DNA of 64,000 nucleotides, taken from assembly GCA_019247695.1 (NCBI GenBank), contig JAFBAP010000157.1, positions 1 to 64,000 of the forward strand. The letters run 5' to 3'. The notes beneath the pieces were generated by a model. That model was given only the letters and a program-made list of their open reading frames with translations, had not been told where the DNA came from and searched no databases. Positions 1 through 64,000 of the stretch are shown here, piece by piece. The translations under genes were made by a program, and so were the position numbers. Within the stretch, counting starts at the first letter, position 1. Each line of letters opens with the position of its first letter. Origin of the DNA: Verrucomicrobiota bacterium (GTDB lineage Bacteria > Verrucomicrobiota > Verrucomicrobiia > Chthoniobacterales > JAFAMB01).

Positions 1-84
1 GGCCGGCGCCGCTGGTCGTTCAGGCCGGCGCTGCATGACGAGCTGATGCGTGAGTTGCCGGGCGTCGACCTGGTGATTGTGTGA
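1..84 (+). CDS. C-terminal end of an unidentified protein (partial)
   Basis: Frame 1 is open from the window edge to a TGA at 82-84 and gives 27 residues ending in GVDLVIV. The codon choice is GC-rich in the third position, like the neighbouring genes. The protein family cannot be named from so short a tail. The intergenic repeat begins directly after the stop. Confidence 0.4.
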   Translation, partial: GRRRWSFRPALHDELMRELPGVDLVIV

Positions 85-511
85 GGGCCGGGTGCCGGTC
101 ACACGGCGGCCGCAGCGGGGGTGGCGGGCGCAACGTAAGAGTTCACACGGCGACCACGGCGGGCCACGGCGACCACGGCGGGAAGAGGAAAGAGTTCGGA
201 GTTCGGCGTTCGGAGTTCGGCGTTCGGCGTTCGGCGTTCGGCGTTCGGCGTTCGGAGCGGCAGCATGGGGGTGGGTGCGAGTGTCAACCTTGGAGTTGCC
301 GCCAAGTCCTCAATCTGTGTCAATCTGTGTAATCTGTGGATGGATCCTCTTTTCTGCGTTCTTCTGCGTGTTCTGCGGATGATTCTGTCTTCCCGCGGTG
401 TGAGCGTGCCCTTCGGGGGAGATCGGACTTGGTTCTACGACCCTTCCGAACTCCGAACTCCTTTCCCCCTCTTCCCGCCGGGGTCGCCGTGTTACGCCGT
501 GGCGCCGTGTG
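85..511. repeat. Composite intergenic repeat, copy A
   Basis: This gene-free stretch is the first of three copies of a composite repeat. The left arm (about 101-185) is built of CACGGCGACCACGGCGGG-type units and the right arm (about 475-511) carries the inverse units. Between them is a ~120 bp core with AATCTGTGTCAATCTGTG and TTCTGCGTGTTCTGCGGATG segments. The core is in opposite orientation to copies B (5398-5826) and C (21733-22071). The right arm overlaps the end of the HD-domain gene at 492. No believable protein is encoded; open frames here follow the repeat periodicity. Confidence 0.85.
192..254. repeat. Heptanucleotide tandem repeat, 9 units
   Basis: Nine uninterrupted 7-bp units of the form GMGTTCG (three GAGTTCG and six GCGTTCG) lie inside composite repeat copy A, between its left arm and core. 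Copies B and C have only short remnants at the equivalent place (CCGAACTCCGAACTC), so this is a local expansion. Confidence 0.9.
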
Positions 512-1043
512 ATTCCACTTCCGCCAGTAAACGGCGGACGTGTTCCAGGGCGCGCGTACCGGTTTCGGAGGTGATTCGCGCGGAGACGGCGTCCAGGTAA
601 CGGTGGGCGTTACGCAACGTCTTCGGCATTTTGGAAGTTCCGCGCCGGTGGGACACGTTATCGTAAATGTCGGCCAGCTTGACGAGGCAGACCGGTTCGG
701 GTGCGGACGCCAGCCTGGCAACGTAATCGGCTTCCCGTTCCTCTTCGGGCAGGTCCTGCGCTTTGGTCAGATTGGCGACCCAGGCTGCGGCTTCTTCACC
801 GAAGTCCGCCGCGAGTTCTTCTTTTGTGACGGGGGTGTCTTCGAGCACGTCGTGAAGGGCGGCCGCGGTAAGGGTGAGCGGGTCCTGAAGGTTGAACAGG
901 TGCCGCACGACCCAGGTCACACCAATGACGTGCGCGTGGTAGGGCGTCACCCCATCTGCCAGGGTTTGATGCCGGTGCACGCGGGCCGCGAAAGAGAGGG
1001 CCCGCCAGGTCTTATGAAAATCGGAATCCAATTCCCCCGCCAT
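492..1043 (-). CDS. HD-domain protein, (p)ppGpp-hydrolase-like
   Basis: A 183-residue single-domain protein of the RelA/SpoT-type HD hydrolase family, comparable in size to the small alarmone hydrolases (MESH1/SAH). Visible metal and catalytic elements are the AARVHRHQ helix (residues 19-26), HDVLEDT (64-70) and KLADIYDNV (122-130). No synthetase, TGS or ACT domain is present. A likely role is hydrolysis of (p)ppGpp or a related pyrophosphorylated nucleotide in the cytoplasm; the substrate is inferred. It follows the FIST gene on the same strand by 20 bp, probably as one operon. The last codons (SHGATA-stop) fall inside the right arm of repeat copy A, so its C-terminus appears repeat-derived. 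Confidence 0.8.
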   Translation of the reverse strand: MAGELDSDFHKTWRALSFAARVHRHQTLADGVTPYHAHVIGVTWVVRHLFNLQDPLTLTAAALHDVLEDTPVTKEELAADFGEEAAAWVANLTKAQDLPEEEREADYVARLASAPEPVCLVKLADIYDNVSHRRGTSKMPKTLRNAHRYLDAVSARITSETGTRALEHVRRLLAEVESHGATA

Positions 1044-1063
1044 GGTTACGTTCCCGTTTCAGA

Positions 1064-2230
1064 TCATTCAGCATTCAGGATGGCGGCGGAAGCAGTATAC
1101 CCGTGGAGGAAGGTCTGGGACCCGACGGGGCCGATCTCACCGTTGCAGAAAAACCCGGCGAGCGGCAAATCCCCGATGGTTTCGGCGATGACCGAGGGAT
1201 CATGGTTCAACACGCCGAAAAGGTTGCGGCCGCGCCCTACGCACGAGAAAAGCAGTATGGCCAAAGGGGCTCGGCAGCGCTGCCGGGCCCGTCGACCCGC
1301 CTCGACGAGGTCTGAATGGGCGGAGCGCATGTCGCGCAGTTGGAACTGCACCGTCTGACCGACCCGGGGAAACGCGCCGACCGCCAAAGCACCCAATTGG
1401 GGATCCGCGCCCAGAATGTTACGGATCAAAAAGTCGCCTAGTTTGAATTCGTCGATGTATTCCGAGACGGCCAAACCAAGGAACAGGTTGTTGCGGACCG
1501 AGGTGCGCTCCAGCGCGGGGATGCTGAGAAAAGCGTTCTCCAAGGCCTGATAGGCGGGAATATTCCCGATCTCAAGGATAAGATTATCCTCGGCCTTGGT
1601 GATCGGCAGCGGTTCGCCGATCGGGCGGCAACCCTGGCTGACGAGGGACTCAACGGTCACGCCCGCGGTAAAGCCCACGGCGACCAATACCGCATCGACC
1701 ACGTCTCCGTCTTTCACCAGAAAATATTCGTTATCCGGCGCTCCCGCGATGCCTCCCACGGTAGGTGTACCCGGGTAAGCTTGATTCCAGGTCGCGAGCC
1801 AGCCTTCCAGCCCGTCAAACGCAGGGTTAGTTACAACGACCCAGGCGTGGGCTTTGTCCGGAGAAATTCCGGTAAACCGATGCCAAAAAGACGCATCATC
1901 AACGGCGTCGAGGTCGTCTTCGGTGATGGCGAAAGTTTCGAAGCTGCCGGCCGGCAATGACAGCAGCAGGAGGCTAAAGCCGGCTTGCTCAAGCTCGATC
2001 CGACGACCCAGGACGCCGGAGCCGGAACACCCGATCAATTGCGAAACGTGCCCGTGGAGCCGGATCAATTCGAGGCTGTCCTCAAGGTTCTCAGCCCATT
2101 CACGCGTCGCAAAGAAAAATCCCAGCGAGGCGTTAGTCCCCATTTGCTCCCGCAACGCCGTCGTCGCCTCAATGAGAGCCGACTCGGAGTAGGAGCCTGT
2201 ATGTACGTGGGACACTGCTTTGGGGGTCAT
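1064..2230 (-). CDS. FIST-domain sensory protein
   Basis: A 388-residue protein with the FIST_N (about 35-230) and FIST_C (about 240-375) arrangement. Typical elements are the early IGCSGSGVLG segment, a central GGIAGAPD segment and the late FSCVGRGRNLFG segment near residue 340. FIST domains are thought to bind small ligands such as amino acids and are often coupled to signalling proteins. No kinase, cyclase or chemotaxis domain is fused here. The next gene downstream is the HD alarmone-hydrolase-like gene, which suggests a sensor-effector pair. No signal peptide or membrane segment is visible. Confidence 0.85.
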   Translation of the reverse strand: MTPKAVSHVHTGSYSESALIEATTALREQMGTNASLGFFFATREWAENLEDSLELIRLHGHVSQLIGCSGSGVLGRRIELEQAGFSLLLLSLPAGSFETFAITEDDLDAVDDASFWHRFTGISPDKAHAWVVVTNPAFDGLEGWLATWNQAYPGTPTVGGIAGAPDNEYFLVKDGDVVDAVLVAVGFTAGVTVESLVSQGCRPIGEPLPITKAEDNLILEIGNIPAYQALENAFLSIPALERTSVRNNLFLGLAVSEYIDEFKLGDFLIRNILGADPQLGALAVGAFPRVGQTVQFQLRDMRSAHSDLVEAGRRARQRCRAPLAILLFSCVGRGRNLFGVLNHDPSVIAETIGDLPLAGFFCNGEIGPVGSQTFLHGYTASAAILNAE

Positions 2231-2362
2231 TCTTGCAATTTACTGGACGGCTTGCGGAATCAAAGTCCGTTGGTTAAAGGCCGAGCATTTTCGTCCTCAG
2301 GTTTTGACGGCGGCCCGGCCCGTGGCCTTTCACTTCGTATAGATTCGATTTAGAGGAACCAT

Positions 2363-3001
2363 ATGCGCGTAGTTATTACCGGCGGCCCGAGCAGTGAGCC
2401 GATTGACGAAGTCCGGATCCTGACGAACACGTCGTCGGGCGAACTGGCGGTCACCCTGTATGACCGGTTCATTGACGCCGGGCACGACGTTGAGCTCCTT
2501 CTCGGAGAAGGAGCGCGCCACGGGCGGGGTGGCGCCCGGCATTTCGATCGCAACGAGGCCCTTGCGCGCATGCTGGCCGCAATCGCCAGAGCCGATGAGG
2601 TCGACCTGGTGTTGCACGCGGCGGCACTGGCCGATTTTTCCGTTACTCCGGTCGACGCGGCGGGCGCGCCCCTGACCGCGGCGAAGATTTCCAGCCGGTC
2701 TGAAGGCGTGCGTCTCCTGCTGGTTCCGAAACCCAAGATCATTACCGACCTGCGCAAGTTTTTTCGTAACGCCTACCTGGTCGGGTGGAAGCTGGAGCAT
2801 GAGGGCGACCGGGCGGCATTGATCGAAACGGCGCGACAGCAGGTGCGTGCCAATCACCTAAACGCGTGCGTCGTCAACGGGCGTGCCTACGGTCCGGGGC
2901 TCGGTTTCTGCACCGAAGCCGGCCTTATCCACGGGGCGCCGGGTAAGGCGGCGTTTGCCGATTACGTGGTGTCGTTCGCCGAGGGCGGGTTTCAAAGGTA
3001 A
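2363..3001 (+). CDS. CoaB-like phosphopantothenate-cysteine ligase domain protein
   Basis: A 212-residue stand-alone DFP/CoaB-type domain. It begins with a Rossmann-like TGGPSSEPID loop (residues 6-15) followed by TNTSSGELA (21-29). It then has HAAALADFSV and the AAKISS segment typical of the ligase half of CoaBC, which joins cysteine to 4'-phosphopantothenate. The CoaC decarboxylase half is absent, so this may be a split CoaB or a paralogue with another job. The ATG at 2363 follows a clear AGAGGA ribosome-binding site. The stop overlaps the leader of the histone-deacetylase-like gene, whose ATG is only 20 bp further on, implying co-transcription. Confidence 0.75.
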   Translation: MRVVITGGPSSEPIDEVRILTNTSSGELAVTLYDRFIDAGHDVELLLGEGARHGRGGARHFDRNEALARMLAAIARADEVDLVLHAAALADFSVTPVDAAGAPLTAAKISSRSEGVRLLLVPKPKIITDLRKFFRNAYLVGWKLEHEGDRAALIETARQQVRANHLNACVVNGRAYGPGLGFCTEAGLIHGAPGKAAFADYVVSFAEGGFQR

Positions 3002-3020
3002 TGTTCGTGTCACGGGCCGT

Positions 3021-3917
3021 ATGCGTTGCTTTTACCTTTCGGACTATTATTACCCGCTGCCTCCGGCCCATCCTTTCCCGATGGAGAAGTTTCCCCAGGC
3101 CTATGATCTCCTGATCACTGAAATGCCCGGCCTTGAGATTTGCCGGGCGCCGCTGGCCTCCGTTGAAGATCTGCGACGCGTGCACGTCGAGGAATACCTG
3201 GTTAAGCTTTCGCATGCCGGTTTGAGTCCGAGCGAGGCGTTCCGGCTGGGGTTTGAGTGGACGCCTGAACTCTTTGTGCGGTGCCGTTACGAAACCGGCG
3301 GAACGGTGGCGACCCTGGCGGCAGCGCTGGATGACGGTTTGGCGGCCAACCTCGCCGGCGGTACCCACCACGCTTTTCCCGGGCGCGGCCTCGGGTTCTG
3401 TCTCTTGAACGACGTCGCGGTGGCTATTCGCCGGCTGCACACGGAAAAACCCGGGCTCCGCGTCCTGGTGGCCGATACCGATGCGCACCAGGGGAACGGC
3501 ACCCACGCGATCTTCCGGGACGACCCGCGCGTTTTCACCTATTCGATTCACGTTGAGAAAAACTATCCTACGATCAAGGAGCCAGGCGATCTGGATGTGG
3601 GGCTGCCCCGCTGGGTCGATGGCGCCGGTTATCTCACGCAGTTGCAGGCGACACTGCCGCGCGTCGTTGAAGATTTTGAACCTGATCTGGCAGTCTGGAT
3701 CAGCGGGGCAGACCCCCACGAGAACGACCGGTTCGGCCAGATGCGGCTTACGAGCACCGATCTGGAAACGCGGGACCGGTTTGTGGCGTCGCTCTGCCGG
3801 GAGTTCGAGGTCCCTCTGGCCGTCCTTTACGGCGGCGGCTACAACCGCGTCCCGGGTATGACCGCACGTTTGCACGCCAACTCCGTTAAAACGACGTTCG
3901 ACGTCTATCACGGCTGA
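3021..3917 (+). CDS. Histone deacetylase-fold (acetoin utilisation/APAH family) hydrolase
   Basis: A 298-residue zinc amidohydrolase of the class II HDAC-like bacterial family. The active-site His pair is in GGTHHAF (113-119), the zinc ligands and charge-relay residues in DTDAHQGNGT (152-161) and SGADPHE (Asp231), and the glycine-rich loop YGGGYNR lies near 278. The likely reaction is removal of an acyl group from an N-acylated amine or lysine; the substrate is unknown. The ATG at 3021 is chosen because conserved sequence begins at once and the upstream in-frame codons overlap the CoaB-like gene. It probably forms a two-gene operon with that gene. Confidence 0.85.
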   Translation: MRCFYLSDYYYPLPPAHPFPMEKFPQAYDLLITEMPGLEICRAPLASVEDLRRVHVEEYLVKLSHAGLSPSEAFRLGFEWTPELFVRCRYETGGTVATLAAALDDGLAANLAGGTHHAFPGRGLGFCLLNDVAVAIRRLHTEKPGLRVLVADTDAHQGNGTHAIFRDDPRVFTYSIHVEKNYPTIKEPGDLDVGLPRWVDGAGYLTQLQATLPRVVEDFEPDLAVWISGADPHENDRFGQMRLTSTDLETRDRFVASLCREFEVPLAVLYGGGYNRVPGMTARLHANSVKTTFDVYHG

Positions 3918-4180
3918 ACGACGAACCCTCCAAGCACCAGGCCGCCCTTGAGCATCTCGTCGAGCACGGGGAGGAACCCATGGATGTTTTCTTCGCCACG
4001 GCGTCGCCGGGGATTTCCATGGCGAACCGCCTTCCTTAATCGGCGGAAGTGAAGGGGAGTGGTTACCTCCCTTTTGCCGGGCTTACTCTCTGTCGGAACG
4101 ACGGAGGGGTACACCTTTTGGCGCTGCGCGGCCAGAGCAGGGTAGTTCCGTCACGCCGTTGAGGGTGCAGCTTTGACCGG

Positions 4181-4570
4181 TCAGAAAACCTTCTGGGCCA
4201 ATCCCCACCCGAGCGCCACCCCCCCCAAACAGAGGCCGGTCGACGCAAAAATGTTTACCAGCGCGCTGACCCAGCGTCCGCTCAAGACCAGACTCCAGGT
4301 CTGAAGGCCGAAAGCGGAAAACGTCGTTAACCCGCCGCAAAAGCCAACCGCGACAAAAACCTTTACCAGTGGAGCCCAGAAGGCGGCATCGTGGGTCACG
4401 AGCCACCCCGCGGCAAACCCGATGACCCACGAGCCGACCACGTTTACGGTCAGGGTGCCGTAAGGAAACGTTGCGCCGAACCGCTGCGCGACCATCCCGG
4501 ACAGCCAAAAGCGGCACATGCTTCCGGCCGCTCCACCGACGAATGCCAAAATCAACGCCAGCAGAGTCAT
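4181..4570 (-). CDS. crcB: Fluoride ion channel CrcB/FluC, second subunit
   Basis: A 129-residue protein with four predicted membrane helices and the family signature GFCGGLTTFSAFG, preceded by the VNVVGSW segment that lines the fluoride pore. FluC proteins are dual-topology dimers that export cytoplasmic fluoride. This gene starts 7 bp after the stop of another crcB gene on the same strand. The two may form a heterodimer, as in bacteria with paired crcB genes, although either could work alone. Both lie downstream of a candidate fluoride riboswitch. Confidence 0.93.
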   Translation of the reverse strand: MTLLALILAFVGGAAGSMCRFWLSGMVAQRFGATFPYGTLTVNVVGSWVIGFAAGWLVTHDAAFWAPLVKVFVAVGFCGGLTTFSAFGLQTWSLVLSGRWVSALVNIFASTGLCLGGVALGWGLAQKVF

Positions 4571-4577
4571 TGGTCGA

Positions 4578-5006
4578 TTAACTTTTTAGGAGGTTGTGGA
4601 ACTTGAACAAGGCGCGGGGAACGGGCCTTGCAGCAACCTTCCCAAGCCAAATGCCGAGCAAACACAGGGCATGCGAAAGGCCGATATTAAGCCAGAGGTC
4701 GACGAAGCGGGCGTGCTGCAGGGCGTCGAAGGAAAGCAGACTGAACGAGCTGAAGGTGGTGTAACCGCCGCAGAAGCCGACCATCAAGAACAACCTGCTC
4801 ATCGGCCCAAGGTATATGTCCCCGGACGGGTCCGAAACAAAGTTGAGGAACGAGATGAGGAAGCAGCCGGAAACGTTGATCGCCAAAACGGCGAGTGGAG
4901 GCCAAAGCCGCATCGTGGCCACCCACTCCGAGATCCCGAAACGCATCAAGGTTCCGATTCCCCCGCCGAGGGCCACCAACCAATACCTGCGCATAAACTC
5001 GGTCAT
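4578..5006 (-). CDS. crcB: Fluoride ion channel CrcB/FluC, first subunit
   Basis: A 142-residue, four-helix membrane protein with the FluC hallmarks INVSGCF and GFCGGYTTFSSFS. It is the promoter-proximal gene of a two-gene fluoride-export operon. The start at 5006 is followed at once by a typical RRYWLVALGGGIGTLMRF first helix. The 5' leader carries a CrcB-type fluoride riboswitch candidate ending about 20 bp upstream of the ATG, so expression is probably induced by fluoride. Confidence 0.93.
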   Translation of the reverse strand: MTEFMRRYWLVALGGGIGTLMRFGISEWVATMRLWPPLAVLAINVSGCFLISFLNFVSDPSGDIYLGPMSRLFLMVGFCGGYTTFSSFSLLSFDALQHARFVDLWLNIGLSHALCLLGIWLGKVAARPVPRALFKFHNLLKS

Positions 5007-5024
5007 GTGTCATTACCCGTCGTT

Positions 5025-5082
5025 GACGGGAAGGAGTCATCAGCCCGGACAGGGCGGTTTGCCGGAATGCCGGCCGGGCTAA
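5025..5082 (-). promoter_or_regulatory. Fluoride (crcB) riboswitch candidate, altered 5' half
   Basis: Read on the minus strand, the leader contains AAACCGCCC, a 5-nt loop, then GGGCTGATGACTCCTTC. This matches the 3' part of the fluoride riboswitch (helix, CTGATG, then CTCCTAC-like strand). A GCCGG/CCGGC hairpin precedes it at the place of the usual 5' hairpin. Its loop is only CATT and lacks the GGAG-like bases that normally pair with the CTCC strand. The position immediately upstream of two crcB genes strongly supports the identity, but the altered loop leaves function in doubt. Confidence 0.65.
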
Positions 5083-5269
5083 ATACGCGCGAATCGGGAT
5101 CAGATCAATCCATTGCACGTACGTTTTAGGCGGACGCGCGCCAGGGCAACGCTTAAAAACCACGCCAACCTGGTGCCTCGGACCGGGGTTTTCGGCGACC
5201 TGAACGTCGACCAGGTCATCGCCGCGATCACCGGGTCGCGCAAAGGGGCCGGCTCGCCTTTTAGGATGG

Positions 5270-5341
5270 TGCGCGATGCAGGGTTTGAACCTGCGGCCCC
5301 TTGCGTGTGAAGCAAGTGCTCTACCACTGAGCTAATCGCGC
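5270..5341 (-). tRNA. tRNA-Val (anticodon CAC)
   Basis: A 72-nt cloverleaf can be folded on the minus strand. The acceptor pairs GCGCGAT with ATCGCGC, followed by discriminator A. The D arm is GCTCAGTGGTAGAGC and the anticodon stem CTTGC/GCAAG closes the loop TTCACAC. The T arm is GCAGG-TTCAAAC-CCTGC. The anticodon is CAC. CCA is not encoded. The 5' flank is occupied by the composite repeat copy B. Confidence 0.95.
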
Positions 5342-5397
5342 ATTTTACGGGAGAACCGGAGGTTAGGGGCTGGAGGCCGGAATTGCAACCGGAATGT

Positions 5398-5826
5398 GCG
5401 GCCACAGCGAGGAGGGCGGGCACCACGTAAGAGTTCACACGGTCACACGGCGGCCACAGCGAGGAGGGCGGGCACCACGTAAGAGTTCACACGGCGAACA
5501 CGGCGAGCCACGGCGACCACAGCGGGAAGACTAAATCATCCGCAGAACACGCAGAAGAACGCAGAAAAGAGGAATCATCCACAGATTACACAAATTGACA
5601 CAGATTAAGAGGACCCGGCGGCAGCTCTAAGGTTGACACTCGCACCCACCCCTCATGCTGCCCCTCCGAACTCCGAACTCCTCTTCCTCTTCCGCCGTGG
5701 TCGCCGTGGCTCGCCGTGTTCGCCGTGTGAACTCTTACGTGGTGCCCGCCAAACCCGCTGTGGCCGCCGTGTGACCGTGTGAACTCTTACGTGGTGCCCG
5801 CCCTCCTCGCTGTGGCCGCCGTGTGC
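5398..5826. repeat. Composite intergenic repeat, copy B (long inverted arms)
   Basis: This is the most complete copy. A 45-bp unit starting GCGGCCACAGCGAGG occurs as a perfect direct repeat at 5398-5442 and 5450-5494. It recurs inverted, exactly at 5775-5819 and with a few changes at 5723-5767. Inner arms of CACGGCGAGCCACGGCGACC type (5495-5526 against 5692-5722) extend the palindrome to about 130 bp per side. The ~165 bp core holds TCCGCAGAACACGCAGAAG, CCACAGATTACAC and TCTAAGGTTGACACTCGC. It fills the space between tRNA-Val and xseA. No gene is seen in it. Confidence 0.9.
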
Positions 5827-5871
5827 CGGACATTGCTTGTTTGTCTCGGTTTAGGTTAGGCTGTTGGCTCG

Positions 5872-7215
5872 ATGGTGCCGATTTTCTCCGTTAGCCAGAT
5901 CACGCGCCGGGTGCGCGACCTCTTGGAAAGCAACTTCGGTCTGATTTGGGTGGAAGGAGAAATCTCGAACTACCGCAAACAATCCTCCGGGCACCATTAT
6001 TTCACGCTGAAGGACGATCGAGCCCAGCTGAGTTGCGTGATGTTTGCGCGGGCCTGCGCGGCGGGCAACCCGGTTTCGCTGGGAGACGGCTTGCACGTTC
6101 AGGCGTACGGCGAACTCACGGTCTACGAAACGCGCGGCCAATATCAGTTGGTGGTCACGCTCGTCCAGACGAAGGGCCTGGGCGTCCTGCAGGCAAAATT
6201 TGAGGCCTTGAAGCAGAAGCTCCAGCTGGAAGGTCTTTTCGACGCCGGCCGGAAGCGTCCATTGCCGAAATTTCCGACCCGGGTGGCGGTGGTGACTTCA
6301 CCGACCGGGGCCGCCATCCAGGACATGTTGAACATTCTGCAGCGGCGCAGCCCCTGGTTGCGCGTACTGGTTTACCCGGTCCGTGTCCAGGGCGCGGGTG
6401 CGGCAGTCGAGATTGCCGAGGCCATCAAATGCCTGAGCGAACGCGCGTCGCAACTGGCGATCCAGGTCGTGATCGTGGGTCGGGGCGGCGGCAGTTTTGA
6501 GGACCTTTGGGAATTTAATGAGGAGGTCCTCGTTCGGGCGATTCACGCCTGCTCGGTGCCGGTGATTTCGGCGGTGGGCCACGAGATCGACTTCACCATT
6601 GCGGATTTTGTAGCTGACGTCCGCGCACCGACCCCAAGCGCGGCCGCCGAACTCGTCGCTCCTGAGATTAACGCCCTCACCAGCCATTTACAGCGTTTGC
6701 GGGCCGGCCTGGATCGTGCGGCCCGGCAAGCCCTGGAGGTACGCCGGCTCCATTTGCGCCAGCATACCGTGTCGGTGTTTCTGCGGGAACCGCTTCGCAT
6801 ATTCCAGGAGCGCCAGCAGCGGCTGGATCAGCTCGAAGGCCGGTTGCAGACCTTTCCCCAGGCAACCCTGGAAAAGATGCGTGCCCGGGTGCATCAACTT
6901 GATGCGTTGGTACAGGCCTTGCGCCCGGCCCAACAGATCCAACTGGCGCGCCGTGACCATCAACACCTTCAGAATCGGCTGGTTACCGCGATGGCCGCGC
7001 GGCTCGATGACCATCACGAGCGCCTGCTCGCGGCGGTCCGTCACTTGCGCCTGCTGGGCCCGCAACAGACCCTCGAACGCGGCTACTCAATCACCCGGGA
7101 TGACCAGGGACGCGTGATCCACAGCACTGCCCAAGTGCGGCCCGGAGCAACGATCCGCACCCAGGTCAGCGACGGCGAAATCATCTCCGCCGTTCCGGAA
7201 GCCCGTCTTCCCTAG
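5872..7215 (+). CDS. xseA: Exodeoxyribonuclease VII large subunit
   Basis: A 447-residue protein with the N-terminal OB-fold (about 1-100, including LIWVEGEISNYR and HHYFTLKDD) and the central catalytic domain. That domain carries TSPTGAAIQDMLNIL, VIVGRGGGSFEDLW and SAVGHEIDFTIAD. A long helical C-terminal part (about 265-400) is followed by the ERGYSI segment. With the small subunit XseB it degrades single-stranded DNA to oligonucleotides. No xseB gene follows; the next gene is convergent glgB. The ATG at 5872 lies 45 bp beyond repeat copy B, so its promoter must lie in or next to the repeat. Confidence 0.95.
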   Translation: MVPIFSVSQITRRVRDLLESNFGLIWVEGEISNYRKQSSGHHYFTLKDDRAQLSCVMFARACAAGNPVSLGDGLHVQAYGELTVYETRGQYQLVVTLVQTKGLGVLQAKFEALKQKLQLEGLFDAGRKRPLPKFPTRVAVVTSPTGAAIQDMLNILQRRSPWLRVLVYPVRVQGAGAAVEIAEAIKCLSERASQLAIQVVIVGRGGGSFEDLWEFNEEVLVRAIHACSVPVISAVGHEIDFTIADFVADVRAPTPSAAAELVAPEINALTSHLQRLRAGLDRAARQALEVRRLHLRQHTVSVFLREPLRIFQERQQRLDQLEGRLQTFPQATLEKMRARVHQLDALVQALRPAQQIQLARRDHQHLQNRLVTAMAARLDDHHERLLAAVRHLRLLGPQQTLERGYSITRDDQGRVIHSTAQVRPGATIRTQVSDGEIISAVPEARLP

Positions 7216-7242
7216 CGGAGTTCAAGGCCGGCGGAACCCGCA

Positions 7243-9519
7243 TCATGGGGTTCTGGCCAGGATCGTGACATCTTCCGCCGCCGTCTTTTCCGGTTCGGGG
7301 GCCGGGGGCGGCTCCGGCTGGCGGTACTCGTGCTTCTTGAAGCCTACGGTAGCCAGCGGCGGCAAGGTAATCACGATGGAATGGCTCTTTCCTTGCCACG
7401 CAATCGGTTCAGCGTGCATGCCGCCGTAGTTCCCGACATTGCTGCCGCCGTAGGTTTCCGCGTCCGTATTCAGGATTTCCTCGTACCAGCCCTCTCCGGG
7501 CACGCCGATCCGGTAATGGCGGCGCGGGACCGGGGTGGCGTTGACCGCAAAGATGAACGGTGCACCGTACCTGGCTTTCCGCATGAACGCCACAACGGAG
7601 TTCTCCCAGTCATGGAAATCGATCCACTCAAAGCCCTCGTACGTGTCGTCGAGTTCGAAAAACGCCGGCTCGGTTTTATAGAGGTGGTTGAGGTGCTGGA
7701 TCAGCCGGACCAAACCCCGGTGCATCGGAGAATCCAGCAGGTGCCAGTCGAGGCTGCGATTATGGTTCCATTCCTGCCATTGGGCGAATTCCTGACCCAT
7801 GAACAGGAGTTTCTTGCCGGGGTGCGCATACATCCAGGCATAGAACAGGCGCAGGTTGGCAAACTTCTGCCACCAGTCGCCGGGCATCTTGTTGATCATC
7901 GAACCCTTGCCGTGCACCACTTCATCATGGCTCAGCACCAGGATGAAGTGTTCATGGAACGCGTAGATGAGCGAGAAAGTGGCGTCGCCGTGGTGATACT
8001 TCCGGTGAACCGGTTCCCGGCTCATGTAGAGGAGGAAGTCGTGCATCCATCCCATGTTCCATTTGAAGCCAAAGCCGAGGCCTCCTAGGTAAGTCGGGCG
8101 CGAGACACCAGGCCACGCGGTGGATTCCTCCGCGATGGTCATGATGCCGGGATAACGCTCGTAGCAGACTTCATTGAAGCGCTTCATGAAGTGGATGGCT
8201 TCCAGGTTCTCCCGGCCGCCGAAGACGTTCGGTACCCATTGGCCTGGTTTCCGTGAGTAATCCAGGTAAAGCATCGAGGCCACCGCGTCGACGCGCAAAC
8301 CGTCGATGTGGTACTCGTCGAGCCAATACAAGGCGTTTCCGATCAGGAAATTGCGGACTTCATTGCGCCCGTAGTTGAAGATGAGCGTGCCCCAGTCCAT
8401 GTGTTCGCCCTGACGCGGGTCGGCGTGCTCGTAGAGGCGGGTACCATCGAACTGGGCCAGGCCGTGGATGTCCTTCGGGAAGTGGCCGGGAACCCAGTCA
8501 AGGATGACGCCGATATCCGCCTGGTGGCAGCGATCGACGAAATTACGGAAGTCGTCCGGGTTTCCAAAGCGGCTGGTGGGGGCGTAATACCCGGTAACCT
8601 GGTAACCCCAGGAGCCATCAAACGGGTGTTCCGCCACCGGCAGGAGTTCGATGTGCGTGTAGCCCAGGTCCTTGACGTAGGGTATGAGGCGATCGGCGAG
8701 TTCGTGGTAGCTGAGGTACCGGTTGTTTTCCTCCGGCACGCGTGCCCAGGAACTAAGGTGGACTTCGTAGACGCTGACCGGTTCCCGCTGCCATTGCTTG
8801 CGGTCGCGCGCTTCCATCCATGCCTGGTCGCTCCAGGTGTAACGGCCCAGGTCGAAGACAAGGGAGGCGGTCTGAAGCCCGTGCTGGCCGTAGAATGCGA
8901 ACGGATCACTCTTCAGAACGTTGTGACCAAAGCAGTTACGCACCTCAAATTTGTAGTGGGCCTGCTCGCGGATGTCGGGAATAAAGATTTCCCAAATGCC
9001 GGCTTCGGGCCGCCGCCGCATCGGGTAGACGCGGCCATCCCACCCATTGAAATCGCCCACGACGCTCACCCGCTGGGCATTCGGCGCCCAGACGGCGAAG
9101 GTGGCTCCGGCGTGGCCGTTGATCGTGGTGAGGTGAGACCCTAATTTTTCATAAACATTGTAGTGGTTTCCCTCCTTGAAAAGGTGCATGTCCAGTTCAC
9201 CCAGGATCGGCCCGAACGAATACGGGTCGGCGAGCTGCACGGCATCCCCGTTCCAGTTCGTCACCTCCAGCAGGTAATCGAATCGCGGCACGTCCTCGCC
9301 GATAGCCGCTTCAAAGAATCCTTCCTCGGCGACCCGGTTTGCGTCGAAGCGCCGCGATGTATCATTCCGATCAATCACGGTGAGGGTTTTGGCTTCGGGG
9401 CGAAATGCTCGTACAACGAGCTGATTTCCGGCTTGGTGAAGCCCGAGGATAGCGAATGGATCGTCGTGCTCGGCACGCAGGATTCGGTGGATATCGTGGG
9501 GGGCAATCGTCGGGGTCAT
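7243..9519 (-). CDS. glgB: 1,4-alpha-glucan branching enzyme
   Basis: A 758-residue GH13 enzyme with the N1 module, a CBM48 domain (FAVWAPNAQRVSVVGDFN) and a catalytic barrel. The barrel carries the nucleophile region GLRVDAVASMLYLDY, the acid/base region IAEEST and the LSHDEVVHGKGS transition-state motif. It introduces alpha-1,6 branches into glycogen. The length equals that of other long bacterial GlgB proteins. The start codon overlaps the stop of the upstream GT4 glycosyltransferase by 4 bp (ATGA), which implies translational coupling. A Pro/Glu-rich tail follows the beta-domain. Confidence 0.96.
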   Translation of the reverse strand: MTPTIAPHDIHRILRAEHDDPFAILGLHQAGNQLVVRAFRPEAKTLTVIDRNDTSRRFDANRVAEEGFFEAAIGEDVPRFDYLLEVTNWNGDAVQLADPYSFGPILGELDMHLFKEGNHYNVYEKLGSHLTTINGHAGATFAVWAPNAQRVSVVGDFNGWDGRVYPMRRRPEAGIWEIFIPDIREQAHYKFEVRNCFGHNVLKSDPFAFYGQHGLQTASLVFDLGRYTWSDQAWMEARDRKQWQREPVSVYEVHLSSWARVPEENNRYLSYHELADRLIPYVKDLGYTHIELLPVAEHPFDGSWGYQVTGYYAPTSRFGNPDDFRNFVDRCHQADIGVILDWVPGHFPKDIHGLAQFDGTRLYEHADPRQGEHMDWGTLIFNYGRNEVRNFLIGNALYWLDEYHIDGLRVDAVASMLYLDYSRKPGQWVPNVFGGRENLEAIHFMKRFNEVCYERYPGIMTIAEESTAWPGVSRPTYLGGLGFGFKWNMGWMHDFLLYMSREPVHRKYHHGDATFSLIYAFHEHFILVLSHDEVVHGKGSMINKMPGDWWQKFANLRLFYAWMYAHPGKKLLFMGQEFAQWQEWNHNRSLDWHLLDSPMHRGLVRLIQHLNHLYKTEPAFFELDDTYEGFEWIDFHDWENSVVAFMRKARYGAPFIFAVNATPVPRRHYRIGVPGEGWYEEILNTDAETYGGSNVGNYGGMHAEPIAWQGKSHSIVITLPPLATVGFKKHEYRQPEPPPAPEPEKTAAEDVTILARTP

Positions 9520-10718
9520 GCTAATCTCCTCAACAAAGGTTCCATTTGCTCAAGGTAGAATTTTTGGGCCGAGTGTCCACGAATCAAGCACTTCCGGCTC
9601 AGGTACGTCGGGTCGTTCTCCAATGCGTGCATAATGGTCTCGGCGATCTTTCGGGGTGAACTGCGCAGATCAAACGTCACTGAATTGAACGGAACATGGG
9701 TGCGCAACGGTTCTATGGCCGAACAAAATATCGGTAAGCGAAACGCGGCCGCTTCAAGGGGCGGCAGCCCGAAACCCTCCTGGCGGGTCGGGTAAATGAC
9801 GCCGTCAGCCATGAGGTACAAACTTCTGAGCTGGTTTGCGTCGACGAAAAAATGCTCGTTGACCCAGACCACGCCGGCGGCGACGTCCAGATCGTGCGCT
9901 CGCCGCTTGAGTTCGTCCAGGTAAGTCCGGTCACCCGGTCCGTGCGGATTGGCGGCGCCCGAGATAATAAGCGTGGCCGGGTACTCGAGGTCGCGGCAGG
10001 CTGCCAGCACGTCGATGGCAAGCTCGAGATTTTTCCGGCGCAAAATGCGGGTTGGGTAGAACAGCAGGGCCGCCTTGGGTTGCAGCGGGGCGAGCAGCGC
10101 GTAGGCCTCGTCGGTGATGCCAAGGGTCGACGCCAGATCGATCCCGTTAGGGATGACGGCTTCGACCCGCGTTCCCGTCATGGCCAGGAACTCCAGCGCG
10201 CGCGTTTCGGAAATCGCGACGTAATGGACGGGGGATTGGAAGCTGCGCAGGACGTCAAAGGCGGGGCTGCGGGGCACCTGGTAATCGGGGTTGACCGCGG
10301 CGAGGTCATGCGTCCAGGCGACCACGGGCAGTCCGGACCTGGCCAACCGGATCAGGGCATGGGTGGCGGCCAGATTGAATGGCATCGTAAGGAGGTTGTG
10401 CGCGATGGCGACGTCGACTCCGACGAGGTGCTGGCGCAAGGCCGTTTCAACCGCCTGCACCCGGTCCTGGACGAATTCCTCGGCGGTTTGGCCGGCCGCC
10501 GTTGCCCTGCCCGGTGGAGGCTCAAGCCGGGACGAGGGTGCGCTGCTTAGGTCCGGAACGATCCGTACCGGCACATGCCTTGCGAAGGGTTGTCCCTGGC
10601 CGCACAGGACCATGACCCGATGCCCGCCGGCCGCCAGCAAACGCGCTTGCTGGCTCAGCACGGTTTCGACCCCGCCGATCACCGGCGGGCAGGTGTAATG
10701 GAGGAGGGCAATGTTCAT
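9516..10718 (-). CDS. GT4-family glycosyltransferase
   Basis: A 400-residue GT-B fold enzyme. The N-terminal domain starts MNIALLHYTCPPVIGG with VETVLSQQARLLAAGGH. The C-terminal domain carries FYPTRILRRKNLELAI and the EX7E-type donor motif in RQEGFGLPPLEAAAF. The start at 10718 is preferred over upstream in-frame codons because homology begins there. Coupling to glgB by an ATGA overlap suggests a role in glycogen or another alpha-glucan, but sugar donor and acceptor cannot be read from the sequence. Confidence 0.88.
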   Translation of the reverse strand: MNIALLHYTCPPVIGGVETVLSQQARLLAAGGHRVMVLCGQGQPFARHVPVRIVPDLSSAPSSRLEPPPGRATAAGQTAEEFVQDRVQAVETALRQHLVGVDVAIAHNLLTMPFNLAATHALIRLARSGLPVVAWTHDLAAVNPDYQVPRSPAFDVLRSFQSPVHYVAISETRALEFLAMTGTRVEAVIPNGIDLASTLGITDEAYALLAPLQPKAALLFYPTRILRRKNLELAIDVLAACRDLEYPATLIISGAANPHGPGDRTYLDELKRRAHDLDVAAGVVWVNEHFFVDANQLRSLYLMADGVIYPTRQEGFGLPPLEAAAFRLPIFCSAIEPLRTHVPFNSVTFDLRSSPRKIAETIMHALENDPTYLSRKCLIRGHSAQKFYLEQMEPLLRRLA

Positions 10719-10871
10719 TCGTCGGCCCACGCGCCATTCTCCTTTAGCATGGACGGCGCGACGGCAAAAGGCGCCGTGGGCAAGCCGTTTCCCCCCCACG
10801 AACCTTGCCGGGCGGTTGCAGGTTTCGGCTTGCAACCTGGCGGAATGGTTCTACCCTTCGGATTCCACCGC

Positions 10872-10943
10872 GCCAGGGTAGCTCAGTGGTAGAGCAGGGG
10901 ACTCATAAGCCCTTGGTCGGGAGTTCAAATCTCCCCCCTGGCA
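10872..10943 (+). tRNA. tRNA-Met (anticodon CAT)
   Basis: A 72-nt cloverleaf: acceptor GCCAGGG/CCCTGGC with discriminator A, D arm GCTCAGTGGTAGAGC, anticodon loop CTCATAA, and T arm GGGAG-TTCAAAT-CTCCC. The first pair is G-C, so it is not the initiator type. A CAT anticodon can also belong to tRNA-Ile2 (lysidine-modified); the CTCATAA loop and acceptor are compatible with elongator Met. The anticodon stem has one A-G mismatch next to the loop. Confidence 0.9.
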
Positions 10944-11021
10944 CTTTACCAGCCAGATCGAGGCCGGCACGCGAACGTTGCTTGATCCGCAGCCCGATTC
11001 TCGTAGGATGAGAGATCTTGT

Positions 11022-11534
11022 ATGGATTTGCTGCACCAACCCATGTTTTGGGCTTTCATCGGGGGATTTTTCCTCGGGTTGATAGGCGTTGTTTTCCTCG
11101 CCTTGCGTTTTGCCGACGCAAAAAAAGAAGTTCGGCGCTTGAAGCGGCACTTGTCCGACAAGCTCGAACTGGAATCCGAGGCGACGAACCGCCTCCGGAT
11201 CGACTTGCAGGAGCTCAAACAGCAGAATGAGAATCTGCGGATAAAAATTGCCAATCTCAACCAGGTGTCGGACCGCCGGCTCCAGCGTGAATTGGAGATC
11301 TTTGCCCGCGCGGAGCGCTGGATGGTGTCGAGTTCACCCGGGTTTCCCGCTATCTGGGAGGAAGCCAAACGCAGCGCGATCAATGACCTGGAACAGGAAG
11401 AGCAGGGTCGCAGCCTCCCGCAGCGCGTGTTTAATGCGTTGCTTAATCGCTCAAGCGGCTCAAGCGGCTCCAATACTCCGGCCGTCCCGAGCCGTCCCCA
11501 GGCTGATAACCTTCGCGACGCGCACGGAACGTGA
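11022..11534 (+). CDS. Membrane-anchored coiled-coil protein of unknown function
   Basis: A 170-residue protein I do not recognise. One N-terminal membrane helix (about 8-30, FWAFIGGFFLGLIGVVF) is followed by a strongly charged heptad-rich segment (about 33-95, LKRHLSDKLELESE through LQELKQQNENLRIKIA) that should form a coiled coil. A Ser/Pro-rich tail starts near 145. The topology resembles small LapA/YtxH-like anchored proteins. It lies between tRNA-Met and rpsT; the 65-bp gap to rpsT would allow co-transcription. Confidence 0.65.
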   Translation: MDLLHQPMFWAFIGGFFLGLIGVVFLALRFADAKKEVRRLKRHLSDKLELESEATNRLRIDLQELKQQNENLRIKIANLNQVSDRRLQRELEIFARAERWMVSSSPGFPAIWEEAKRSAINDLEQEEQGRSLPQRVFNALLNRSSGSSGSNTPAVPSRPQADNLRDAHGT

Positions 11535-11599
11535 ATTGGCTGGCCGGGGTTGACAGCCGGTGAGAACCGGTTAGCTTCCCCTCCCTTTGAGTTAAGCTT

Positions 11600-11935
11600 A
11601 TGGCCAACACCAAATCCGCAGCGAAACGTGCTCGTCAAACCGAGCGCCGTACCCTGCAGAACAGAATCGTCATGACCGGCGTCCGTACCCAGCAGAGAAA
11701 GCTGGCGACAGCTCTTTCGGCCGGTGACCACGCCCAGGCGCAAGCGGCTCTGCAGATGTTGGCCTCCAAGCTCGACAAAGCGGCGAAACGGGGTGTGGTT
11801 CACCGCAACCTGGCGAGCCGCCGTAAGAGCCGCGCAAACAAGGCGGTTCTGAAACTGGTTGGCAAGGCCAAGGCGGCTGCGGCGACGGCAGCGGAAGCAG
11901 GCCAGGGTTCCGAAGCGGACCAGACACCGGCCTGA
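11600..11935 (+). CDS. rpsT: 30S ribosomal protein S20
   Basis: A 111-residue basic protein starting MANTKSAAKRARQTERRTLQNR, the S20 N-terminus that binds 16S rRNA. The core ends at KRGVVHRNLASRRKSRANKAV. About 20 residues of Ala/Glu/Gly-rich extension (AAAATAAEAGQG) make it longer than typical S20 proteins of roughly 87 residues. Two GC-rich hairpins follow the stop. Confidence 0.96.
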   Translation: MANTKSAAKRARQTERRTLQNRIVMTGVRTQQRKLATALSAGDHAQAQAALQMLASKLDKAAKRGVVHRNLASRRKSRANKAVLKLVGKAKAAAATAAEAGQGSEADQTPA

Positions 11936-11939
11936 TCGT

Positions 11940-11978
11940 CCAGGTACCCGCCTGGATGTGACCCAGGCGCCCGCCTGG
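11940..11978. terminator. Tandem GC-rich hairpins after rpsT
   Basis: CCAGG-TACCCG-CCTGG (11940-11955) is followed by CCAGGCG-CC-CGCCTGG (11963-11978) directly after the rpsT stop and before the convergent PilZ-like gene. There is no T-run, so intrinsic termination is uncertain. They could act bidirectionally or protect the 3' end. Confidence 0.4.
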
Positions 11979-11984
11979 ATGGGA

Positions 11985-12347
11985 TTAGATCAGGTTGCCC
12001 ATAAGTTCCGGGCGGACGGCCAGCCGGCTGAAAGCTTGCCGGAGGGGGAGGGGCAGGTCCAGGAAGAGCACGACCATTTCGTACCAGGCTGGTTCGTCCA
12101 GACGCGGATCACAGCTGACGACGACTCCGGTTACTTCCTCGCAAAGACGCGGTTCACTTGCGCCGCGGCTTTCTATACAGAGCCGGACGGCGAGTTGCGT
12201 GCCGAGCGTGAATCGCCAGGGTGACCTGAACCGGAGCCCGGTTTCACTCAGAGCGAGCTGGCCGAAATGGCCCAGGAAAGAGTCGGCACCATAATCCAGA
12301 TAAATTTCATAATCGGCCTTTGCGGCCGTGGAAGCAGAACAATTCAT
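11985..12347 (-). CDS. PilZ-like domain protein
   Basis: A 120-residue protein whose beta-rich layout fits a PilZ-type fold. It has LALSETGLRFRSPW near the N-terminus, GTQLAVRLCIE mid-protein, then GVVVSCDPR and WYEMVVLFLDLPLPLR. The RxxxR and D/NxSxxG c-di-GMP motifs are not clear, so it may be a non-canonical PilZ. The ATG at 12347 is preferred over an upstream TTG. It lies 45 bp downstream of the TVP38-like gene on the same strand. Confidence 0.55.
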   Translation of the reverse strand: MNCSASTAAKADYEIYLDYGADSFLGHFGQLALSETGLRFRSPWRFTLGTQLAVRLCIESRGASEPRLCEEVTGVVVSCDPRLDEPAWYEMVVLFLDLPLPLRQAFSRLAVRPELMGNLI

Positions 12348-12392
12348 CCGCCGACCCAACCTCGTTCAAAGCTATTCCGGATTGCGCGACAG

Positions 12393-13151
12393 TCAAGATG
12401 GCTCCTCCATTTCAGCCTCAACCTCTTCCATAATTCGGCGGGCCAGCCGTCCGAGCAGGCAGGTGGTGAGGATGGTCAACACAAATCCCGCCCCCCACGC
12501 CAGGTAGTCATGAACGATAGGATGCCTGTTGCCGCGTGCCATCTCGATTCCAAACTGGCCCAGGGTGCCGATGAACGAGTAAAAGAAAAGCCCCGGCGTT
12601 TGTCCGACGGCGATCCAGAGCAGGCACTTTTTCAGGTCCACCCGGGTCAGGCCGTAGAGGTAATTTAGCAGACTCGACGGCGCCAGAGGATTTAATTGCG
12701 AAAGAACCACGATCTTCCAGCCGTGCCGGCTGATGGCGTGATCGAGCAGGTGCAATCGCCGGTTACTGCGCAACAGCTTTTCGATCCGCTGGCGGCCGAG
12801 GCTTCGGGCGATGATAAATGCGGCCGCCGCGCCGAGCAGATTGCCCCCCAACACGAGAATGAATCCCCACCAGAGTCCGAAGAAGAAACCGCCACCGATG
12901 CTGAGCACGCCGCCCGGCAGCAGCAGCAGATTGCAAATGGCGTACGCGAACGGGTAGACGAGCCCGCTCCAGAGGCCAAGGTGTTCAACGGTACTCCGGG
13001 CGTTCGCCAGCCATTCGAGCAGGGGGTAGCGCATCGAGAGGAAAAAGACCACCGCAAAGGCCAGCAGCAATCCGCCCAACTGGATGACCCAGGCCCAGGA
13101 GAACTTAGGATAGACCTCGGACGAACTGGGCGAGTTCAGCGGTGGTGTCAT
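12393..13151 (-). CDS. TVP38/TMEM64 (VTT-domain) membrane protein
   Basis: A 252-residue integral membrane protein with about six hydrophobic segments. The family signature is AYAICNLLLLPGGVLSIGGG, GFFFGLWWGFI, then FIIARSLGRQRIEKLL and LNPLAPSSLLNYLYGLTRV. DedA/VTT proteins are linked to membrane-lipid scrambling or homeostasis; a specific substrate is not known here. The ATG at 13151 overlaps the end of the upstream MTHFR-fusion gene by 47 bp. A later in-frame ATG would remove the first membrane segment. Confidence 0.85.
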   Translation of the reverse strand: MTPPLNSPSSSEVYPKFSWAWVIQLGGLLLAFAVVFFLSMRYPLLEWLANARSTVEHLGLWSGLVYPFAYAICNLLLLPGGVLSIGGGFFFGLWWGFILVLGGNLLGAAAAFIIARSLGRQRIEKLLRSNRRLHLLDHAISRHGWKIVVLSQLNPLAPSSLLNYLYGLTRVDLKKCLLWIAVGQTPGLFFYSFIGTLGQFGIEMARGNRHPIVHDYLAWGAGFVLTILTTCLLGRLARRIMEEVEAEMEEPS

Positions 13152-14928
13152 ACGCTAGAAATGGAGTGATCAGGTAAACGCCCGGAAAGTATTCAAGCGC
13201 AGTCCGGGCGATCTCTTTGGCGATTTCTACCCCGAGTTTGCGCCCCTCCGGCCCCTGGACGCCCGCCATGCGCGCACGCACCCCGTCCGGGACGACGATG
13301 CCCGGCACCTCATGGTGTAAAAACTCCGCCTGCCGATGGTTAAGTAGGGGCCAGATTCCCGTCAGGATCGGTACCCCGAAACCTTTCGTGTGTTCATACA
13401 TCGATTTCACGAGCGTGCAGTCGAAAACAGGCTGCGTCATAACGTAGCTGGCCCCTGCTTCCAACTTTCGCTCCAGGCGCTTGAGCTGAGCGTCAAGGTT
13501 CTTGGCGTTTGGATTAAAAGTGCAGCCGACGACGAAGTGGGTGGGGTACTTGATGGTTTTCCCGGCGAAATTGTACCCCTGGTTGAGGCCGCGGATGATC
13601 TGCATCAACTGGATGGAGTTGACATCATAAACCGACGTTGCGCCGGGTTGGTCACCGAACTTGGCCGGATCGCCCGTTAATGGGAGGACGTGCCGGATGC
13701 CGAGCGCGGCGATGCCCATCAGCTCGCTTTGCAGCCCGATAAGGTTCCGATCCCGGCAACTCAGGTGCAGCAGGGGCATGATGTTGTACTTCTGTTTGAG
13801 CACGGCGGCGATCGCCAGGTTGCTTACCCGCAGGATGGCGAGCGAATTGTCGGCCAGGGTGATCACGTCAACGCCGGCGTCGACCAGCATCTGGGCACCC
13901 TCGTAGTACCTTTCGAGATCCAACGTTTTCGGGGGATCGAGCTCGCAGACGACGACCCGATCGCCGCGCGCCATCAGGTCCAGGATGCTGGTTTCCGCGG
14001 GGCGCTTTTTGCGGGCGTCCTCCGGCGTTCGCAGGCTGGAAATCACCGGTTTGGAACGGACCGGCTTCAGATCCGCGATTGCGCGCGCCATCTCGCGGAT
14101 GTGGGCGGGCCCGACGCCGCAACATCCGCCAACCAGGCGCGCACCGTGTGCCACAAACTCGCGGGCGGCGTTGCCGAAGTATTCGGGCGCAGGGTTATAC
14201 AGAAACCGGCCATCCTGGTAACGGGGATAACCTGCATTCGGAAAGGCGCTGATGATAAAGTCGCCCGGGATGCGCTGCAGGATGCGGGTCATCGCGTGGG
14301 GACCGGTCACGCAGTTGACCCCGACGACGTTCGCGCCGGCACGGGTCAGATCCCGGAACGCCTGCACGATGGGCAGGCTCGAGGGCAGGCGCCCTTCTTC
14401 AGACCCGACGAGGGAGCAAATGGCGGGAATGGCAGGATCCAGCTTGCGCAGTTGTTGCAGGGCCAACCGGATTTCCTCGAAGTCAATGAACGTCTCGAAA
14501 AAGATGACGTCGATGCCGGCCTCCAGCAGGGCCGTAAGTTGTTCTGTAAATGCCTGGGCCGGGTCAATGTGCCCCGCGCTCGCCTCTTCGAGGGTGATGC
14601 CCAGCGGGCCGACGCTGGCCGCCACGTACACAGAATGGCCCGCAGCCACTTGGCGCGCCAATCGGACCGACGCCTGATTGAAGGCCCTCACCTGCTGTTC
14701 CAGGCCGTGGCGGTGAAGGCGGACGGCATTGGCGCCGAACGTGTTTGTTTCAATCAGGCGTGCACCTGCCGCCACATAGGCAGCGTGAACGTCGGATATA
14801 AGCTGGGTCTGGGTAACCGAAAGCTCTTCGAAACACGCGTCGATCGAGACACCCGCAGCCATGAGTTCCGTGCCCATGGCTCCGTCGCCGCAAATTACCG
14901 AGTCTCCCAATTCCGTCACTAGATCCAT
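13105..14928 (-). CDS. Bifunctional homocysteine S-methyltransferase / methylenetetrahydrofolate reductase
   Basis: A 607-residue fusion. Residues 1-290 are a zinc homocysteine methyltransferase with cysteine ligands in GVNCVTGPH and GGCCGVGPAHI. Residues about 310-607 are a MetF-type flavoprotein with VCELDPPKTLD, LTGDPAKFGD and ASYVMTQPVFD. The fusion resembles YitJ of Bacillus, which reduces methylene-THF and methylates homocysteine (methyl donor for the first domain uncertain). It provides methionine and methyl-folate. The gene is probably co-transcribed with the TVP38-like gene that overlaps its 3' end. Confidence 0.93.
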   Translation of the reverse strand: MDLVTELGDSVICGDGAMGTELMAAGVSIDACFEELSVTQTQLISDVHAAYVAAGARLIETNTFGANAVRLHRHGLEQQVRAFNQASVRLARQVAAGHSVYVAASVGPLGITLEEASAGHIDPAQAFTEQLTALLEAGIDVIFFETFIDFEEIRLALQQLRKLDPAIPAICSLVGSEEGRLPSSLPIVQAFRDLTRAGANVVGVNCVTGPHAMTRILQRIPGDFIISAFPNAGYPRYQDGRFLYNPAPEYFGNAAREFVAHGARLVGGCCGVGPAHIREMARAIADLKPVRSKPVISSLRTPEDARKKRPAETSILDLMARGDRVVVCELDPPKTLDLERYYEGAQMLVDAGVDVITLADNSLAILRVSNLAIAAVLKQKYNIMPLLHLSCRDRNLIGLQSELMGIAALGIRHVLPLTGDPAKFGDQPGATSVYDVNSIQLMQIIRGLNQGYNFAGKTIKYPTHFVVGCTFNPNAKNLDAQLKRLERKLEAGASYVMTQPVFDCTLVKSMYEHTKGFGVPILTGIWPLLNHRQAEFLHHEVPGIVVPDGVRARMAGVQGPEGRKLGVEIAKEIARTALEYFPGVYLITPFLAYDTTAELAQFVRGLS

Positions 14929-15042
14929 CGCCGAACGAGTGTACCCGACACATCGGGGGTAGCGTGCAAGTATCGGTACCGAACGCCATTTGTCATCACT
15001 TCTTTTTGCGTCCCGGGATCTGCGGAGCCGCCATTGCCGCCG

Positions 15043-15939
15043 TCACCTTCTCCGCCGGGGGTCGAGCGCGTCCCGCAAACCGTCTCCGAGAAAATTGAGC
15101 GCCAGGAGGGTTACGGCCATGGCAAGGGCTGGAAAAATGAGCAGCCACCAGTAGCCCTTGATGGGGTTGATGGCCTGTGCGCCGTCGCTCAGGAGCAGGC
15201 CCCAACTGGCCAAGGGCGCTTGCACGCCCACGCCGAGGAAACTCAGGAATGACTCGTCGAGGATCACGGCGGGGATGGTCAGGGTAAGGTAAACGATGGC
15301 GATTCCCAGCAGGTTCGGCAGTAGGTGGCTGAAAATGATGCCGGCGTGAGTCTGGCCGACGGCGCGCGCAGCCGTCACGAACGGATGGGCTTTCAGGCTG
15401 AGAACCTGGCCGCGCACGATTCGCGCCATCGTCAGCCACTCGGTGAGGCCGAGGCAGAGCACCAGGATCATGATCTTCGAATAGCCGATCCACGTGCGCA
15501 GGCCTCCGGCATCGAGGAACCGCCGCAAAATGGGATCCAGGGTGCTGATCAGAACGAGAAGAAAGATCAGGCGCGGGATGGCGTAGAGCACGTCGACGAT
15601 GCGCATCAAGGTTGAGTCGAGCGTTCCGCCCACGTAGCCGGCCACCAATCCGTAAGTGATGCCCACCCCGAAGCTTATGGCTGCGCCCGCCGCACCCACC
15701 AGAAGGGAGATTTGCGCCCCGAGCAGGACGCGATAAAACAGGTCCCGGCCGTTGAGGTCGGTGCCGAACCAATGGCCGGGGCCGGGCGGCAGGAAGCTGT
15801 CGCGGGACACGTCTCCCAACGGGGCAGGCAGCAGCGCCGGGCCGAGGACGGCCAGCAGGGTCACCGCGGCGATCACTGCGGCCGGGCCCCAGAGGGCAGC
15901 CCGCCGCCACCGGTCTGACCGGCTTGACTCGTCACTCAT
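15043..15939 (-). CDS. Oligopeptide/dipeptide-type ABC transporter permease, OppC-like
   Basis: A 298-residue inner-membrane permease with the OppC pattern. A charged N-terminus (MSDESSRSDRWRR) precedes the first helix, then HWFGTDLNGRDLFYRVLLG, and the EAA loop RAVGQTHAGIIFSHLLPN. The last helices precede a GDGLRDALDPR tail typical of OppC/DppC. The ATG at 15939 overlaps the stop of the upstream oppB-like gene by 8 bp. No binding protein or ATPase gene lies next to this pair, so the importer is completed by genes elsewhere. Confidence 0.92.
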   Translation of the reverse strand: MSDESSRSDRWRRAALWGPAAVIAAVTLLAVLGPALLPAPLGDVSRDSFLPPGPGHWFGTDLNGRDLFYRVLLGAQISLLVGAAGAAISFGVGITYGLVAGYVGGTLDSTLMRIVDVLYAIPRLIFLLVLISTLDPILRRFLDAGGLRTWIGYSKIMILVLCLGLTEWLTMARIVRGQVLSLKAHPFVTAARAVGQTHAGIIFSHLLPNLLGIAIVYLTLTIPAVILDESFLSFLGVGVQAPLASWGLLLSDGAQAINPIKGYWWLLIFPALAMAVTLLALNFLGDGLRDALDPRRRR

Positions 15940-16852
15940 ATAACACGATCCGGGGATCAAGCACCCCGTAAAGCAGGTCGACGGCCAGGTTAAAAACCAC
16001 GAGGAGGGTGCAGTAAACAATCACCACCCCTGCCAGCAGAAATCCATCCCGGTTCAGCACCGAGTTGACGAAAAAGCCGCCGGCGCCGGGGATGCTGAAA
16101 ATGCTTTCGACCACGATGGAACCGGTCAGGAGATTCGCCGCGAGCGGGCCGAGATAAGACACGACCGGCAGAATCCCGACCCGCAGCGCGTGCCGGCAAA
16201 CCACGCTGAAGTTGCTGAGGCCCTTGGCGCGGGCGGTCCGCACGAAGTCCTGCCCGAGCACTTCAAGCATGCTCGCGCGCGTCAGGCGGGCGATGTAAGC
16301 CGCGTAAGGCGCTGCCAGGGTGATCGAGGGGAGGATCAGGCTCCGTGCATCTCCCCAGCCGCCGACCGGCAGCAATGGGATCGTGAACGAGAGAAGCAGG
16401 ATAAGCAGCGGGCCGATGACGAACGACGGCAGGCAGATGGCCACCAGGGCCAGCAGCATCACGGTGCGGTCGATCCAGGGTTGCCGCGCGGACGCGGCCA
16501 GGCTGCCGAAGGCAACCCCGGCGGTCACGGCGAGGGCAAAAGCGATCCCGCCTAAAGTGGCGGACACAGGCAGGGCGTCGGCCAGGATTTCGTTGACCGA
16601 ACGGTTCCGGTACTTGGTCGACAAGCGCAAATCCCCGCGGGCCAGGTCGCCGAGGTAATTGGCGTATTGCGCCAGAATCGGGCCGTCGAGCCGGTACTTG
16701 GCGCGCAACTGGGCCTCAACCTGCTCCGGCAGCTTGCGCTCGCGGTCGAACGGCCCACCCGGCATCAGGTGAATCAGGAAAAAAGTTACGGTGACGACGC
16801 AAAAGAGGACCCCGAAAAGGCTCAGCGCACGCCTTAACACGAAGCGGACCAT
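15932..16852 (-). CDS. Oligopeptide/dipeptide-type ABC transporter permease, OppB-like
   Basis: A 306-residue permease with the OppB layout. The first helix is followed by HLMPGGPFDRERKLPE, then the DLRLSTKYRNRSVNEIL periplasmic loop. The cytoplasmic EAA segment is DFVRTARAKGLSNFSVVCRHALR, and the C-terminus is YGVLDPRI. It forms a heterodimeric pore with the downstream OppC-like protein. The substrate could be peptides or another solute of this class and cannot be assigned without the binding protein. Confidence 0.92.
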   Translation of the reverse strand: MVRFVLRRALSLFGVLFCVVTVTFFLIHLMPGGPFDRERKLPEQVEAQLRAKYRLDGPILAQYANYLGDLARGDLRLSTKYRNRSVNEILADALPVSATLGGIAFALAVTAGVAFGSLAASARQPWIDRTVMLLALVAICLPSFVIGPLLILLLSFTIPLLPVGGWGDARSLILPSITLAAPYAAYIARLTRASMLEVLGQDFVRTARAKGLSNFSVVCRHALRVGILPVVSYLGPLAANLLTGSIVVESIFSIPGAGGFFVNSVLNRDGFLLAGVVIVYCTLLVVFNLAVDLLYGVLDPRIVLYE

Positions 16853-16869
16853 GGCAGCCGGCGCACGCG

Positions 16870-17400
16870 TCAGAACCGCACGAGCGTGTGCGCGGGGACG
16901 TTGCCCAGACGTTCACGCCCGTTCAGAAACAAGAGTTCGATAAAAAAGAGCGCTGCCTGCACCGTCCCGCCCATCTGTTGGACCAGATGAATCGCCGCCC
17001 CGGACGTGCCGCCCGTGGCCAGCAGATCGTCAACCAGCACCACGCGTTCGCCTGAAGAAATGGCGTCGACGTGCATCTCCATCTCCGCCGACCCGTACTC
17101 GAGCTGGTAGGCGAATGAAATGCTCCGGTAGGGCAGTTTGCCCTTCTTACGCACCGGGATAAATCCGCACTTCAGCTTGTAGGCGACGGCTGCCCCGAAA
17201 AGGAAGCCGCGCGCGTCGATCCCGACAATTTTGTCCGGCCGGTTTTTGGCCGCCTCATCCGCCAGGATGTCGATTACGGTGTTAAAGAGTTTTGGATCTG
17301 ACAAAATCGGTGTTATGTCTTTGAAAGTGACTCCAGGTTTCGGAAAATCTGGGACGTCGCGAATGGCCGCCTGGAGCTGTTCAACGGTTATCCCGCTCAT
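16870..17400 (-). CDS. apt: Adenine phosphoribosyltransferase
   Basis: A 176-residue type I phosphoribosyltransferase. It has the APRT N-terminus (IRDVPDFPKPGVTFKDITP), GIDARGFLFGAAVA, RKKGKLPY, and the PRPP-binding loop VVLVDDLLATGGTSGAA. It converts adenine and PRPP to AMP. The start MSGITVEQL at 17400 is chosen because homology begins there. The divergent cytochrome-assembly gene begins only 31 bp away, so the two promoters must overlap or lie inside the flanking genes. The oppBC pair follows 17 bp downstream. Confidence 0.95.
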   Translation of the reverse strand: MSGITVEQLQAAIRDVPDFPKPGVTFKDITPILSDPKLFNTVIDILADEAAKNRPDKIVGIDARGFLFGAAVAYKLKCGFIPVRKKGKLPYRSISFAYQLEYGSAEMEMHVDAISSGERVVLVDDLLATGGTSGAAIHLVQQMGGTVQAALFFIELLFLNGRERLGNVPAHTLVRF

Positions 17401-17431
17401 AGTTGGCCGACCGTAGCAGTTCTTTGCGTCC

Positions 17432-18256
17432 ATGCACCCTGTTTTTGTAAGCGTTGTGAATGCCGAGCCGGACCGCATCTGGATAGTGCTCGCGGCGATC
17501 TGCTTTCTTTTCGGGTCGGTCTACTCTGCGTACGCCCTGGCGATGGCAAAAGCGTTGCCGCGTTGGGTGAACCTGTGCACTTTGGGAGTGGGTTTCATTC
17601 TGCAGACCGGTTTTCTCTACGTGCGCGGACATGCGATCGGGCGCTGTCCGATCACCAACCCTTTTGAGGTAATCGTGTTCATGAGCTGGTCGATCTCGTT
17701 GATCTACCTGGTGGTGGGATCCAGCTACCGGCTCTCTCTGCTGGGCGGGTTCACCGCGCCCGTCGTCGCCGTCATGTGCCTGGGTGCCCTGCTCCTGCCG
17801 GCTTCGCGCCCTGCGTTGCCGCAGGCGGTCAACCCGTGGCTTGAGGCGCATGCGTCGTTTTCGATGATCGCGTGCGGCGCTTTTGCCTTAGCCTGCGTGG
17901 CGGGGGCGATGTACCTGTTCCAGGAGCGCCAGCTCAAAACCCGCCAGCCGACCAGCATCTTTTTCCGGCTGCCGCCGATCAATGCATTGACGGTGGCAAA
18001 CACCCGCCTGCTCTGGCTTGGATTCGGATTCCTGTCCCTCGGGCTGGCGGCAGGCTTCTGCGTCGGCCGGGCGACCGACGCCTGGAAGGTGGGCTGGTCA
18101 ATCGTGGTCTGGCTGCTTTACGGCGGTATTCTGCTGGCCCGCAGCCAGCGACGGGTGGCGGCGAAATGGGTTGCCCGCCTTTCGATCCTCGCATTCAGCT
18201 TGTTGTTAAGCACTTTTTGGGGAATCCGTTTTATCTCAGAAACACGATCGCTCTAG
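17432..18256 (+). CDS. Cytochrome c assembly (CcsA/HemX-like) membrane protein
   Basis: A 274-residue protein with about eight membrane helices in the CcsA/HemX family pattern (FVRGHAIGRCPITNPFEV-like segment, LEAHASFSMIACGAFALAC, LGFGFLSLGLAAGF). The full tryptophan-rich WWD motif of CcmC/CcsA is not obvious, which favours the HemX type found beside hemA. HemX modulates glutamyl-tRNA reductase or handles haem. It is the first gene of a haem operon; hemA starts 5 bp after its stop. Confidence 0.82.
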   Translation: MHPVFVSVVNAEPDRIWIVLAAICFLFGSVYSAYALAMAKALPRWVNLCTLGVGFILQTGFLYVRGHAIGRCPITNPFEVIVFMSWSISLIYLVVGSSYRLSLLGGFTAPVVAVMCLGALLLPASRPALPQAVNPWLEAHASFSMIACGAFALACVAGAMYLFQERQLKTRQPTSIFFRLPPINALTVANTRLLWLGFGFLSLGLAAGFCVGRATDAWKVGWSIVVWLLYGGILLARSQRRVAAKWVARLSILAFSLLLSTFWGIRFISETRSL

Positions 18257-18261
18257 ACGGG

Positions 18262-19329
18262 ATGAACATCTTTTGCCTCGGGCTTAGCCATCAGACCGCC
18301 AACGTCAGCGTACGAGAACGCTTTGCCGTGCCCGACGCGCTCCTGGCAGAGGAGCTACAGCGGCTCAGAAAGGTGCCGGGCATCGATGAAGCGGTGATTT
18401 TGTCGACGTGCAACCGCACAGAGTTCTATCTCGCCGGTTACCCGGGCCAGCCCGCGCCCGAATCGATTCTCAGCGGCCTGCAGCGCGAACTGGTCAAGGG
18501 TGACCTGGAACATTTTTTCCAGTTGTCCGCCGCGGAAACCGCTCGACACCTGTTCCGCGTGACCTCCGGCCTGGAATCGATGGTCGTCGGTGAAACCGAA
18601 ATTTTCGGCCAGGTCAAGAAGGCGTATCACACGGCGGCGCGACTGGGCGTCACCGGCAAATACCTGAACCGCCTTTTTCAAAAGTCGTTCCAGGTGGGCA
18701 AAGACGTTCGGGCCAACACGGGTATCACCAAAGGCTGCGTCTCGGTTGGTTCGGTCGCCGTCGACCTCGCCACGCAGATCTTCGGCAACCTCCGCGGCTG
18801 CAAGATCATGCTGCTCGGCGCCGGTGAGACCAGCGAACGCACGGCGCGCGCCTTTCAGTTGCGGGGTGCGCGACAGATTTTCGTGTCAAACCGCTCCTAC
18901 GAGCGGGCGCAAAACCTGGCGAACCTGGTGGGGGGACGAGCGGTCCGCTTTGATCAATGGGAGGAAGAGTTCATCGATGTGGATATCCTGGTCAGCTCGA
19001 CTTCGGCGCCGCACTTCCTGATGACGGTGTCGAAACTGGAGCCGATTATGCGCCGGCGCCGGCAACGGCCGGTGTTTATCATCGATCTGGCAATGCCGCG
19101 GGACGTCGAACCGGCCGTGCACCGGCTTGACGGCGTGTACCTGTACGACCTGGACTCGCTGGAGGTCATGGCGGCCAAGGGCCTGGAGGCGCGTAAACGG
19201 GAGGCTGATCTCGGCGAGCAACTGGTGTTAAACCATGCACGGGATTTTGCCGACTGGCTGGAGCGGGCGTCGACCGCCCTGCCGGCACTCGCTCCAGGGG
19301 TGATGTTTGAGTACCCGCGGCCGTGGTGA
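18262..19329 (+). CDS. hemA: Glutamyl-tRNA reductase, lacking the C-terminal dimerisation domain
   Basis: A 355-residue NADPH-dependent enzyme that makes glutamate-1-semialdehyde, the first committed step of C5 haem synthesis. The catalytic Cys50 is in ILSTCNRTE, with ESMVVGETEIFGQVK and the Rossmann segment IMLLGAGETSERTARAF. Homology runs through DLAMPRDVEPAV and the linker helix, then ends at FADWLERASTALPAL. The last ~70-90 residues that form the dimerisation bundle in standard ~420-residue enzymes are missing. There is no room for them, since hemC starts at the stop codon (TGATG). Confidence 0.92.
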   Translation: MNIFCLGLSHQTANVSVRERFAVPDALLAEELQRLRKVPGIDEAVILSTCNRTEFYLAGYPGQPAPESILSGLQRELVKGDLEHFFQLSAAETARHLFRVTSGLESMVVGETEIFGQVKKAYHTAARLGVTGKYLNRLFQKSFQVGKDVRANTGITKGCVSVGSVAVDLATQIFGNLRGCKIMLLGAGETSERTARAFQLRGARQIFVSNRSYERAQNLANLVGGRAVRFDQWEEEFIDVDILVSSTSAPHFLMTVSKLEPIMRRRRQRPVFIIDLAMPRDVEPAVHRLDGVYLYDLDSLEVMAAKGLEARKREADLGEQLVLNHARDFADWLERASTALPALAPGVMFEYPRPW

Positions 19330-20243
19330 TGTTGCGGCTTGGCACGCGTCGGAGCGCTTTGGCCATGGCGCAAACCCGGCTGGCGGCAGGTGCATTGGCC
19401 CGCCTCGACCCGGCCGTGCCCGTGGAGATCGTAAAAATCACGACCACCGGCGATCGCCGTCTCGACGTGAGCCTGCTGGACCCGGGGCCGGCCCTTGAGC
19501 GCGGGCTTTTCACTCGGGAGATCGAACAGGCGCTTCTCGCGGACGCCATCGACGTTGCGGTGCACTCGCTGAAAGATTTGCCGACCACACTGCCTGACGG
19601 GCTCGAACTTGCGGCGGTCTTACCTCGCGAGGATCCGGCCGATGTGCTCGTTACCCGGACGCCCTCAACTTTGGTTCAGCTGCCGGCCGGCGTGAAGATT
19701 GCGACGAGCAGTGCCCGCCGGGCGTGCCAGCTTCTTTACCTCCGGCCGGACCTGGAGATCACCGAGATTCGAGGGAACGTGCCGACCCGGCTCGCCAAAC
19801 TCGCCGGCGACCCTTCCTTGTTCGGGCTGGTCCTGGCCAAAGCCGGTCTCCGGAGGCTCGGCTTAAGCACGGGGTCCGCGTTGGTGCAGTCTGCAGACGT
19901 GAGCCTTTACGCGGTCGAACTACCCGAGATGCTCCCGGCCGCAGGTCAGGGCATCATTGGGTTGGAGATTAAAACCGCCAACGAACGGGCCCGCGGTTGC
20001 CTGGAACGCATTAATGACCCGGCGACCTGGCACTGCGCCCGGGCCGAGCGCGATTTTCTGCAGTTGATTAACGGCGGTTGCGGCGTACCCGTGGGGGTTC
20101 GAACTTGGACTGCGGACAACACGTTGCACCTTCAGGCCGTGGTGTTTGACCGGGGTACCAACCCGCGAACGGGGCAGGTGGCCGTCCCCCTTGAGGATCA
20201 TCGAGGTGCGGCTGCCGCGCTTTTGGAGAAAATTTATGAGTAG
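19329..20243 (+). CDS. hemC: Hydroxymethylbilane synthase (porphobilinogen deaminase)
   Basis: A 304-residue enzyme that polymerises four porphobilinogens. Visible family segments are RLGTRRSALAMAQ, HSLKDLPTTLPDGL, SSARRACQLLYLRPD, EIRGNVPTRLAKL, and INGGCGVPVG with the cysteine that carries the dipyrromethane cofactor. The start ATG overlaps the hemA stop by one base (TGATG); the upstream GTG codons are less likely. Its own stop lies inside the start of cobA-hemD (8-bp overlap), so the operon is tightly coupled. Confidence 0.96.
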   Translation: MLRLGTRRSALAMAQTRLAAGALARLDPAVPVEIVKITTTGDRRLDVSLLDPGPALERGLFTREIEQALLADAIDVAVHSLKDLPTTLPDGLELAAVLPREDPADVLVTRTPSTLVQLPAGVKIATSSARRACQLLYLRPDLEITEIRGNVPTRLAKLAGDPSLFGLVLAKAGLRRLGLSTGSALVQSADVSLYAVELPEMLPAAGQGIIGLEIKTANERARGCLERINDPATWHCARAERDFLQLINGGCGVPVGVRTWTADNTLHLQAVVFDRGTNPRTGQVAVPLEDHRGAAAALLEKIYE

Positions 20244-21747
20244 TAATGGTACATGCATCCTGGCCGGAGGCGGCCCGGGCGATTTGGGGCTCGTGACTCT
20301 GCGGACCAAAGCGGCGATCGAGCAGGCGGACGTTTTGATCTACGATTACCTTTGCAATCCGGACCTCTTGCAGTGGGCCAAGCCGGGAGCCGAAGTGATT
20401 TACGCCGGCAAACAGGCGGGCCGTCACACGCTTTCCCAGGATGAAATCAACCAATTGCTGATCGATCGGAGCCAATCCGGCAGGGTGGTGGTCCGCCTCA
20501 AGGGCGGTGACCCGTTCGTCTTCGGCCGGGGAGGTGAAGAAGCCGAGGCGTTGGCCGAGGCCGGCCTGCCTTTCGAGATCGTTCCCGGCGTAAGTTCGGC
20601 CGTGGCGGCGCCGGCCTACGCCGGTATCCCGGTCACGCACCGGGATTATAGTTCTTCGTTCACCGTGTTTACCGGGCATGAAGATCCGGCCAAAGCCGGA
20701 TCCGAGATCAACTACCGCGCCCTGGTCGAGAGTGGAAGTACCCTTGTCATGCTTATGGGGATGGAGCGGCTGGCCGAAATCGTGCGCAGCCTCCAGGAGG
20801 CCGGTGCAGCCCCGGACACGCCGATCGCTCTGGTCCGGTGGGGTACAACCGGCCAGCAGACCACCAGGGTAAGTGATCTCGCCCACGTAACGGAGGCAGC
20901 CGAAGGTTTGACCGCCCCGGTGGTCGCCGTTGTGGGTGAGGTCGTCCGGCTTCGGCAAAAGTTGGCGTGGTTTGAGAGACGGCCGCTTTTCGGGCGCCGG
21001 ATTGTCGTCACCCGTACTCGGAAGCAGGCCGGGAACCTCAGCGACCGGTTGCGGCTGCTCGGGGCAGACGTGCTGGAGATCCCGACGATCCGCATACTCC
21101 CGCCGAAGAACCTGATGGAATTTGGCGAACTGGTGCGCGACGCCTACCAGTACGACTGGGTGATTTTTTCAAGCGTGAACGGCGTTGAGGCCTTCTTTGA
21201 AATGTTCCTCAAACTTTATAGTGACCTGCGCGAGATCGGCAACGTGCGCATTGCCGCGATCGGTCCCGCCACCGCTCAAAGGATCCGCGATTATCACCTC
21301 GGGGTGGACGTGCAGCCGTCGGAATTCGTTGCGGAAGCCGTGGTGAGCGCCCTGCAGGGACAGGGGAGCGTGGAAAATATCAGGATCCTGGTGGTTCGCG
21401 CCGAAACGAGCCGTGACGTGTTGCCGAAACGACTCACCGCCCTCGGCGCCATCGTCGATGAGGCCGTCGCTTACCAAACCGTACCCGAAACCGAAGACCC
21501 GCACGGGGTGCTCAAGCGTTTTCGCGAAGAGGGCGCCGACATTATTACTTTCACCAGTTCATCCACGGTCGAGAACTTTCTCAACCTCCAACTTCCGTGG
21601 CCGCCCGGGCTCAGGACCGTCAGCATCGGGCCCATTACCTCGGAGACGATGCGTAAATGCGGTTTGCGCGTCGATATTCAGGCGAGCCGATACGACATCG
21701 ACGGGCTCGTCGAAGCCATCGTGGATCAATTCGGTCACACGGCGTGA
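20236..21747 (+). CDS. Uroporphyrinogen-III C-methyltransferase / uroporphyrinogen-III synthase fusion
   Basis: A 503-residue two-domain protein. Residues 1-255 are a CobA/SUMT domain with [52 protein letters not shown] and GTTGQQTT. Residues about 260-503 are a HemD domain starting [21 protein letters not shown]. It closes hydroxymethylbilane to uroporphyrinogen III and methylates it to precorrin-2, feeding haem d1/sirohaem/B12 branches. It follows hemC with an 8-bp overlap. Its last codons, FGHTA-stop, are made of the GGTCACACGGCGTGA end of repeat copy C, so the extreme C-terminus is probably repeat-derived. Confidence 0.95.
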
Positions 21748-22071
21748 AGAGGCACACGGCGCCACGGCGGAACGCGGCGACCACGGCGAGAAAATTAAAT
21801 CGTCCGCAGAACACGCAGAGAATGCAGAAAAGCGGAAACGTCCACCGATTACGCCGATTGACACAGATTAACAAGACCCGGCGGCGACTCTAAGGTTGAC
21901 ACTCGCACCCAACCTCCATGGTGCCGCTCTGAACTCCGAACTCCGAACGCTTTCCCCTCTTCTCGCCGTGTTCGCCGTGGCCCGCCGTGTTCGCCGTGTG
22001 AACTCAGTCGTTGTGCCCGCCAGACCCGCCGTGGTCGCCGTGTTCCGCCGTGGCGCCGTGTGCCCCTTTTG
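21733..22071. repeat. Composite intergenic repeat, copy C
   Basis: This gene-free stretch between cobA-hemD and rpsU holds the third copy. The left arm (21733-21793) is of the CACACGGCGCCACGGCGG type. The core has TCCGCAGAACACGCAGAGAA, GATTGACACAGATTAAC and TCTAAGGTTGACACTCGC. The right arm (21961-22071) is of the CGCCGTGTTCGCCGTG type. The core has the same orientation as copy B. The left arm overlaps the stop codon of the upstream gene. It has diverged more from copies A and B than they have from each other. Confidence 0.85.
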
Positions 22072-22103
22072 CGCTATGCCCGTGGTGTGACGCCGTGTAA
22101 AAA

Positions 22104-22129
22104 AAAACTCCACCGGACGGTGGAGTTTT
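22104..22129 (-). terminator. Intrinsic terminator of rpsU (bidirectional)
   Basis: The hairpin AAAACTCCACC-GGAC-GGTGGAGTTTT sits 30 bp downstream of the rpsU stop. On the minus strand it is followed by a run of T residues (A-run at 22099-22107 on the plus strand), the classic Rho-independent form. The short T-run on the plus side could also stop transcription leaving the haem operon. Confidence 0.85.
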
Positions 22130-22158
22130 CGATAAAAACTTTTGAATGGGGGGGAAGC

Positions 22159-22353
22159 TCAGGGATTGAAGCGGAACTTCAATTTGCCGCGTTTCGCTGC
22201 GGCCTTCGCTTTACGGCGAACCTTCTGGTTAGGGGTCTCGAACGCGCGCAACCTCCGGACTTCCTCCATAATCCCCTCCGCATCGAGCTTGTTCTTGAGC
22301 CGCTTCAGCGCTCGATCGATTGGCTCTCCCTTACGGACAATCACTTCTGGCAT
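22159..22353 (-). CDS. rpsU: 30S ribosomal protein S21
   Basis: A 64-residue basic protein starting MPEVIVRKGEPIDRALKRLK, the S21 signature, with VRRLRAFETPNQKVRRKAKAA in the middle. It is involved in translation initiation on the 30S subunit. It is a single-gene unit with its own terminator downstream. About 230 bp of non-coding DNA up to the lemA-like gene on the opposite strand should carry both promoters. Confidence 0.96.
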   Translation of the reverse strand: MPEVIVRKGEPIDRALKRLKNKLDAEGIMEEVRRLRAFETPNQKVRRKAKAAAKRGKLKFRFNP

Positions 22354-22585
22354 AAAGATTCTCTTCTTCCGGTGCTCTGGCTGGTTGAGGGGCTTATAGT
22401 AGCCGCCCTTTCATGACGCGTCAACGGTGTACGCAAATTACTCTCTATTTGGCTGGAGCCCAGCCGGTAACGCCGAGGCGGCCCGATGGAATGAAAAGTT
22501 TCGAAATGGTTTAACTTGAAAACGGTAACGGCCAGGGTAGGAACCTGCTCCAAGATGCCGCTTAGAGGCGGCGAGGAGGTTATTA

Positions 22586-23224
22586 ATGAATAGAGCAGCA
22601 CTTTTCGGTCTGGGGTGTTTAGGGGTATTGGCGGTTCTCGTGCTGGCCGTGGGCGGGCTGGTGGTGGGCGGTTATAACAACCTGGTGCAAGTTTCGGCCG
22701 CAGCCGATACCGCCTGGGCGCAGGTGCAAACGCAGTACCAGCGGCGGGCTGACCTGATCCCGAACCTGGTCAGAACGGTTGAAGGCGCAGCGAACTTTGA
22801 AAAGTCGACCCTGACCGACGTTGTCAACGCGCGCGCTAACGCGACCAAGGTGACCATCGACCCGTCGAAAGCGCCTTCCGATCCTCAGGCCCTGCAGCGG
22901 TTCCAGCAGGCCCAGGATGCTTTAAGCGGAACGCTGGGGCGCCTCCTGGCTGTCAGCGAACGCTACCCGGAGCTGAAGGCCAATAACAACTTCCGCGACC
23001 TTCAGGCCCAGATCGAAGGTACGGAAAACCGGATTGCCGTCGCCCGGGGCGATTTCAACCGGGCTGTGCAGAACTACAATGTCCGGGTAAGGACGTTTCC
23101 GACCGTGCTTTACGCCGCCATCCTGGGATTCCCGCCTAAGCCCTTTTTCCAGAGTGCGGCGGGCGCGGAGAACGCGCCGTCGGTGAGTTTTCCGTCGTTC
23201 AGCCCGTCGCCGGCCGGGCGTTGA
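22586..23224 (+). CDS. LemA family protein
   Basis: A 212-residue protein with an N-terminal membrane anchor (about 5-28, GCLGVLAVLVLAVGGLVVGG). The LemA core follows: YNNLVQVSAAADTAWAQVQ, then QYQRRADLIPNLVRTVEGAA, and RDLQAQIEGTENRIAVARGD, ending in FPTVLYAAILGFPPKPFF. The strong AGGAGGT ribosome-binding site 5-12 bp before the ATG fixes the start. The molecular role of LemA is unsettled; it commonly sits beside TPM-domain genes, as here. Confidence 0.93.
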   Translation: MNRAALFGLGCLGVLAVLVLAVGGLVVGGYNNLVQVSAAADTAWAQVQTQYQRRADLIPNLVRTVEGAANFEKSTLTDVVNARANATKVTIDPSKAPSDPQALQRFQQAQDALSGTLGRLLAVSERYPELKANNNFRDLQAQIEGTENRIAVARGDFNRAVQNYNVRVRTFPTVLYAAILGFPPKPFFQSAAGAENAPSVSFPSFSPSPAGR

Positions 23225-23352
23225 TCTCGAATCGCATCCGGGGCGCTTGCGCCGGGGCTTGTATGGCCGGAATTTGGTGGATGGCGACACCATCTAAGGC
23301 AGCCGGACCGGGTGCAGGTACCCGTTTTGAGGGGAGTGGCATTTGGCCGGGA

Positions 23353-24189
23353 ATGCGGGAAGGGGATGGGCGTACCGCAAGGGAGCGGTTCAGAAGGCGA
23401 GCGGCCGGGCCCTGGGCGAGAGCTGCGACGGCGTTGTGGGTGCTTTGGTTGGCCTGGGCGCATGCCTTTGCCGCCCAGATCCCGCCACCCCCGAATCACT
23501 ATTTAAATGATTACGCAGCGCTCGTTAAACCCGAAACGGCGGCCCGCCTGGACCAGCGCCTGCAAGCGTTTGAACGCGAGACTTCGAACCAGATTGTGGT
23601 TGCCATCTTCCCGAATCTGCCGCCTGACACCGACCAGTTCACTTTTACCACGGATGTCTTCAGGGCATGGAAGCCGGGTCAGGCCGGCCGGGATAACGGC
23701 GCCATTCTATTCGTCTTCGTGCGTGAGCATCAGATCTGGATCCAGACGGGACGCGGCCTTGAAGGCGCACTGCCGGATGCCGTGTGCAAACGAATCACGG
23801 CAGACGTGATTGCGCCCGCCTTTAAGACCGGCCAGTACGATGCGGGGATTGAGGCGGGCGTGAATGCCATGATCGCCGCCACCCGTGGCGAATTCCGGGG
23901 AACGGGTCGCACCCACGCCCAGACCCAGGCCGGTGCCCGGCATGACCAGGGTAGCGGGTGGGGCGGCCTGATCCTGATTCTGGTCCTCTTCTTGATTTTC
24001 TCGCAGATGGGCCGAGCGCGGCGCCGCTACGGTTACCGGCGGCCGGGCGGAGGTGGAGGTTTCTGGATTTTTCCTTCCGGCGGAGGATCCTCTGGCGGCG
24101 GCGACGGCGGGTTCTCCGGCGGCGGCGACGGCGGGTTCTCCGGCGGCGGGGGAGATACCGGCGGGGGTGGCGCCGGTTCGAAGTGGTAA
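23353..24189 (+). CDS. TPM-domain (YgcG-like) secreted/membrane protein
   Basis: A 278-residue protein if started at the ATG at 23353; in-frame starts exist further upstream back to a TTG at 23221 overlapping the LemA stop. A hydrophobic export segment (WVLWLAWAHAFAA) precedes the TPM domain. That domain contains YLNDYAALVKPETAARLDQR, SNQIVVAIFPNLPP, RDNGAILFVFV and RGLEGALPDAVCKRI. A second membrane helix (GLILILVLFLIFSQMG) leads to a low-complexity Gly/Ser-rich tail (GGGDGGFSGGG repeats). The TPM fold has been linked to phosphatase-like activity and PSII repair in plants; the role here is unknown. Confidence 0.85.
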   Translation: MREGDGRTARERFRRRAAGPWARAATALWVLWLAWAHAFAAQIPPPPNHYLNDYAALVKPETAARLDQRLQAFERETSNQIVVAIFPNLPPDTDQFTFTTDVFRAWKPGQAGRDNGAILFVFVREHQIWIQTGRGLEGALPDAVCKRITADVIAPAFKTGQYDAGIEAGVNAMIAATRGEFRGTGRTHAQTQAGARHDQGSGWGGLILILVLFLIFSQMGRARRRYGYRRPGGGGGFWIFPSGGGSSGGGDGGFSGGGDGGFSGGGGDTGGGGAGSKW

Positions 24190-24241
24190 CCGGCCGCCAT
24201 TCGTCACTTTCCCGGCGAGACGTTCCGGCAGCTGGGCACCG

Positions 24242-24739
24242 TTAGAAAATGGTTTCCAGCGCAGGATCAACCACGACGGCCTGGCGATCGAAAAAAGCCG
24301 GCGAATGGTACTGAAAAAAAACCTGCAGGGCTCGGGGCAGCAGGCGCAGTGAGATGCCTTCCCGTTCGGGGCGAACCGCCCGGGCATCCCAGACGCACGG
24401 ACGAGCCGGACCGTTGGATGGGCGATAGACCCAGCCGTTCGCGTGCACCAGAAACATGCCCATGAGTTCGTGGCGTACCGCGCAAAGGGGTCCGTCGAAG
24501 CGGGTAAAAGGTTGATGCCTGCGCAGGACCCCGTGCGGCTCGACCAAGTCGAGATTGCACCTGTTACCGGCCAATTCCATGCGTACACGGGCCACCCGGA
24601 CGGGGTGCGGCGGCGACGCCGGGCACCAAAGCACCGGCCAACTTTCATCCCCGTTACCCGGCCGGCATGCCGTGAAGAACGCGCCACAGTGTGGACAGAT
24701 CACCAATGCCTCACTTGCTTGCGTTTCTCTTCCGCGCAC
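24242..24739 (-). CDS. Hypothetical protein with N-terminal zinc-ribbon-like cysteines
   Basis: A 165-residue protein I do not recognise. CPHCGAFFTACRP near the N-terminus and a later WPVLWCP cysteine could bind zinc. The remainder has no membrane segment or signal peptide and is rich in Arg and Pro. It lies alone, convergent with the TPM gene. Coding reality rests on its length and the lack of a better frame on either strand. Confidence 0.5.
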   Translation of the reverse strand: MRGRETQASEALVICPHCGAFFTACRPGNGDESWPVLWCPASPPHPVRVARVRMELAGNRCNLDLVEPHGVLRRHQPFTRFDGPLCAVRHELMGMFLVHANGWVYRPSNGPARPCVWDARAVRPEREGISLRLLPRALQVFFQYHSPAFFDRQAVVVDPALETIF

Positions 24740-24787
24740 GTCTTAGCTTTGTCAGCCAGCCGCCGGACTCAAGCTTAAAATAAATCC

Positions 24788-24916
24788 CACAAGCGGAAAA
24801 ATGCCACGACTGCCACAAATGAAGAGCGAGTAGCGCCGTCTCTCTTACCGGACACCCGGCACCCGGCACTCGTCTTCATTCGCGGCATTTTTCCGCTCGT
24901 GGCATTTGTGGCATCA
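24788..24916. repeat. Intergenic inverted repeat of the GCGGAAAAATGCC type
   Basis: GCGGAAAAATGCCACG (about 24795-24810) is mirrored by GGCATTTTTCCGC (about 24885-24897). The sequence TGCCACAAATG is mirrored by CATTTGTGGCA at the far end. The spacer contains GACACCCGGCACCCGGCAC. It ends 8 bp before the start of the B12-binding gene, so it must overlap that gene's promoter or leader. Confidence 0.65.
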
Positions 24917-24923
24917 TAGCGGT

Positions 24924-26111
24924 ATGCCCCCGACCCGCCTGTTAACGGCCGTGCCGATCTGCGACGGTCACGACAGCGCCGTCAACACCGTCAATCTGGA
25001 ACTTGTTCGCCACGGTTTTGAGGTGGTTTATCTCGGGTACCACCGTCCCGCCCGTGATATCGTGCGGGCTGCGCTTCAGGAGGACGTCCGAGCGATCGGG
25101 ATATCCACTTACAACGGCGGCCACGTTGAATTCTTCACGGAGGTGCTCCGGCTGTTGGGTGAAGCCGGGGCATCCGTCAGGCTTTTCGGTGGAGGCGGCG
25201 GCACGATCACACAGGCGGACGCCAAAATCATGGAGCAGCGCGGGGTTAACCGGATCTTTTTTGCGGGAACGCCGCTCAGCGACGCGGTGGCTTACGCTCG
25301 CGGGATTGCCGAGGAGGCGTTTCCGGGTTCGGTTGAAATGCAGCCGCCGTTCTCTGACCGCGCGCTTGGGCGGGCGTTAAGTGTTCTGGAACGCGTGGAG
25401 AGCGACGCGCCCGGCTTGCCGGCCGGCACGCAGGCGCATCCGGGCGGGAGAACCCTCCGGATCGGCGTCACCGGTCCGGGTGGCGCGGGCAAGACAACCT
25501 TGATCGATGAGCTCGTGCTACGCTTTTTGCGTGCGTTCGGTTCCGGCTCGCGGCTTGCCATCCTCTCGCACGACCCTAGTCTGGCCGGCGGGGGCGCCTT
25601 GCTGGGGGACCGCGCAACGATGATCTACTCCCAGCATGACCGCGTTTTTATGCGCAGCAACGCCACGCGCGGCCAGGCCGGGGGAGTAAGCGCAACCACC
25701 CGCCGCGCTTCGGATTACCTGGCCGGGACGAATTTGTTCGAAGCCGTGCTGATCGAAACCGTCGGCACCGGCCAGGAAGCGGTCCCGTTTGGCCCGAAAC
25801 CAGGCTACGTCGACCGGACCGTACTGGTGCTGCCGCCCGATTACGGCAGCCGGCTGCAGCTGCAGAAGATCGCGATGCTCGACCTCGCGGATTGCGTGGT
25901 GGTCAATAAAGCGGACAGGCGCGGCGCAAAAACCGCCGTATCCGAAATTCAGGCGCACCTTCGGAGCCGCGCGGACGCGGTGCCGCTTTTTCTGACGCAG
26001 GCAAATCTCCACCGGGACACCGGTGTCGACCGCCTCTTTGAGTACCTGTTTGCGGGTAACCTTTCCGATCCCGGCAGCCCTCACCTCCTTCAAATCCAAA
26101 GTCGTCTATGA
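24924..26111 (+). CDS. B12-binding domain fused to MeaB-type G-protein chaperone (IcmF N-terminal half)
   Basis: A 395-residue protein. Residues 1-130 are a cobalamin-binding Rossmann domain with the base-off motif DGHDSA (14-19), where the usual final Gly is Ala as in IcmF-type mutases. Residues about 175-390 are a MeaB/ArgK GTPase with Walker A GPGGAGKTT (184-192), ETVGTGQ (278-284) and NKAD (328-331). In IcmF the order is B12-binding, GTPase, mutase in one chain. Here the mutase part is a separate gene that starts in the last 4 bp (ATGA). The G-domain should protect and reload the adenosylcobalamin cofactor. The ATG at 24924 is preferred to one 18 bp upstream. Confidence 0.9.
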   Translation: MPPTRLLTAVPICDGHDSAVNTVNLELVRHGFEVVYLGYHRPARDIVRAALQEDVRAIGISTYNGGHVEFFTEVLRLLGEAGASVRLFGGGGGTITQADAKIMEQRGVNRIFFAGTPLSDAVAYARGIAEEAFPGSVEMQPPFSDRALGRALSVLERVESDAPGLPAGTQAHPGGRTLRIGVTGPGGAGKTTLIDELVLRFLRAFGSGSRLAILSHDPSLAGGGALLGDRATMIYSQHDRVFMRSNATRGQAGGVSATTRRASDYLAGTNLFEAVLIETVGTGQEAVPFGPKPGYVDRTVLVLPPDYGSRLQLQKIAMLDLADCVVVNKADRRGAKTAVSEIQAHLRSRADAVPLFLTQANLHRDTGVDRLFEYLFAGNLSDPGSPHLLQIQSRL

Positions 26112-27889
26112 GTTCTCTCGGCCAGGTTGTTTCAGCGGTTCGCGCCTATCGTCGATACGTACAGGAACAAGTCCGGCGCGTCCGCCGGGAGCCGGCCTTT
26201 GCCGGCCAGGTAATGTCGCGCTGGGCGGAAGTCAGAGCCCAAATCGGTACGACGCGTACCCCGACCGGGCTCGAGCTGCCCCGGTTGGCTTTGCCGCCGT
26301 ACGACGAACCGGGCGAAATCCTGCGGTACCTTCTGGAGGGCGGGTTGCCGGGCGAGTTCCCGTTCACGGCGGCGGCTTACCGCGAGCAATACCTTGAGCC
26401 GGGCGAGGCGATCCAGCAGAACAACCATCCGGCGCGAGCCGTGCCGCCCGAGGAACCGACCCGCCTCTTCGCCGGCCTCGGCCTTCCGGAAGACACCAAT
26501 GAGCGTTTTCATTACCTCTCGCGCAACCAGCGTTCCAAGCGCCTCAGCACCGCCTTTGACGGTCCGACCCTCTACGGCGTCGGAGCGGGTGCGGATGGCG
26601 TGTTCGGCAAGATCGGCGAGGGAGGGGTCGCCGCAGACACGGTCGACGACATGGAGCGCCTGTATGCCGGGTTCAACCTGGACCAGCCCCAGGTTTCCGT
26701 CTCGATGACGATTTCGGGTCCCGCTCCGATCCTGTTGGCCATGTACGTGGCCGCGGCCAAACGGCGGTTCGGGGATGGGGTCCTCACGCAGTTGCGCGGC
26801 ACCATCCAGGCTGATGTGCTCAAAGAGGTCCAGGCCCAGAATGAATTGGTTTTTCCAATCGAGCCGTCACTCCGTTTTCTCGCCGACATGGTCGATTTTT
26901 GCGCGCGCACCATGCCTCGCTGGTACCCGATCTCCATCAGCGGCTATCACATCGCCGAAGCGGGCGCAACGCCGGTGCAGCAAGCCGCCTACACCCTTTC
27001 AAACGGGTTCGCCTACGTCGAGTATTTCCAAAATCGCGGGATGGAGGTGAACGCGTTCGGGCCCCGGCTTTCCTTCTTTCTGGACTGCGCCCTGGACGTC
27101 GAATACGTCGCCCTGGCCCGGGTCTGCCGGAAAGTTTGGGCGATCGGCATGCGGGATGCCTTCAACGCGGATCGCCGGGCGCAACTCCTGAAGCTTCACA
27201 CCCAGACCAGCGGCCGGTCGTTGATCGCGGCCGACTGGAAAAATAACCTTACCCGGACCGCCATCGAACTGCTGCTGGCCTGTATGAACGCCACCAATTC
27301 CTGCCATAGCAATGCCGCGGATGAACCGTTCACGACCCCGGGCGAAGAATACGCCCGCTACGCCGCTCACGCCCAGGCCATTCTGCTCGAGGAAAGCGGC
27401 GTGTTCCGGCACATGATGAATACCTTGCCGGGGTCGCCCGGCATGCGCGTGATCGGGGAGGCGGTGGAAGAAGCTGTGCTGGAAGAGTTTGAAACCATCG
27501 AGGAACAAGGCGGCGTGCTCGGTGCGGTCGAGCGCCGTTACCAGCGCAGCCAGATCCAGGCGTCAGCCTACACCCTTGAACGCCAGATTCACGACGGCGA
27601 GCGCCCCCTCATCGGACAAAACCGTTACCGTAACGGTGAAGCGGTATGGCCGGACCACGCTATGGTTCGTACCCCGGCGGCGAAAAAGCAGCTTCACCTG
27701 GACCGCCTCCACGATTTCGAAAAAAGGCACGCTGCGGAGAGCGAGCGCTGTCTGGATCAACTTTCCCAAGCGGTGGATAAAAACGCGAATGTATTCGCCG
27801 AGCTCATCAACACCGTTGAGCACTGTTCACTCGGGCAGATCACCAGGCGGCTCTGCGAACAGGTCGGCAGGTTCCGGCCGCTTGTGTGA
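26108..27889 (+). CDS. Isobutyryl-CoA-mutase-type catalytic subunit (IcmF C-terminal half)
   Basis: A 593-residue acyl-CoA mutase barrel. RLFAGLGLPEDTNERF (119-134) and KRLSTAFDGPTLYG (144-157) match the IcmF substrate-binding region. The GTIQADVLKEVQAQ stretch (231-244) places Gln244 at the site that is Arg207 in methylmalonyl-CoA mutase. Phe121 takes the place of its Tyr89. Phe and Gln here are the isobutyryl/butyryl-CoA pattern, so methylmalonyl-CoA is an unlikely substrate. SGYHIAEAGA holds the catalytic His. No B12-binding domain is attached; it is supplied by the upstream gene, with which it overlaps by 4 bp. Confidence 0.9.
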   Translation: MSSLGQVVSAVRAYRRYVQEQVRRVRREPAFAGQVMSRWAEVRAQIGTTRTPTGLELPRLALPPYDEPGEILRYLLEGGLPGEFPFTAAAYREQYLEPGEAIQQNNHPARAVPPEEPTRLFAGLGLPEDTNERFHYLSRNQRSKRLSTAFDGPTLYGVGAGADGVFGKIGEGGVAADTVDDMERLYAGFNLDQPQVSVSMTISGPAPILLAMYVAAAKRRFGDGVLTQLRGTIQADVLKEVQAQNELVFPIEPSLRFLADMVDFCARTMPRWYPISISGYHIAEAGATPVQQAAYTLSNGFAYVEYFQNRGMEVNAFGPRLSFFLDCALDVEYVALARVCRKVWAIGMRDAFNADRRAQLLKLHTQTSGRSLIAADWKNNLTRTAIELLLACMNATNSCHSNAADEPFTTPGEEYARYAAHAQAILLEESGVFRHMMNTLPGSPGMRVIGEAVEEAVLEEFETIEEQGGVLGAVERRYQRSQIQASAYTLERQIHDGERPLIGQNRYRNGEAVWPDHAMVRTPAAKKQLHLDRLHDFEKRHAAESERCLDQLSQAVDKNANVFAELINTVEHCSLGQITRRLCEQVGRFRPLV

Positions 27890-27892
27890 AGG

Positions 27893-28112
27893 TGTGACGG
27901 GTAACTGGCAACGCGTAACGGGTAACGGGTAATGAGTGCCGTGCAATGCCCGGGTATGCCGGCGAGTACGGCGGGAACGTTTACAGGGCGCGGGGGGCGA
28001 AAGACAGCGAGAAGACAAATGCCGGCCCTTGATACCTGGTCACAGTGCTCAGAGTCACACGCCGAACAGCACACGGTACCCGCCACGCGTTACCAGTTAC
28101 CCGTTACCCGAT
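27893..28112. repeat. Intergenic inverted repeat of the GGGTAACGGGTAA type
   Basis: The left side (about 27898-27933) reads GGGTAACTGGCAACGCGTAA then CGGGTAACGGGTAA. The right side (about 28080-28112) is its inverse, ACGCGTTACCAGTTACCCG then TTACCCG. About 145 bp separate them. The element fills the gap between the mutase gene and the convergent aldo/keto reductase gene. No gene is seen inside it. Confidence 0.7.
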
Positions 28113-28114
28113 TC

Positions 28115-29098
28115 CTACCAGCGGTGGTGGACCTGGGGACGAATGTAGGCGGCGTAGATTTCCTCGACCGTGTGGTGCTGTTCGTCCGAAAGCGGCGCCA
28201 GGTCGGACGCCAACACGTTCTGGGCTATCTGGTCGGGGTTCCGTGCCCCGGGGATAACGCAGGAAACCGCCGGGTGATCCAGGATCCACCGCACGGCGAA
28301 ATTGGCCATGGTGATCCCGGGCGGCACCAGCGGCCGCAGACGGTCCACGGCCTCGAGGGCCGGGTCCAGGTCGACGCCCGAAAACGTTTCACCCCGGTCA
28401 AACTGTTGGCCGAACCGGTTAAAGTTGCGATGATCGTCCGGGGCGAACTGGGTCTGCTTGGTGATCTTGCCCGCCAGCAATCCGCTCGAGAGCGGTAACC
28501 GGACAATGATCCCGACGTCAGCCTTTTGCGCCAGCCCGAACAAGAGCTCTTTGGGGCGCTGCCGGAAAGCGTTGAAGATGATCTGCACGGAGGCAAGTTC
28601 CGGGTAGTTAATGGCTTTGATCGCCTCTTCCACCTTTTCGACGCTGACCCCAAAATGCCGGATCTTGCCTTCGCGTTGCAGGTCGGCCAACACCTCGAAC
28701 ACCTCGGGCCGATAGTAGACTTCGATAGGCGGACAGTGAAGCTGGAGCAGATCGAGCGTTTCGCGTCGCAGGTTCTCAAGGCTGCGTTCGACGAAAGCGG
28801 TCAGGTTCTTGCGGTTATAGCCTTCCGCGTTGTGGGGGTCAAGGCGCCGGCCGGCTTTGGTCGCGACCAGGACGGATTCCGGGCGCTCCGCCAGCACCTG
28901 GGCAATGAACCGTTCGCTGCGCCCGTCGCCGTACACGTCGGCCGTGTCGATGAAGTTCACACCCGCATCCAGCGCCGCATGCAACACCCGAATGGCGTCC
29001 TCGTCCGCAACGGAACCCCAAGCACCGCCGATTTGCCAGGCGCCCAGGCTGACTTCGGAAATCTCGTAATTCGTTTTGCCTAGTCTTCGATATTTCAT
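28115..29098 (-). CDS. Aldo/keto reductase
   Basis: A 327-residue TIM-barrel NADPH oxidoreductase. The tetrad residues lie in FIDTADVYGDGRSE (Asp, Tyr), VLVATKAGRR (Lys) and LLQLHCPP (His). The C-terminal NADP-binding part is CVIPGARNPDQIAQN. It resembles the YajO/L-glyceraldehyde-reductase branch of AKRs. The start MKYRRLGKT at 29098 is the normal family beginning; in-frame codons upstream are not conserved. The substrate is unknown. It is divergent from uppP. Confidence 0.9.
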   Translation of the reverse strand: MKYRRLGKTNYEISEVSLGAWQIGGAWGSVADEDAIRVLHAALDAGVNFIDTADVYGDGRSERFIAQVLAERPESVLVATKAGRRLDPHNAEGYNRKNLTAFVERSLENLRRETLDLLQLHCPPIEVYYRPEVFEVLADLQREGKIRHFGVSVEKVEEAIKAINYPELASVQIIFNAFRQRPKELLFGLAQKADVGIIVRLPLSSGLLAGKITKQTQFAPDDHRNFNRFGQQFDRGETFSGVDLDPALEAVDRLRPLVPPGITMANFAVRWILDHPAVSCVIPGARNPDQIAQNVLASDLAPLSDEQHHTVEEIYAAYIRPQVHHRW

Positions 29099-29320
29099 AA
29101 AGCCTGTACGCGATACGCGCACGACCCCAGGTTTGGTGCGGGGCCGCAGGTTCATCCACGATCGCATCGGCAAGTTAAATGGTTTTAAAAGGTTTCCTTC
29201 CGGTTGCGGCGCGCCTGGTCACCGTTGCCGGCGCCCTTGCCCTTTTTGCACGGAATCTGCCCGGAACGATTGCCAAAGGCACTCTGACCGGGTAAGGACA
29301 ACCCCGAAAAGGCCACTGAC

Positions 29321-30184
29321 GTGATCCATATTCTGCAAATCATCCTCTTGGGACTTGTCCAGGGCGCCGCCGAGCTTCTGCCGATCTCAAGTTCAGCCCA
29401 CGTGATCGTTGCCGAAAAACTGATGGGCCTGGACCCTTCGGCTCCGGATATGACGTTCCTGTTGGTGATGCTGCACACCGGAACGATGCTGGCCGTGCTG
29501 GTTTACTTCTGGCGATCGTGGAAGCAGCACTATTTTTCGAGTACCCGCAAGTTCACCGAGGTTGCGGTCAACGTGGTTGTGGCCACCGTCATTACGATCG
29601 TTTTCGGCCTGGCCTTGCAGTTCATCATTGAAAAAGCGTTTCTGAAGGGCACAGACAAAGCGGAACTCGAAACCCTGTTCTCGAATTTGCGGCTGATCGC
29701 AGGCGCGCTGTTTGCCGCCGGGTTGCTGATCCTTGCGGCAAGCGGCAAGGACCGGCATAAGGCCCGGCAGGCTCGCGACGCGGATGCGCCCTCCGCCGCA
29801 TGCATCGGAGCGGTTCAGGGACTTTGCCTGCCGTTCCGCGGATTTTCCCGGTCGGGCGCAACGATCTCGACGGGTCTGCTGCTCGGGATCGAGCGGCGGA
29901 ACGCGGAGGAATTCAGTTTTGCCCTTGCCGTGGTGCTGACCCCGCCCGTGATCGCCCGTGAACTTTGGCGCTTGCTGAAGGCCAATGCGGGTGCGGCTCA
30001 GCCCGTGCATGGGGGCGCGTTGCTTTTGCCGGGGCTGTTCGGCATGCTTTGCAGCTTTGTCGCCGGTTTAGGGGCGCTGTGGCTGCTCTCCCGCTGGCTC
30101 GAACAGGGGCGCTGGAGCTTCTTCGGCATTTACTGCCTCGTCGCTGCGATCGTGGTTTTCGGACTCTCCGCAGCCGGGTTCTAA
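29321..30184 (+). CDS. uppP: Undecaprenyl-diphosphatase
   Basis: A 287-residue membrane protein of the BacA/UppP family with seven to eight helices. The first catalytic motif is QGAAELLPISSSAHV, the second FRGFSRSGATISTGLLLG, a variant of the usual PGxSRSG motif. It dephosphorylates undecaprenyl pyrophosphate to recycle the peptidoglycan lipid carrier and gives bacitracin tolerance. The start is a GTG at 29321; no ATG in a reasonable position precedes the conserved first helix. Confidence 0.92.
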   Translation: MIHILQIILLGLVQGAAELLPISSSAHVIVAEKLMGLDPSAPDMTFLLVMLHTGTMLAVLVYFWRSWKQHYFSSTRKFTEVAVNVVVATVITIVFGLALQFIIEKAFLKGTDKAELETLFSNLRLIAGALFAAGLLILAASGKDRHKARQARDADAPSAACIGAVQGLCLPFRGFSRSGATISTGLLLGIERRNAEEFSFALAVVLTPPVIARELWRLLKANAGAAQPVHGGALLLPGLFGMLCSFVAGLGALWLLSRWLEQGRWSFFGIYCLVAAIVVFGLSAAGF

Positions 30185-30544
30185 TACCGTTTCGACGGCT
30201 ACGGAGGTAAAATTTTTCTTCCTTCCCGATGCCCCGCCGGCGTTACACCGATCCGACCGTATAAACGGTATGCCGGCCCGTCAGGCCAAAGGCGTTTCAG
30301 CCAAGTACGGAGCATCCTCCGGCGCCGGCACCCCCTGAGCCGAATTCTACTGAGGTAACTGTCTGAACCGTTTAAGCCGGCGCCCGGCAGCCAAGGGGAA
30401 AAAGCGGCGTGCGGGACGGGCCGTCCTGCCCTTGGGGCCGGACCGTCGTTTTTGGGTGATCACCCCGGCATTTCGGGTATACTGAAGCCACCGTGCCGGC
30501 CTGCCCTGGGTGGACAGCCCGGCCCCCCTTACTGAAGTTGACCA
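30185..30544. other. Gene-free interval with a conserved ~55-bp element
   Basis: No open frame here looks like a gene. Bases 30218-30270 form an element (GATGCCCCGCCGGCGTTACA... with a GACCGT-ATAA-ACGGT hairpin) that recurs in inverse orientation at 62077-62131 with only a few differences. The rest contains GC-rich short inverted repeats and no recognisable RNA. Confidence 0.7.
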
Positions 30545-30940
30545 ATGAGCAAGCCACGGCTTTCACCCCGCTCCTGGATCTTCCACCAGTTCCCCGATCT
30601 GGATCCGACGGCCCTGGTCAGGCTCTCTGAACGCAGTGGCGAATCGTTCAGCCCTGAAGAGCAGGAACGCGCCCTTTGGATCTGGAACCGCCGCCCTTCC
30701 GAGACGCGGGTACTGTTGCACCTGCTGATTTTGAGCGTCGGCGCCCTGGCGCACGTTCCTCTTATCATTCTCGCCGATATAGAAGTTATTATAATATTCC
30801 ACAGCTTCTACCTTATATTGGTATTCGTGCTCGCCGGGACCTTTGTCGTCCAGGAAGCGCGTTACCGGCGGTGGCGCCGCGACTATTTGCGGTCGCTGGC
30901 ACGCGTCGTGGAGCAACAAACCTCGCAGCCCGATATTTAG
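30545..30940 (+). CDS. Hypothetical two-helix membrane protein
   Basis: A 131-residue protein I do not recognise. The soluble N-terminus (WIFHQFPDLDPTALVRLSER) is followed by two membrane helices (about 58-76 and 80-101). A basic, Arg-rich tail (ARYRRWRRDYLRSL) predicts a cytoplasmic C-terminus. The second helix and the turn before it are unusually A/T-rich (GATATAGAAGTTATTATAAT) against the GC-rich background. No operon partner. Confidence 0.55.
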   Translation: MSKPRLSPRSWIFHQFPDLDPTALVRLSERSGESFSPEEQERALWIWNRRPSETRVLLHLLILSVGALAHVPLIILADIEVIIIFHSFYLILVFVLAGTFVVQEARYRRWRRDYLRSLARVVEQQTSQPDI

Positions 30941-31280
30941 GTTCCGGTTCACTGAACTGGCGTTAATTCGTTCTTGACGCATCCAACCAAATAGCTCATG
31001 CGAAGGGATAGATGCGCCTTAACCATCAAGATCAAGTTGCTCGGCAGGGAGTAGTCTACTGCGGTGCACTGAAAGTTTGCTGCCGCGCGCACGAGAAACC
31101 GGGAAAGCCAAGGTAACCCGCGCTGCGCCTCCAGTTAGACGTCGTGTTCCGCATCAGCCTTGCCGATAGCATGCCTGGTCCCAGGGTAAGGTCATCGCGT
31201 GACGAGGGGTAACAGGCGTCACGGATCACTTAACGACGCGGGTGCGCCGTTAAGACCAATCACACCTTGCTGAGGACTTT
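30941..31280. other. Gene-free leader/promoter region of the barrel protein
   Basis: No gene-like open frame, tRNA or known riboswitch is visible in these 340 bp. The region is less GC-rich than its surroundings and must contain the promoter and a long leader for the outer-membrane protein gene. A GAGGA ribosome-binding site lies just before its ATG. Confidence 0.6.
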
Positions 31281-32699
31281 ATGAAAGTATTACGTCGAAA
31301 CATCTTCGCACGGTTAGCCAAGCCCCCTGGGTTAGCTGCTGGTTTACTTGCACTCGCTTCGGTCACTGGTTTCGCCCAGATTCCATTTCTGACCGTTACT
31401 ACCGCCACTCCTGTCATTAACCGGTTTCTGGCATACCCGTACTCATACAATGAATTACAGGTTGCAACGCCGTTAGCCGGGGTGGTCACTCTCGCCCCTG
31501 CGTCCCCCCTGGCGGCGGATATCAGGGCCGCCATTCTTGCTGACGTCGCGACCGGCACGCCGGCTGCGCTGGCGGCGGGTACCCCGAATTTCAGCATCGT
31601 AAACTTCCCTCGCGCGTTGGATGCGCTCTCTGCTAACCAGTACACGATGCTGCGTTTCGTGGAAATCAAGAGCACGGAAAACTTCTTCAACAATATCGAT
31701 GCTCACCTGGCCGAGATCCGGTTGGGCACGCAGGGGTTTTCCACCGCCGCCACGACGTACACCCAACCGGCGCCCACGACCGGCTACTCGAAAGAGGGTA
31801 AAGGCGAAGAAGGTAAACAGCCTGTGACCGCACCGCCGCCCCCGCCTGCGGAACCGAAATTCAGTGTTTGGGTAACCGGCATCGGCAACATTGGAACGCT
31901 GGACACCGGCGGAGGCGCCGGGATCGATCGTACGGCGGCCGACTTTGACTTCTACGGCGGTGGCGTGATCGGCGGCATCGATTACAAGGTCGTGCCGAAA
32001 TTCGCGATCGGCCTCGCTGCGGGCTACGAATACACGCACATCAGCCCGAAAGAAGTTTTCGGCAGCGCCCACACCCAACAGGTTAACGGTGAGCTTTACG
32101 CCACCTACGGCGGCCCCGTGGGTTTCTACGTGAATGGAATCGCCGGCGGAGGCTATAGCTGGAACGACGTCCACCGCGACGTTTTCGGCACGCAGGCGTT
32201 CAGCGCGCCGCAGGCGGCCGACGTCAACACGCACGGCGAGGCCGGCTACCAGATCAGGCTCAGCGACAATCTGGGGATCACGCCTTTCGGCCAGATTTCG
32301 TATGACCATCTCTGGAATTCCGGCGCGGCCGAACAGGGGTCAGTCGCCAATCTGGATGTTCACCACGGCACTGCCGACAGTTTAAGGAGCGTCGCGGGCG
32401 GGAAGCTCGTCTTCCTGTTTAACTTCCTCGGGCTGCGTCTGACCAATACAATCTGGGGGGGCTGGGAACATGAGTTCCTGAAGCCATACTACAGCGTGAA
32501 TGCGTCCTTCCGCGGCTTCGAAGGACTTGGTTCCTTCGAGACCCGAAGCGCTCGCTTCGGTCACGAGAGCTTCACGGGCGGCGTCGGTGCAAGCTTTGGT
32601 CTGATCACGAACGTCTCAGTTAATTTCAACTACGACGTTCAGGCGAATGATTCGTTCACGGATCATTTCTTCAACCTGGGGTTGATCTACAAATTCTAA
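31281..32699 (+). CDS. Autotransporter-type outer-membrane beta-barrel protein
   Basis: A 472-residue exported protein. A signal peptide (about 1-33, LAAGLLALASVTGFAQ) leads to a short ~150-residue Ala/Thr-rich passenger and a proline-rich linker (PPPPPAEPKFSVW). A ~285-residue autotransporter barrel domain of alternating aromatic strands follows. The last strand ends in LGLIYKF, with the terminal Phe used for outer-membrane insertion. The passenger is far shorter than in classical autotransporters and shows no protease or adhesin motif. Strong single-gene context with its own terminator suggests an abundant envelope protein. Confidence 0.85.
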   Translation: MKVLRRNIFARLAKPPGLAAGLLALASVTGFAQIPFLTVTTATPVINRFLAYPYSYNELQVATPLAGVVTLAPASPLAADIRAAILADVATGTPAALAAGTPNFSIVNFPRALDALSANQYTMLRFVEIKSTENFFNNIDAHLAEIRLGTQGFSTAATTYTQPAPTTGYSKEGKGEEGKQPVTAPPPPPAEPKFSVWVTGIGNIGTLDTGGGAGIDRTAADFDFYGGGVIGGIDYKVVPKFAIGLAAGYEYTHISPKEVFGSAHTQQVNGELYATYGGPVGFYVNGIAGGGYSWNDVHRDVFGTQAFSAPQAADVNTHGEAGYQIRLSDNLGITPFGQISYDHLWNSGAAEQGSVANLDVHHGTADSLRSVAGGKLVFLFNFLGLRLTNTIWGGWEHEFLKPYYSVNASFRGFEGLGSFETRSARFGHESFTGGVGASFGLITNVSVNFNYDVQANDSFTDHFFNLGLIYKF

Positions 32700-32724
32700 G
32701 CTGAATTCTGACCGGGAGTTGGGG

Positions 32725-32753
32725 AAGGCCGGCTCGTCAAGGCCGGCCTTTTT
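32725..32753 (+). terminator. Intrinsic terminator of the barrel-protein gene
   Basis: The inverted repeat AAGGCCGGC...GCCGGCCTT (32725-32750) is followed by TTT, giving CCTTTTT at the end of the hairpin. It lies about 25 bp after the stop of the outer-membrane protein gene. Confidence 0.85.
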
Positions 32754-32910
32754 CGTTCCGCCAACATCCTTGCCAGGTCGTTTCGAGTGAACCGTTACCT
32801 GCTCCGTGGACCGCGACCATCCGCCTTCCAAGAAAGCCGTCAGCTTGCGGCTGAGCAGCCAGATGGTAGTTTAAACCTAACAATCCCCGCGAATCGGCCC
32901 TGGTTTAACG

Positions 32911-33426
32911 TCAGGATTTTCCCGTGCCGCGTTTAAGCCGGTTAGTTAACAGCGGGTTATCCGTTCGACGCTGTTCTTCCGGAGTCAGAAAACGCTTCAG
33001 CTCGGCCTCAAGTTCCTGAACGGTTTGCGTCGAGGTGTGAATGTGCCGGGCTGCATCGAAATCCGCCACCAAACGCTGGTAGGCATGACAAAGAATGGTA
33101 AGCTGCGCCAGCAGACTCACCGGGATGCAAGCGTAACCCCCGCGAAGCGGTGCAATTCGTTTCGCCAGCGTACGCAGGTTTTCTTCGGTCAGGTCCAGCT
33201 TTTCGCGGTTCACCAGTGACGTTGCCGGGTTGTTAACCTGGACGTTGATTTCTTCGAGCGTATAATCCAGGTCGATGCTGTAGCGGATGTGGTCTTTTCC
33301 CTCAAAAGAGAGGTACTCTACCCCGTTGCTTTCATGTCGCGCATAGAGCTCTGCTCCCCGCCGCTGGACATCGGTCAGCCAGTTTTCAACGATGGGCCGT
33401 AGGTTGTGCCTCGTTTCCATATACAT
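32911..33426 (-). CDS. Hypothetical protein
   Basis: A 171-residue soluble protein I do not recognise. It mixes alpha and beta segments (VEYLSFEGKDHIRYSIDLDY, LDLTEENLRTLAKRIAPLRG) and ends in a basic tail (LLTNRLKRGTGKS). No signal peptide, membrane helix or cysteine motif. It is transcribed alone and divergently from acetoacetyl-CoA synthetase, with 245 bp between the starts. Confidence 0.6.
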   Translation of the reverse strand: MYMETRHNLRPIVENWLTDVQRRGAELYARHESNGVEYLSFEGKDHIRYSIDLDYTLEEINVQVNNPATSLVNREKLDLTEENLRTLAKRIAPLRGGYACIPVSLLAQLTILCHAYQRLVADFDAARHIHTSTQTVQELEAELKRFLTPEEQRRTDNPLLTNRLKRGTGKS

Positions 33427-33671
33427 ACCTCCGTACCATTATAGCATTCTTTGTGCCGCCCGGCTTGCAGCTTGAAGACACGACATTTCATACGTTCGTT
33501 TGTCGCCCGGCCAGGGAGCGAATGCGCCGGATAAAATGATGGATGACGCCGGTGTGCCGGGAAGGGCCGTGGCGCCTCGCAAATTGCGTCTGCCATCGTG
33601 CAGGTCGCGAGTCTCCGCTCGGGAGTTGCTGGCGTATTGACGTGCGGGGCGCAGCCTGATGAAATTCGGCG

Positions 33672-35711
33672 ATGGCCTCTTTATCGGCCCGCTCCCCCTT
33701 GTGGCTACCGGATCGTACGCGCGCCACTCACCTTACGCGTTTTATGGCGTGGCTTGCGCGCGACCAGGGAGCGCAGTTTGCGACTTACCAGCAGCTGTAT
33801 GAGTGGTCCATAGCCCACCCGGACCGCTTCTGGTCCGCCATTGCCCGTTACTTCCACGTACGATTCGGCGCGGCGCCGGCCGGCATCCTGGAAGCCGGCC
33901 ACAAGGCGATGAATGCGGTCTGGTTCCCGGGCGCCACCCTCAATTTCGCGGAGCACCTGCTCCGGTTTTCACCGGACGAGAACTCCGTCGACCCTGGCCG
34001 GACGGCCGTCGTGTTCCGCTCGGAATCCCGGGTGAGCTCCGTAGAGATCAGCCGGCGCGAACTTTGCGAGCAGGTGGCCGCCGTGGCCGGGCGATTCCGC
34101 TCCCTTGGGCTCGAAGCGGGCGACCGTGTGGCCGCGTACCTGCCCAACCGCCCGGAAACGCTTGTTGCGTTTCTCGCGGCCGCCAGCCTCGGCGCCATCT
34201 GGTCGGTCGTGCCGGTAGAACTCTCCAGCCACGGCGTGCTCGATCGTTTCACCCAGATCCAGCCGAAGCTGCTGGTGACCACTGCGGCGTACCGTTACGA
34301 CGGCAAGTTCTACGACCGGCGCGAGTCAATCGACCGCATCGTTGCCCAACTGCCTTCGCTTGAGGCCGTGCTTTTGATCCCCTCAGATCCCGCGGCTGAA
34401 AACCGGGCCCCGGGCGATTGGAGTGTTCCGGGGATCCCGGGGGTCACGATGATCTCCTGGACCGAGGCGACGTCGACCCCTGCACGCCTCCAATTCACGC
34501 GGGTCCCGTTCGCGCATCCGCTGTGGATCCTATACTCGTCCGGAACGACCGGGGCACCCAAACCCATCATCCATGGACACGGCGGCATGCTGCTCGAACA
34601 CCTGAAGGCATTACACCTGCACCTCGACCTGTCTGCCGGAGACCGCTTTTTCTGGTACACCACGGCGGGCTGGATGATGTGGAACTTTGTGATCGCCGGC
34701 CTTGCCCTGGGTTCGACGGTCGTTCTTTACGACGGCTGTCCGAAGTTTCCCGACCTGAACGTGCTGTGGCGATTTGTTTCTGAAGAGAGAATCAATTACT
34801 TCGGGACGAGTGCCCCTTTTTTGATGGCCTGCCGGAAAGAGGGGCTGCGGCCCGGTGCAGCGTTCGACGTGACCCGGTTGCGGGCGATTGGGTCGACGGG
34901 CGCACCTTTGCCGCCGGAAGGGTTTGAATGGGTGTATCGGGAGGTCAAATCGGACGTCTGGCTCGGTTCGATCAGCGGCGGGACGGATGTCTGTACCGCC
35001 CTTGTTTCGAGCAACCCCTTGCTGCCGGTTTACGCCGGGCAATTGCAATGCCGCGCCCTCGGCGCCCCGGTCGAAGCCTGGGACGCAGACGGGCGGCCGG
35101 TCCTTGACGAGGTCGGCGAACTGGTGCTGACCGGCCCGATGCCGTGCATGCCGGTCGGATTCTGGAATGATCCGGACGGCCAGAGATTCCGGGACGCGTA
35201 TTTTGACGTGTACCCCGGAATCTGGCGTCACGGCGATTGGATCCGGATCAACGCGGCGGACGGTCAGTGCATCATTTATGGGCGGTCGGACTCCACGCTG
35301 AAGCGCGGCGGCGTCCGGATGGGTACCAGCGAATTTTATCGCGTGGTCGAAACCCTGCCGGAAATTGCGGAAGCGCTGGTGATTGACACTACCCGCCTGG
35401 ACGTGGCCGGCGCAACCGGCGAGTTGCTGCTGTTCGTGGCCTTGCGTCCGGGTGCCCGGTTCGACGCGGTGCTCCGCGACAAGATTGCGGCGACGCTCCG
35501 CGCCGATTTGTCTCCGCGCCATGTGCCGGACGCGATCTATGCCGTCCCGGAGATCCCCCATACGCTGAACGGCAAGAAGATGGAGGTGCCCGTGAAACGG
35601 ATTTTTGAAGGTGTCCCGCTTGAGCGGGCCGCCAGCCTGCACGCGGTGGCCAACCCCGATGCGCTCCGGTTCTTCGCGCGCCTCGCTCACACCGCGGGCA
35701 CGGCGAAGTAG
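33672..35711 (+). CDS. Acetoacetyl-CoA synthetase
   Basis: A 679-residue ANL-superfamily ligase. The family N-terminus (PLWLPDRTRATHLTRFMAWL) is present. The ATP loop is LYSSGTTGAPKPIIHGHGG, followed by FFWYTTAGWMMWNF and SISGGTDVCTALV. The C-terminal domain has IYGRSDSTLKRGGVRMGT and the catalytic lysine in LNGKKMEVPVKR. It activates acetoacetate with ATP and CoA for ketone-body or polyhydroxybutyrate metabolism. A 3-hydroxybutyrate dehydrogenase at 61115 could supply acetoacetate. The final residues (HTAGTAK) abut a degenerate composite-repeat fragment. Confidence 0.95.
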   Translation: MASLSARSPLWLPDRTRATHLTRFMAWLARDQGAQFATYQQLYEWSIAHPDRFWSAIARYFHVRFGAAPAGILEAGHKAMNAVWFPGATLNFAEHLLRFSPDENSVDPGRTAVVFRSESRVSSVEISRRELCEQVAAVAGRFRSLGLEAGDRVAAYLPNRPETLVAFLAAASLGAIWSVVPVELSSHGVLDRFTQIQPKLLVTTAAYRYDGKFYDRRESIDRIVAQLPSLEAVLLIPSDPAAENRAPGDWSVPGIPGVTMISWTEATSTPARLQFTRVPFAHPLWILYSSGTTGAPKPIIHGHGGMLLEHLKALHLHLDLSAGDRFFWYTTAGWMMWNFVIAGLALGSTVVLYDGCPKFPDLNVLWRFVSEERINYFGTSAPFLMACRKEGLRPGAAFDVTRLRAIGSTGAPLPPEGFEWVYREVKSDVWLGSISGGTDVCTALVSSNPLLPVYAGQLQCRALGAPVEAWDADGRPVLDEVGELVLTGPMPCMPVGFWNDPDGQRFRDAYFDVYPGIWRHGDWIRINAADGQCIIYGRSDSTLKRGGVRMGTSEFYRVVETLPEIAEALVIDTTRLDVAGATGELLLFVALRPGARFDAVLRDKIAATLRADLSPRHVPDAIYAVPEIPHTLNGKKMEVPVKRIFEGVPLERAASLHAVANPDALRFFARLAHTAGTAK

Positions 35712-35770
35712 CGGGCACGGCGGATCCGCGGAACATGCAGACAACACAGAAGGGGATCCACGTGTTCATC
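35711..35770. repeat. Fragment of the composite intergenic repeat core
   Basis: GGCACGGCGGATCCGCGGAA followed by CATGCAGACAACACAGAAGGGGATCCACG resembles the TCCGCAGAACACGCAGAAG...GATCCATCCAC core of copies A-C. The arms are missing. It sits directly at the 3' end of the acetoacetyl-CoA synthetase gene. Confidence 0.6.
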
Positions 35771-35815
35771 GCTTGACGCCCGGTACGCTGCCGTTGCGAA
35801 CGCCAAACCGCTGCT

Positions 35816-36826
35816 TTAAACCGGTTCCGGGGCGTTGTTGGCTGACGATCGCGCGAGCGCGTCCAGAACCTTAATGTTGTTCAGCCCATCTTCCGGCGGC
35901 AGCGGAACCGGGCGCCGGTTGAGCACGGATTCCGCGAACGCATCGGCCATAAGTCGGTACTGATTCGCCGGCGCAATACGTTCTTCATGTCGGTTGCCGT
36001 CCGGATCGACGATGATAACGAGACCTTCCGCTGCGCGTGTGCCATAGCCGGGGATGATCCCACGGGGCACTTCGATGTAGCCATCGGTGCCAACGATGGT
36101 GTAGATGTCGCCTCCGTCAGTGGCAAACGAGCCGCTGATCAGGGCGACGCCGGTGGCAAACTCGAGGAGACCGGCGCTGCTGGTGTCAACGCCCATCTTT
36201 GCGTCAATCTGCATCCGGCCAACCACGCGCCGGGGTTCGCTGCCGAACGCCATGCGGGCGATGCTTACCGAATAGCAACCCATGTCCAGGAGTGCGCCAC
36301 CCCCGAGCCGGGCGTCGTAACGAATGTTCCCTGCATCGAGTGCTCGCATGATGTTGACGGACAAATGCGCGCGCACTTCGCGGACCTGCCCGATTACCCC
36401 GGAACCGATGAGTTCCTGCACACGGCGCGTCTGCGGGTGAAAACGGTACATGAACGCCTCCATGAGGTTTACGCCGTGCCTGGCGCAGGCCTCGATCTGC
36501 CGCGCTGCATCAGCGGCGGAGGTCGCAAGGGGTTTTTCACAAAGAACCGCTTTGCCGACCGCCGCCGCCCGGATGGTCCAGTCGGCGTGCAGCGTGTTCG
36601 GAAGGGGAATATACACCGCGTCTACGTCGGGATCTTCCAGCAACGCCTGATAGCTGCCGGTGACCCGTTTGATGCCGAGTTCCCGCGCAACGCTTCGCGC
36701 CTTTTCAATATCCCGGCTTGCCAGAACCTCGACCCTGCCCCAGGTCGAGCCCTGAATCGCCGGGATCACCTGCATCCGGCCAATGCCGGCCGTGCTCATC
36801 ACACCCCATCTTAGTTGTTGTGGCAT
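35816..36826 (-). CDS. Gfo/Idh/MocA family oxidoreductase
   Basis: A 336-residue NAD(P)-dependent sugar or cyclitol dehydrogenase. The Rossmann start is RWGVMSTAGIGRMQVIPAI, with the family EKPLATSAADAARQ loop containing the catalytic Lys. GGALLDMGCYSVSIARMAFG and a C-terminal substrate domain follow. No export signal is present, so it acts in the cytoplasm. It is the last gene of the minus-strand operon with the first Rbs-type importer, 98 bp after the binding-protein gene, and probably oxidises the imported sugar or its derivative. Confidence 0.9.
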   Translation of the reverse strand: MPQQLRWGVMSTAGIGRMQVIPAIQGSTWGRVEVLASRDIEKARSVARELGIKRVTGSYQALLEDPDVDAVYIPLPNTLHADWTIRAAAVGKAVLCEKPLATSAADAARQIEACARHGVNLMEAFMYRFHPQTRRVQELIGSGVIGQVREVRAHLSVNIMRALDAGNIRYDARLGGGALLDMGCYSVSIARMAFGSEPRRVVGRMQIDAKMGVDTSSAGLLEFATGVALISGSFATDGGDIYTIVGTDGYIEVPRGIIPGYGTRAAEGLVIIVDPDGNRHEERIAPANQYRLMADAFAESVLNRRPVPLPPEDGLNNIKVLDALARSSANNAPEPV

Positions 36827-36924
36827 TCAGCCCCCCTTTCGTATTCGTCGCGCGGTGATCCGGGCGGTGATGGCACCGTCGCATGGACCTGCCGCGCCCG
36901 GATTTGCGTGATGGATTCGCGCGT

Positions 36925-38061
36925 TCACTTCTTTCTGCCGAAATTGCCCCAGAGATTCGGATCATCGACATTTTCCTTCGTGATGAGAACCGGCTCGGTT
37001 CGACCTTTGGGATCAAACGGTTTGCCTTCGAAGTAGGCGATGATGTCATTCAGGATGATCCCGCCCATCGCGTACGGATCCTGGCCGACCGACGCGTCCT
37101 GCGTCCCCTGGCGGATGCGGTCCATGGCTAACGGCGTGCCGTCAAGGCCGACCACCGCGACGTGGCCATCCTTTCCGGCCGGGACAAGCTTGTTGATCTG
37201 GCGCAAGGCCGACACCACCCCACGCACCATTTCGTCATTGTGACTGAAGACCCCTTTGATGCCGGGGTTTTGGGTGAATGCATCGAGCACCATTTTGTAG
37301 GCGTTGTCGGCAACCCATTCCGTGTTCAGCGAACGCACTTCGACGTTGGGGTATTTTTCCTTAATCCGGTCGACGAAGCCTTTGTGACGAAGTTGCGCCT
37401 GGTCGGAGCCGATCGACCCTCGGGTCTCGAGCACGACGCCTTTTTCGCCGATCAGCTTTGCCAGTTCGTCGGCCCCCATGGCGCCGCCGCCTTCGTTGTC
37501 AAAGTCGACAAAGCCCAGGTATTTGCCTTCCGGCGGAGGATTTTCCATGATGAAGACCGGAATGCTGGCTTCGTTCGCTCGCTTCACGCCGGCCACGATG
37601 AGCTTCGCATCGACCGGATTGATCAGCAGCGCGTTAGGTTGCTTGGTCACGGCGTCGAGGGCCTCAGTCACCTGCAGGTTCGGGTCGCCTTTTCCGTCAA
37701 CGATCTGCAGGACGAGACCGGCATCGGCCGCCTTTTTCTTGATTCCCTCCACCATGGCGACCTGGTACTCGAATTGCAGGCCGAACGTGATATAGCCCAC
37801 CCGTTTCCCGCGGGCGCCCCCTTCGGCGCTTAATGCCGTGCCGGGAACACCGGCTGTTCCGGCGAATGCCAGCACCGCGGCGCATGCCAAAGCGGCGCCG
37901 CGCAAGGTGAACGCACTGAATGCACGGCGGGCCGTGGCATTGCTTCCGGTAGGCACCGCGTGTTCGTCGTCGGCCGATCGTAATCCTTGTGGGCAATCAT
38001 TGCCGAGGCCGCGAGGAGTTTCGGGCGGTGGTGGTGATGAATTGGTGGGGTTCGTTTTCAT
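36925..38061 (-). CDS. Rbs-type sugar ABC transporter, periplasmic binding protein 1
   Basis: A 378-residue type I periplasmic binding protein. An unusual Pro/Thr/Asn-rich lead of ~45 residues precedes a hydrophobic export segment (GAALACAAVLAFAGTAG). The mature protein begins near RVGYITFGLQFEYQVAM, and NALLINPVDAKLIVAGVK, VFSHNDEMVRG and VVGLDGTPLAMDRI line the sugar pocket. An internal start closer to the hydrophobic segment is possible. It is followed by a Gfo/Idh gene and preceded by its permease and ATPase. Confidence 0.9.
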   Translation of the reverse strand: MKTNPTNSSPPPPETPRGLGNDCPQGLRSADDEHAVPTGSNATARRAFSAFTLRGAALACAAVLAFAGTAGVPGTALSAEGGARGKRVGYITFGLQFEYQVAMVEGIKKKAADAGLVLQIVDGKGDPNLQVTEALDAVTKQPNALLINPVDAKLIVAGVKRANEASIPVFIMENPPPEGKYLGFVDFDNEGGGAMGADELAKLIGEKGVVLETRGSIGSDQAQLRHKGFVDRIKEKYPNVEVRSLNTEWVADNAYKMVLDAFTQNPGIKGVFSHNDEMVRGVVSALRQINKLVPAGKDGHVAVVGLDGTPLAMDRIRQGTQDASVGQDPYAMGGIILNDIIAYFEGKPFDPKGRTEPVLITKENVDDPNLWGNFGRKK

Positions 38062-38100
38062 GGTTTGTTCCTGGGGGTTTCAGGTGTTTGGCGTTCCGGT

Positions 38101-39231
38101 TTACGCCGTCGACGTTGGTGGGGTTGTTCTTGGGGCTGGCTCGGCGACCTTCTGCTGAGACCTCATCTCATCTTTCCGAAGGGTCGAGCGCCTGCGGAGG
38201 CCCGCCTCCGCAAAGTTGCGCCGGACGACGTCAAGGGCGGCGGCTGCGGCGATCACCAGGCCGCTGACCACGTAATCATAGTTTGGCGGCACATTAAGCA
38301 GGTTAATCGCGTTTTGGACGAGCGCCAGGAGCAGCACCCCCAGGAGCACGCCGCCGATCTGGCCCTCACCGCCCAGCAAGCTGACGCCTCCGATCACCAC
38401 CGCGGAGATAACCGTCAACTCGGCTCCGACGCCGGCCGTCGCCGCGCCGGCTTCCAGGCGTGCAGTGATCATCAGGCCGCCGAGCGCAGCCGTGATCCCC
38501 GAGATCACGTAGGCGGCTAAGGTGACCTGGTTTGTACGAATGCCGGAGAGGCGGGCCGCAACCGCATTGCCGCCGGTCGCGTAGATCGAGCGTCCGAAAC
38601 GCGTGCTGCTCAGCACGAAGTGGGCGATACATCCGAGGGCGATCGTGAACAGGATTACCACGGGGACGCCGAGGAAGCGTACCGCCTGCACGTTCACGAA
38701 CACGTCCGGCACCGGGGCGATGTTCCGGCCGCCGGAATAAATGAATGCCACGCCGCGGGCCGCGCTCATCATCGCGAGCGTGGCGATAAGCGGCGGGATC
38801 TTGATCGCGGTTACGTTTAATCCGTTGATCAACCCGATCGCAGCTCCTGTGCCGAGCGCGATGAGCGTCGCCAGCCAGACGGGCACACCCGCTTGCAGGG
38901 GAAGACCGACGCATAGAACGGACGAAAGCGCCAGCACGGCGCCGACCGAGAGGTCAATCCCGCCCACTAAAATGACGAACGCCTCCCCGATCGCCACGAC
39001 GGCGATTATGGTGGAGGAGTAGAGCAGGTTCTCGATGTTGATCCTGGTAAAAAACACCGGGGTCGCAAGGCTCAACAAACTGCTTCCGATCACGATAACG
39101 GTGAGCAGACCCAGGCTCTGAACCGCCTCAAGGACGGCCCGGTTACCGGTGCGGAGCTTACCAAGGAAACCGCGCTGAGTAGGGTAAGCAGCGGATGCGT
39201 CCTTCTTAATCGCGTGCGTTTGGGTGCTCAT
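38101..39231 (-). CDS. Rbs-type sugar ABC transporter permease 1
   Basis: A 376-residue RbsC-family permease with about ten helices. GGIDLSVGAVLALSSVLC is the signature, followed by GLINGLNVTAIKIPPLIATL, YATGGNAVAARLSGI and SLLGGEGQIGGVLLGVLLL. It forms the membrane channel of the first Rbs-type importer. It begins 14 bp after the ATPase gene ends and is followed 39 bp later by the binding-protein gene. Confidence 0.93.
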   Translation of the reverse strand: MSTQTHAIKKDASAAYPTQRGFLGKLRTGNRAVLEAVQSLGLLTVIVIGSSLLSLATPVFFTRINIENLLYSSTIIAVVAIGEAFVILVGGIDLSVGAVLALSSVLCVGLPLQAGVPVWLATLIALGTGAAIGLINGLNVTAIKIPPLIATLAMMSAARGVAFIYSGGRNIAPVPDVFVNVQAVRFLGVPVVILFTIALGCIAHFVLSSTRFGRSIYATGGNAVAARLSGIRTNQVTLAAYVISGITAALGGLMITARLEAGAATAGVGAELTVISAVVIGGVSLLGGEGQIGGVLLGVLLLALVQNAINLLNVPPNYDYVVSGLVIAAAAALDVVRRNFAEAGLRRRSTLRKDEMRSQQKVAEPAPRTTPPTSTA

Positions 39232-39245
39232 GGGGCTTCTTGCCG

Positions 39246-40772
39246 CTAGGCGGTGGCGGCGTAGTTCATGATGCGTTCTTGGGACAGGGAGGAACGGTCA
39301 AGTTCGCCGGCGATGCGACCGGACCGCATGACCAGGACGCGATCGCTGAGGGCCAGGACTTCCGGCAACTCGGAGCTGATGAGAAGGACAGCGTTACCTT
39401 GTGCGGCAAGGCGAACGACGAGTTCACTGATTTCCGCTTTGGCGCCGACATCCACGCCCTTGGTCGGTTCGTCGAGAACAAGGAGGCTGGGCCGGCGGGC
39501 GAGCCAGCGCGCAAGCACAACCTTTTGCTGGTTGCCGCCCGACAGCGTCGATATCCGGACCTTCGGCGACGCCATCTTTATCGCGAGCGAGCGTTTTGCT
39601 TCGCTCACGATCTTGTCTTCGCGCTTCCTGGAAATTATCCAGCGCGGCGCGATGCGGTCCAGCACGGCTAGGGTCGTGTTCGCGCCCACGCTGAGTTGGC
39701 CGACGAGCGCCTGGCGACGGCGGTCTTCAGGCAGCAACGCGATGCCGGCCCGGATTGCGGCCGCCGGATCGTTTGGCGCAACCCTCGTCCCGCCGATCAG
39801 CACCTGACCGGCATCGTACGGATCGATCCCAAAAATGCAATTTGCGACTTCACTGCGGCCGGCGCCGACGAGGCCGGCGAGCGTCACGATTTCGCCTGCG
39901 TGAACCTTGAACGAGATGTTCTCGAGAACGCCGTAGCGGGTCAGACCCTTTACTTCAAGAATAACCTTGCCCGGCTGGCGGGCGGAGTTGGTGACCTCCT
40001 GGACCGCGCGGCCGACCATCATCTTAATGACCCGTTCCTGATCGAGTTCAGCCGCGGGCACGCTCCCGATGAGCCGGCTGTCGCGCAGCACAGTAATGCG
40101 GTCAGCGATGCGGAACACCTCCTCCAGCCAGTGCGACACGAAGACGATGCCGAGGCCCTTGGTCTTCAACTCGTGGACGACCGCAAAAAGCCGGTCGATC
40201 TCCCGCGGCGACAGTGAGGTGGTCGGCTCGTCCATGATCAGCATGCGCGCGTCCTCCGAAAGCGCGCGTGCGATTTCGACGAGTTGCCCCTCAGCGGGCG
40301 AAAGCCGCTGGGCCCGCGTTGCGGGCGAGAGCTCGGGAGCCACCTGTGCGAGCGCTTGCAGGGCGCGCCTTGTCTGTTCTTTCCGGGAAATCACGCCGAA
40401 CCGCGTCGGCCAGTGGCCAAGCATGATGTTCTCTGCGACGGTCATACTGGGAACCAGGTGGTGATCCTGGTGGATCGTGGCCACGCCCGCTTGGTGGGCC
40501 GCCGCGGGATCCTGATCAAGGCGCTTGCCGCCGACCAGAATTTCGCCCCGGTCCGGCGTGTAATAACCGGCCATGACCTTGATCAGGGTGGACTTGCCGG
40601 CGCCGTTTTCCCCGACCAGCGCATTGACCTCGCCGGACGTGATCTCGAAATCGACGTTGTCCAGGGCCACGACGCCGGGAAACGATTTACTGATGCCCCG
40701 GGCAACCAGCACGGGCCGGCCCGGGGCCAATCCCCCGGCTGGCCGATCACCAGGCTGTGACGCGCCGGTCAC
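39246..40772 (-). CDS. Rbs-type sugar ABC transporter ATPase 1
   Basis: A 508-residue protein with two fused nucleotide-binding domains, as in RbsA. The first has Walker A GENGAGKSTLIKV, the signature LSPAEGQLVEIARAL and Walker B MLIMDEPTT. The second has a degenerate P-loop AGLVGAGRSEV and the signature LSGGNQQKVVLARWLA. It energises uptake of a pentose, hexose or cyclitol. A candidate LacI-type operator lies 100 bp upstream, between it and the flavoprotein gene, so it may have its own regulated promoter. Confidence 0.94.
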   Translation of the reverse strand: MTGASQPGDRPAGGLAPGRPVLVARGISKSFPGVVALDNVDFEITSGEVNALVGENGAGKSTLIKVMAGYYTPDRGEILVGGKRLDQDPAAAHQAGVATIHQDHHLVPSMTVAENIMLGHWPTRFGVISRKEQTRRALQALAQVAPELSPATRAQRLSPAEGQLVEIARALSEDARMLIMDEPTTSLSPREIDRLFAVVHELKTKGLGIVFVSHWLEEVFRIADRITVLRDSRLIGSVPAAELDQERVIKMMVGRAVQEVTNSARQPGKVILEVKGLTRYGVLENISFKVHAGEIVTLAGLVGAGRSEVANCIFGIDPYDAGQVLIGGTRVAPNDPAAAIRAGIALLPEDRRRQALVGQLSVGANTTLAVLDRIAPRWIISRKREDKIVSEAKRSLAIKMASPKVRISTLSGGNQQKVVLARWLARRPSLLVLDEPTKGVDVGAKAEISELVVRLAAQGNAVLLISSELPEVLALSDRVLVMRSGRIAGELDRSSLSQERIMNYAATA

Positions 40773-40868
40773 GGCTGCCTCCGGGCTTGAACTTTCGCCG
40801 GCCGCGAGCTACGCCGGCCGGAATGCTTCCCGGCTGGCCGATCGGATACCGCTTTTGGGGTCGCAATA

Positions 40869-40880
40869 GATAACGTTTTC
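40869..40880. promoter_or_regulatory. LacI-family operator candidate 1 (GATAACGTTTTC)
   Basis: A 12-bp dyad GATAAC|GTTTTC centred between 40874 and 40875, in the gap between the flavoprotein and Rbs ATPase genes. It shares the AACGTT centre and flanking GA/TC with sites at 43006-43017, 60747-60758 and 60931-60942. Binding by the LacI protein encoded at 43300 is inferred from proximity and the CG-centred pattern of the family. Confidence 0.55.
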
Positions 40881-40907
40881 ATCCTTCGGGGGAGCAAACG
40901 CACGCGT

Positions 40908-43001
40908 TTACAAGGCTTGTGCCAGCATGAATGCTTCGACGATCGTACTTTGAACCAATCGCGGCGCCACGCAATCGCCGACTCGTTCGATCCGGACGTC
41001 GTTGAACTCGGCTGCCTCCTTCAACTCCAGGAACAGGTCTTCTCGCGACCGCCGCCCGATAATCGGAACCACCCAGTCGATCCCCTCGACCCACTCCCCT
41101 TTGCCCGGCACCAGGAGGTACTTCTTCCAGCCCTGCGTATCCTCGCAGCTGAAGGTGCCGGCGATTTTGGCCCGGTGGCGGCCGATTTCCAGCAGCATCG
41201 TGTTCGGACGCAGGCGGATGCCTTTGATTGCGGCACGCCGGTAGAAGAGAGTCCGGGTACCGGCTTCGATGTCCTCGCCGACTAAGGGGTGCGAGGCGAT
41301 CACTTCGACTCGACAGCCCCGGTCGGCCAGGTATTCTGCCGTGCCGGCGCCCTCCCAGTGGCCATTGTCATCGACCACGAGCACCGTCCCGCTGAGTTCC
41401 ACCTTTCCCGACAGGACGCGGTCCGACGAGACGACGAACGGCTGATCAAGGCCGGGCACGCCCGGCAGCACCTGCCGGCCAAGCGCCCGCGCGCGCTGTG
41501 CGCCGTCGCTCCCCTGGTTAGGCAGGTTCGGCTCCGAGCCGGTTGCGATCACGATCACCTCCGGCGCTAACCCCTGCAGCATTGCGCGCGTCGCCGTCAG
41601 GCCGAGCCGGACGTCGACGCCCAGATCGGCTACGGCAGCCTCGAGGTACCGGGTAACCTCCCCGATGATCGCGTGCTCCGGCTGCCTCGCCGCGAGCCGG
41701 ATCTGGCCCCCAAGGGCGTCCTCACGCTCGAGCAGCGTCACCCGGTGGCCCCGCTTCGCCGCAATCTCCGCGACCTTGAGGCCGGCCGGCCCGCCCCCGA
41801 CGACCACAACGCGCCGCGAACGACCGCTTTGGGCCACGAACCGCTCGTTAATTTCGCGTTCACGGCCTGCGCCCGGGTTGTGGATGCAGCGAACCGGCTT
41901 TTCCTGGCCGACCTGGTAGATGCACGCGTCGTTGCAGGCGACGCACAGTCGCACAAGCTCAGCACGGCCGGCGGCAAGCTTATTCGGCGTCTCGGGATCC
42001 GCGATGAACTGGCGCGCCATTCCGATGAGGTCGGCCTGACCGGCCCGCAGCATTTCCTCTGCACGCTGCGGCGGGCTGATGCGCCCGAACGCGACGACAG
42101 GCAGGCGGCTCGCGCGTTTAAGTTCGCCGTTGAGCGTCTGAAAATCGCCTGAGGCAACGGCCGCCGGCGGAATTTCCATCCAGTAGCTCGAAAACGAACC
42201 CGCGTCGGCATTGAAGTAATCTACAAGCCCGCTCGCTTCCAGGATGTGCGCCATCTGCAAGCCGTACTCAAGGCCGTAGCCGAAAGTCGTGAATTCGTGC
42301 AGACAAATGCGCACGCCGACGGGGCAAGCGTCTTCCGTTGCTTTTCTGATCGCTTCAAGAACTTCGAGTGACAGCCGCATGCGGTTCTCAAATGAGCCGC
42401 CGTACCGGTCGGTTCGTTGGTTGAAGAAGGGAGAGGCGAACGAGCGCAGCAGCCCGTCGTGCGCCACCTTGATCTCGATCCCGTCGAAGCCGGCCTCGGC
42501 AGCATTCCGCGCGCTGACCGCGAAGCCCTCGATTACGGCGCGGATGTCGTCCTCGTCCATCGCTTTCGTGGTGAAATGGCTTGAGGGTTCGGGCATCTGA
42601 GTCGGCGCCCACATGATGTGCGGCGGATGCTCGAGCGAGGTGTGGCCCCCGTGGGTCAGTTGGCTGAAGATCTTCGCACCGTGCGCATGCACGGCATCCG
42701 TGACGTTGCGCAGCAGCGGGATGACCGCCGGGTCCCACGCGTTGATGAAGCGGCGGGACATCTTGCCGGTGGGATGGATCGCCTGGCTTTCAAAGATGAT
42801 CAGGGCGACGCCACCGCGGGCGCGCTCTTCGTGATAGGCGACGTGGGCATCGCTCGGCTGGCCGTCCCAGGTGCCCAGGGCGGTGAAATGGGGCTGAAAG
42901 ACGAAACGGTTCCGGAGCGCGACGTCGCGGATGCGAAACGGGCTTAACGCCATCGAAAACCGCTGAAACGCATCAGGGAGGGGCGAGGTTGAAGCGCTCA
43001 T
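40908..43001 (-). CDS. Fe-S flavoprotein oxidoreductase (2,4-dienoyl-CoA reductase / N-demethylase type)
   Basis: A 697-residue three-part enzyme. An FMN-binding old-yellow-enzyme barrel spans about 17-350 (FDGIEIKVAHDGLLRSF, QRTDRYGGSFENRMR). A [4Fe-4S] site follows with CVACNDAC and a fourth Cys in RCIHNPGAG. A two-dinucleotide fold completes it, starting VVVVGGGPAGLKVAEIAA near 404. Relatives include FadH, trimethylamine dehydrogenase and stachydrine/N-methylproline demethylases. The substrate here is unknown; its place before an Rbs-type importer suggests action on the imported compound or its aglycone. Translation may start at the ATG at 43001 or at 42953, where homology begins; a LacI-type dyad lies 5 bp before the former. 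Confidence 0.88.
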   Translation of the reverse strand: MSASTSPLPDAFQRFSMALSPFRIRDVALRNRFVFQPHFTALGTWDGQPSDAHVAYHEERARGGVALIIFESQAIHPTGKMSRRFINAWDPAVIPLLRNVTDAVHAHGAKIFSQLTHGGHTSLEHPPHIMWAPTQMPEPSSHFTTKAMDEDDIRAVIEGFAVSARNAAEAGFDGIEIKVAHDGLLRSFASPFFNQRTDRYGGSFENRMRLSLEVLEAIRKATEDACPVGVRICLHEFTTFGYGLEYGLQMAHILEASGLVDYFNADAGSFSSYWMEIPPAAVASGDFQTLNGELKRASRLPVVAFGRISPPQRAEEMLRAGQADLIGMARQFIADPETPNKLAAGRAELVRLCVACNDACIYQVGQEKPVRCIHNPGAGREREINERFVAQSGRSRRVVVVGGGPAGLKVAEIAAKRGHRVTLLEREDALGGQIRLAARQPEHAIIGEVTRYLEAAVADLGVDVRLGLTATRAMLQGLAPEVIVIATGSEPNLPNQGSDGAQRARALGRQVLPGVPGLDQPFVVSSDRVLSGKVELSGTVLVVDDNGHWEGAGTAEYLADRGCRVEVIASHPLVGEDIEAGTRTLFYRRAAIKGIRLRPNTMLLEIGRHRAKIAGTFSCEDTQGWKKYLLVPGKGEWVEGIDWVVPIIGRRSREDLFLELKEAAEFNDVRIERVGDCVAPRLVQSTIVEAFMLAQAL

Positions 43002-43299
43002 GAGAGATAACGTTCTCAGTCAAATCTCTCAGTTTCTGCGGGGGCGCAAGCGGAAAATTGATGTCGCCCGGTTTTTACGGCGCGTGCGTTCGACGAAAGT
43101 TGCGTCCGCAAGTGCTTCCGGCGCGCAACCATGACCGGAGAGGGGAGGGGAGGGGAGGCATTTGCGCCGGTCGCTGTCGCGTTCTAAGCTGAGAACGATT
43201 ACTGAAAACGGAGCCCAGTCGCGCCGGCGAAGTGCCCCCTCCGGCGCCGCGACGGTTTCAGTTTATCATCAGGGGGAATTTATCGGTCACACCATAACC
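43002..43299. other. Divergent promoter region between flavoprotein and LacI genes
   Basis: The 298 bp contain a clear dyad at 43006-43017, a related half-site (TGAGAACGATTAC) at 43190-43202, and a purine tract of GGGGA units at 43141-43159. No gene is seen, although in-frame codons upstream of the LacI start extend back to 43162 and could make a longer N-terminus. Confidence 0.6.
43006..43017. promoter_or_regulatory. LacI-family operator candidate 2 (GATAACGTTCTC)
   Basis: The dyad GATAAC|GTTCTC is centred between 43011 and 43012, immediately upstream of the flavoprotein start and in the divergent region shared with the LacI gene. The position fits repression of the operon and autoregulation. 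It is the best match of the four sites to a symmetric GANAACGTTNTC. Confidence 0.6.
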
Positions 43300-44376
43300 A
43301 TGCAGGGCGCAGCAGCTACGCTGGACGACGTCGCCAGGCGTGCCGGCACGTCGGTCGCAACTGCAGGACGTGCCCTGGGCGGATACGGGAAAGTGGCGGC
43401 GGCCACCCGCGAACGCGTTCTGAAGGCGGCACGGCAGCTCCATTACCGTCCCAATGCCCTGGCCCGCAGCATGAAGCAGCGCTCGAGCCTTACCATCGGG
43501 GTGATCGTCGGAAACGTCTGCAACCCTTTCTTCAGCGTCGTCCTTCGCGCGATCGAAGACACGGTAGGTGCACACGGTTACCAAGTGATCATGTGCAACA
43601 CCGACGAAAGCATCGAAAAGGAGTTGGCCCATGCCAGGGCGCTCCTCGAGCACCGGGTGGCCGGCATCATCCTTTCGCCCACCGCGGGCGAAAATGGAGA
43701 AGCCTCCCGGGCGGCCAAGGAAATCCACACGAGCAGGATTCCCCTGGTCTTCATCGATCGGGCGGTGAAAGGGATGAAAGTTCCGACCGTGGTGAGTGAC
43801 AATCAGTCGGCCGCGCACGAGGCCACCGCGCATCTGGTTGAGGCAGGCCACCGGCGTATCGGCATAATCGTGGGACGGAGGACGCTGGACACCATGTCGG
43901 AAAGGATTGAAGGCTATCGCCGGGCACTCGCCCAGCACCGGATTGAATTCGACGATTCGCTGGTCGTCGATGCCGTCCACGTCGGAGTCGAAGGCGGTTA
44001 TCGCGCCACAAAGCAGTTGCTCGATTTTCACCGTCCCCCGACGGCGTTGCTTGTGGCAAACAGCCTTTTAATTTTAGGGGCACTGAGCGCCATAGCGGAA
44101 AAAGGGCTTGCCATTCCGGATAACGTGGCCGTGATCGGTTGGGACGATTTTTACGCTGCCCCGCACCTGAAAACACCGCTTACGATGGTGGATCAACCAG
44201 CGCATGCGATGGCCTCGATCGCCGCGGAGCAGCTCATGAAAATGCTGGCTGACAAACCGGTCGATCCTTCTCTCTACGTCATTTTAAAATCCAATTTCAT
44301 CGTCCGGGACTCAGCCGGAACGCCCTCCAATCGACGACCGCTTGTCGGTTGCCGAAAAACTTCGAGCGATGCGTAA
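43300..44376 (+). CDS. LacI-family transcriptional regulator
   Basis: A 358-residue repressor. The N-terminal helix-turn-helix (ATLDDVARRAGTSVATAGRA) and hinge helix (RPNALARSMKQR) are followed by a periplasmic-binding-protein-like ligand domain (LTIGVIVGNVCNPFFSVVLR, VFIDRAVKGMKVPTVVSDN, VAVIGWDDFYAAPHLKTPLT). The ligand is probably a sugar or derivative. The ATG at 43300 gives the standard length; in-frame starts to 43162 would add a basic stretch. It is divergent from the flavoprotein-Rbs operon and the likely regulator of the AACGTT-centred sites. Confidence 0.92.
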   Translation: MQGAAATLDDVARRAGTSVATAGRALGGYGKVAAATRERVLKAARQLHYRPNALARSMKQRSSLTIGVIVGNVCNPFFSVVLRAIEDTVGAHGYQVIMCNTDESIEKELAHARALLEHRVAGIILSPTAGENGEASRAAKEIHTSRIPLVFIDRAVKGMKVPTVVSDNQSAAHEATAHLVEAGHRRIGIIVGRRTLDTMSERIEGYRRALAQHRIEFDDSLVVDAVHVGVEGGYRATKQLLDFHRPPTALLVANSLLILGALSAIAEKGLAIPDNVAVIGWDDFYAAPHLKTPLTMVDQPAHAMASIAAEQLMKMLADKPVDPSLYVILKSNFIVRDSAGTPSNRRPLVGCRKTSSDA

Positions 44377-44424
44377 ATCGGTTTTGGCTGGGGCTGAAAG
44401 CCGTGAACGCAACGATGGTGGAGA

Positions 44425-45273
44425 TTAACGGTTGAAAATCCGTTGCAGGAAGCGTAGTCCTTCGCGAGCCAGTGAATCCTGATCCGGCGCGAGCGGCCGC
44501 CAGAGCGAGACCGCGCGGGCGATCTCAGTGATTTCCGCGGTGAATGCCTCGATCACTACCGGGCCTTGGTAGTTGATTGCAGTTAGCGCCAACACAACTT
44601 CCGGCCATTCGATGTGCCCGGTGCCCGGCGTGCCACGGTCGCTTTCACAGGAATGAAAGTGAAACACCCTGGAACCGGCCATGCGGATCGCGGTAGCGAG
44701 GTTTTTCTCCTCGATATTCATGTGGAAGGTATCCAGCAGCAAGCCGACATTGGACGCGCCGATTCGCTCGATGAGTTCGAGGCCCTGCTCTACGGTGTTG
44801 ATGAAGTCGGTCTCGAAACGGTTTAACGGTTCAATGGCAAGCTGGACGCCTCGCTCTCCGGCATATTCGGCCACCGGCTTCAACGTTTCCACCGCAAGAC
44901 TCCACTGCTTTGACCGCTGCGGGGGCGACAGGAGGTTCGTCTTTCCGGTCGCGGAATACATTGGGCCCGCCACGAACGGTGAACCGAGTTCCTTCGCGAT
45001 ATCTATGCACGTCTCGAGGTATTTCGCGGTGTTAGCGCGGACGTTTTCCTCGTCTGAACTGGCATCCCGGCCCGGGCCGAAAGCACCACAAACCGTCGCG
45101 GTAAGGTCATTCTCCGCCAATGCCCTTTGAATCCGACCAACATCAATCGTAACGGGGTCTTCAACGCAGATCTCGATGATGTCGAAGCCCAGTTCGCGAA
45201 CCTTTTTGACAAGTCCAAGCGTCTGGTTCGAGAACGGTGAAACCCAGATAAATGTACTGGCACCGAAGCGCAT
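44425..45273 (-). CDS. Ketose 3-epimerase (D-psicose/D-tagatose 3-epimerase-like)
   Basis: A 282-residue TIM-barrel epimerase. Metal and catalytic residues match D-tagatose 3-epimerase: Glu148 in AIEPLNRFE, Asp181 in LLLDTFHMN, His207 in FHFHSCESDRG and Glu242 in VVIEAF. VAGPMYSATGK is also characteristic. It should interconvert C3 epimers of a free ketose (D-fructose/D-psicose, D-tagatose/D-sorbose, or L-ribulose/L-xylulose type). It heads away from lacI and is the most promoter-distal gene of the run of minus-strand genes that starts at 50679. Confidence 0.85.
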   Translation of the reverse strand: MRFGASTFIWVSPFSNQTLGLVKKVRELGFDIIEICVEDPVTIDVGRIQRALAENDLTATVCGAFGPGRDASSDEENVRANTAKYLETCIDIAKELGSPFVAGPMYSATGKTNLLSPPQRSKQWSLAVETLKPVAEYAGERGVQLAIEPLNRFETDFINTVEQGLELIERIGASNVGLLLDTFHMNIEEKNLATAIRMAGSRVFHFHSCESDRGTPGTGHIEWPEVVLALTAINYQGPVVIEAFTAEITEIARAVSLWRPLAPDQDSLAREGLRFLQRIFNR

Positions 45274-45402
45274 GAACGATTTTCCTTGAAGTAGAGCTGC
45301 TGCCCGAGTTCCGTAAAATTCCGGATGGCCTGTTCAGTCGACCCCTCGAAGAACCGCCACATCGTTTTGAATGCCGGGAATGCCGGGTCCCGGCGCCCGG
45401 CA

Positions 45403-46236
45403 CTACTTAGCCGTCAGCAGCGGCTTCATGTATTCGTACGCCTGCCGTGCCACCAGGTCCGGCTCGACGTTTCGCCGGTTGAATCCGATCTCCATCGCCA
45501 GGTAGCCGTCATAAGCGATGTCACGCAGCGCTTGCACCAAACCAACAAAATCACCCGGACCCTGACCGGGGGCCAACCGGCCAAACTCGGAGAGGTGAAC
45601 GTGGCGCAAATTCTTCCCCATCTTATAGACGTAATCGGTCGGCACCTCGTTGCGATAATACGCATGCTGGGTGTCGAACATCAGCTTGACGTTCGGTTCG
45701 GCCACTTCCTCCATCAACTCGATGGCGTGGTCGCAGCTCTCGATCAGGTTGCTGTCGGTGGGCGTCGGCTCGATGGCCAGCACCACCCCGGCGCCTTCGG
45801 CGGACCTGGCGATCTCCTTGAGGGCTTCGGCACTCCAGGCCCAGGCCTGGGCGCGCGGCGTGCCGAAAATCTGCCATCCGGCGACGTAAAGCACGGTGTT
45901 ACCCCCGAGGTCGGAGCAGAGCCGGGCAACTTGTTTGTACTGTTCAATGGCTTCCCGGCGCTCTTCCGGAAGGGGCGAAGCGACGTTAAAGCCGGGACCG
46001 CCGCCGGGCGCCGGCAGCATGCTGGAGAGCGCCAGCCCATTGTCGTCCAACACGCGTTTGATCTCCTTGCGCCGCTCCTTGGTGACCTGACTAGGGTAGG
46101 CATGCGGTGCGGCCGCCCCGATTTCAATGCCGTCGTAGCCGATTCGAGCGATCCGTTTGATGGTTTCTTCGAGGGTATAGGCAGGAACCCAAACCGGAAA
46201 GCTGGAGTACACCCAGGTGTTAAAGGCTAATTTCAT
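45403..46236 (-). CDS. TIM-barrel sugar (phosphate) isomerase/epimerase
   Basis: A 277-residue xylose-isomerase-like barrel. Metal-site segments are AIEPTPTDSNLIE, LMFDTQHAYY, HVHLSEFGRLAPGQG and AMEIGFNRR. It differs clearly from its neighbour at 44425, so this is not a recent duplication. The reaction (epimerase, isomerase or 3-keto-sugar lyase) cannot be fixed from motifs. It lies 44 bp before the zinc dehydrogenase in transcription terms downstream of it, within the same run of genes. Confidence 0.82.
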   Translation of the reverse strand: MKLAFNTWVYSSFPVWVPAYTLEETIKRIARIGYDGIEIGAAAPHAYPSQVTKERRKEIKRVLDDNGLALSSMLPAPGGGPGFNVASPLPEERREAIEQYKQVARLCSDLGGNTVLYVAGWQIFGTPRAQAWAWSAEALKEIARSAEGAGVVLAIEPTPTDSNLIESCDHAIELMEEVAEPNVKLMFDTQHAYYRNEVPTDYVYKMGKNLRHVHLSEFGRLAPGQGPGDFVGLVQALRDIAYDGYLAMEIGFNRRNVEPDLVARQAYEYMKPLLTAK

Positions 46237-46280
46237 GATTCGTGGATGCTTGTGCTTTGCTGTTGAAATCTTCTGCCGGT

Positions 46281-47312
46281 CTAATCCCAGACGAAAATCG
46301 CTTTTTCGGTCTTCCGTTCGTCAAACATTCGGAATGCCTCCGGGGCCCGGTCCAGAGAGAAACGGTGGGTAATCATCTTCTCCACCGGAATCCGTCGATC
46401 GACGATGAACCGGGCTATCTCCTCAAATTCACTCAGAGGGAAATACCACGCCCCGATGACCTGAAGCTGTTTTCTGATAAACTGGTCGCTCGGGTTTATC
46501 GTCGTCGAAGACGATTCCCCAACGAGAGCCACCGATCCGAACCGGCGTGCGGAGTCGAGGGCAGAGTTCTGGGCTTTGCCGTTCCCCGAACAGTCGATCG
46601 CCGCGTCCACACCTGCGCCGTCCGTGAGTTCGCGCAACCGCGCGGTGGCATCTTCGCTCCCGCTGTTCACGATTTCGTCCGCCCCGAGTTCCTTTGCCAT
46701 CGTCAGCCGGTCCTCGAGCACGTCGACGGCGATGATGCGTGCGCCCCTGGCTTTCCCTATAAGGACGCCGGCCGCCCCCATCGGACCGATGCCGAAGACG
46801 GCCAGGGTAGTGGCGCCCGATACGCCCAACCTTTTTTGGGCGGAGTATTGCGTTCCAATCATGTCGGTCATGACTGCGCCCGCCTCGAACGAGAGTTGAT
46901 CCGGCAGCTTGAGGCAGTTAATCGCAGGCGCCACCAGGTAGTCGGCATCACCGCCGTCCACGTCGAAGCCGAGGCATTTGAACTCGGGGCACAGCATCCG
47001 GAAGCCGCCATGGCACCACCGGCAATGCCCGCAGCCGATGGCGAGGTAAACTGCCACCCGGTCGCCCGGTTTAACGTTGGTCACGCCGGTCCCGACTTCC
47101 ACGACGTCACCCGCCGGTTCATGTCCGGGAATGATCGTGCCTGTCTTGGCTGCCTCACTGGCCAGCACGGGCTTGCCGTAATAAAGGCTCATGTCGCTTC
47201 GACACAGGGCCGAAGCCCGCATTCTAACCAGCGCCTCGCCGGGTCCGGGTACCGGATCCGGGCGATCGACCACCTCTACCTTTTTGTTTCCAGGGAATAG
47301 AACCGCTTTCAT
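46281..47312 (-). CDS. Zinc-dependent alcohol/polyol dehydrogenase
   Basis: A 343-residue medium-chain dehydrogenase. The catalytic-zinc region is ALCRSDMSLYYG with GHEPAGDVVEVG. The structural zinc cysteines are in CGHCRWCHGGFRMLC. The cofactor fold is AVFGIGPMGAAGVLIG, with a following VDVLEDR acid that favours NAD. Likely substrates are sugar alcohols or sugars such as sorbitol or threonine-like alcohols. The start MKAVLFPGNKKVEVV at 47312 is the family start. It sits between the MalFG-type importer and two sugar isomerases, suggesting oxidation of the imported polyol to a ketose. Confidence 0.9.
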   Translation of the reverse strand: MKAVLFPGNKKVEVVDRPDPVPGPGEALVRMRASALCRSDMSLYYGKPVLASEAAKTGTIIPGHEPAGDVVEVGTGVTNVKPGDRVAVYLAIGCGHCRWCHGGFRMLCPEFKCLGFDVDGGDADYLVAPAINCLKLPDQLSFEAGAVMTDMIGTQYSAQKRLGVSGATTLAVFGIGPMGAAGVLIGKARGARIIAVDVLEDRLTMAKELGADEIVNSGSEDATARLRELTDGAGVDAAIDCSGNGKAQNSALDSARRFGSVALVGESSSTTINPSDQFIRKQLQVIGAWYFPLSEFEEIARFIVDRRIPVEKMITHRFSLDRAPEAFRMFDERKTEKAIFVWD

Positions 47313-47443
47313 GATGATTTTCTGTTGATACCTAGGTGGATAGCGATCTTCCTGCGCCAACGGCGGACGCGTGTTCCGCGGCAACCTGGACCCGGGCCCG
47401 CAAAATCGTGTGGGCGTAAAGCCGAGCTACCAGCGCCGATCCA

Positions 47444-48286
47444 TCACTTGACTGCCCCCATGGTGAGGCCCGAAATCAGCCGTCGTCGCAGTAGAAACGT
47501 CATCACCAGGATGGGAGCGACAATGGCGGTTGACGCCGCCGTCAGGTTACCCCATTGCGTGCCGAACATCCCGGTAAACTCGTTGACACCGACCGGGGCC
47601 GTTTTCACGTCGGCGCGCGTCAGGGTCAACGCGAAGAGAAATTCGTTCCAGCACAGGATCATGCTCAGCACGGCCGCGGCAACGATGCCCGGCACGGCCA
47701 GGGGCAAGGTCATCCGGGCGATGACACCGATTCGTGAACAACCATCCACGCGTGCAGCCTCCTCGATGTCGGCGGGGATCTGGGCGATGACGCTGCGCAG
47801 CAGCCACACCACCATCGGCAGGTTGAATGCCGTGTAAGGGATAATCAGGATCGGGTAGGTGTCGATCAATTGTAACTGGCCTGCGAGCACGAATACGGGG
47901 ATGGCCGCTACGATGGGAGGAAACATAATCGTCGACAAGATCCACGTTGATAAAAATTTCCGGCCGGTAAAGCGTACCCGTGCGAGGGCGTAAGCCGCCG
48001 GAACGCCGACCAGGATACTGAGGGCGGTCGAAGCCGCGGCCACCAGGGCGCTATGCACCAAAAGCGGCAGGAAGGCCTGGGACGAAGATGTTTCGCCTCC
48101 AAATACCGCCGCGTAATGTTCCAGCGTCGGCCGGAACACCCATTTGGGCGGGATGGTCTGCGCATCGCCGCTGGGTTTGATAGAGGTGAGCACCATGAAA
48201 AGCAGGGGGATCAGCGCACCGATCATCGACACCCACACGACCAGGCGGCCGGCAATATTCAGGGGTACTCTGCTGACATCTGCCAT
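47444..48286 (-). CDS. MalG-type sugar ABC transporter permease
   Basis: A 280-residue permease with six helices. The EAA loop is DIEEAARVDGCSRIGVIARM followed by LPLAVPGI, and the C-terminal segment is RRRLISGLTMGAVK, both standard for MalG/UgpE partners. It is the last of three transporter genes (binding protein, MalF, MalG). No ATPase gene accompanies them, so a shared MsmX/UgpC-type ATPase elsewhere is needed. Confidence 0.94.
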   Translation of the reverse strand: MADVSRVPLNIAGRLVVWVSMIGALIPLLFMVLTSIKPSGDAQTIPPKWVFRPTLEHYAAVFGGETSSSQAFLPLLVHSALVAAASTALSILVGVPAAYALARVRFTGRKFLSTWILSTIMFPPIVAAIPVFVLAGQLQLIDTYPILIIPYTAFNLPMVVWLLRSVIAQIPADIEEAARVDGCSRIGVIARMTLPLAVPGIVAAAVLSMILCWNEFLFALTLTRADVKTAPVGVNEFTGMFGTQWGNLTAASTAIVAPILVMTFLLRRRLISGLTMGAVK

Positions 48287-48308
48287 AACTTGCCTCCGTC
48301 CGGGATGA

Positions 48309-49265
48309 TCAGTGTAACAGTTCGGTGTTGCGGCCCAGCACCTGCAGCAACTGCGAAACGATGAATGACAGCAAGATCAGGAATACGATGCCGACGGCGG
48401 CAGCGGCACCGATCTGGAAATCTTGCAGCCCAACCCGGTAGAGCGTCAGGTTGATCAGTTCGGTCGAGCGTCCGGGGCCGCCGCCCGTCAGGATCTGGAC
48501 GGTGCCGAACGTTTTAAAAGCTTCAACCACCCGCAGCAACACGGCGATGGCGATGAACGGCCGCAGCTGCGGCAGGGTCACGTGCCAGAAGGTTTGCCAG
48601 ACCGTGGCGCCGTCGACGGCCGCGGCCTCCTTGGATTCCTGGGGCAACCCCTGCAGCCCGGCCATCAGGATCAGGGCCACAAAGGGCGTCCATTGCCACA
48701 CGTCCAGGCTCACCATAGCCACCCAAGCGGTCGGCGCCGAGCTCAACCACTCGATCGGCCGGTGGATCAGGCCCGCCCGCTGCAGGTAGTAATCGACCCA
48801 GCCGTAGTTAGGATTGAGCAGTTCGCGCCAGATCAGCGCAGACACCACCGGCGTCACTGCGAAAGGCAGCAACAGGACCGTTGAGGCCAGGTTGTTGCCT
48901 AAACTTCGCGGGGCGAGGGCGCACGCCAGCCCCAACCCCAACAGAAGTTCGATCGTAACCGACACCGCCACGAACAGCAGGGTAACGAAGAATCCGTTCC
49001 GGACGGTCGGATCGGTGAACACCTGCACGTAGTTATCCAGCCCGACAAACCGCTTCAGGTCAGGGTTGAGCAGCGTAAAGTTGAAGAAACTGGCCTGCAG
49101 CAGATAGAGCGCCGGGGCGATCGTCATCAGCAGCAGGATCACCAGGGCAGGGGCCACGAGCGACCAGCCTAATGCCATATCGGAACGAATGGACTTCTTC
49201 GCTTCTTGCGGCGAAGGCGCCCATTCGGCCGTAGGCGTCGGTCGGGTGATGGCGGCTTTAGCCAT
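48309..49265 (-). CDS. MalF-type sugar ABC transporter permease
   Basis: A 318-residue permease. The first helix (LVAPALVILLLMTIAPALYL) is followed by the large periplasmic loop with FTLLNPDLKRFVGLDNY. The EAA loop is ESKEAAAVDGATVWQTFWHV followed by TLPQL. It pairs with the MalG-type protein downstream (22-bp gap). The start at 49265 overlaps the end of the binding-protein gene by 8 bp. Confidence 0.94.
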   Translation of the reverse strand: MAKAAITRPTPTAEWAPSPQEAKKSIRSDMALGWSLVAPALVILLLMTIAPALYLLQASFFNFTLLNPDLKRFVGLDNYVQVFTDPTVRNGFFVTLLFVAVSVTIELLLGLGLACALAPRSLGNNLASTVLLLPFAVTPVVSALIWRELLNPNYGWVDYYLQRAGLIHRPIEWLSSAPTAWVAMVSLDVWQWTPFVALILMAGLQGLPQESKEAAAVDGATVWQTFWHVTLPQLRPFIAIAVLLRVVEAFKTFGTVQILTGGGPGRSTELINLTLYRVGLQDFQIGAAAAVGIVFLILLSFIVSQLLQVLGRNTELLH

Positions 49266-50679
49266 TGGCGATCGGATACCCTGCCTGCTTGATCATCCCT
49301 TTGATCTGGGAGGCGGCCGCATCCAGCGCCGCCTGGGGCGTCTGGCTGCCGGTCGCGGCATTGTTGACCGCCACCGCAATCGCCTTACTGACGTCGCTGT
49401 AGTTGCTCAGGCGCGCCCGTCCCACCCCGACCCCCAGCGACTTGCCGAGAACTTCGTAGAAGTTGGCGAAGTCTTTCTGAAGCGCAGGATCCGACACGGC
49501 TTGTCTATACACCGAGACGCGGGTGGGGTGCAGCTGCTTCTGCAGCATCTTTACCTGCGTATCACTCGACGTCAGCCACGTTATCGCCCGGTACGCCCAT
49601 TCCTTGTTTTTGGCGAATTTGTTGATGCTCAGGATCCAGGTTCCGAAGTGAGGCCCATAGGATACCTTCTTCGGGACCATGGCGTAGGCCACTTCCCCTT
49701 TCACATCCGGGTTGAGCTTCATGTCATGGTAGTTCATCGCCATCGCCGTCAGCCCTGAGTTGAACGTGGCGCTCACGTCATCCCAGGAAAACGACGTCAC
49801 GCCCGGCGGGGTCACCTTCCGCTTCTGAATTAGATCGGCATAGAAGGTAAGCGCCTCAATGCCGGCCGGAGAGTCAAAAGAGAACCGGAAATCGTCGGAG
49901 ACGAGGTGGCCGTCGCCTCCCCAGCAGGCGAGCAACGTCTTGAAATCGTCGGTCGCCCAATCGCCGGTGCCGGGCATGAGCGTGGTCCCGTAAAGCCGTT
50001 TGTCGGGCCGGGTGAAAAATTCGGCCATCGGCACAAAATCATCCCAGGTTTCCGGCACCTTGAGTTGCTTGCCATACCGGCTTTGAAAGGCTTGTTGCTC
50101 TTGCGGGTTATCGAAGAGGTCCTTTCGATAGGCGAGCGTGAGCACGTTCGATTGGATCGGCAAGCCGAAGATTTCGAACCCCTGCTTGGCGATCTGGGCG
50201 GCGTCGACCTCGGTTGGCGAGCCTGGAAAATGCATGAACGACTTGGCCGTCTGGTAAACCGCCGAATCATAAAAGGCGGCCGGGATGAAATCGGTCAGGT
50301 TAGGATCGGTTACGTCATTGTATTTCGGGTCTTTCAGGTAGGAAGTCAGGGGCTCGAGCTTGCGGGTCAGGGCCGGCATCCACGGCGTATCGATAATCAT
50401 GATATCGTAGTGGGGGCTCGAGGCCGCCAGTTCCGCAAACACTTTCTGCTGCAGCGCGGCGTAAGGGTAGGTTTCGAGGTTCAGCTTGATGCCGAACTTG
50501 GAAGCAAAGTCGGGCAACACGAGTTTTACCGCTTCGGAATCGGCTTCGGCCGTCGCGTACAACAGGTTGAGCATCTGTGGTTTTGACGCGGCCTGCGCCG
50601 TGCGCGGCGCGAGCACGCCGCCGAAAACCGCCGCACCGGAAGTTGCGGCGGCTAACTTTAAAAAATCTCGCCTTCTCAT
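49258..50679 (-). CDS. Extracellular sugar-binding protein, Tat-exported
   Basis: A 473-residue family-1 solute-binding protein. The N-terminus MRRRDFLKLAAATSGAAVFG carries a twin-arginine motif (RRDFLK) and ends with APRTAQAAS, a good cleavage site. The mature part has the MalE/UgpB fold (WMPALTRKLEPLTSYL, LTLAYRKDLFDNP, ETWDDFVPMAEFF). It captures a sugar, polyol or oligosaccharide for the MalFG-type permeases. The start at 50679 follows a purine-rich leader; 130 bp upstream an insertion sequence begins. Confidence 0.93.
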   Translation of the reverse strand: MRRRDFLKLAAATSGAAVFGGVLAPRTAQAASKPQMLNLLYATAEADSEAVKLVLPDFASKFGIKLNLETYPYAALQQKVFAELAASSPHYDIMIIDTPWMPALTRKLEPLTSYLKDPKYNDVTDPNLTDFIPAAFYDSAVYQTAKSFMHFPGSPTEVDAAQIAKQGFEIFGLPIQSNVLTLAYRKDLFDNPQEQQAFQSRYGKQLKVPETWDDFVPMAEFFTRPDKRLYGTTLMPGTGDWATDDFKTLLACWGGDGHLVSDDFRFSFDSPAGIEALTFYADLIQKRKVTPPGVTSFSWDDVSATFNSGLTAMAMNYHDMKLNPDVKGEVAYAMVPKKVSYGPHFGTWILSINKFAKNKEWAYRAITWLTSSDTQVKMLQKQLHPTRVSVYRQAVSDPALQKDFANFYEVLGKSLGVGVGRARLSNYSDVSKAIAVAVNNAATGSQTPQAALDAAASQIKGMIKQAGYPIANG

Positions 50680-50809
50680 AGGAACTTTCCAAGGGGGGGT
50701 GATGGATTCGATGTGGCTCTGGGGGGAACGAAGGGTGGAGTGTCCGTTAGGTCGCGGGTGCCAAGGGTCGGGTGTGGGTCTTCGTCCGGGAGGGACGATC
50801 ACCGTTAGG

Positions 50810-52098
50810 CTCCCTCTAGAAATAAGGTGATCAGTGGTTCGGCTTGCGAGGCTGGATTTCGTAGTTCCAGTCGCCGTGGAATTTGTCACGCCGCAGCTTG
50901 ACCTGGGCGATCTCCTGGTCCGAAACTTTGATCCCCGATTCATAGGAGGCGGTGTCCAACTCCGAATGCACCCGGAGGCCTGTGGCGGTGGTGGTAGCGG
51001 CAATGAGACTCACGATGGCCTGCAAACTGATCAGAGGCTTGCCACGCCAATTCTGGGTGATGAAAGCGAACAACCGATGCTCGATCTTGTTCCACTTGCT
51101 GGTGCCGGGCGGGAAGTGGCACACGGCAATGCGCAAGCCCGTTTCATCGGCGAGTTTTTGTAGCTCCCATTTCCATAACCGCAGCCGTGAGCCGTTACTG
51201 CCCCCGGAATCCGCCGTGATCAGCAGGCGCTTGGCATGCGGATAGGTTTGCTGGCCCATGGACCGCCACCACCGGCGAATGCTTTCAACCGCGAATTCGG
51301 CGGTGTCATGGTCCACCCCCACACTGACCCATCCTGAGTTGCGACCGATATCGTAAATGCCGTACGGGGTGGCGCGCCCCAATTCCTGGTCGATGAAATC
51401 ATGCACCCGCACTTTTTCCGGATCGCCTTTGGGGCGCAGTTCCCGGCCGCCATTCTTGAAATCGCCCACCAATTCCTTCTTTTTGGTGTCGACCGAGATG
51501 GCGGGCTCTCTGCGGCTTAAGCACCACTTCACCTTAGCATTGAGATGCTCAAACTGGGCATTGCGGTCCGGATGGTTGGCCCCCCCTTTGGTCTTGCGGT
51601 TAGCTTGCAAACTGTAGCCCAGCTCGTGAAGCAAGTCGCCCACCACTTGATGGCTGACGCGGTGGTGGAGGCGCTGCAGTTCCTCCGTCAGCTTCCGCAG
51701 GCTCTTACAGGTCCAGCGCAAGGGCGCCTCGGGGTCTGCGCGCGTGGTGGATTCCAGCAGTTTCTCCAGATCCGACTTGAAGGTAGGGTCCCGATCGACC
51801 GCTTTTTTTCGGCCGCCGCCGGCCCGCCGAATGCGCCCCGGGCTCAACGCCGCTGGCTCTTGCAGTTCCGCCAAGCCGTGGCGGATCACGCGCCGTGAAA
51901 CCCCGGTGGCCCTGGCGACAGCGCAGATGCCTCCTGGTCCAATCGCCTGACTCTCTGCGGCGGCCAACAGCCGACGCGCCCGCTCATCCAACCGGGGCCG
52001 TAAGGTCTCGTAGCGCGCTCTGATGTCGGCCTCAGCAATCATGAATCCAAGTGTAGGCCGAAATCTTTCTATATGGAATGTTTATTTCTAGACGGGCC
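50810..52098. mobile_element. Insertion sequence of the ISAzo13 type
   Basis: A single complete transposase gene is bracketed by an inverted TCTAGAAATAA (50815-50825 and, reversed, 52082-52092). Outside this the ends match imperfectly (CTCCC against GGGCCCG). The outer limits given are approximate. TTAG occurs just outside both ends and may be the target duplication. The element separates the Tat-exported binding-protein operon from the second Rbs-type operon. Confidence 0.75.
50831..52042 (-). CDS. ISAzo13-family transposase
   Basis: A 403-residue intact transposase. The N-terminal helix-turn-helix region is ICAVARATGVSRRVIRHGLA. The catalytic core has AISVDTKKKELVGDFKNGG, then LLITADSGGSNGSRLR, and the late CHFPPGTSKWNKIEHRLFA. 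These give Asp-Asp-Glu-type acids in SVDTKK, TADSGG and KIEHRL. All are typical of ISAzo13/Rhodopirellula-type DDE transposases. No stop or frameshift interrupts it, so the element may be active. Confidence 0.93.
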   Translation of the reverse strand: MIAEADIRARYETLRPRLDERARRLLAAAESQAIGPGGICAVARATGVSRRVIRHGLAELQEPAALSPGRIRRAGGGRKKAVDRDPTFKSDLEKLLESTTRADPEAPLRWTCKSLRKLTEELQRLHHRVSHQVVGDLLHELGYSLQANRKTKGGANHPDRNAQFEHLNAKVKWCLSRREPAISVDTKKKELVGDFKNGGRELRPKGDPEKVRVHDFIDQELGRATPYGIYDIGRNSGWVSVGVDHDTAEFAVESIRRWWRSMGQQTYPHAKRLLITADSGGSNGSRLRLWKWELQKLADETGLRIAVCHFPPGTSKWNKIEHRLFAFITQNWRGKPLISLQAIVSLIAATTTATGLRVHSELDTASYESGIKVSDQEIAQVKLRRDKFHGDWNYEIQPRKPNH

Positions 52099-52146
52099 CT
52101 TAGCCCGGGACTGCAACGTTTGGCGCGGGAAGAGCGTGGTTTCGGT

Positions 52147-52167
52147 TTCAGCCCCTTCGGGGCTGAA
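52147..52167 (-). terminator. Hairpin downstream of the second Rbs-type operon
   Basis: TTCAGCCCC-TTC-GGGGCTGAA is a perfect 9-bp hairpin lying about 210 bp after the stop of the permease gene at 52377. There is no T-run on either strand, so this is a weak terminator candidate. The rest of the 52099-52376 interval shows no gene. Confidence 0.35.
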
Positions 52168-52376
52168 GGCGGGTTCGTCCGGACGAAGAGTGTTAATGGA
52201 CGATGTTGCCATGTTTCGAATCGCCCGTTGCGGGGGAGTTCTTCTCATAAGGGTACAGCATAGTGTGAAACCTGACTGCGATGAACTTCGGTTTGAATTC
52301 CAATTTCCGGGATTTGGTCGTCGGGTGCCAACCCTGCGGCGGGTATGGCCGCTTATGGCTGGAACCGGCGGCCCGT

Positions 52377-53366
52377 TTACCGGCGGGACCGCGCGATCAT
52401 GACGGCGAGAATGATAATCACGCCGCGGGCGATTAACTGCTGGCTGAACTCCAGCCCCATCAGGATCAGCCCGTTATTGATTAGACCAATCATGAGGGCG
52501 CCCACGATCGAGCCGACGACCGATCCGAATCCTCCGAACAAACTGGTGCCGCCCAGCACGGCCGCCGCAATTACCGATAATTCATCACCTTCACCGAGCT
52601 GGAACCGGCCCGAGTGGAGCCGACCGGCATAGAGCATCCCGGCTATCGCGGCCGCCACACTGGAAATGATCAGCACCTGCAGCTTAATATTATGCGTCTT
52701 GATGCCCGTAAACCGCGCGGAATTCTCGTTGCCCCCGGTCGCGAGGACCTTGCGCCCGAAAGTGGTTTTTCTCAGGGCGACGTGGCCGATGATCGCCGCA
52801 ATCAACGTCCAGATCAACAGGATCGGGATGGCGCCCAGGCTGCCGGAGCCGAAATAGAAGTTGTAAGTCCGGTCCAGAATCGGGACGGCAGCGGTGTTGC
52901 TGGTCCACATCGCCACGCCCCGCGCGATTTCCATCATCGCCAGCGTCACCAGGAACGACGGGATACCTACGCCCGTTGTCAGCATCCCGTTGACCAGCCC
53001 CACCACGATGCCGGTCAGAAGGCCCGCCACGATCCCTCCGATGAGCCCGAACGCGGAGATCGCCAGCGCCGTGATCACCGACGCCAAGCCCGCCACCGCA
53101 CCGACAGACAAGTCGATTTCACCGCAGGACAGCACGAACGTCATCGCCACGGCCATGATCGCGATCATGGCAGTCTGTCGGACGATGTTGAGCAGGTTGT
53201 TTGGGTCAAGGAATCCCTTCTCGCCCAGCGTGATCGAGAAGAAGATGAAGATCAGGACAAACCCTGCGTAAATGACGTACTGGCGCCAGTCCTCCAGGGC
53301 ACGGCGCATAAAGGTGGGCGCGGGCCGCGAAGCCGCCGGCGTGGTGGGCTCAGAGATCGTAGGCAT
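52377..53366 (-). CDS. Rbs-type sugar ABC transporter permease 2
   Basis: A 329-residue RbsC-family permease. The signature segment is CGEIDLSVGAVAGLASVI, followed by GLVNGMLTTGVGIPSFLVTL, LATGGNENSARFTGI and SLFGGFGSVVGSIVGALM. The start MPTISEPTT at 53366 overlaps the end of the ATPase gene by 17 bp. With the genes at 53350 and 54975 it makes a complete importer, paralogous to the one at 36925-40772 but with the gene order binding protein, ATPase, permease. Confidence 0.93.
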   Translation of the reverse strand: MPTISEPTTPAASRPAPTFMRRALEDWRQYVIYAGFVLIFIFFSITLGEKGFLDPNNLLNIVRQTAMIAIMAVAMTFVLSCGEIDLSVGAVAGLASVITALAISAFGLIGGIVAGLLTGIVVGLVNGMLTTGVGIPSFLVTLAMMEIARGVAMWTSNTAAVPILDRTYNFYFGSGSLGAIPILLIWTLIAAIIGHVALRKTTFGRKVLATGGNENSARFTGIKTHNIKLQVLIISSVAAAIAGMLYAGRLHSGRFQLGEGDELSVIAAAVLGGTSLFGGFGSVVGSIVGALMIGLINNGLILMGLEFSQQLIARGVIIILAVMIARSRR

Positions 53367-54930
53367 GGTGTTCTTTTTCTTGGATGGCAACTTGCAGGCC
53401 TTTTTCCATGGCCGTGATACGGCTGCCCGTGTCGGTGGCGCCCGCCGCCCAGCTTTCGATTTCCTCAGAGGCAACTTCTCGAACGATTCTTCCCTCGGAC
53501 ATGATCAGGATCCGGTCGCTGAAGGCCAGCAGTTCGGCCGGTTCCGACGAGATGACAATGACGCCTTTGCCTTGGTCGGCCAGGTCCCGAATGATCTCGA
53601 CGATCTCGGTCTTGCTGCCGATGTCGACGCCAGCGGTGGGTTCGTCCAGGATCAAGAGGCTGGGGTCGGCGGCCAGCCATTTGGCGAGCACCACCTTTTG
53701 CTGATTTCCGCCCGACAAGCTGCGGATAGGAAGGTCCGGAGAGGCGGTCTTGACCCGGAGCCGCTGGATAAAATCCTGGACCAGGGCCCGTTCCTCGGAC
53801 TCGCGCACAAAACTGTACCGGGCCAAGCGGTTGATGACCGGCAGGCTCAGGTTGTTCGCCACGCTGTGCTGGAGCACCAATCCCTGGGTGAGCCGGTCTT
53901 CGGGGATCATGGCTATGCCTGCGGCCAGGGCTTCCGGCGGCGAGGTGATCTTGACCGCCTTTTCTCTCACCCGGATTTCACCCTCAACGACCGGTTGCAG
54001 CCCGGTGATCGACCTGGCCAGGGAGCTGCGACCGCTCCCGAGCAGGCCCGCGATACCCACGATCTCGCCTGCCCGAATGGTAAAACTCACGTCGATCGGG
54101 CGAGGCTTACCGGTCAGGTGCGAAACGCGCAGGATTTCCGGGCCCAGATTCCTATTGGCCCGTGCCCGCCGTTCGAATGCCCCGATCCGGCGGCCGACGA
54201 TTTGTTCGACGATGTGGTCCAGGGGCGTTTCCGCCACGGACTGGGTCATGACGTTGCGCCCGTCCCGCAGGATCGTTACCCGCTCGGCGATCCGCCGGAT
54301 TTCCTCCATGCGGTGCGAGACGTAGATAATGGACATCCCCGAACTCTTGAGGCGATCCAGGAACGCAAACAGGTGATCGATCTCCGCCGTGCTCAGGGTC
54401 GCCGTCGGCTCATCCATGATGAGCACACTCGCCTCCTGCGAAAGGGCTTTGGCGATCTCGGTCAGTTGCCGCTGGCCAGCGCTCAAATTGCTTACCCGGC
54501 GACGCGGGTCGAGCTCGACGCCGATCTTTTCCAGGAGTCCGTGCGCCTTTTTCAGGGCCGTGCGATCGTCCAGGAAGCCGCCGGCGGCCCTGGGTTCTCT
54601 CGTCAGGAAAATATTCTCGGCAACGGTCAGCGTGGGAATCAGGCTGCCCTCCTGGAAGATCATTGCAATCCCCAGGCGGCGGGCCGCCTCGGGCGTATGC
54701 TCCTCGAGTTTGACCCCGTTGATCCAAATTTCACCCGCGTCCGGTTTGTGGACGCCGCAAAGGATCTTCAGAACCGTGGATTTGCCGGCGCCGTTTTGAC
54801 CGAGAAGGGCGTGGATTTCGCCTTTGCGCACCGAAAAATCCACGTGCTCGACCGCTTTGACCCCGCCGAAGGCCTTGACGATGCCTGTCATGACGACGGC
54901 ATCGCCCGGTTGTTGATTAGCTTGCTTCAT
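53350..54930 (-). CDS. Rbs-type sugar ABC transporter ATPase 2
   Basis: A 526-residue twin ATPase. The first domain has GQNGAGKSTVLKIL, LSAGQRQLTEIAKAL and LIMDEPTATLS. The second has GLLGSGRSSLARSI and LSGGNQQKVVLAKWLA with LILDEPTAGVD. The start MKQANQQPG at 54930 is preferred to an upstream in-frame codon. A ~20-residue hydrophilic tail extends past the usual end and overlaps the permease start. Confidence 0.94.
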   Translation of the reverse strand: MKQANQQPGDAVVMTGIVKAFGGVKAVEHVDFSVRKGEIHALLGQNGAGKSTVLKILCGVHKPDAGEIWINGVKLEEHTPEAARRLGIAMIFQEGSLIPTLTVAENIFLTREPRAAGGFLDDRTALKKAHGLLEKIGVELDPRRRVSNLSAGQRQLTEIAKALSQEASVLIMDEPTATLSTAEIDHLFAFLDRLKSSGMSIIYVSHRMEEIRRIAERVTILRDGRNVMTQSVAETPLDHIVEQIVGRRIGAFERRARANRNLGPEILRVSHLTGKPRPIDVSFTIRAGEIVGIAGLLGSGRSSLARSITGLQPVVEGEIRVREKAVKITSPPEALAAGIAMIPEDRLTQGLVLQHSVANNLSLPVINRLARYSFVRESEERALVQDFIQRLRVKTASPDLPIRSLSGGNQQKVVLAKWLAADPSLLILDEPTAGVDIGSKTEIVEIIRDLADQGKGVIVISSEPAELLAFSDRILIMSEGRIVREVASEEIESWAAGATDTGSRITAMEKGLQVAIQEKEHHAYDL

Positions 54931-54974
54931 CGATTGACGTCGACTGATTCTGTCCAAGCCGTCAGGCCTTGAGA

Positions 54975-56102
54975 TTACTTCATGCTTTTTGTGATATTGG
55001 CGGGAGGATCCTGGTGGTACACTTCCTTCCAGGCCTGCAGCAGATTATCTCGGGTGATGGCCAGTGCGGGCCAGGCAACGTAGGCGGGCGCCGGTTTGTT
55101 AAGGAGCCCGTACCCGGCCAACAATGCCTCGGTGGTGCCCTGGTCGTAGGGCCGCTGTGCCCCCAAGCCTTTAATCAACCCGCTTTGGGCCATTTCGATG
55201 GCCACGTTCTGCCCTAAATCGCAGGTGGTGATAACCAGGTCATCCTTGGCCGCGGAACGGGCCGCCGACATAACCCCTTCGGCGGGCACGTCCCATACCG
55301 CCCAGATACCGTTCAAATTCCGGTGGGACGTGAGCATCGCGGAGGCGGCCCGGTCCCCATCGCCCGAAAAGTCGGGCCCCCCGATGCCTTGTTCGGCCGC
55401 GATTTTGATCCCGGGGTAGCTGTCGGCGATTGTTTTCTTGAACCCGTCGTAGCGTTGACGCGTTACGAAGAAATCCGCCGCGTGGTAAACCAAGCCGATC
55501 TGACCCTTGCCCTTCAGGAACTTCGCCATGAGGTGGGCGGCAACGACACCGTTTCCGTAGTTGTCGGCCGAAACGACGCTTACGTAGTCTTTACCAGCCT
55601 CCATGCCCTTGGGAACGTTGTCCATGAAGACCAGTTTCACCCCTTTCTGGCTCGCTTTCTGGTAGGCGGAGGCTGTGGAGGTTGGGTCCGTCGGGATCGA
55701 AACGATGATTTGGGGGTTTTGCGCCAGGATCGTTTCGATGTCAGCCACCTGTTTCTCCGGTTTGAAACCCGCGTCGGTCACCGCAACAACGTCGATGGCC
55801 ATTTTTGCAAATTGGGCCTTGAGGCCGGCGATCTGCGCCTGCGACCAATCGTTTCCTCCGTAATGCATCACGATCGCGGCTTTCGCCTTGAGCCCCCGGA
55901 CTTTTTCCAATTCTTCGGAAGTTAAACTTACCGAGTTCGGGTCAGCGGCATCCTCGCCGTGGGGGCCTTTACTCAACGGCTTCTGCTGGACTTCGGCCAA
56001 CGCTTTCGCCGGATCGACGCCCTGGCCGTGCGCACTTCCGGGCACGCCGCCCAGCGCCGCCAGTGCAAGGATGAGTGAGGTCAGGGTAGAACCGATTTTC
56101 AT
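54975..56102 (-). CDS. Rbs-type sugar ABC transporter, periplasmic binding protein 2
   Basis: A 375-residue binding protein with a clean Sec signal (1-26, LTSLILALAALGGVPGSAHG). A ~45-residue spacer precedes the fold. The fold has AAIVMHYGGNDWSQAQIAGL, ETILAQNPQIIVSIPTDP, VVSADNYGNGVVAAHLMAKF and WAVWDVPAEGVMSAAR. It is more distant from RbsB than binding protein 1, so the ligand may be a sugar acid, polyol or cyclitol. First gene of the importer operon, 51 bp after the isomerase gene. Confidence 0.9.
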   Translation of the reverse strand: MKIGSTLTSLILALAALGGVPGSAHGQGVDPAKALAEVQQKPLSKGPHGEDAADPNSVSLTSEELEKVRGLKAKAAIVMHYGGNDWSQAQIAGLKAQFAKMAIDVVAVTDAGFKPEKQVADIETILAQNPQIIVSIPTDPTSTASAYQKASQKGVKLVFMDNVPKGMEAGKDYVSVVSADNYGNGVVAAHLMAKFLKGKGQIGLVYHAADFFVTRQRYDGFKKTIADSYPGIKIAAEQGIGGPDFSGDGDRAASAMLTSHRNLNGIWAVWDVPAEGVMSAARSAAKDDLVITTCDLGQNVAIEMAQSGLIKGLGAQRPYDQGTTEALLAGYGLLNKPAPAYVAWPALAITRDNLLQAWKEVYHQDPPANITKSMK

Positions 56103-56152
56103 AGGGGTGGGGGGGTATAGGCTAAATTTGATTTATTTGCGAAAGCTCAATC

Positions 56153-56989
56153 TCAGCTTTCAAGCCGCTTCTCAAAGCTTTCCAAGTACTGCATGCTGAT
56201 CTCTGCGCCGGCTTTCGGATCGTCATAGGCGTCCAATTCCACCGCGATCCATCCGGAATAGTTGATCCGGACCAGCGCATCCAGAATCCCCTTCATGTCC
56301 AACTCACCCCGGCCCAGCGGCAGAAACTCAAACGGCTGCCGGCGAAAATCCTTCAGGTGGACGTAGCGGATTCGGCCGGCGTGATCGAGAATCAACTGCG
56401 CCGGATTGCCGCCCGCTGCAGCCAGGTGAGCGGTATCCGGACAAAAGCAGATCCTCGAACGGCTGAATACTTTCTTAATCTGTTCGGGCCTTTCCACGAT
56501 CGTGGTTAGGTGCGGATGGTAATGCGCCAACAAACCGCGCTGCTCAACCGCGTCGACGACCTTGTCCAAAGCCTCGGCAAGGCGGTCGTAATCTTCATCC
56601 GTCGCCGGCACCGTTTTTTGCGCTCCGCCGCCTACCACCAGGTGCTCAGCGCCGAGCTCGGCCGCGAGGTCCGCGGCCTTTCGAATTCTCCATAACTCTT
56701 CGGATAAGATGTCGGGAAAGACGAAATTACCACCACTGTACACGGCGACCAGACGGAGCCCGGCCTGATCGAGCCGGCCTCGAAGGCCGCTGAGGTTATG
56801 CTCGTAGTCCACGAGGTTGCCGTCGAAGAGCTCGATGGCCTGATAGCCGGCCTGCGCAATCTCGGCGATCGCGCGATTCATGTCGCCAAAGGTCCGGTAG
56901 AACAAATTCTTCACGGAAGTGACCCCGACAGGTTCTCCTCCCAGAGCACCCCAACAATTCGCGTGGTAAGCTTTCTTCCAAAGCGGCAT
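56153..56989 (-). CDS. TIM-barrel isomerase/dehydratase, IolE-like
   Basis: A 278-residue barrel of the xylose-isomerase-like group, closest in pattern to inosose dehydratase (IolE/MocC). It has LLAHYHPHLTTIVERPEQI, CFCPDTAHLAAAGGNPAQL, RYVHLKDFR, LGRGELDMKGI and AVELDAYDDPKAG. IolE dehydrates 2-keto-myo-inositol; related enzymes act on 3-keto-sugars. It lies between the GMC dehydrogenase genes and the second Rbs-type importer, so it probably acts on the oxidised or imported compound. Confidence 0.82.
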   Translation of the reverse strand: MPLWKKAYHANCWGALGGEPVGVTSVKNLFYRTFGDMNRAIAEIAQAGYQAIELFDGNLVDYEHNLSGLRGRLDQAGLRLVAVYSGGNFVFPDILSEELWRIRKAADLAAELGAEHLVVGGGAQKTVPATDEDYDRLAEALDKVVDAVEQRGLLAHYHPHLTTIVERPEQIKKVFSRSRICFCPDTAHLAAAGGNPAQLILDHAGRIRYVHLKDFRRQPFEFLPLGRGELDMKGILDALVRINYSGWIAVELDAYDDPKAGAEISMQYLESFEKRLES

Positions 56990-57042
56990 ATCGACTCCCG
57001 ATGTCAGCCACGGTTAATTCAGTCTCATCACGTTACTTCCTG

Positions 57043-58689
57043 CTACGGCTTGCGCTCGGCATTGTAGCGGCTGGCAATGTAGTCGGAGACGCGCCAGGCG
57101 TTGGCCATGATGGTGAGCGTGGGGTTGGCCCCGGTTGCCGTCGGGAACGGCCCGCCGTCGACGACGAACAGGTTATCAACCTCATGCGCCCGGCACCACT
57201 TGTTCAGAACCGACGCGGCAGGATCATCGCCCATACGGGTGGTGCCGTGCTGGTGCGAACAGTTGCCGGTGATGCGTTTGGGGTAGACGCGGTACACTTT
57301 CTTCGCTCCGGCCGCCTCCAGGATTTCAGCGTTACGATCGATGACCCAGCGGCCCATCTTGAGGTCATTCTCGTGCATTCTGCTGGTGATCCGCGCAACG
57401 GGTAGTCCCCAGGCGTCTTTGACCTTGTCGTCGAGCTCCACGCGGTTGTCGTGTTGCGGCATGTCGTGGAGCACCATGCCGACGGCGAAGCTGTGGTTAT
57501 AGAAGTCGCGGTCCATCTGCTTGGCTTGCAGGCCCCACATCGGGCGATCCGGCAAGCTCCAGTTGATCGGCAGCGGGATGCCGACGCCCGCGGAAGCGAC
57601 ATGACAGCCGCTGACGAAACCGCGTTTTTCGTCGTGCTCGTAGAATTGATAACTGCTCGACGCCACGTAGCCGCCGCCTGCCCAGGCGTAGATCGGGTCG
57701 TCAAAAACGCCGACCGCCGCGCTGTACTCATGGAAGGTCGCGTTGCGGCCCACAAGGTCGCTGCCGTTCGCCAGACCATGGGGAAAGCGGGTCGAGCGTG
57801 AAAGCAACAACAACCGCGCTGACTCGATCGCGCCGCAGCCAAGGATAAAGATGTCCGCCTCCTGCTCTGTAAAGTCGCCGTCGGCATCTTGATACACCGC
57901 GCTCCTGGCCCGGCCCCGCCCGTCAACCGTAATTTCGTGCACGTAACAGTCAGGCCGCAGATCCAGCCGTCCGGTCTTCAGCGCGTCGGGAATCCAGACG
58001 GAGAGCGCGCTTGAGCGCGTGCCGGTCGGATCGCCGTGCTGCTGGGCAAAGGCGCTCTGAACGGTCACGGGTCGACCGTTGTAGGGGCGGGACAGCGCCG
58101 CCATGGGCGTCGGGAAGCAGTTGTAACCGAGCTTGCAGCAACCCTCGTAGAACTTTCGACCGTAGCGCGTCGCGGGCAGGGGCGGACACGGGTAATCCTT
58201 ACTGCGGAACGCCTCGTACCTGTTCACGCCGCCCGCGCCCGACACGCCGAAGGCCCATTCGACCCTGGTGTAATACGGTTCCAGGTCCGCGTAAGAGATC
58301 GGCCAGTCGACGAGCGTTGTCCCGGGCAGGTCACCGGCAATCGTGCGGAGTTTAAAATCGCTCTCGGTGAAGCGCGGCAGCCAGCCCTGCCAATGGACCG
58401 TTCCCCCGCCGACCATCTGCGGCACCGGACAAAACAGTTCAACTTTAGTTTCTCCGTCTGTGGACCCCCGGTAAGTGCGCGGGTTGAGGATCGGGTCAGG
58501 CCAGAGGTTGTAGCGGTTTACATTGGCGAGCTCATCGCCGCCGAAGCTTTCGCGGTTGCGCCAGGGCCCGCGTTCGAGGGCCACCACCCGCATGCCGCGT
58601 TCAGTGAGCACCTTGGCAGCGGTCGCGCCTGACGCGCCTGCCCCGATGATGACCACTTCTACGCGTTCCGGCCTATGCTTTTGCGCCAT
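57043..58689 (-). CDS. GMC-family FAD oxidoreductase (gluconate/glucoside dehydrogenase-like large subunit)
   Basis: A 548-residue flavoprotein. The FAD loop is VVIIGAGASGATAAKVL. MVGGGTVHWQGWLPRF and FILGCGAIESARLLLLS are typical of the gluconate 2-dehydrogenase/fructose dehydrogenase branch. The catalytic region is GNCSHQHGTTRMGDDP with TGANPTLTIMANAWR at the C-terminus. It oxidises a hydroxyl of a sugar or sugar acid. The start overlaps the small-subunit gene by 17 bp. No export signal is present, and no cytochrome c subunit gene follows. Confidence 0.92.
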   Translation of the reverse strand: MAQKHRPERVEVVIIGAGASGATAAKVLTERGMRVVALERGPWRNRESFGGDELANVNRYNLWPDPILNPRTYRGSTDGETKVELFCPVPQMVGGGTVHWQGWLPRFTESDFKLRTIAGDLPGTTLVDWPISYADLEPYYTRVEWAFGVSGAGGVNRYEAFRSKDYPCPPLPATRYGRKFYEGCCKLGYNCFPTPMAALSRPYNGRPVTVQSAFAQQHGDPTGTRSSALSVWIPDALKTGRLDLRPDCYVHEITVDGRGRARSAVYQDADGDFTEQEADIFILGCGAIESARLLLLSRSTRFPHGLANGSDLVGRNATFHEYSAAVGVFDDPIYAWAGGGYVASSSYQFYEHDEKRGFVSGCHVASAGVGIPLPINWSLPDRPMWGLQAKQMDRDFYNHSFAVGMVLHDMPQHDNRVELDDKVKDAWGLPVARITSRMHENDLKMGRWVIDRNAEILEAAGAKKVYRVYPKRITGNCSHQHGTTRMGDDPAASVLNKWCRAHEVDNLFVVDGGPFPTATGANPTLTIMANAWRVSDYIASRYNAERKP

Positions 58690-59368
58690 GGTGCCTGTGC
58701 TCCTCCCAATCGATCGGTTGCTCAGCGAAGAACGGCAGCGTCGTGAAGCGCCCGGCGTGCGTCTCGGCCAGCGACTCCGGCCCTTCGAATCCGATTAATT
58801 TCCAGCCGACGCGGTCTTTGTTGCCGCCATAGATCGGATCGGAGTAGAAAGCCTGCCGGGTGTGCAGGGCAAGCAACGGGAAAAAGCCGAGTTCGATCTC
58901 GGTGCTCGTCTGCTGCAGCGCGGGCTCGACCGGTGCGAAACCCGCGGCGGTCTGCGCTTCCATCAGCCCTGCCTCGGCCTGCAGCGCCGGCCGTTCGATG
59001 CCGGCCAGAATCCTGTCCTGCTGCTCAGCCGTCAGCCGCACGAAATCAGCCCCGAACCGGGACCGGCTCCTGCGATCCAGTTCGTTGATGCCCTCAACGT
59101 ATTTCGCGCCCAGGACCGCGATGCGCCGTTGCCATGCCTCGGCGCGCTTGCCCTTGAGCTTCTCGAAGCCGCTGCCGTCAGGCTTTGCATACACGAAGTC
59201 AATGCCCGAGAGGTAGCGATCAAGGAATTCAACCGTTCCGGCCTCTCTGGCCCCGGGCTGATCGTCGGCCGGAATAATGCGCGCCATCGCTGCCTCGACC
59301 GTCGCGCGCTGGTGCGCATCGAAAAATCTTCCTTCCATGCTGCTTCGATCCGCTTGCGAGTCTGCCAT
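58673..59368 (-). CDS. Gluconate 2-dehydrogenase subunit 3-family protein
   Basis: A 231-residue small subunit of GMC dehydrogenases. Recognisable parts are VEAAMARIIPADDQPGAREA near the N-terminus and the C-terminal FYSDPIYGGNKDRVGWKLIG. Many members carry a Tat signal that exports the complex; none is visible here, so the enzyme may stay in the cytoplasm or the N-terminus may be atypical. It is the first gene of the run GMC - isomerase - Rbs importer. Confidence 0.88.
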   Translation of the reverse strand: MADSQADRSSMEGRFFDAHQRATVEAAMARIIPADDQPGAREAGTVEFLDRYLSGIDFVYAKPDGSGFEKLKGKRAEAWQRRIAVLGAKYVEGINELDRRSRSRFGADFVRLTAEQQDRILAGIERPALQAEAGLMEAQTAAGFAPVEPALQQTSTEIELGFFPLLALHTRQAFYSDPIYGGNKDRVGWKLIGFEGPESLAETHAGRFTTLPFFAEQPIDWEEHRHHGAKA

Positions 59369-59622
59369 CGGGAACCTCCTACGCGGTTAGAACAAAGCCT
59401 GCACCCGCGCGTTCACGAGAAAATGGACGGTTGGGACTACGAGGGTCCGGGTCCAAATCAAAGTAGTTCGCACACCCAAAAGGGATGTTGGGGTAAGGTC
59501 CTCTTTTCATCATGACGCAACGATCGACCCTTAGCGGGCCGGGGGGAGCTCTAGCCGGCAGCGCCATGATAGGGCGTGCATAAAACGCCCGTATAGAATG
59601 AAAGTGCGCGGCTTTTTGAACG

Positions 59623-60504
59623 TTATTGCGATCGCTGCCAATGCCCGGGGGTTTGGCCGAACGCCCGTCGGAAGCGCCGGGTCAGGTGGGCCTGGTCCGA
59701 AAAGCCCGCTTCCACGGCGATCTCAGCCAGCGAACGCTGGCCGCCATCGAGCGCGATCAATCGCCGGGCATGCCGCAACCGGCATTGCACCAGGTATTCG
59801 TGAGGCGAAACGCCCACGCTGGCGCGAAAGGCCCTGAGAAAATGGCATCGGCTCAGGCCGGCGACCCGGGCCGCCTCTGCCGTTGAAACTCTTTCGCGGA
59901 AACGTTGCTCAAGCAGTTGAACAGCCCGCTCAACCCGCAGGTCGCGGGGCCGAGCCGCCCGGGCCGGGGCCACCCGCCGGACCAGCGCCACTGCCAGGGC
60001 GCAACTGAGCGCTTCAAAAAAACCCAATCCGTGCGGGCACCCTTCCTCCGCTTCCTGGGCAACAAGGCCGCAAAGGGTTTCCAACGGACCGTCGAGCAGC
60101 ACTTCCTGCTTCTCCGTGTGGTACAGGACGCGAGGGTCAATGCGCAACGACAGGGCCGCAGCTTCCAGAAACGCGGGCTGTAGCTCGAAGCGCGTCACGG
60201 GCCGTTCATAGTGCCCCCGTATCGCCGCATGGCACAACACGCCCGGGGCCACAAAAAACAAGCGGAGGTCCGAACCCACGCCGGTAGATTCCGTCGCCAT
60301 CCGGCCCGCCTCCGCTTGTGGCGCCTCGTAGATCAGCCAGAAATGGTTTAATCCGCCGTCTGGCGCTTGCGTCTCCCGGCCCGCGGGCAGTTGGTGCACG
60401 GAGACTCGCAGGCCCCCAAACTGCACGCCGTCACCGGTCCGCTGGCGAGTGGGCGTCAACGGGCCTGCTGGATCATCTGGCTGGTGCAGGGTAGGCATCA
60501 TCAC
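59623..60504 (-). CDS. AraC-family transcriptional regulator
   Basis: A 293-residue regulator. The N-terminal ~170 residues form a cupin-like ligand domain (FWLIYEAP, LRLFFVAPGVLCHAAIRGHY). The C-terminal ~100 residues carry the double helix-turn-helix (STAEAARVAGLSRCHFLRAF and EIAVEAGFSDQAHLTRRF with FGQTPGHWQ). It is separated from the GMC operon by 254 bp in tandem orientation and could activate it. The target is an inference from position. Confidence 0.9.
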   Translation of the reverse strand: MMMPTLHQPDDPAGPLTPTRQRTGDGVQFGGLRVSVHQLPAGRETQAPDGGLNHFWLIYEAPQAEAGRMATESTGVGSDLRLFFVAPGVLCHAAIRGHYERPVTRFELQPAFLEAAALSLRIDPRVLYHTEKQEVLLDGPLETLCGLVAQEAEEGCPHGLGFFEALSCALAVALVRRVAPARAARPRDLRVERAVQLLEQRFRERVSTAEAARVAGLSRCHFLRAFRASVGVSPHEYLVQCRLRHARRLIALDGGQRSLAEIAVEAGFSDQAHLTRRFRRAFGQTPGHWQRSQ

Positions 60505-60746
60505 GTCATTGACATTTTTTACCGTTCGCCACGTATAGGGAAACCGGGTCTGCTTGTCTCACGGTGATGGAACGATCCGGGTTGCCTTGCGGCGAAGATC
60601 CGGACGGCACACCTTCGCGGGCAGCCGTCCTGGGCACGACTTGGTGAATACGTTCTTGTCACGGGCGGCAGCGCTGAAGCGTTTTGGGAATCGGGGCGGG
60701 CCATTCGCGGCCCCCGTCTCCCCCGCCCGGGAACCGAAACCTTAGA

Positions 60747-60758
60747 GAGAACGTTGTC
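60747..60758. promoter_or_regulatory. LacI-family operator candidate 3 (GAGAACGTTGTC)
   Basis: The dyad GAGAAC|GTTGTC is centred between 60752 and 60753, about 245 bp upstream of the AraC start. It matches GANAACGTTNTC. No plus-strand gene follows closely, so the controlled gene is uncertain. Confidence 0.45.
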
Positions 60759-60930
60759 ATTCTGCATGCTCTTAATCGCGTTCCGGGTGAGTCGCAACCG
60801 GAAAGGTTGCGGCCGACTTCACCCCGGCCGGACAGCCGATCGGCCCCTCGACATCACGAGCGCGCCCCACTCAGCCGGCGGTCTGACACCTATCGGGCCA
60901 CCAAGCCGGCAGGCAAACATCGCCCGCTGA

Positions 60931-60942
60931 GAAAACGTTACC
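60931..60942. promoter_or_regulatory. LacI-family operator candidate 4 (GAAAACGTTACC)
   Basis: The dyad GAAAAC|GTTACC is centred between 60936 and 60937, 184 bp from candidate 3. It matches the shared core except for the last positions of the right half-site. A pair at this spacing would permit looping. Confidence 0.4.
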
Positions 60943-61114
60943 ACTGAAAAGCTGCCCAACGGATCAGGCGCCAAAAAATGTAAGCTAGCTGCGGCTCCGG
61001 AACGGTGCGGGGAAGAAACGGTGGGCTGCCATTCCCGGCCGGTCCCCGCCTTCCGGGCGCAGCCCTGCGGGCACGCCGCCGCCGGTTGAGAGGGAACCGC
61101 CCGTTTCCCGATCA

Positions 61115-61876
61115 TCACCGGGCGGTCCAGCCGAGATCGATCGAAAGCGCCGCGCCCGTGATGCTCCGGGCCAGGTCGGAGCTCAGGTACCAAATGAATT
61201 CCGCCACTTCGTCCGGTTCGACCAGCCGCTTGATTGCAGCCGGTTGCAGCATGACGTTTGGAATCACGGCTTCAGGGGCGATGCCGTGGATCCGGGCCTG
61301 GTCCGCGACCTGCGCCTCTACGAGGGGCGTGCGCACGTAGGCCGGGCACACGGCGTTCACCGTTATGCCGTCTTCGCCGACTTCCAACGCGGTGGCTTTT
61401 GTGAGGCCGATCAGCCCGTGTTTGGCGCTGACGTAGGCCGATTTGAACGGGCTGGCCACCAAACCGTGCATGCTGACGATGTTGATTATCCTGCCCCAGC
61501 GCTGCTTTTTCATTCCCGGCAACACGGCTTTGGTGAGCTGAAACGGCGCGGTCAGCATGACCTGGATCATCCCGGCCCACGTTTCTTCCGGGAACCGGTC
61601 TACCGGCGCGATATGCTGAAACCCGGCGTTATTGACGAGGATATCGATTTTGCCGTCCCCGATGGCGAGGGCCTCTTCGGCGATCCGGTTGATCCCCGCG
61701 AACGCGGACAAATCGCCGTCGACGTAAGCCGCGCCCAGTGAACCCGCGAACTGCCGGCCGGCATCGCGGAAATCGTGCACGATGACCCGGGCGCCGCCCC
61801 GCGCGAAGCGTTCGGCCGTCGCTTTGCCGATCCCGCTGCCCGCGCCGGTGATGAGCACAGTTTTATCGGATGCCAT
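61115..61876 (-). CDS. D-3-hydroxybutyrate dehydrogenase (SDR family)
   Basis: A 253-residue short-chain dehydrogenase. The cofactor loop is LITGAGSGIGKATAERFARG. The substrate region is INIVSMHGLVASPFKSAYVS followed by AKHG (Tyr/Lys of YxxxK included). The late ITVNAVCPAYVRTPLVEAQV and TGAALSIDLGWTAR are typical of BdhA-type enzymes. It interconverts 3-hydroxybutyrate and acetoacetate with NAD. The ATG at 61876 is the family start; a tandem TCTGG repeat lies just upstream and is read through by a longer in-frame alternative from 61948. Confidence 0.9.
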   Translation of the reverse strand: MASDKTVLITGAGSGIGKATAERFARGGARVIVHDFRDAGRQFAGSLGAAYVDGDLSAFAGINRIAEEALAIGDGKIDILVNNAGFQHIAPVDRFPEETWAGMIQVMLTAPFQLTKAVLPGMKKQRWGRIINIVSMHGLVASPFKSAYVSAKHGLIGLTKATALEVGEDGITVNAVCPAYVRTPLVEAQVADQARIHGIAPEAVIPNVMLQPAAIKRLVEPDEVAEFIWYLSSDLARSITGAALSIDLGWTAR

Positions 61877-61890
61877 AGGAAGGGGGGAAG

Positions 61891-61913
61891 TCTGGTCTGG
61901 TCTGGTCTGGTCT
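61891..61913. repeat. Pentanucleotide tandem repeat (TCTGG)4
   Basis: Four perfect TCTGG units plus TCT lie 15 bp upstream of the 3-hydroxybutyrate dehydrogenase ATG. Because the unit is 5 bp, copy-number changes would shift the frame of any upstream start and alter promoter or ribosome-binding spacing. Confidence 0.9.
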
Positions 61914-62076
61914 AAATGGGGAAAAACCTGGTTTGAAGCTTGCATCAACGGGGCAAAGAATAGCGAATTTTTTTTAGGTTTTCCGGGCGGGTGCCGTCTT
62001 TGAATGTCGGCTCAGGGGGTGCCGGCGCCGGAGGATGCTCCGTAGGTGGCTGAATCGGTCTTAGGCCCAACGGGCC

Positions 62077-62131
62077 GGCGGACCTAGACCGTTTATACGG
62101 TCTAATCGGTGTAACGCCGGCAGGGCATCGG
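62077..62131. repeat. ~55-bp conserved element, second copy
   Basis: Read on the minus strand it matches 30218-30270: GATGCCC, one variable base, GCCGGCGTTACACCGAT, two variable bases, then GACCGTATAAACGGT. It includes a GACCGT-TTAT-ACGGTC hairpin. Both copies lie in large non-coding intervals after gene ends. Confidence 0.75.
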
Positions 62132-62505
62132 CGAAGGAAGACAACATTTTACCTCCATGGCCGTCGAAATGGCACCAGTCAACGGGCGGCGCGGCCCGGG
62201 TGCGTTCTTGCGCAGGTTGCGCCTTCCAGGCGACCGGCACGCCCGGACCCGGCGATCTCCTGCTGTGAACGAGCCCGAACCGCAGGAGCGAAAGACGCGC
62301 CACGAGTTGGCGCAGGATGAGGAGGCCTTTTTCAACCAGAGCGGCACCGTCGGGGGAGAATTCGGTGAGACGGACACCTCCGGGGAGAACGCCGCGGTTG
62401 ACCGCGAGCCCGAGCGGGGAAGCGATCCGGGCGACATCCATCCGGAGTAACGGACCCGGTGCACCCTTCGGCGCGCCGAATGCCCGGAAGGCACGTCGCA
62501 ACCGA

Positions 62506-63717
62506 TCAGGCCGCCTGGTGCCCGGTGCCCTCGGTCTTACCGCGCTTTTTCCGGTCTTTCCGGGCCAGACTCACAAGTTTGCCTTCCAGGGCGGCAGCGG
62601 CATTCTTACCGTTGCCGGCCGCCGGTGCGGCTTCAGTTTCCTGTTTCTCCAGGCGTTTGCTCAGCAGCGCCAGCACGGCCGCCTCTTCAGGAGGCAGGCG
62701 TTCGAGGTCATGCTCGATTTTGGCGTCGGCGAGCTCGCGGAGTTCGTGCACCAGCGTCCCTTCCATGTAGCCCTCAATGATGTGGGGGTGCACGTAACAC
62801 TTCCGGCAAATGGCGGGCGTGTTGCCGAGCGCTTTGGAGACCGATTCGATCGCCGCGACGACGTTCTTTTTTGCGGCTGCCTGGCCGTCCACGGTTTCAA
62901 ATTCCTGCAGGGCCATTGCAGCTAACACGGTACCGGACCAGGTACGGAAGTCTTTTGCTGTGAATTGCTCCCCGGTGATTTCCTGGAGGTAGGCATTCAC
63001 CTCGTCTGAGCCCACCTCGACCGGTTCCTCGTTTTGGTCCAGGTACTGAAAAAGGTGTTGTCCGGGCAATTCCTGGCATTTGGCGACGACCCGGGCAATG
63101 CGCCGATCCGCCACCTCGATTTCGTGGCGTTTACCGCTCTTGCCTTTGAACCGGAAAAGGATTCTCGACCCATCGACCTTCACGTGGCGGTTGCGCATCG
63201 TGCTCAGGCCGAATGAATGGTTGGTTTTTGCGTACTCCTCGTTCCCGACCCGGATCCGCGAGACTTCGAGCAGCTTAACAACGGTCGCAAGGACCTTCTC
63301 CCTGGGAAGCCCCGGTTTGGCGAGGTCCTCAGCGACCCGCGCACGGATTTTCGGCAGCGCTTTGCCGAACTGCATCATGCGACCATACTTGTTTTCGTCG
63401 CGAACGCGGCGCCATTCGGGATGGTAGCGGTATTGTTTGCGGCCGCGCGCGTCAAAGCCCGTCGCCTGCAGATGACCGTTGGCGTACGGGCAGATCCAGA
63501 CGTTCTCATAGGCCGGCGGAATGCCGATCGAACGGATGCGCTTCAGTTCTTTTTCGTCCTCAATCGCGCGGCCGTGGACGTCGAAGTAGACGAACTCATC
63601 TCCGCGACGTTCGCGCCGGATACCGGGTTTGTCGTCCGACACGTACCGCAGCCCGGCAGATTTCGCATCAATTTCCGGCTGATCGACAACGGTTGCACTT
63701 TCTTCCGCCATATCCAA
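62506..63717 (-). CDS. DNA topoisomerase IB (poxvirus-like)
   Basis: A 403-residue type IB topoisomerase of the small bacterial kind. The N-terminal domain has GLRYVSDDKPGIRRERRG and RSIGIPPAYENVWICP. The catalytic domain has VGNEEYAKTNHSFGLSTMRN, the Lys-bearing ILFRFKGKSGK, the Arg-bearing AKDFRTWSGTVLAA, and the nucleophilic Tyr in ICRKCYVHPHI. It relaxes supercoils through a 3'-phosphotyrosine intermediate. A basic, Ala/Lys-rich tail follows the Tyr domain. Monocistronic in appearance. Confidence 0.95.
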   Translation of the reverse strand: MDMAEESATVVDQPEIDAKSAGLRYVSDDKPGIRRERRGDEFVYFDVHGRAIEDEKELKRIRSIGIPPAYENVWICPYANGHLQATGFDARGRKQYRYHPEWRRVRDENKYGRMMQFGKALPKIRARVAEDLAKPGLPREKVLATVVKLLEVSRIRVGNEEYAKTNHSFGLSTMRNRHVKVDGSRILFRFKGKSGKRHEIEVADRRIARVVAKCQELPGQHLFQYLDQNEEPVEVGSDEVNAYLQEITGEQFTAKDFRTWSGTVLAAMALQEFETVDGQAAAKKNVVAAIESVSKALGNTPAICRKCYVHPHIIEGYMEGTLVHELRELADAKIEHDLERLPPEEAAVLALLSKRLEKQETEAAPAAGNGKNAAAALEGKLVSLARKDRKKRGKTEGTGHQAA

Positions 63718-63823
63718 AGATTACGTCCGCACGGGGTGTTCGGGTTAGTGCCCGCGCATGCGAAGATCGTGCGCATGAGCGGGCGCGGATGGGTGGGGAA
63801 ACCGCGTCGAGAGCAGGGCGGCT

Positions 63824-64000
63824 CTAACCGGCAGCGGCCGTTTCGACCGATTCGTCGCCCTGGAGGTAGCTTTTCCCGCGGTAGAACCGCGCGCTGAACG
63901 CGTAGACGAAAGCGGCGGCGAGCATGACGCCCATAAAAAAGAGGTAATAATTAGCACCGTCCAGGTTCAACCCCCGCGCCCGAAGGGCCGGAATCAGGAA
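63824..64000 (-). CDS. C-terminal part of an MFS/POT-like transporter (partial)
   Basis: The minus strand is open from the window edge to a stop at 63824-63826 and gives 58 residues. They contain one last membrane helix (YYLFFMGVMLAAAFVYAF) preceded by GLNLDGAN and followed by a basic loop (RFYRGKSYLQGDE). This layout resembles the last helix and tail of proton-dependent oligopeptide transporters. The assignment is tentative because most of the gene is outside the window. Confidence 0.6.
   Translation of the reverse strand, partial: FLIPALRARGLNLDGANYYLFFMGVMLAAAFVYAFSARFYRGKSYLQGDESVETAAAG

Follow-up and report, generated by a model that had tools for sequence, protein, structure and literature searches.

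Nested palindromic repeats at gene ends of a Verrucomicrobiota genome resemble REPINs and BIMEs and occupy sites shared with a sister species

The genome of this uncultured Verrucomicrobiota bacterium carries a family of composite, non-coding palindromic repeats, here called family 1, which makes up roughly 2% of the genome and breaks its assembly. The loci are nested inverted shells, and the sites that they occupy are shared with a sister species in which the contents differ. The reading that we favour, tentatively, is that these are non-autonomous palindromic elements similar to REPINs and BIMEs, spread by a putative helper, nesting at persistent sites and remodelled by recombination. Family-1 repeats occur patchily across the phylum and beyond, and the persistence of sites and turnover of contents can be tested with two genomes. 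This combination bears on a long-standing question, which is whether palindromes between bacterial genes are kept as mobile parasites or as useful gene-end structures.

The three copies that the original prediction had placed in the window (the whole stretch of 64,000 nucleotides analysed) are present. Copy A (86..512, minus strand), supported by module annotation and sequence and with a core match of 152.9 bits (nhmmer), consists of shells K-J-E-D, core C-B-A (243-389, minus), module H, and D and E arms. The stop codon TGA at 82-84 precedes it, and it ends at the 3' end of a minus-strand gene (492-1043). Copy B (5398..5826, plus strand), supported by its inverted arms, fold and flanking genes, has tRNA-Val (5267-5341, minus) on one side and xseA (5872-7215, plus; TIGR00237, 481 bits) on the other and is ordered as shells J-K-J-E, core A-B-C and E-J-K-J-K arms. 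Its core cassette (5529-5678, plus) comprises module A (CCGCAGAACACGCAGAAG...), module B (ATCCACAGATTACACA...) and module C (GGCGGCAGCTCTAAGGTTGACACTCGCACC...). Copy C (21729..22062, plus) has an E shell, core A-B-C (21794-21941, plus), D, and E-J-E arms. The gene directly before it, a uroporphyrinogen-III C-methyltransferase/synthase fusion gene (20146-21747), takes its stop codon TGA (21745-21747) from the left end of the element. As predicted, the core of copy A is oriented opposite to those of copies B and C, and no transposase lies inside or adjoining the copies. Three is nevertheless an undercount, as the window holds at least three further members or remnants, listed here without strand. 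A smaller member at 24786..24914 is a G shell (AAATGCCACAAATG) around f units and is collapsed to a short G remnant in the sister species; an intergenic site at about 27889..28114 is occupied by an F shell (GGGTAACGGGTAAC) in this genome and by a G shell in the sister species; and a degraded remnant at about 35711..35815, with A/B- and E-like words, corresponds to a full element in the sister species.

Copy B has the inverted arms of about 130 bp, with four 45-bp units, that had been described for it. The left arm (5398..5525, plus) and the inverted right arm (5692..5819, minus) are 128 nt each, 96% complementary and separated by 166 nt. Perfect copies of the 45-bp unit lie at 5398-5442 and 5450-5494 in the left arm; a 51-nt stretch containing the unit is 100% complementary at 5775-5825, and the fourth unit copy, at 5723-5767, is 91% complementary. 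The very long hairpin anticipated from these arms is also predicted by folding, at -325.5 kcal/mol versus -156.6 +/- 5.7 kcal/mol for shuffles (z = -29.5). An Rfam search of the window at gathering thresholds returned tRNAs only and no other curated RNA family, and plasmid and phage collections contained no match to copy B.

When the whole 5.19-Mb genome was searched with the core, 288 first-look candidates yielded 42 scored matches, and an alignment of 30 genomic copies has conserved core boundaries; neither of the contrary outcomes named in the original prediction, few other copies or no conserved boundaries, was observed. Repeats were annotated by abundant words and then by modules in a sample of about 1.22 Mb (20 contigs including the window), with gene calls from the simple hexamer caller of this analysis rather than from published annotation. 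The sample contains 94 loci with at least four modules, which extrapolates to roughly 400 in the genome; because most of the sampled contigs were chosen for holding a core match, counts per Mb are possibly somewhat high.

Each shell is built of degenerate tandem units of 7-10 bp, such as CACGGCGAa, CACAGATTa, CGCAGAAca, GGGTAAC and GCCACAAAT, and a swappable cassette, for example the ABC core, is innermost. Module A is CCGCAGAACACGCAGAAGAACGCAGAAAAGAG, module B is ATCCACAGATTACACAGATTGACACAGATTAAGAG, module C is GGCGGCAACTCTAAGGTTGACACTCGCACC...GCTGCCGCTC, module D is (CGAACTCC)n, module E is CACGGCGAACACGGCGAGCCACGGCGACCACGGCGGGAAGAG, modules K/J are GTCACACGGCGGGCACAGCGGG...GCGGGCACAACGTAAGAGTTCACACGG, modules F/f are runs of GGGTAAC and GGGTGTCG, and module G is the word given above for the smaller member; modules H and M are further cassettes. 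The shell modules are directed inward, with inward to outward matches of 85:1 for K, 117:3 for J, 162:10 for E, 45:5 for G and 44:4 for F. Shells of G, F and K-J-E surround the D shell and cassette (H-A-B-C, M, or others), an order that is a tendency and not a rule, and G-type words are found also inside E shells. The description of a composite repeat with a core and inverted arms is correct, but the family is not defined by its core: the shells are nested one within another, and the ABC core, whose C part was seen only in this species, is one among several interchangeable cassettes.

Modules A and B are paralogous (alignment score 14 versus -4.4 +/- 3.0 for shuffles), and their units are spaced 9,10, those of module E 9,10,9. 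Single A and B modules have a predicted fold of 0 kcal/mol, K-J, F and G fold no better than shuffles, and only module E has weak local pairing (z -3.4). Since single A or B modules do not fold, the predicted hairpin arises from the pairing of opposite arms. Forty sampled arm pairs are spaced 70-343 bp, and none encloses gene-sized cargo. Strong homogenisation of arms within loci was considered and rejected; it is only weak, with a mean score of 91.8 within versus 83.6 between loci, and the partner in the same locus is the best-scoring arm in 6 of the 40 pairs.

The other searched member of the genus, the MAG 'Verrucomicrobiota bacterium isolate CP_BM_RX_22' (G001), is syntenic with the genome studied (G000) at about 85% nucleotide identity. 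A seemingly independent relative (locus L093, in G418) was rejected as such, being the same MAG with coinciding match positions, and was counted once. All 83 gaps with flanking genes aligned between the two species were compared. Eight hold an element in each species, 2 in G000 only, 3 in G001 only and 70 in neither, a co-occupancy with an odds ratio of 93 (p = 1.8e-7); in several of the gaps occupied in a single species the other species still shows one module word. The contents of common sites in G001 are shorter palindromes, other shells and other cassettes. In place of copy B there is CACACGGTGGCGCCGTGTG, a short palindrome, with a short arm fragment, and in place of copy C there is GGTCACACGGGGTAAGAGTTCACACGGCGCCGTGG, also a short palindrome, with arms meeting at the palindrome centre CACGGC/GCCGTG. 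A G shell in G001 replaces the F shell at C159:41.7k and C157:27.9k, and at C109:72.2k the outer G and F shells are common to both species and the interiors differ. Because orthologous gaps are co-occupied with differing contents, these are old, shared sites with contents that turn over. The compared orthologous gaps include no clean empty/filled pair with a target duplication, and therefore insertion itself is unobserved between the two species. The original picture of insertion is modified to this extent, that sites persist in the sister species and what they hold changes.

The turnover extends to whole modules. Module C occurs at 22 per Mb and module M at 13 per Mb in G000, both at 0 in the 0.49 Mb of G001 compared, and modules A and B have equal densities in the two species. 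As module C is absent from the compared G001 DNA, the ABC core at the sites of copies B and C is most simply a gain in this species. G shells of G001 also enclose a small ATATCGCGCGC...GCGCGATAT palindrome (C187 33.7-34.4 kb versus L141 1-234; L104), a cassette absent from the sample of this genome.

Exact copies of module E (CACGGCGANCACGGCG) number 631 in G000, 43 in G001 and 1 in nine other family genomes, which indicates a lineage-specific amplification. At site C, G003 (same family, other genus) has no element, and GGTCACACGG is found at one and the same codon in G000 and G001; the arms there were thus most simply gained in the common ancestor of G000 and G001. A third genus of the family (G004) has at site C an inverted pair of unrelated tandem units (GGAGCTAGAATCTAGGATCTAGGAGG ... 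CCTGGATTCTAGCTCCTAGCTCTTAGCTCC), and these units recur at other places in the genus as inverted pairs, each with a unique loop (L213/L258-L261).

Under the favoured reading, each element would consist of two inverted arms that can pair into a long hairpin, and the arms would be copied to new places, mostly right behind stop codons, by a helper supplied elsewhere. Elements would prefer, or survive at, gene ends and the insides of one another. New arms and cassettes would tend to enter existing copies, and shells would therefore nest. The repeated inverted arms would then allow ordinary recombination and slippage during replication to invert the interior, to exchange it, or to make it expand or collapse, with the site staying occupied. 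We infer actual mobility, a single-stranded hairpin intermediate, the helper, and recombination as the cause of the turnover. In favour of this reading are the copy number, the inward-facing modules, the placement at gene 3' ends, the amplification of module E, the species-restricted cassettes C and M, the gain of site C, and the inverted pairs around unrelated loops in distant Verrucomicrobiota, an arrangement known from REPINs (PMC3116915). Against it, no helper gene linked to family 1 and no arm pair with gene-sized cargo was found in the DNA sampled, and no target duplication was seen. Alternatively, the sharing of sites could reflect loci that are mostly old and do nothing but recombine.

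This alternative, in which nothing transposes at present and old repeat sites change only through homologous recombination, gene conversion and slippage between shared arms and tandem units, is the main rival, rather unlikely yet deserving serious weight. Inverted arms flip interiors through ordinary recombination, and flipped cores and swapped cassettes would follow from remodelling of this type alone, so the earlier suggestion that units insert in both orientations is too simple. The co-occupancy of orthologous gaps, the outer shells kept around different interiors at C109:72.2k, and the same ABC core found within different shells all agree with it. It leaves unexplained the spread of modules to sites numbering in the hundreds, a copy number of module E 15-fold higher than in the sister species, the acquisition of site C once the lineage had parted from G003, and arms that are only slightly more alike within a locus than between loci.

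The placement of the loci relative to genes bears on a different account. One of the 94 loci is more than half inside a called gene, and the others lie between genes. The distance from the element edge to a gene 3' end has a median of 5 bp (10 bp or less in 60 of 102 cases), and that to a gene 5' end a median of 60 bp (10 bp or less in 7 of 74). Elements occupy 23 of 141 convergent gaps (16%), compared with 47 of 671 tandem gaps and 11 of 140 divergent ones (both 7-8%), and occupancy is commoner in convergent gaps than in the rest (p = 0.0009). Elements that abut stop codons, are commoner in convergent gaps and have very strong predicted folds could be structures selected at gene ends, serving to terminate transcription from both sides, to protect the 3' ends of RNA, or to bind a nucleoid protein or gyrase, as proposed for BIMEs. 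This appears improbable to us: no intrinsic terminator (GC stem plus T run) was found at copy B, the minus-strand neighbour at site C keeps its own hairpin-T terminator in G000, G001, G004 and G010 regardless of the adjacent sequence, most gaps have no element, and the sparing of promoters alone would yield the same placement.

The original prediction had proposed a search for a REP-type transposase gene, and such a gene exists in the genome but is flanked by a different repeat family. G000 has two Y1 transposase genes, one of the IS200/IS605 type and one RAYT-like. The IS200/IS605-type tnpA (L031, contig C19:62262-62624) adjoins a tnpB-like gene, and no family-1 repeats surround it. The RAYT-like genes of G000 (L032) and G001 (L273) have on both sides a second family of true palindromes (CCCAGGGTTTACCCTGGG, GGCCCAACGGGCC, AGGGGCGGCAGAAC), and family-1 arms flank neither gene, a single isolated module-B copy lying behind the preceding gene at L032. 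The second family is the RAYT/REP system of this genome, and family 1 is not linked to it. The Y1 gene in G004 likewise has its own REP-like flanks. That family 1 represents the REPINs of the resident RAYT is therefore very unlikely; a RAYT-like gene is present in both species and the architecture and placement are REPIN-like, but the gene is flanked in both by CCCAGGGTTTACCCTGGG and AGGGGCGGCAGAAC palindromes, modules A and B do not fold alone, and the genera richest in Y1 genes lack module E. The RAYT is likewise disfavoured as the family-1 helper, and no helper gene linked to family 1 was found in the DNA examined. An assembly or binning artefact of a short-read MAG is scarcely credible. 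Many contigs end in copies, and 12 of 94 loci are at or near the end of a sequence piece, but true repeats cause contig breaks at copies, and interior copies have unique flanks that are syntenic on both sides with an independent MAG.

The second superfamily, unrelated to family 1, includes the words CCCAGGGTTTACCCTGGG, GGGACTGAAGTCCC, GTCCCGAAGGGAC, GGCCCAACGGGCC and AGGGGCGGCAGAAC and forms intergenic composites of up to about 500 bp. It is present at L032 (contig C153; about 1280-1430 and 1990-2320) and at many other loci, among them C109:1209-1687 and C36:32579-33022.

Strings similar to family 1 had been expected in other Verrucomicrobiota, and this is borne out. The module-B word CCACAGATTACACAGATT, with at most one mismatch, is found in 55 of 388 genomes of the phylum and in 40 of 199 genera, with a patchy distribution; the reversed pattern, used as a control, was never found in the 388 genomes. 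G000 has 99 copies per strand. Several copies in other Verrucomicrobiota form inverted pairs of 50-110 bp with unrelated loops, as REPINs do, often tightly between two genes, and a Hydrogenedentota genome also carries an inverted pair. A few IMG/VR contigs carry this word, and none carries the E arm.

One of these, a predicted viral contig (IMGVR_UViG_3300037264_001851, 29.7 kb; L265, L266), has several copies of CCACAGATTACACAGATT, two of them as an inverted pair. In the single-contig genome G117 (contig C1; L236, L237), copies of CCACAGATT at about 2.72-2.74 Mb and 3.20 Mb are for the most part arranged in direct tandem arrays accompanied by a T run and a tail of TTGAGATTGGTTGT, not in inverted pairs. 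In a distant genus, short CACAGATT palindromes lie at matching gene junctions of two pairs of species (L181/L182 in G160 and G085; L180/L183 in G413 and G260), with the hairpin kept, and one pair of these palindromes sits between divergent gene starts (trmO/cobB-like genes).

Family 1 shares features with several known systems. REPINs are REP doublets that form hairpins (Bertels and Rainey 2011, PMC3116915), and like them family 1 has hundreds of extragenic copies, two inverted conserved arms, a variable interior, a predicted long hairpin and lineage-specific amplification. The arms of REPINs are REPs found next to RAYT genes, whereas those of family 1 consist of degenerate 7-10-bp units in a row; neither A nor B is palindromic alone, the shells are several deep, and no RAYT is flanked. 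Like BIMEs (PMC2817692), with which it shares hybrid content and interstrain variation, family 1 is a mosaic of several intergenic inverted repeat units. BIMEs, however, are built of palindromic REPs in alternating orientation with tandem modules, while family 1 is concentric and no REP units occur in its modules. As with MITEs, the elements are non-autonomous, with inverted ends and no coding capacity. MITEs have a common, fixed interior and target duplications, whereas cassettes of family 1 differ within G000, loops are unique in other genomes, and no duplication was seen among the compared gaps, which include no clean empty/filled pair. The direct TAACTGA repeats (MacGregor 2015, PMC4679880) are also short intergenic tandem units in distant phyla with no evident mechanism, but they are pure direct heptamers near start codons and have no inverted shells. 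The exact repeat strings and related words returned nothing in a full-text literature search, and for palindromes of Verrucomicrobia the only relevant match was a survey of GTAG/CGTC-tagged REPs (PMC3733652), described also for a species of that group (O. terrae). Those are palindromic intergenic repeats of the same phylum, but single tagged palindromes of 20-40 bp, a type that the second family resembles and family 1 does not. In how it works family 1 is like a REPIN or BIME, but it lacks two of the features that define REPs, a link to a RAYT and arms that are imperfect palindromes. It has no description in the literature searched and is possibly a distinct class. It is conceivable, though we would not yet call it probable, that this class extends across phyla as concentric palindromes with a shared grammar of 7-10-bp units (the 9/10-bp phasing of A, B and E), persistent gene-end sites and a vocabulary replaced by lineage, spread by a mechanism other than RAYT/REP.
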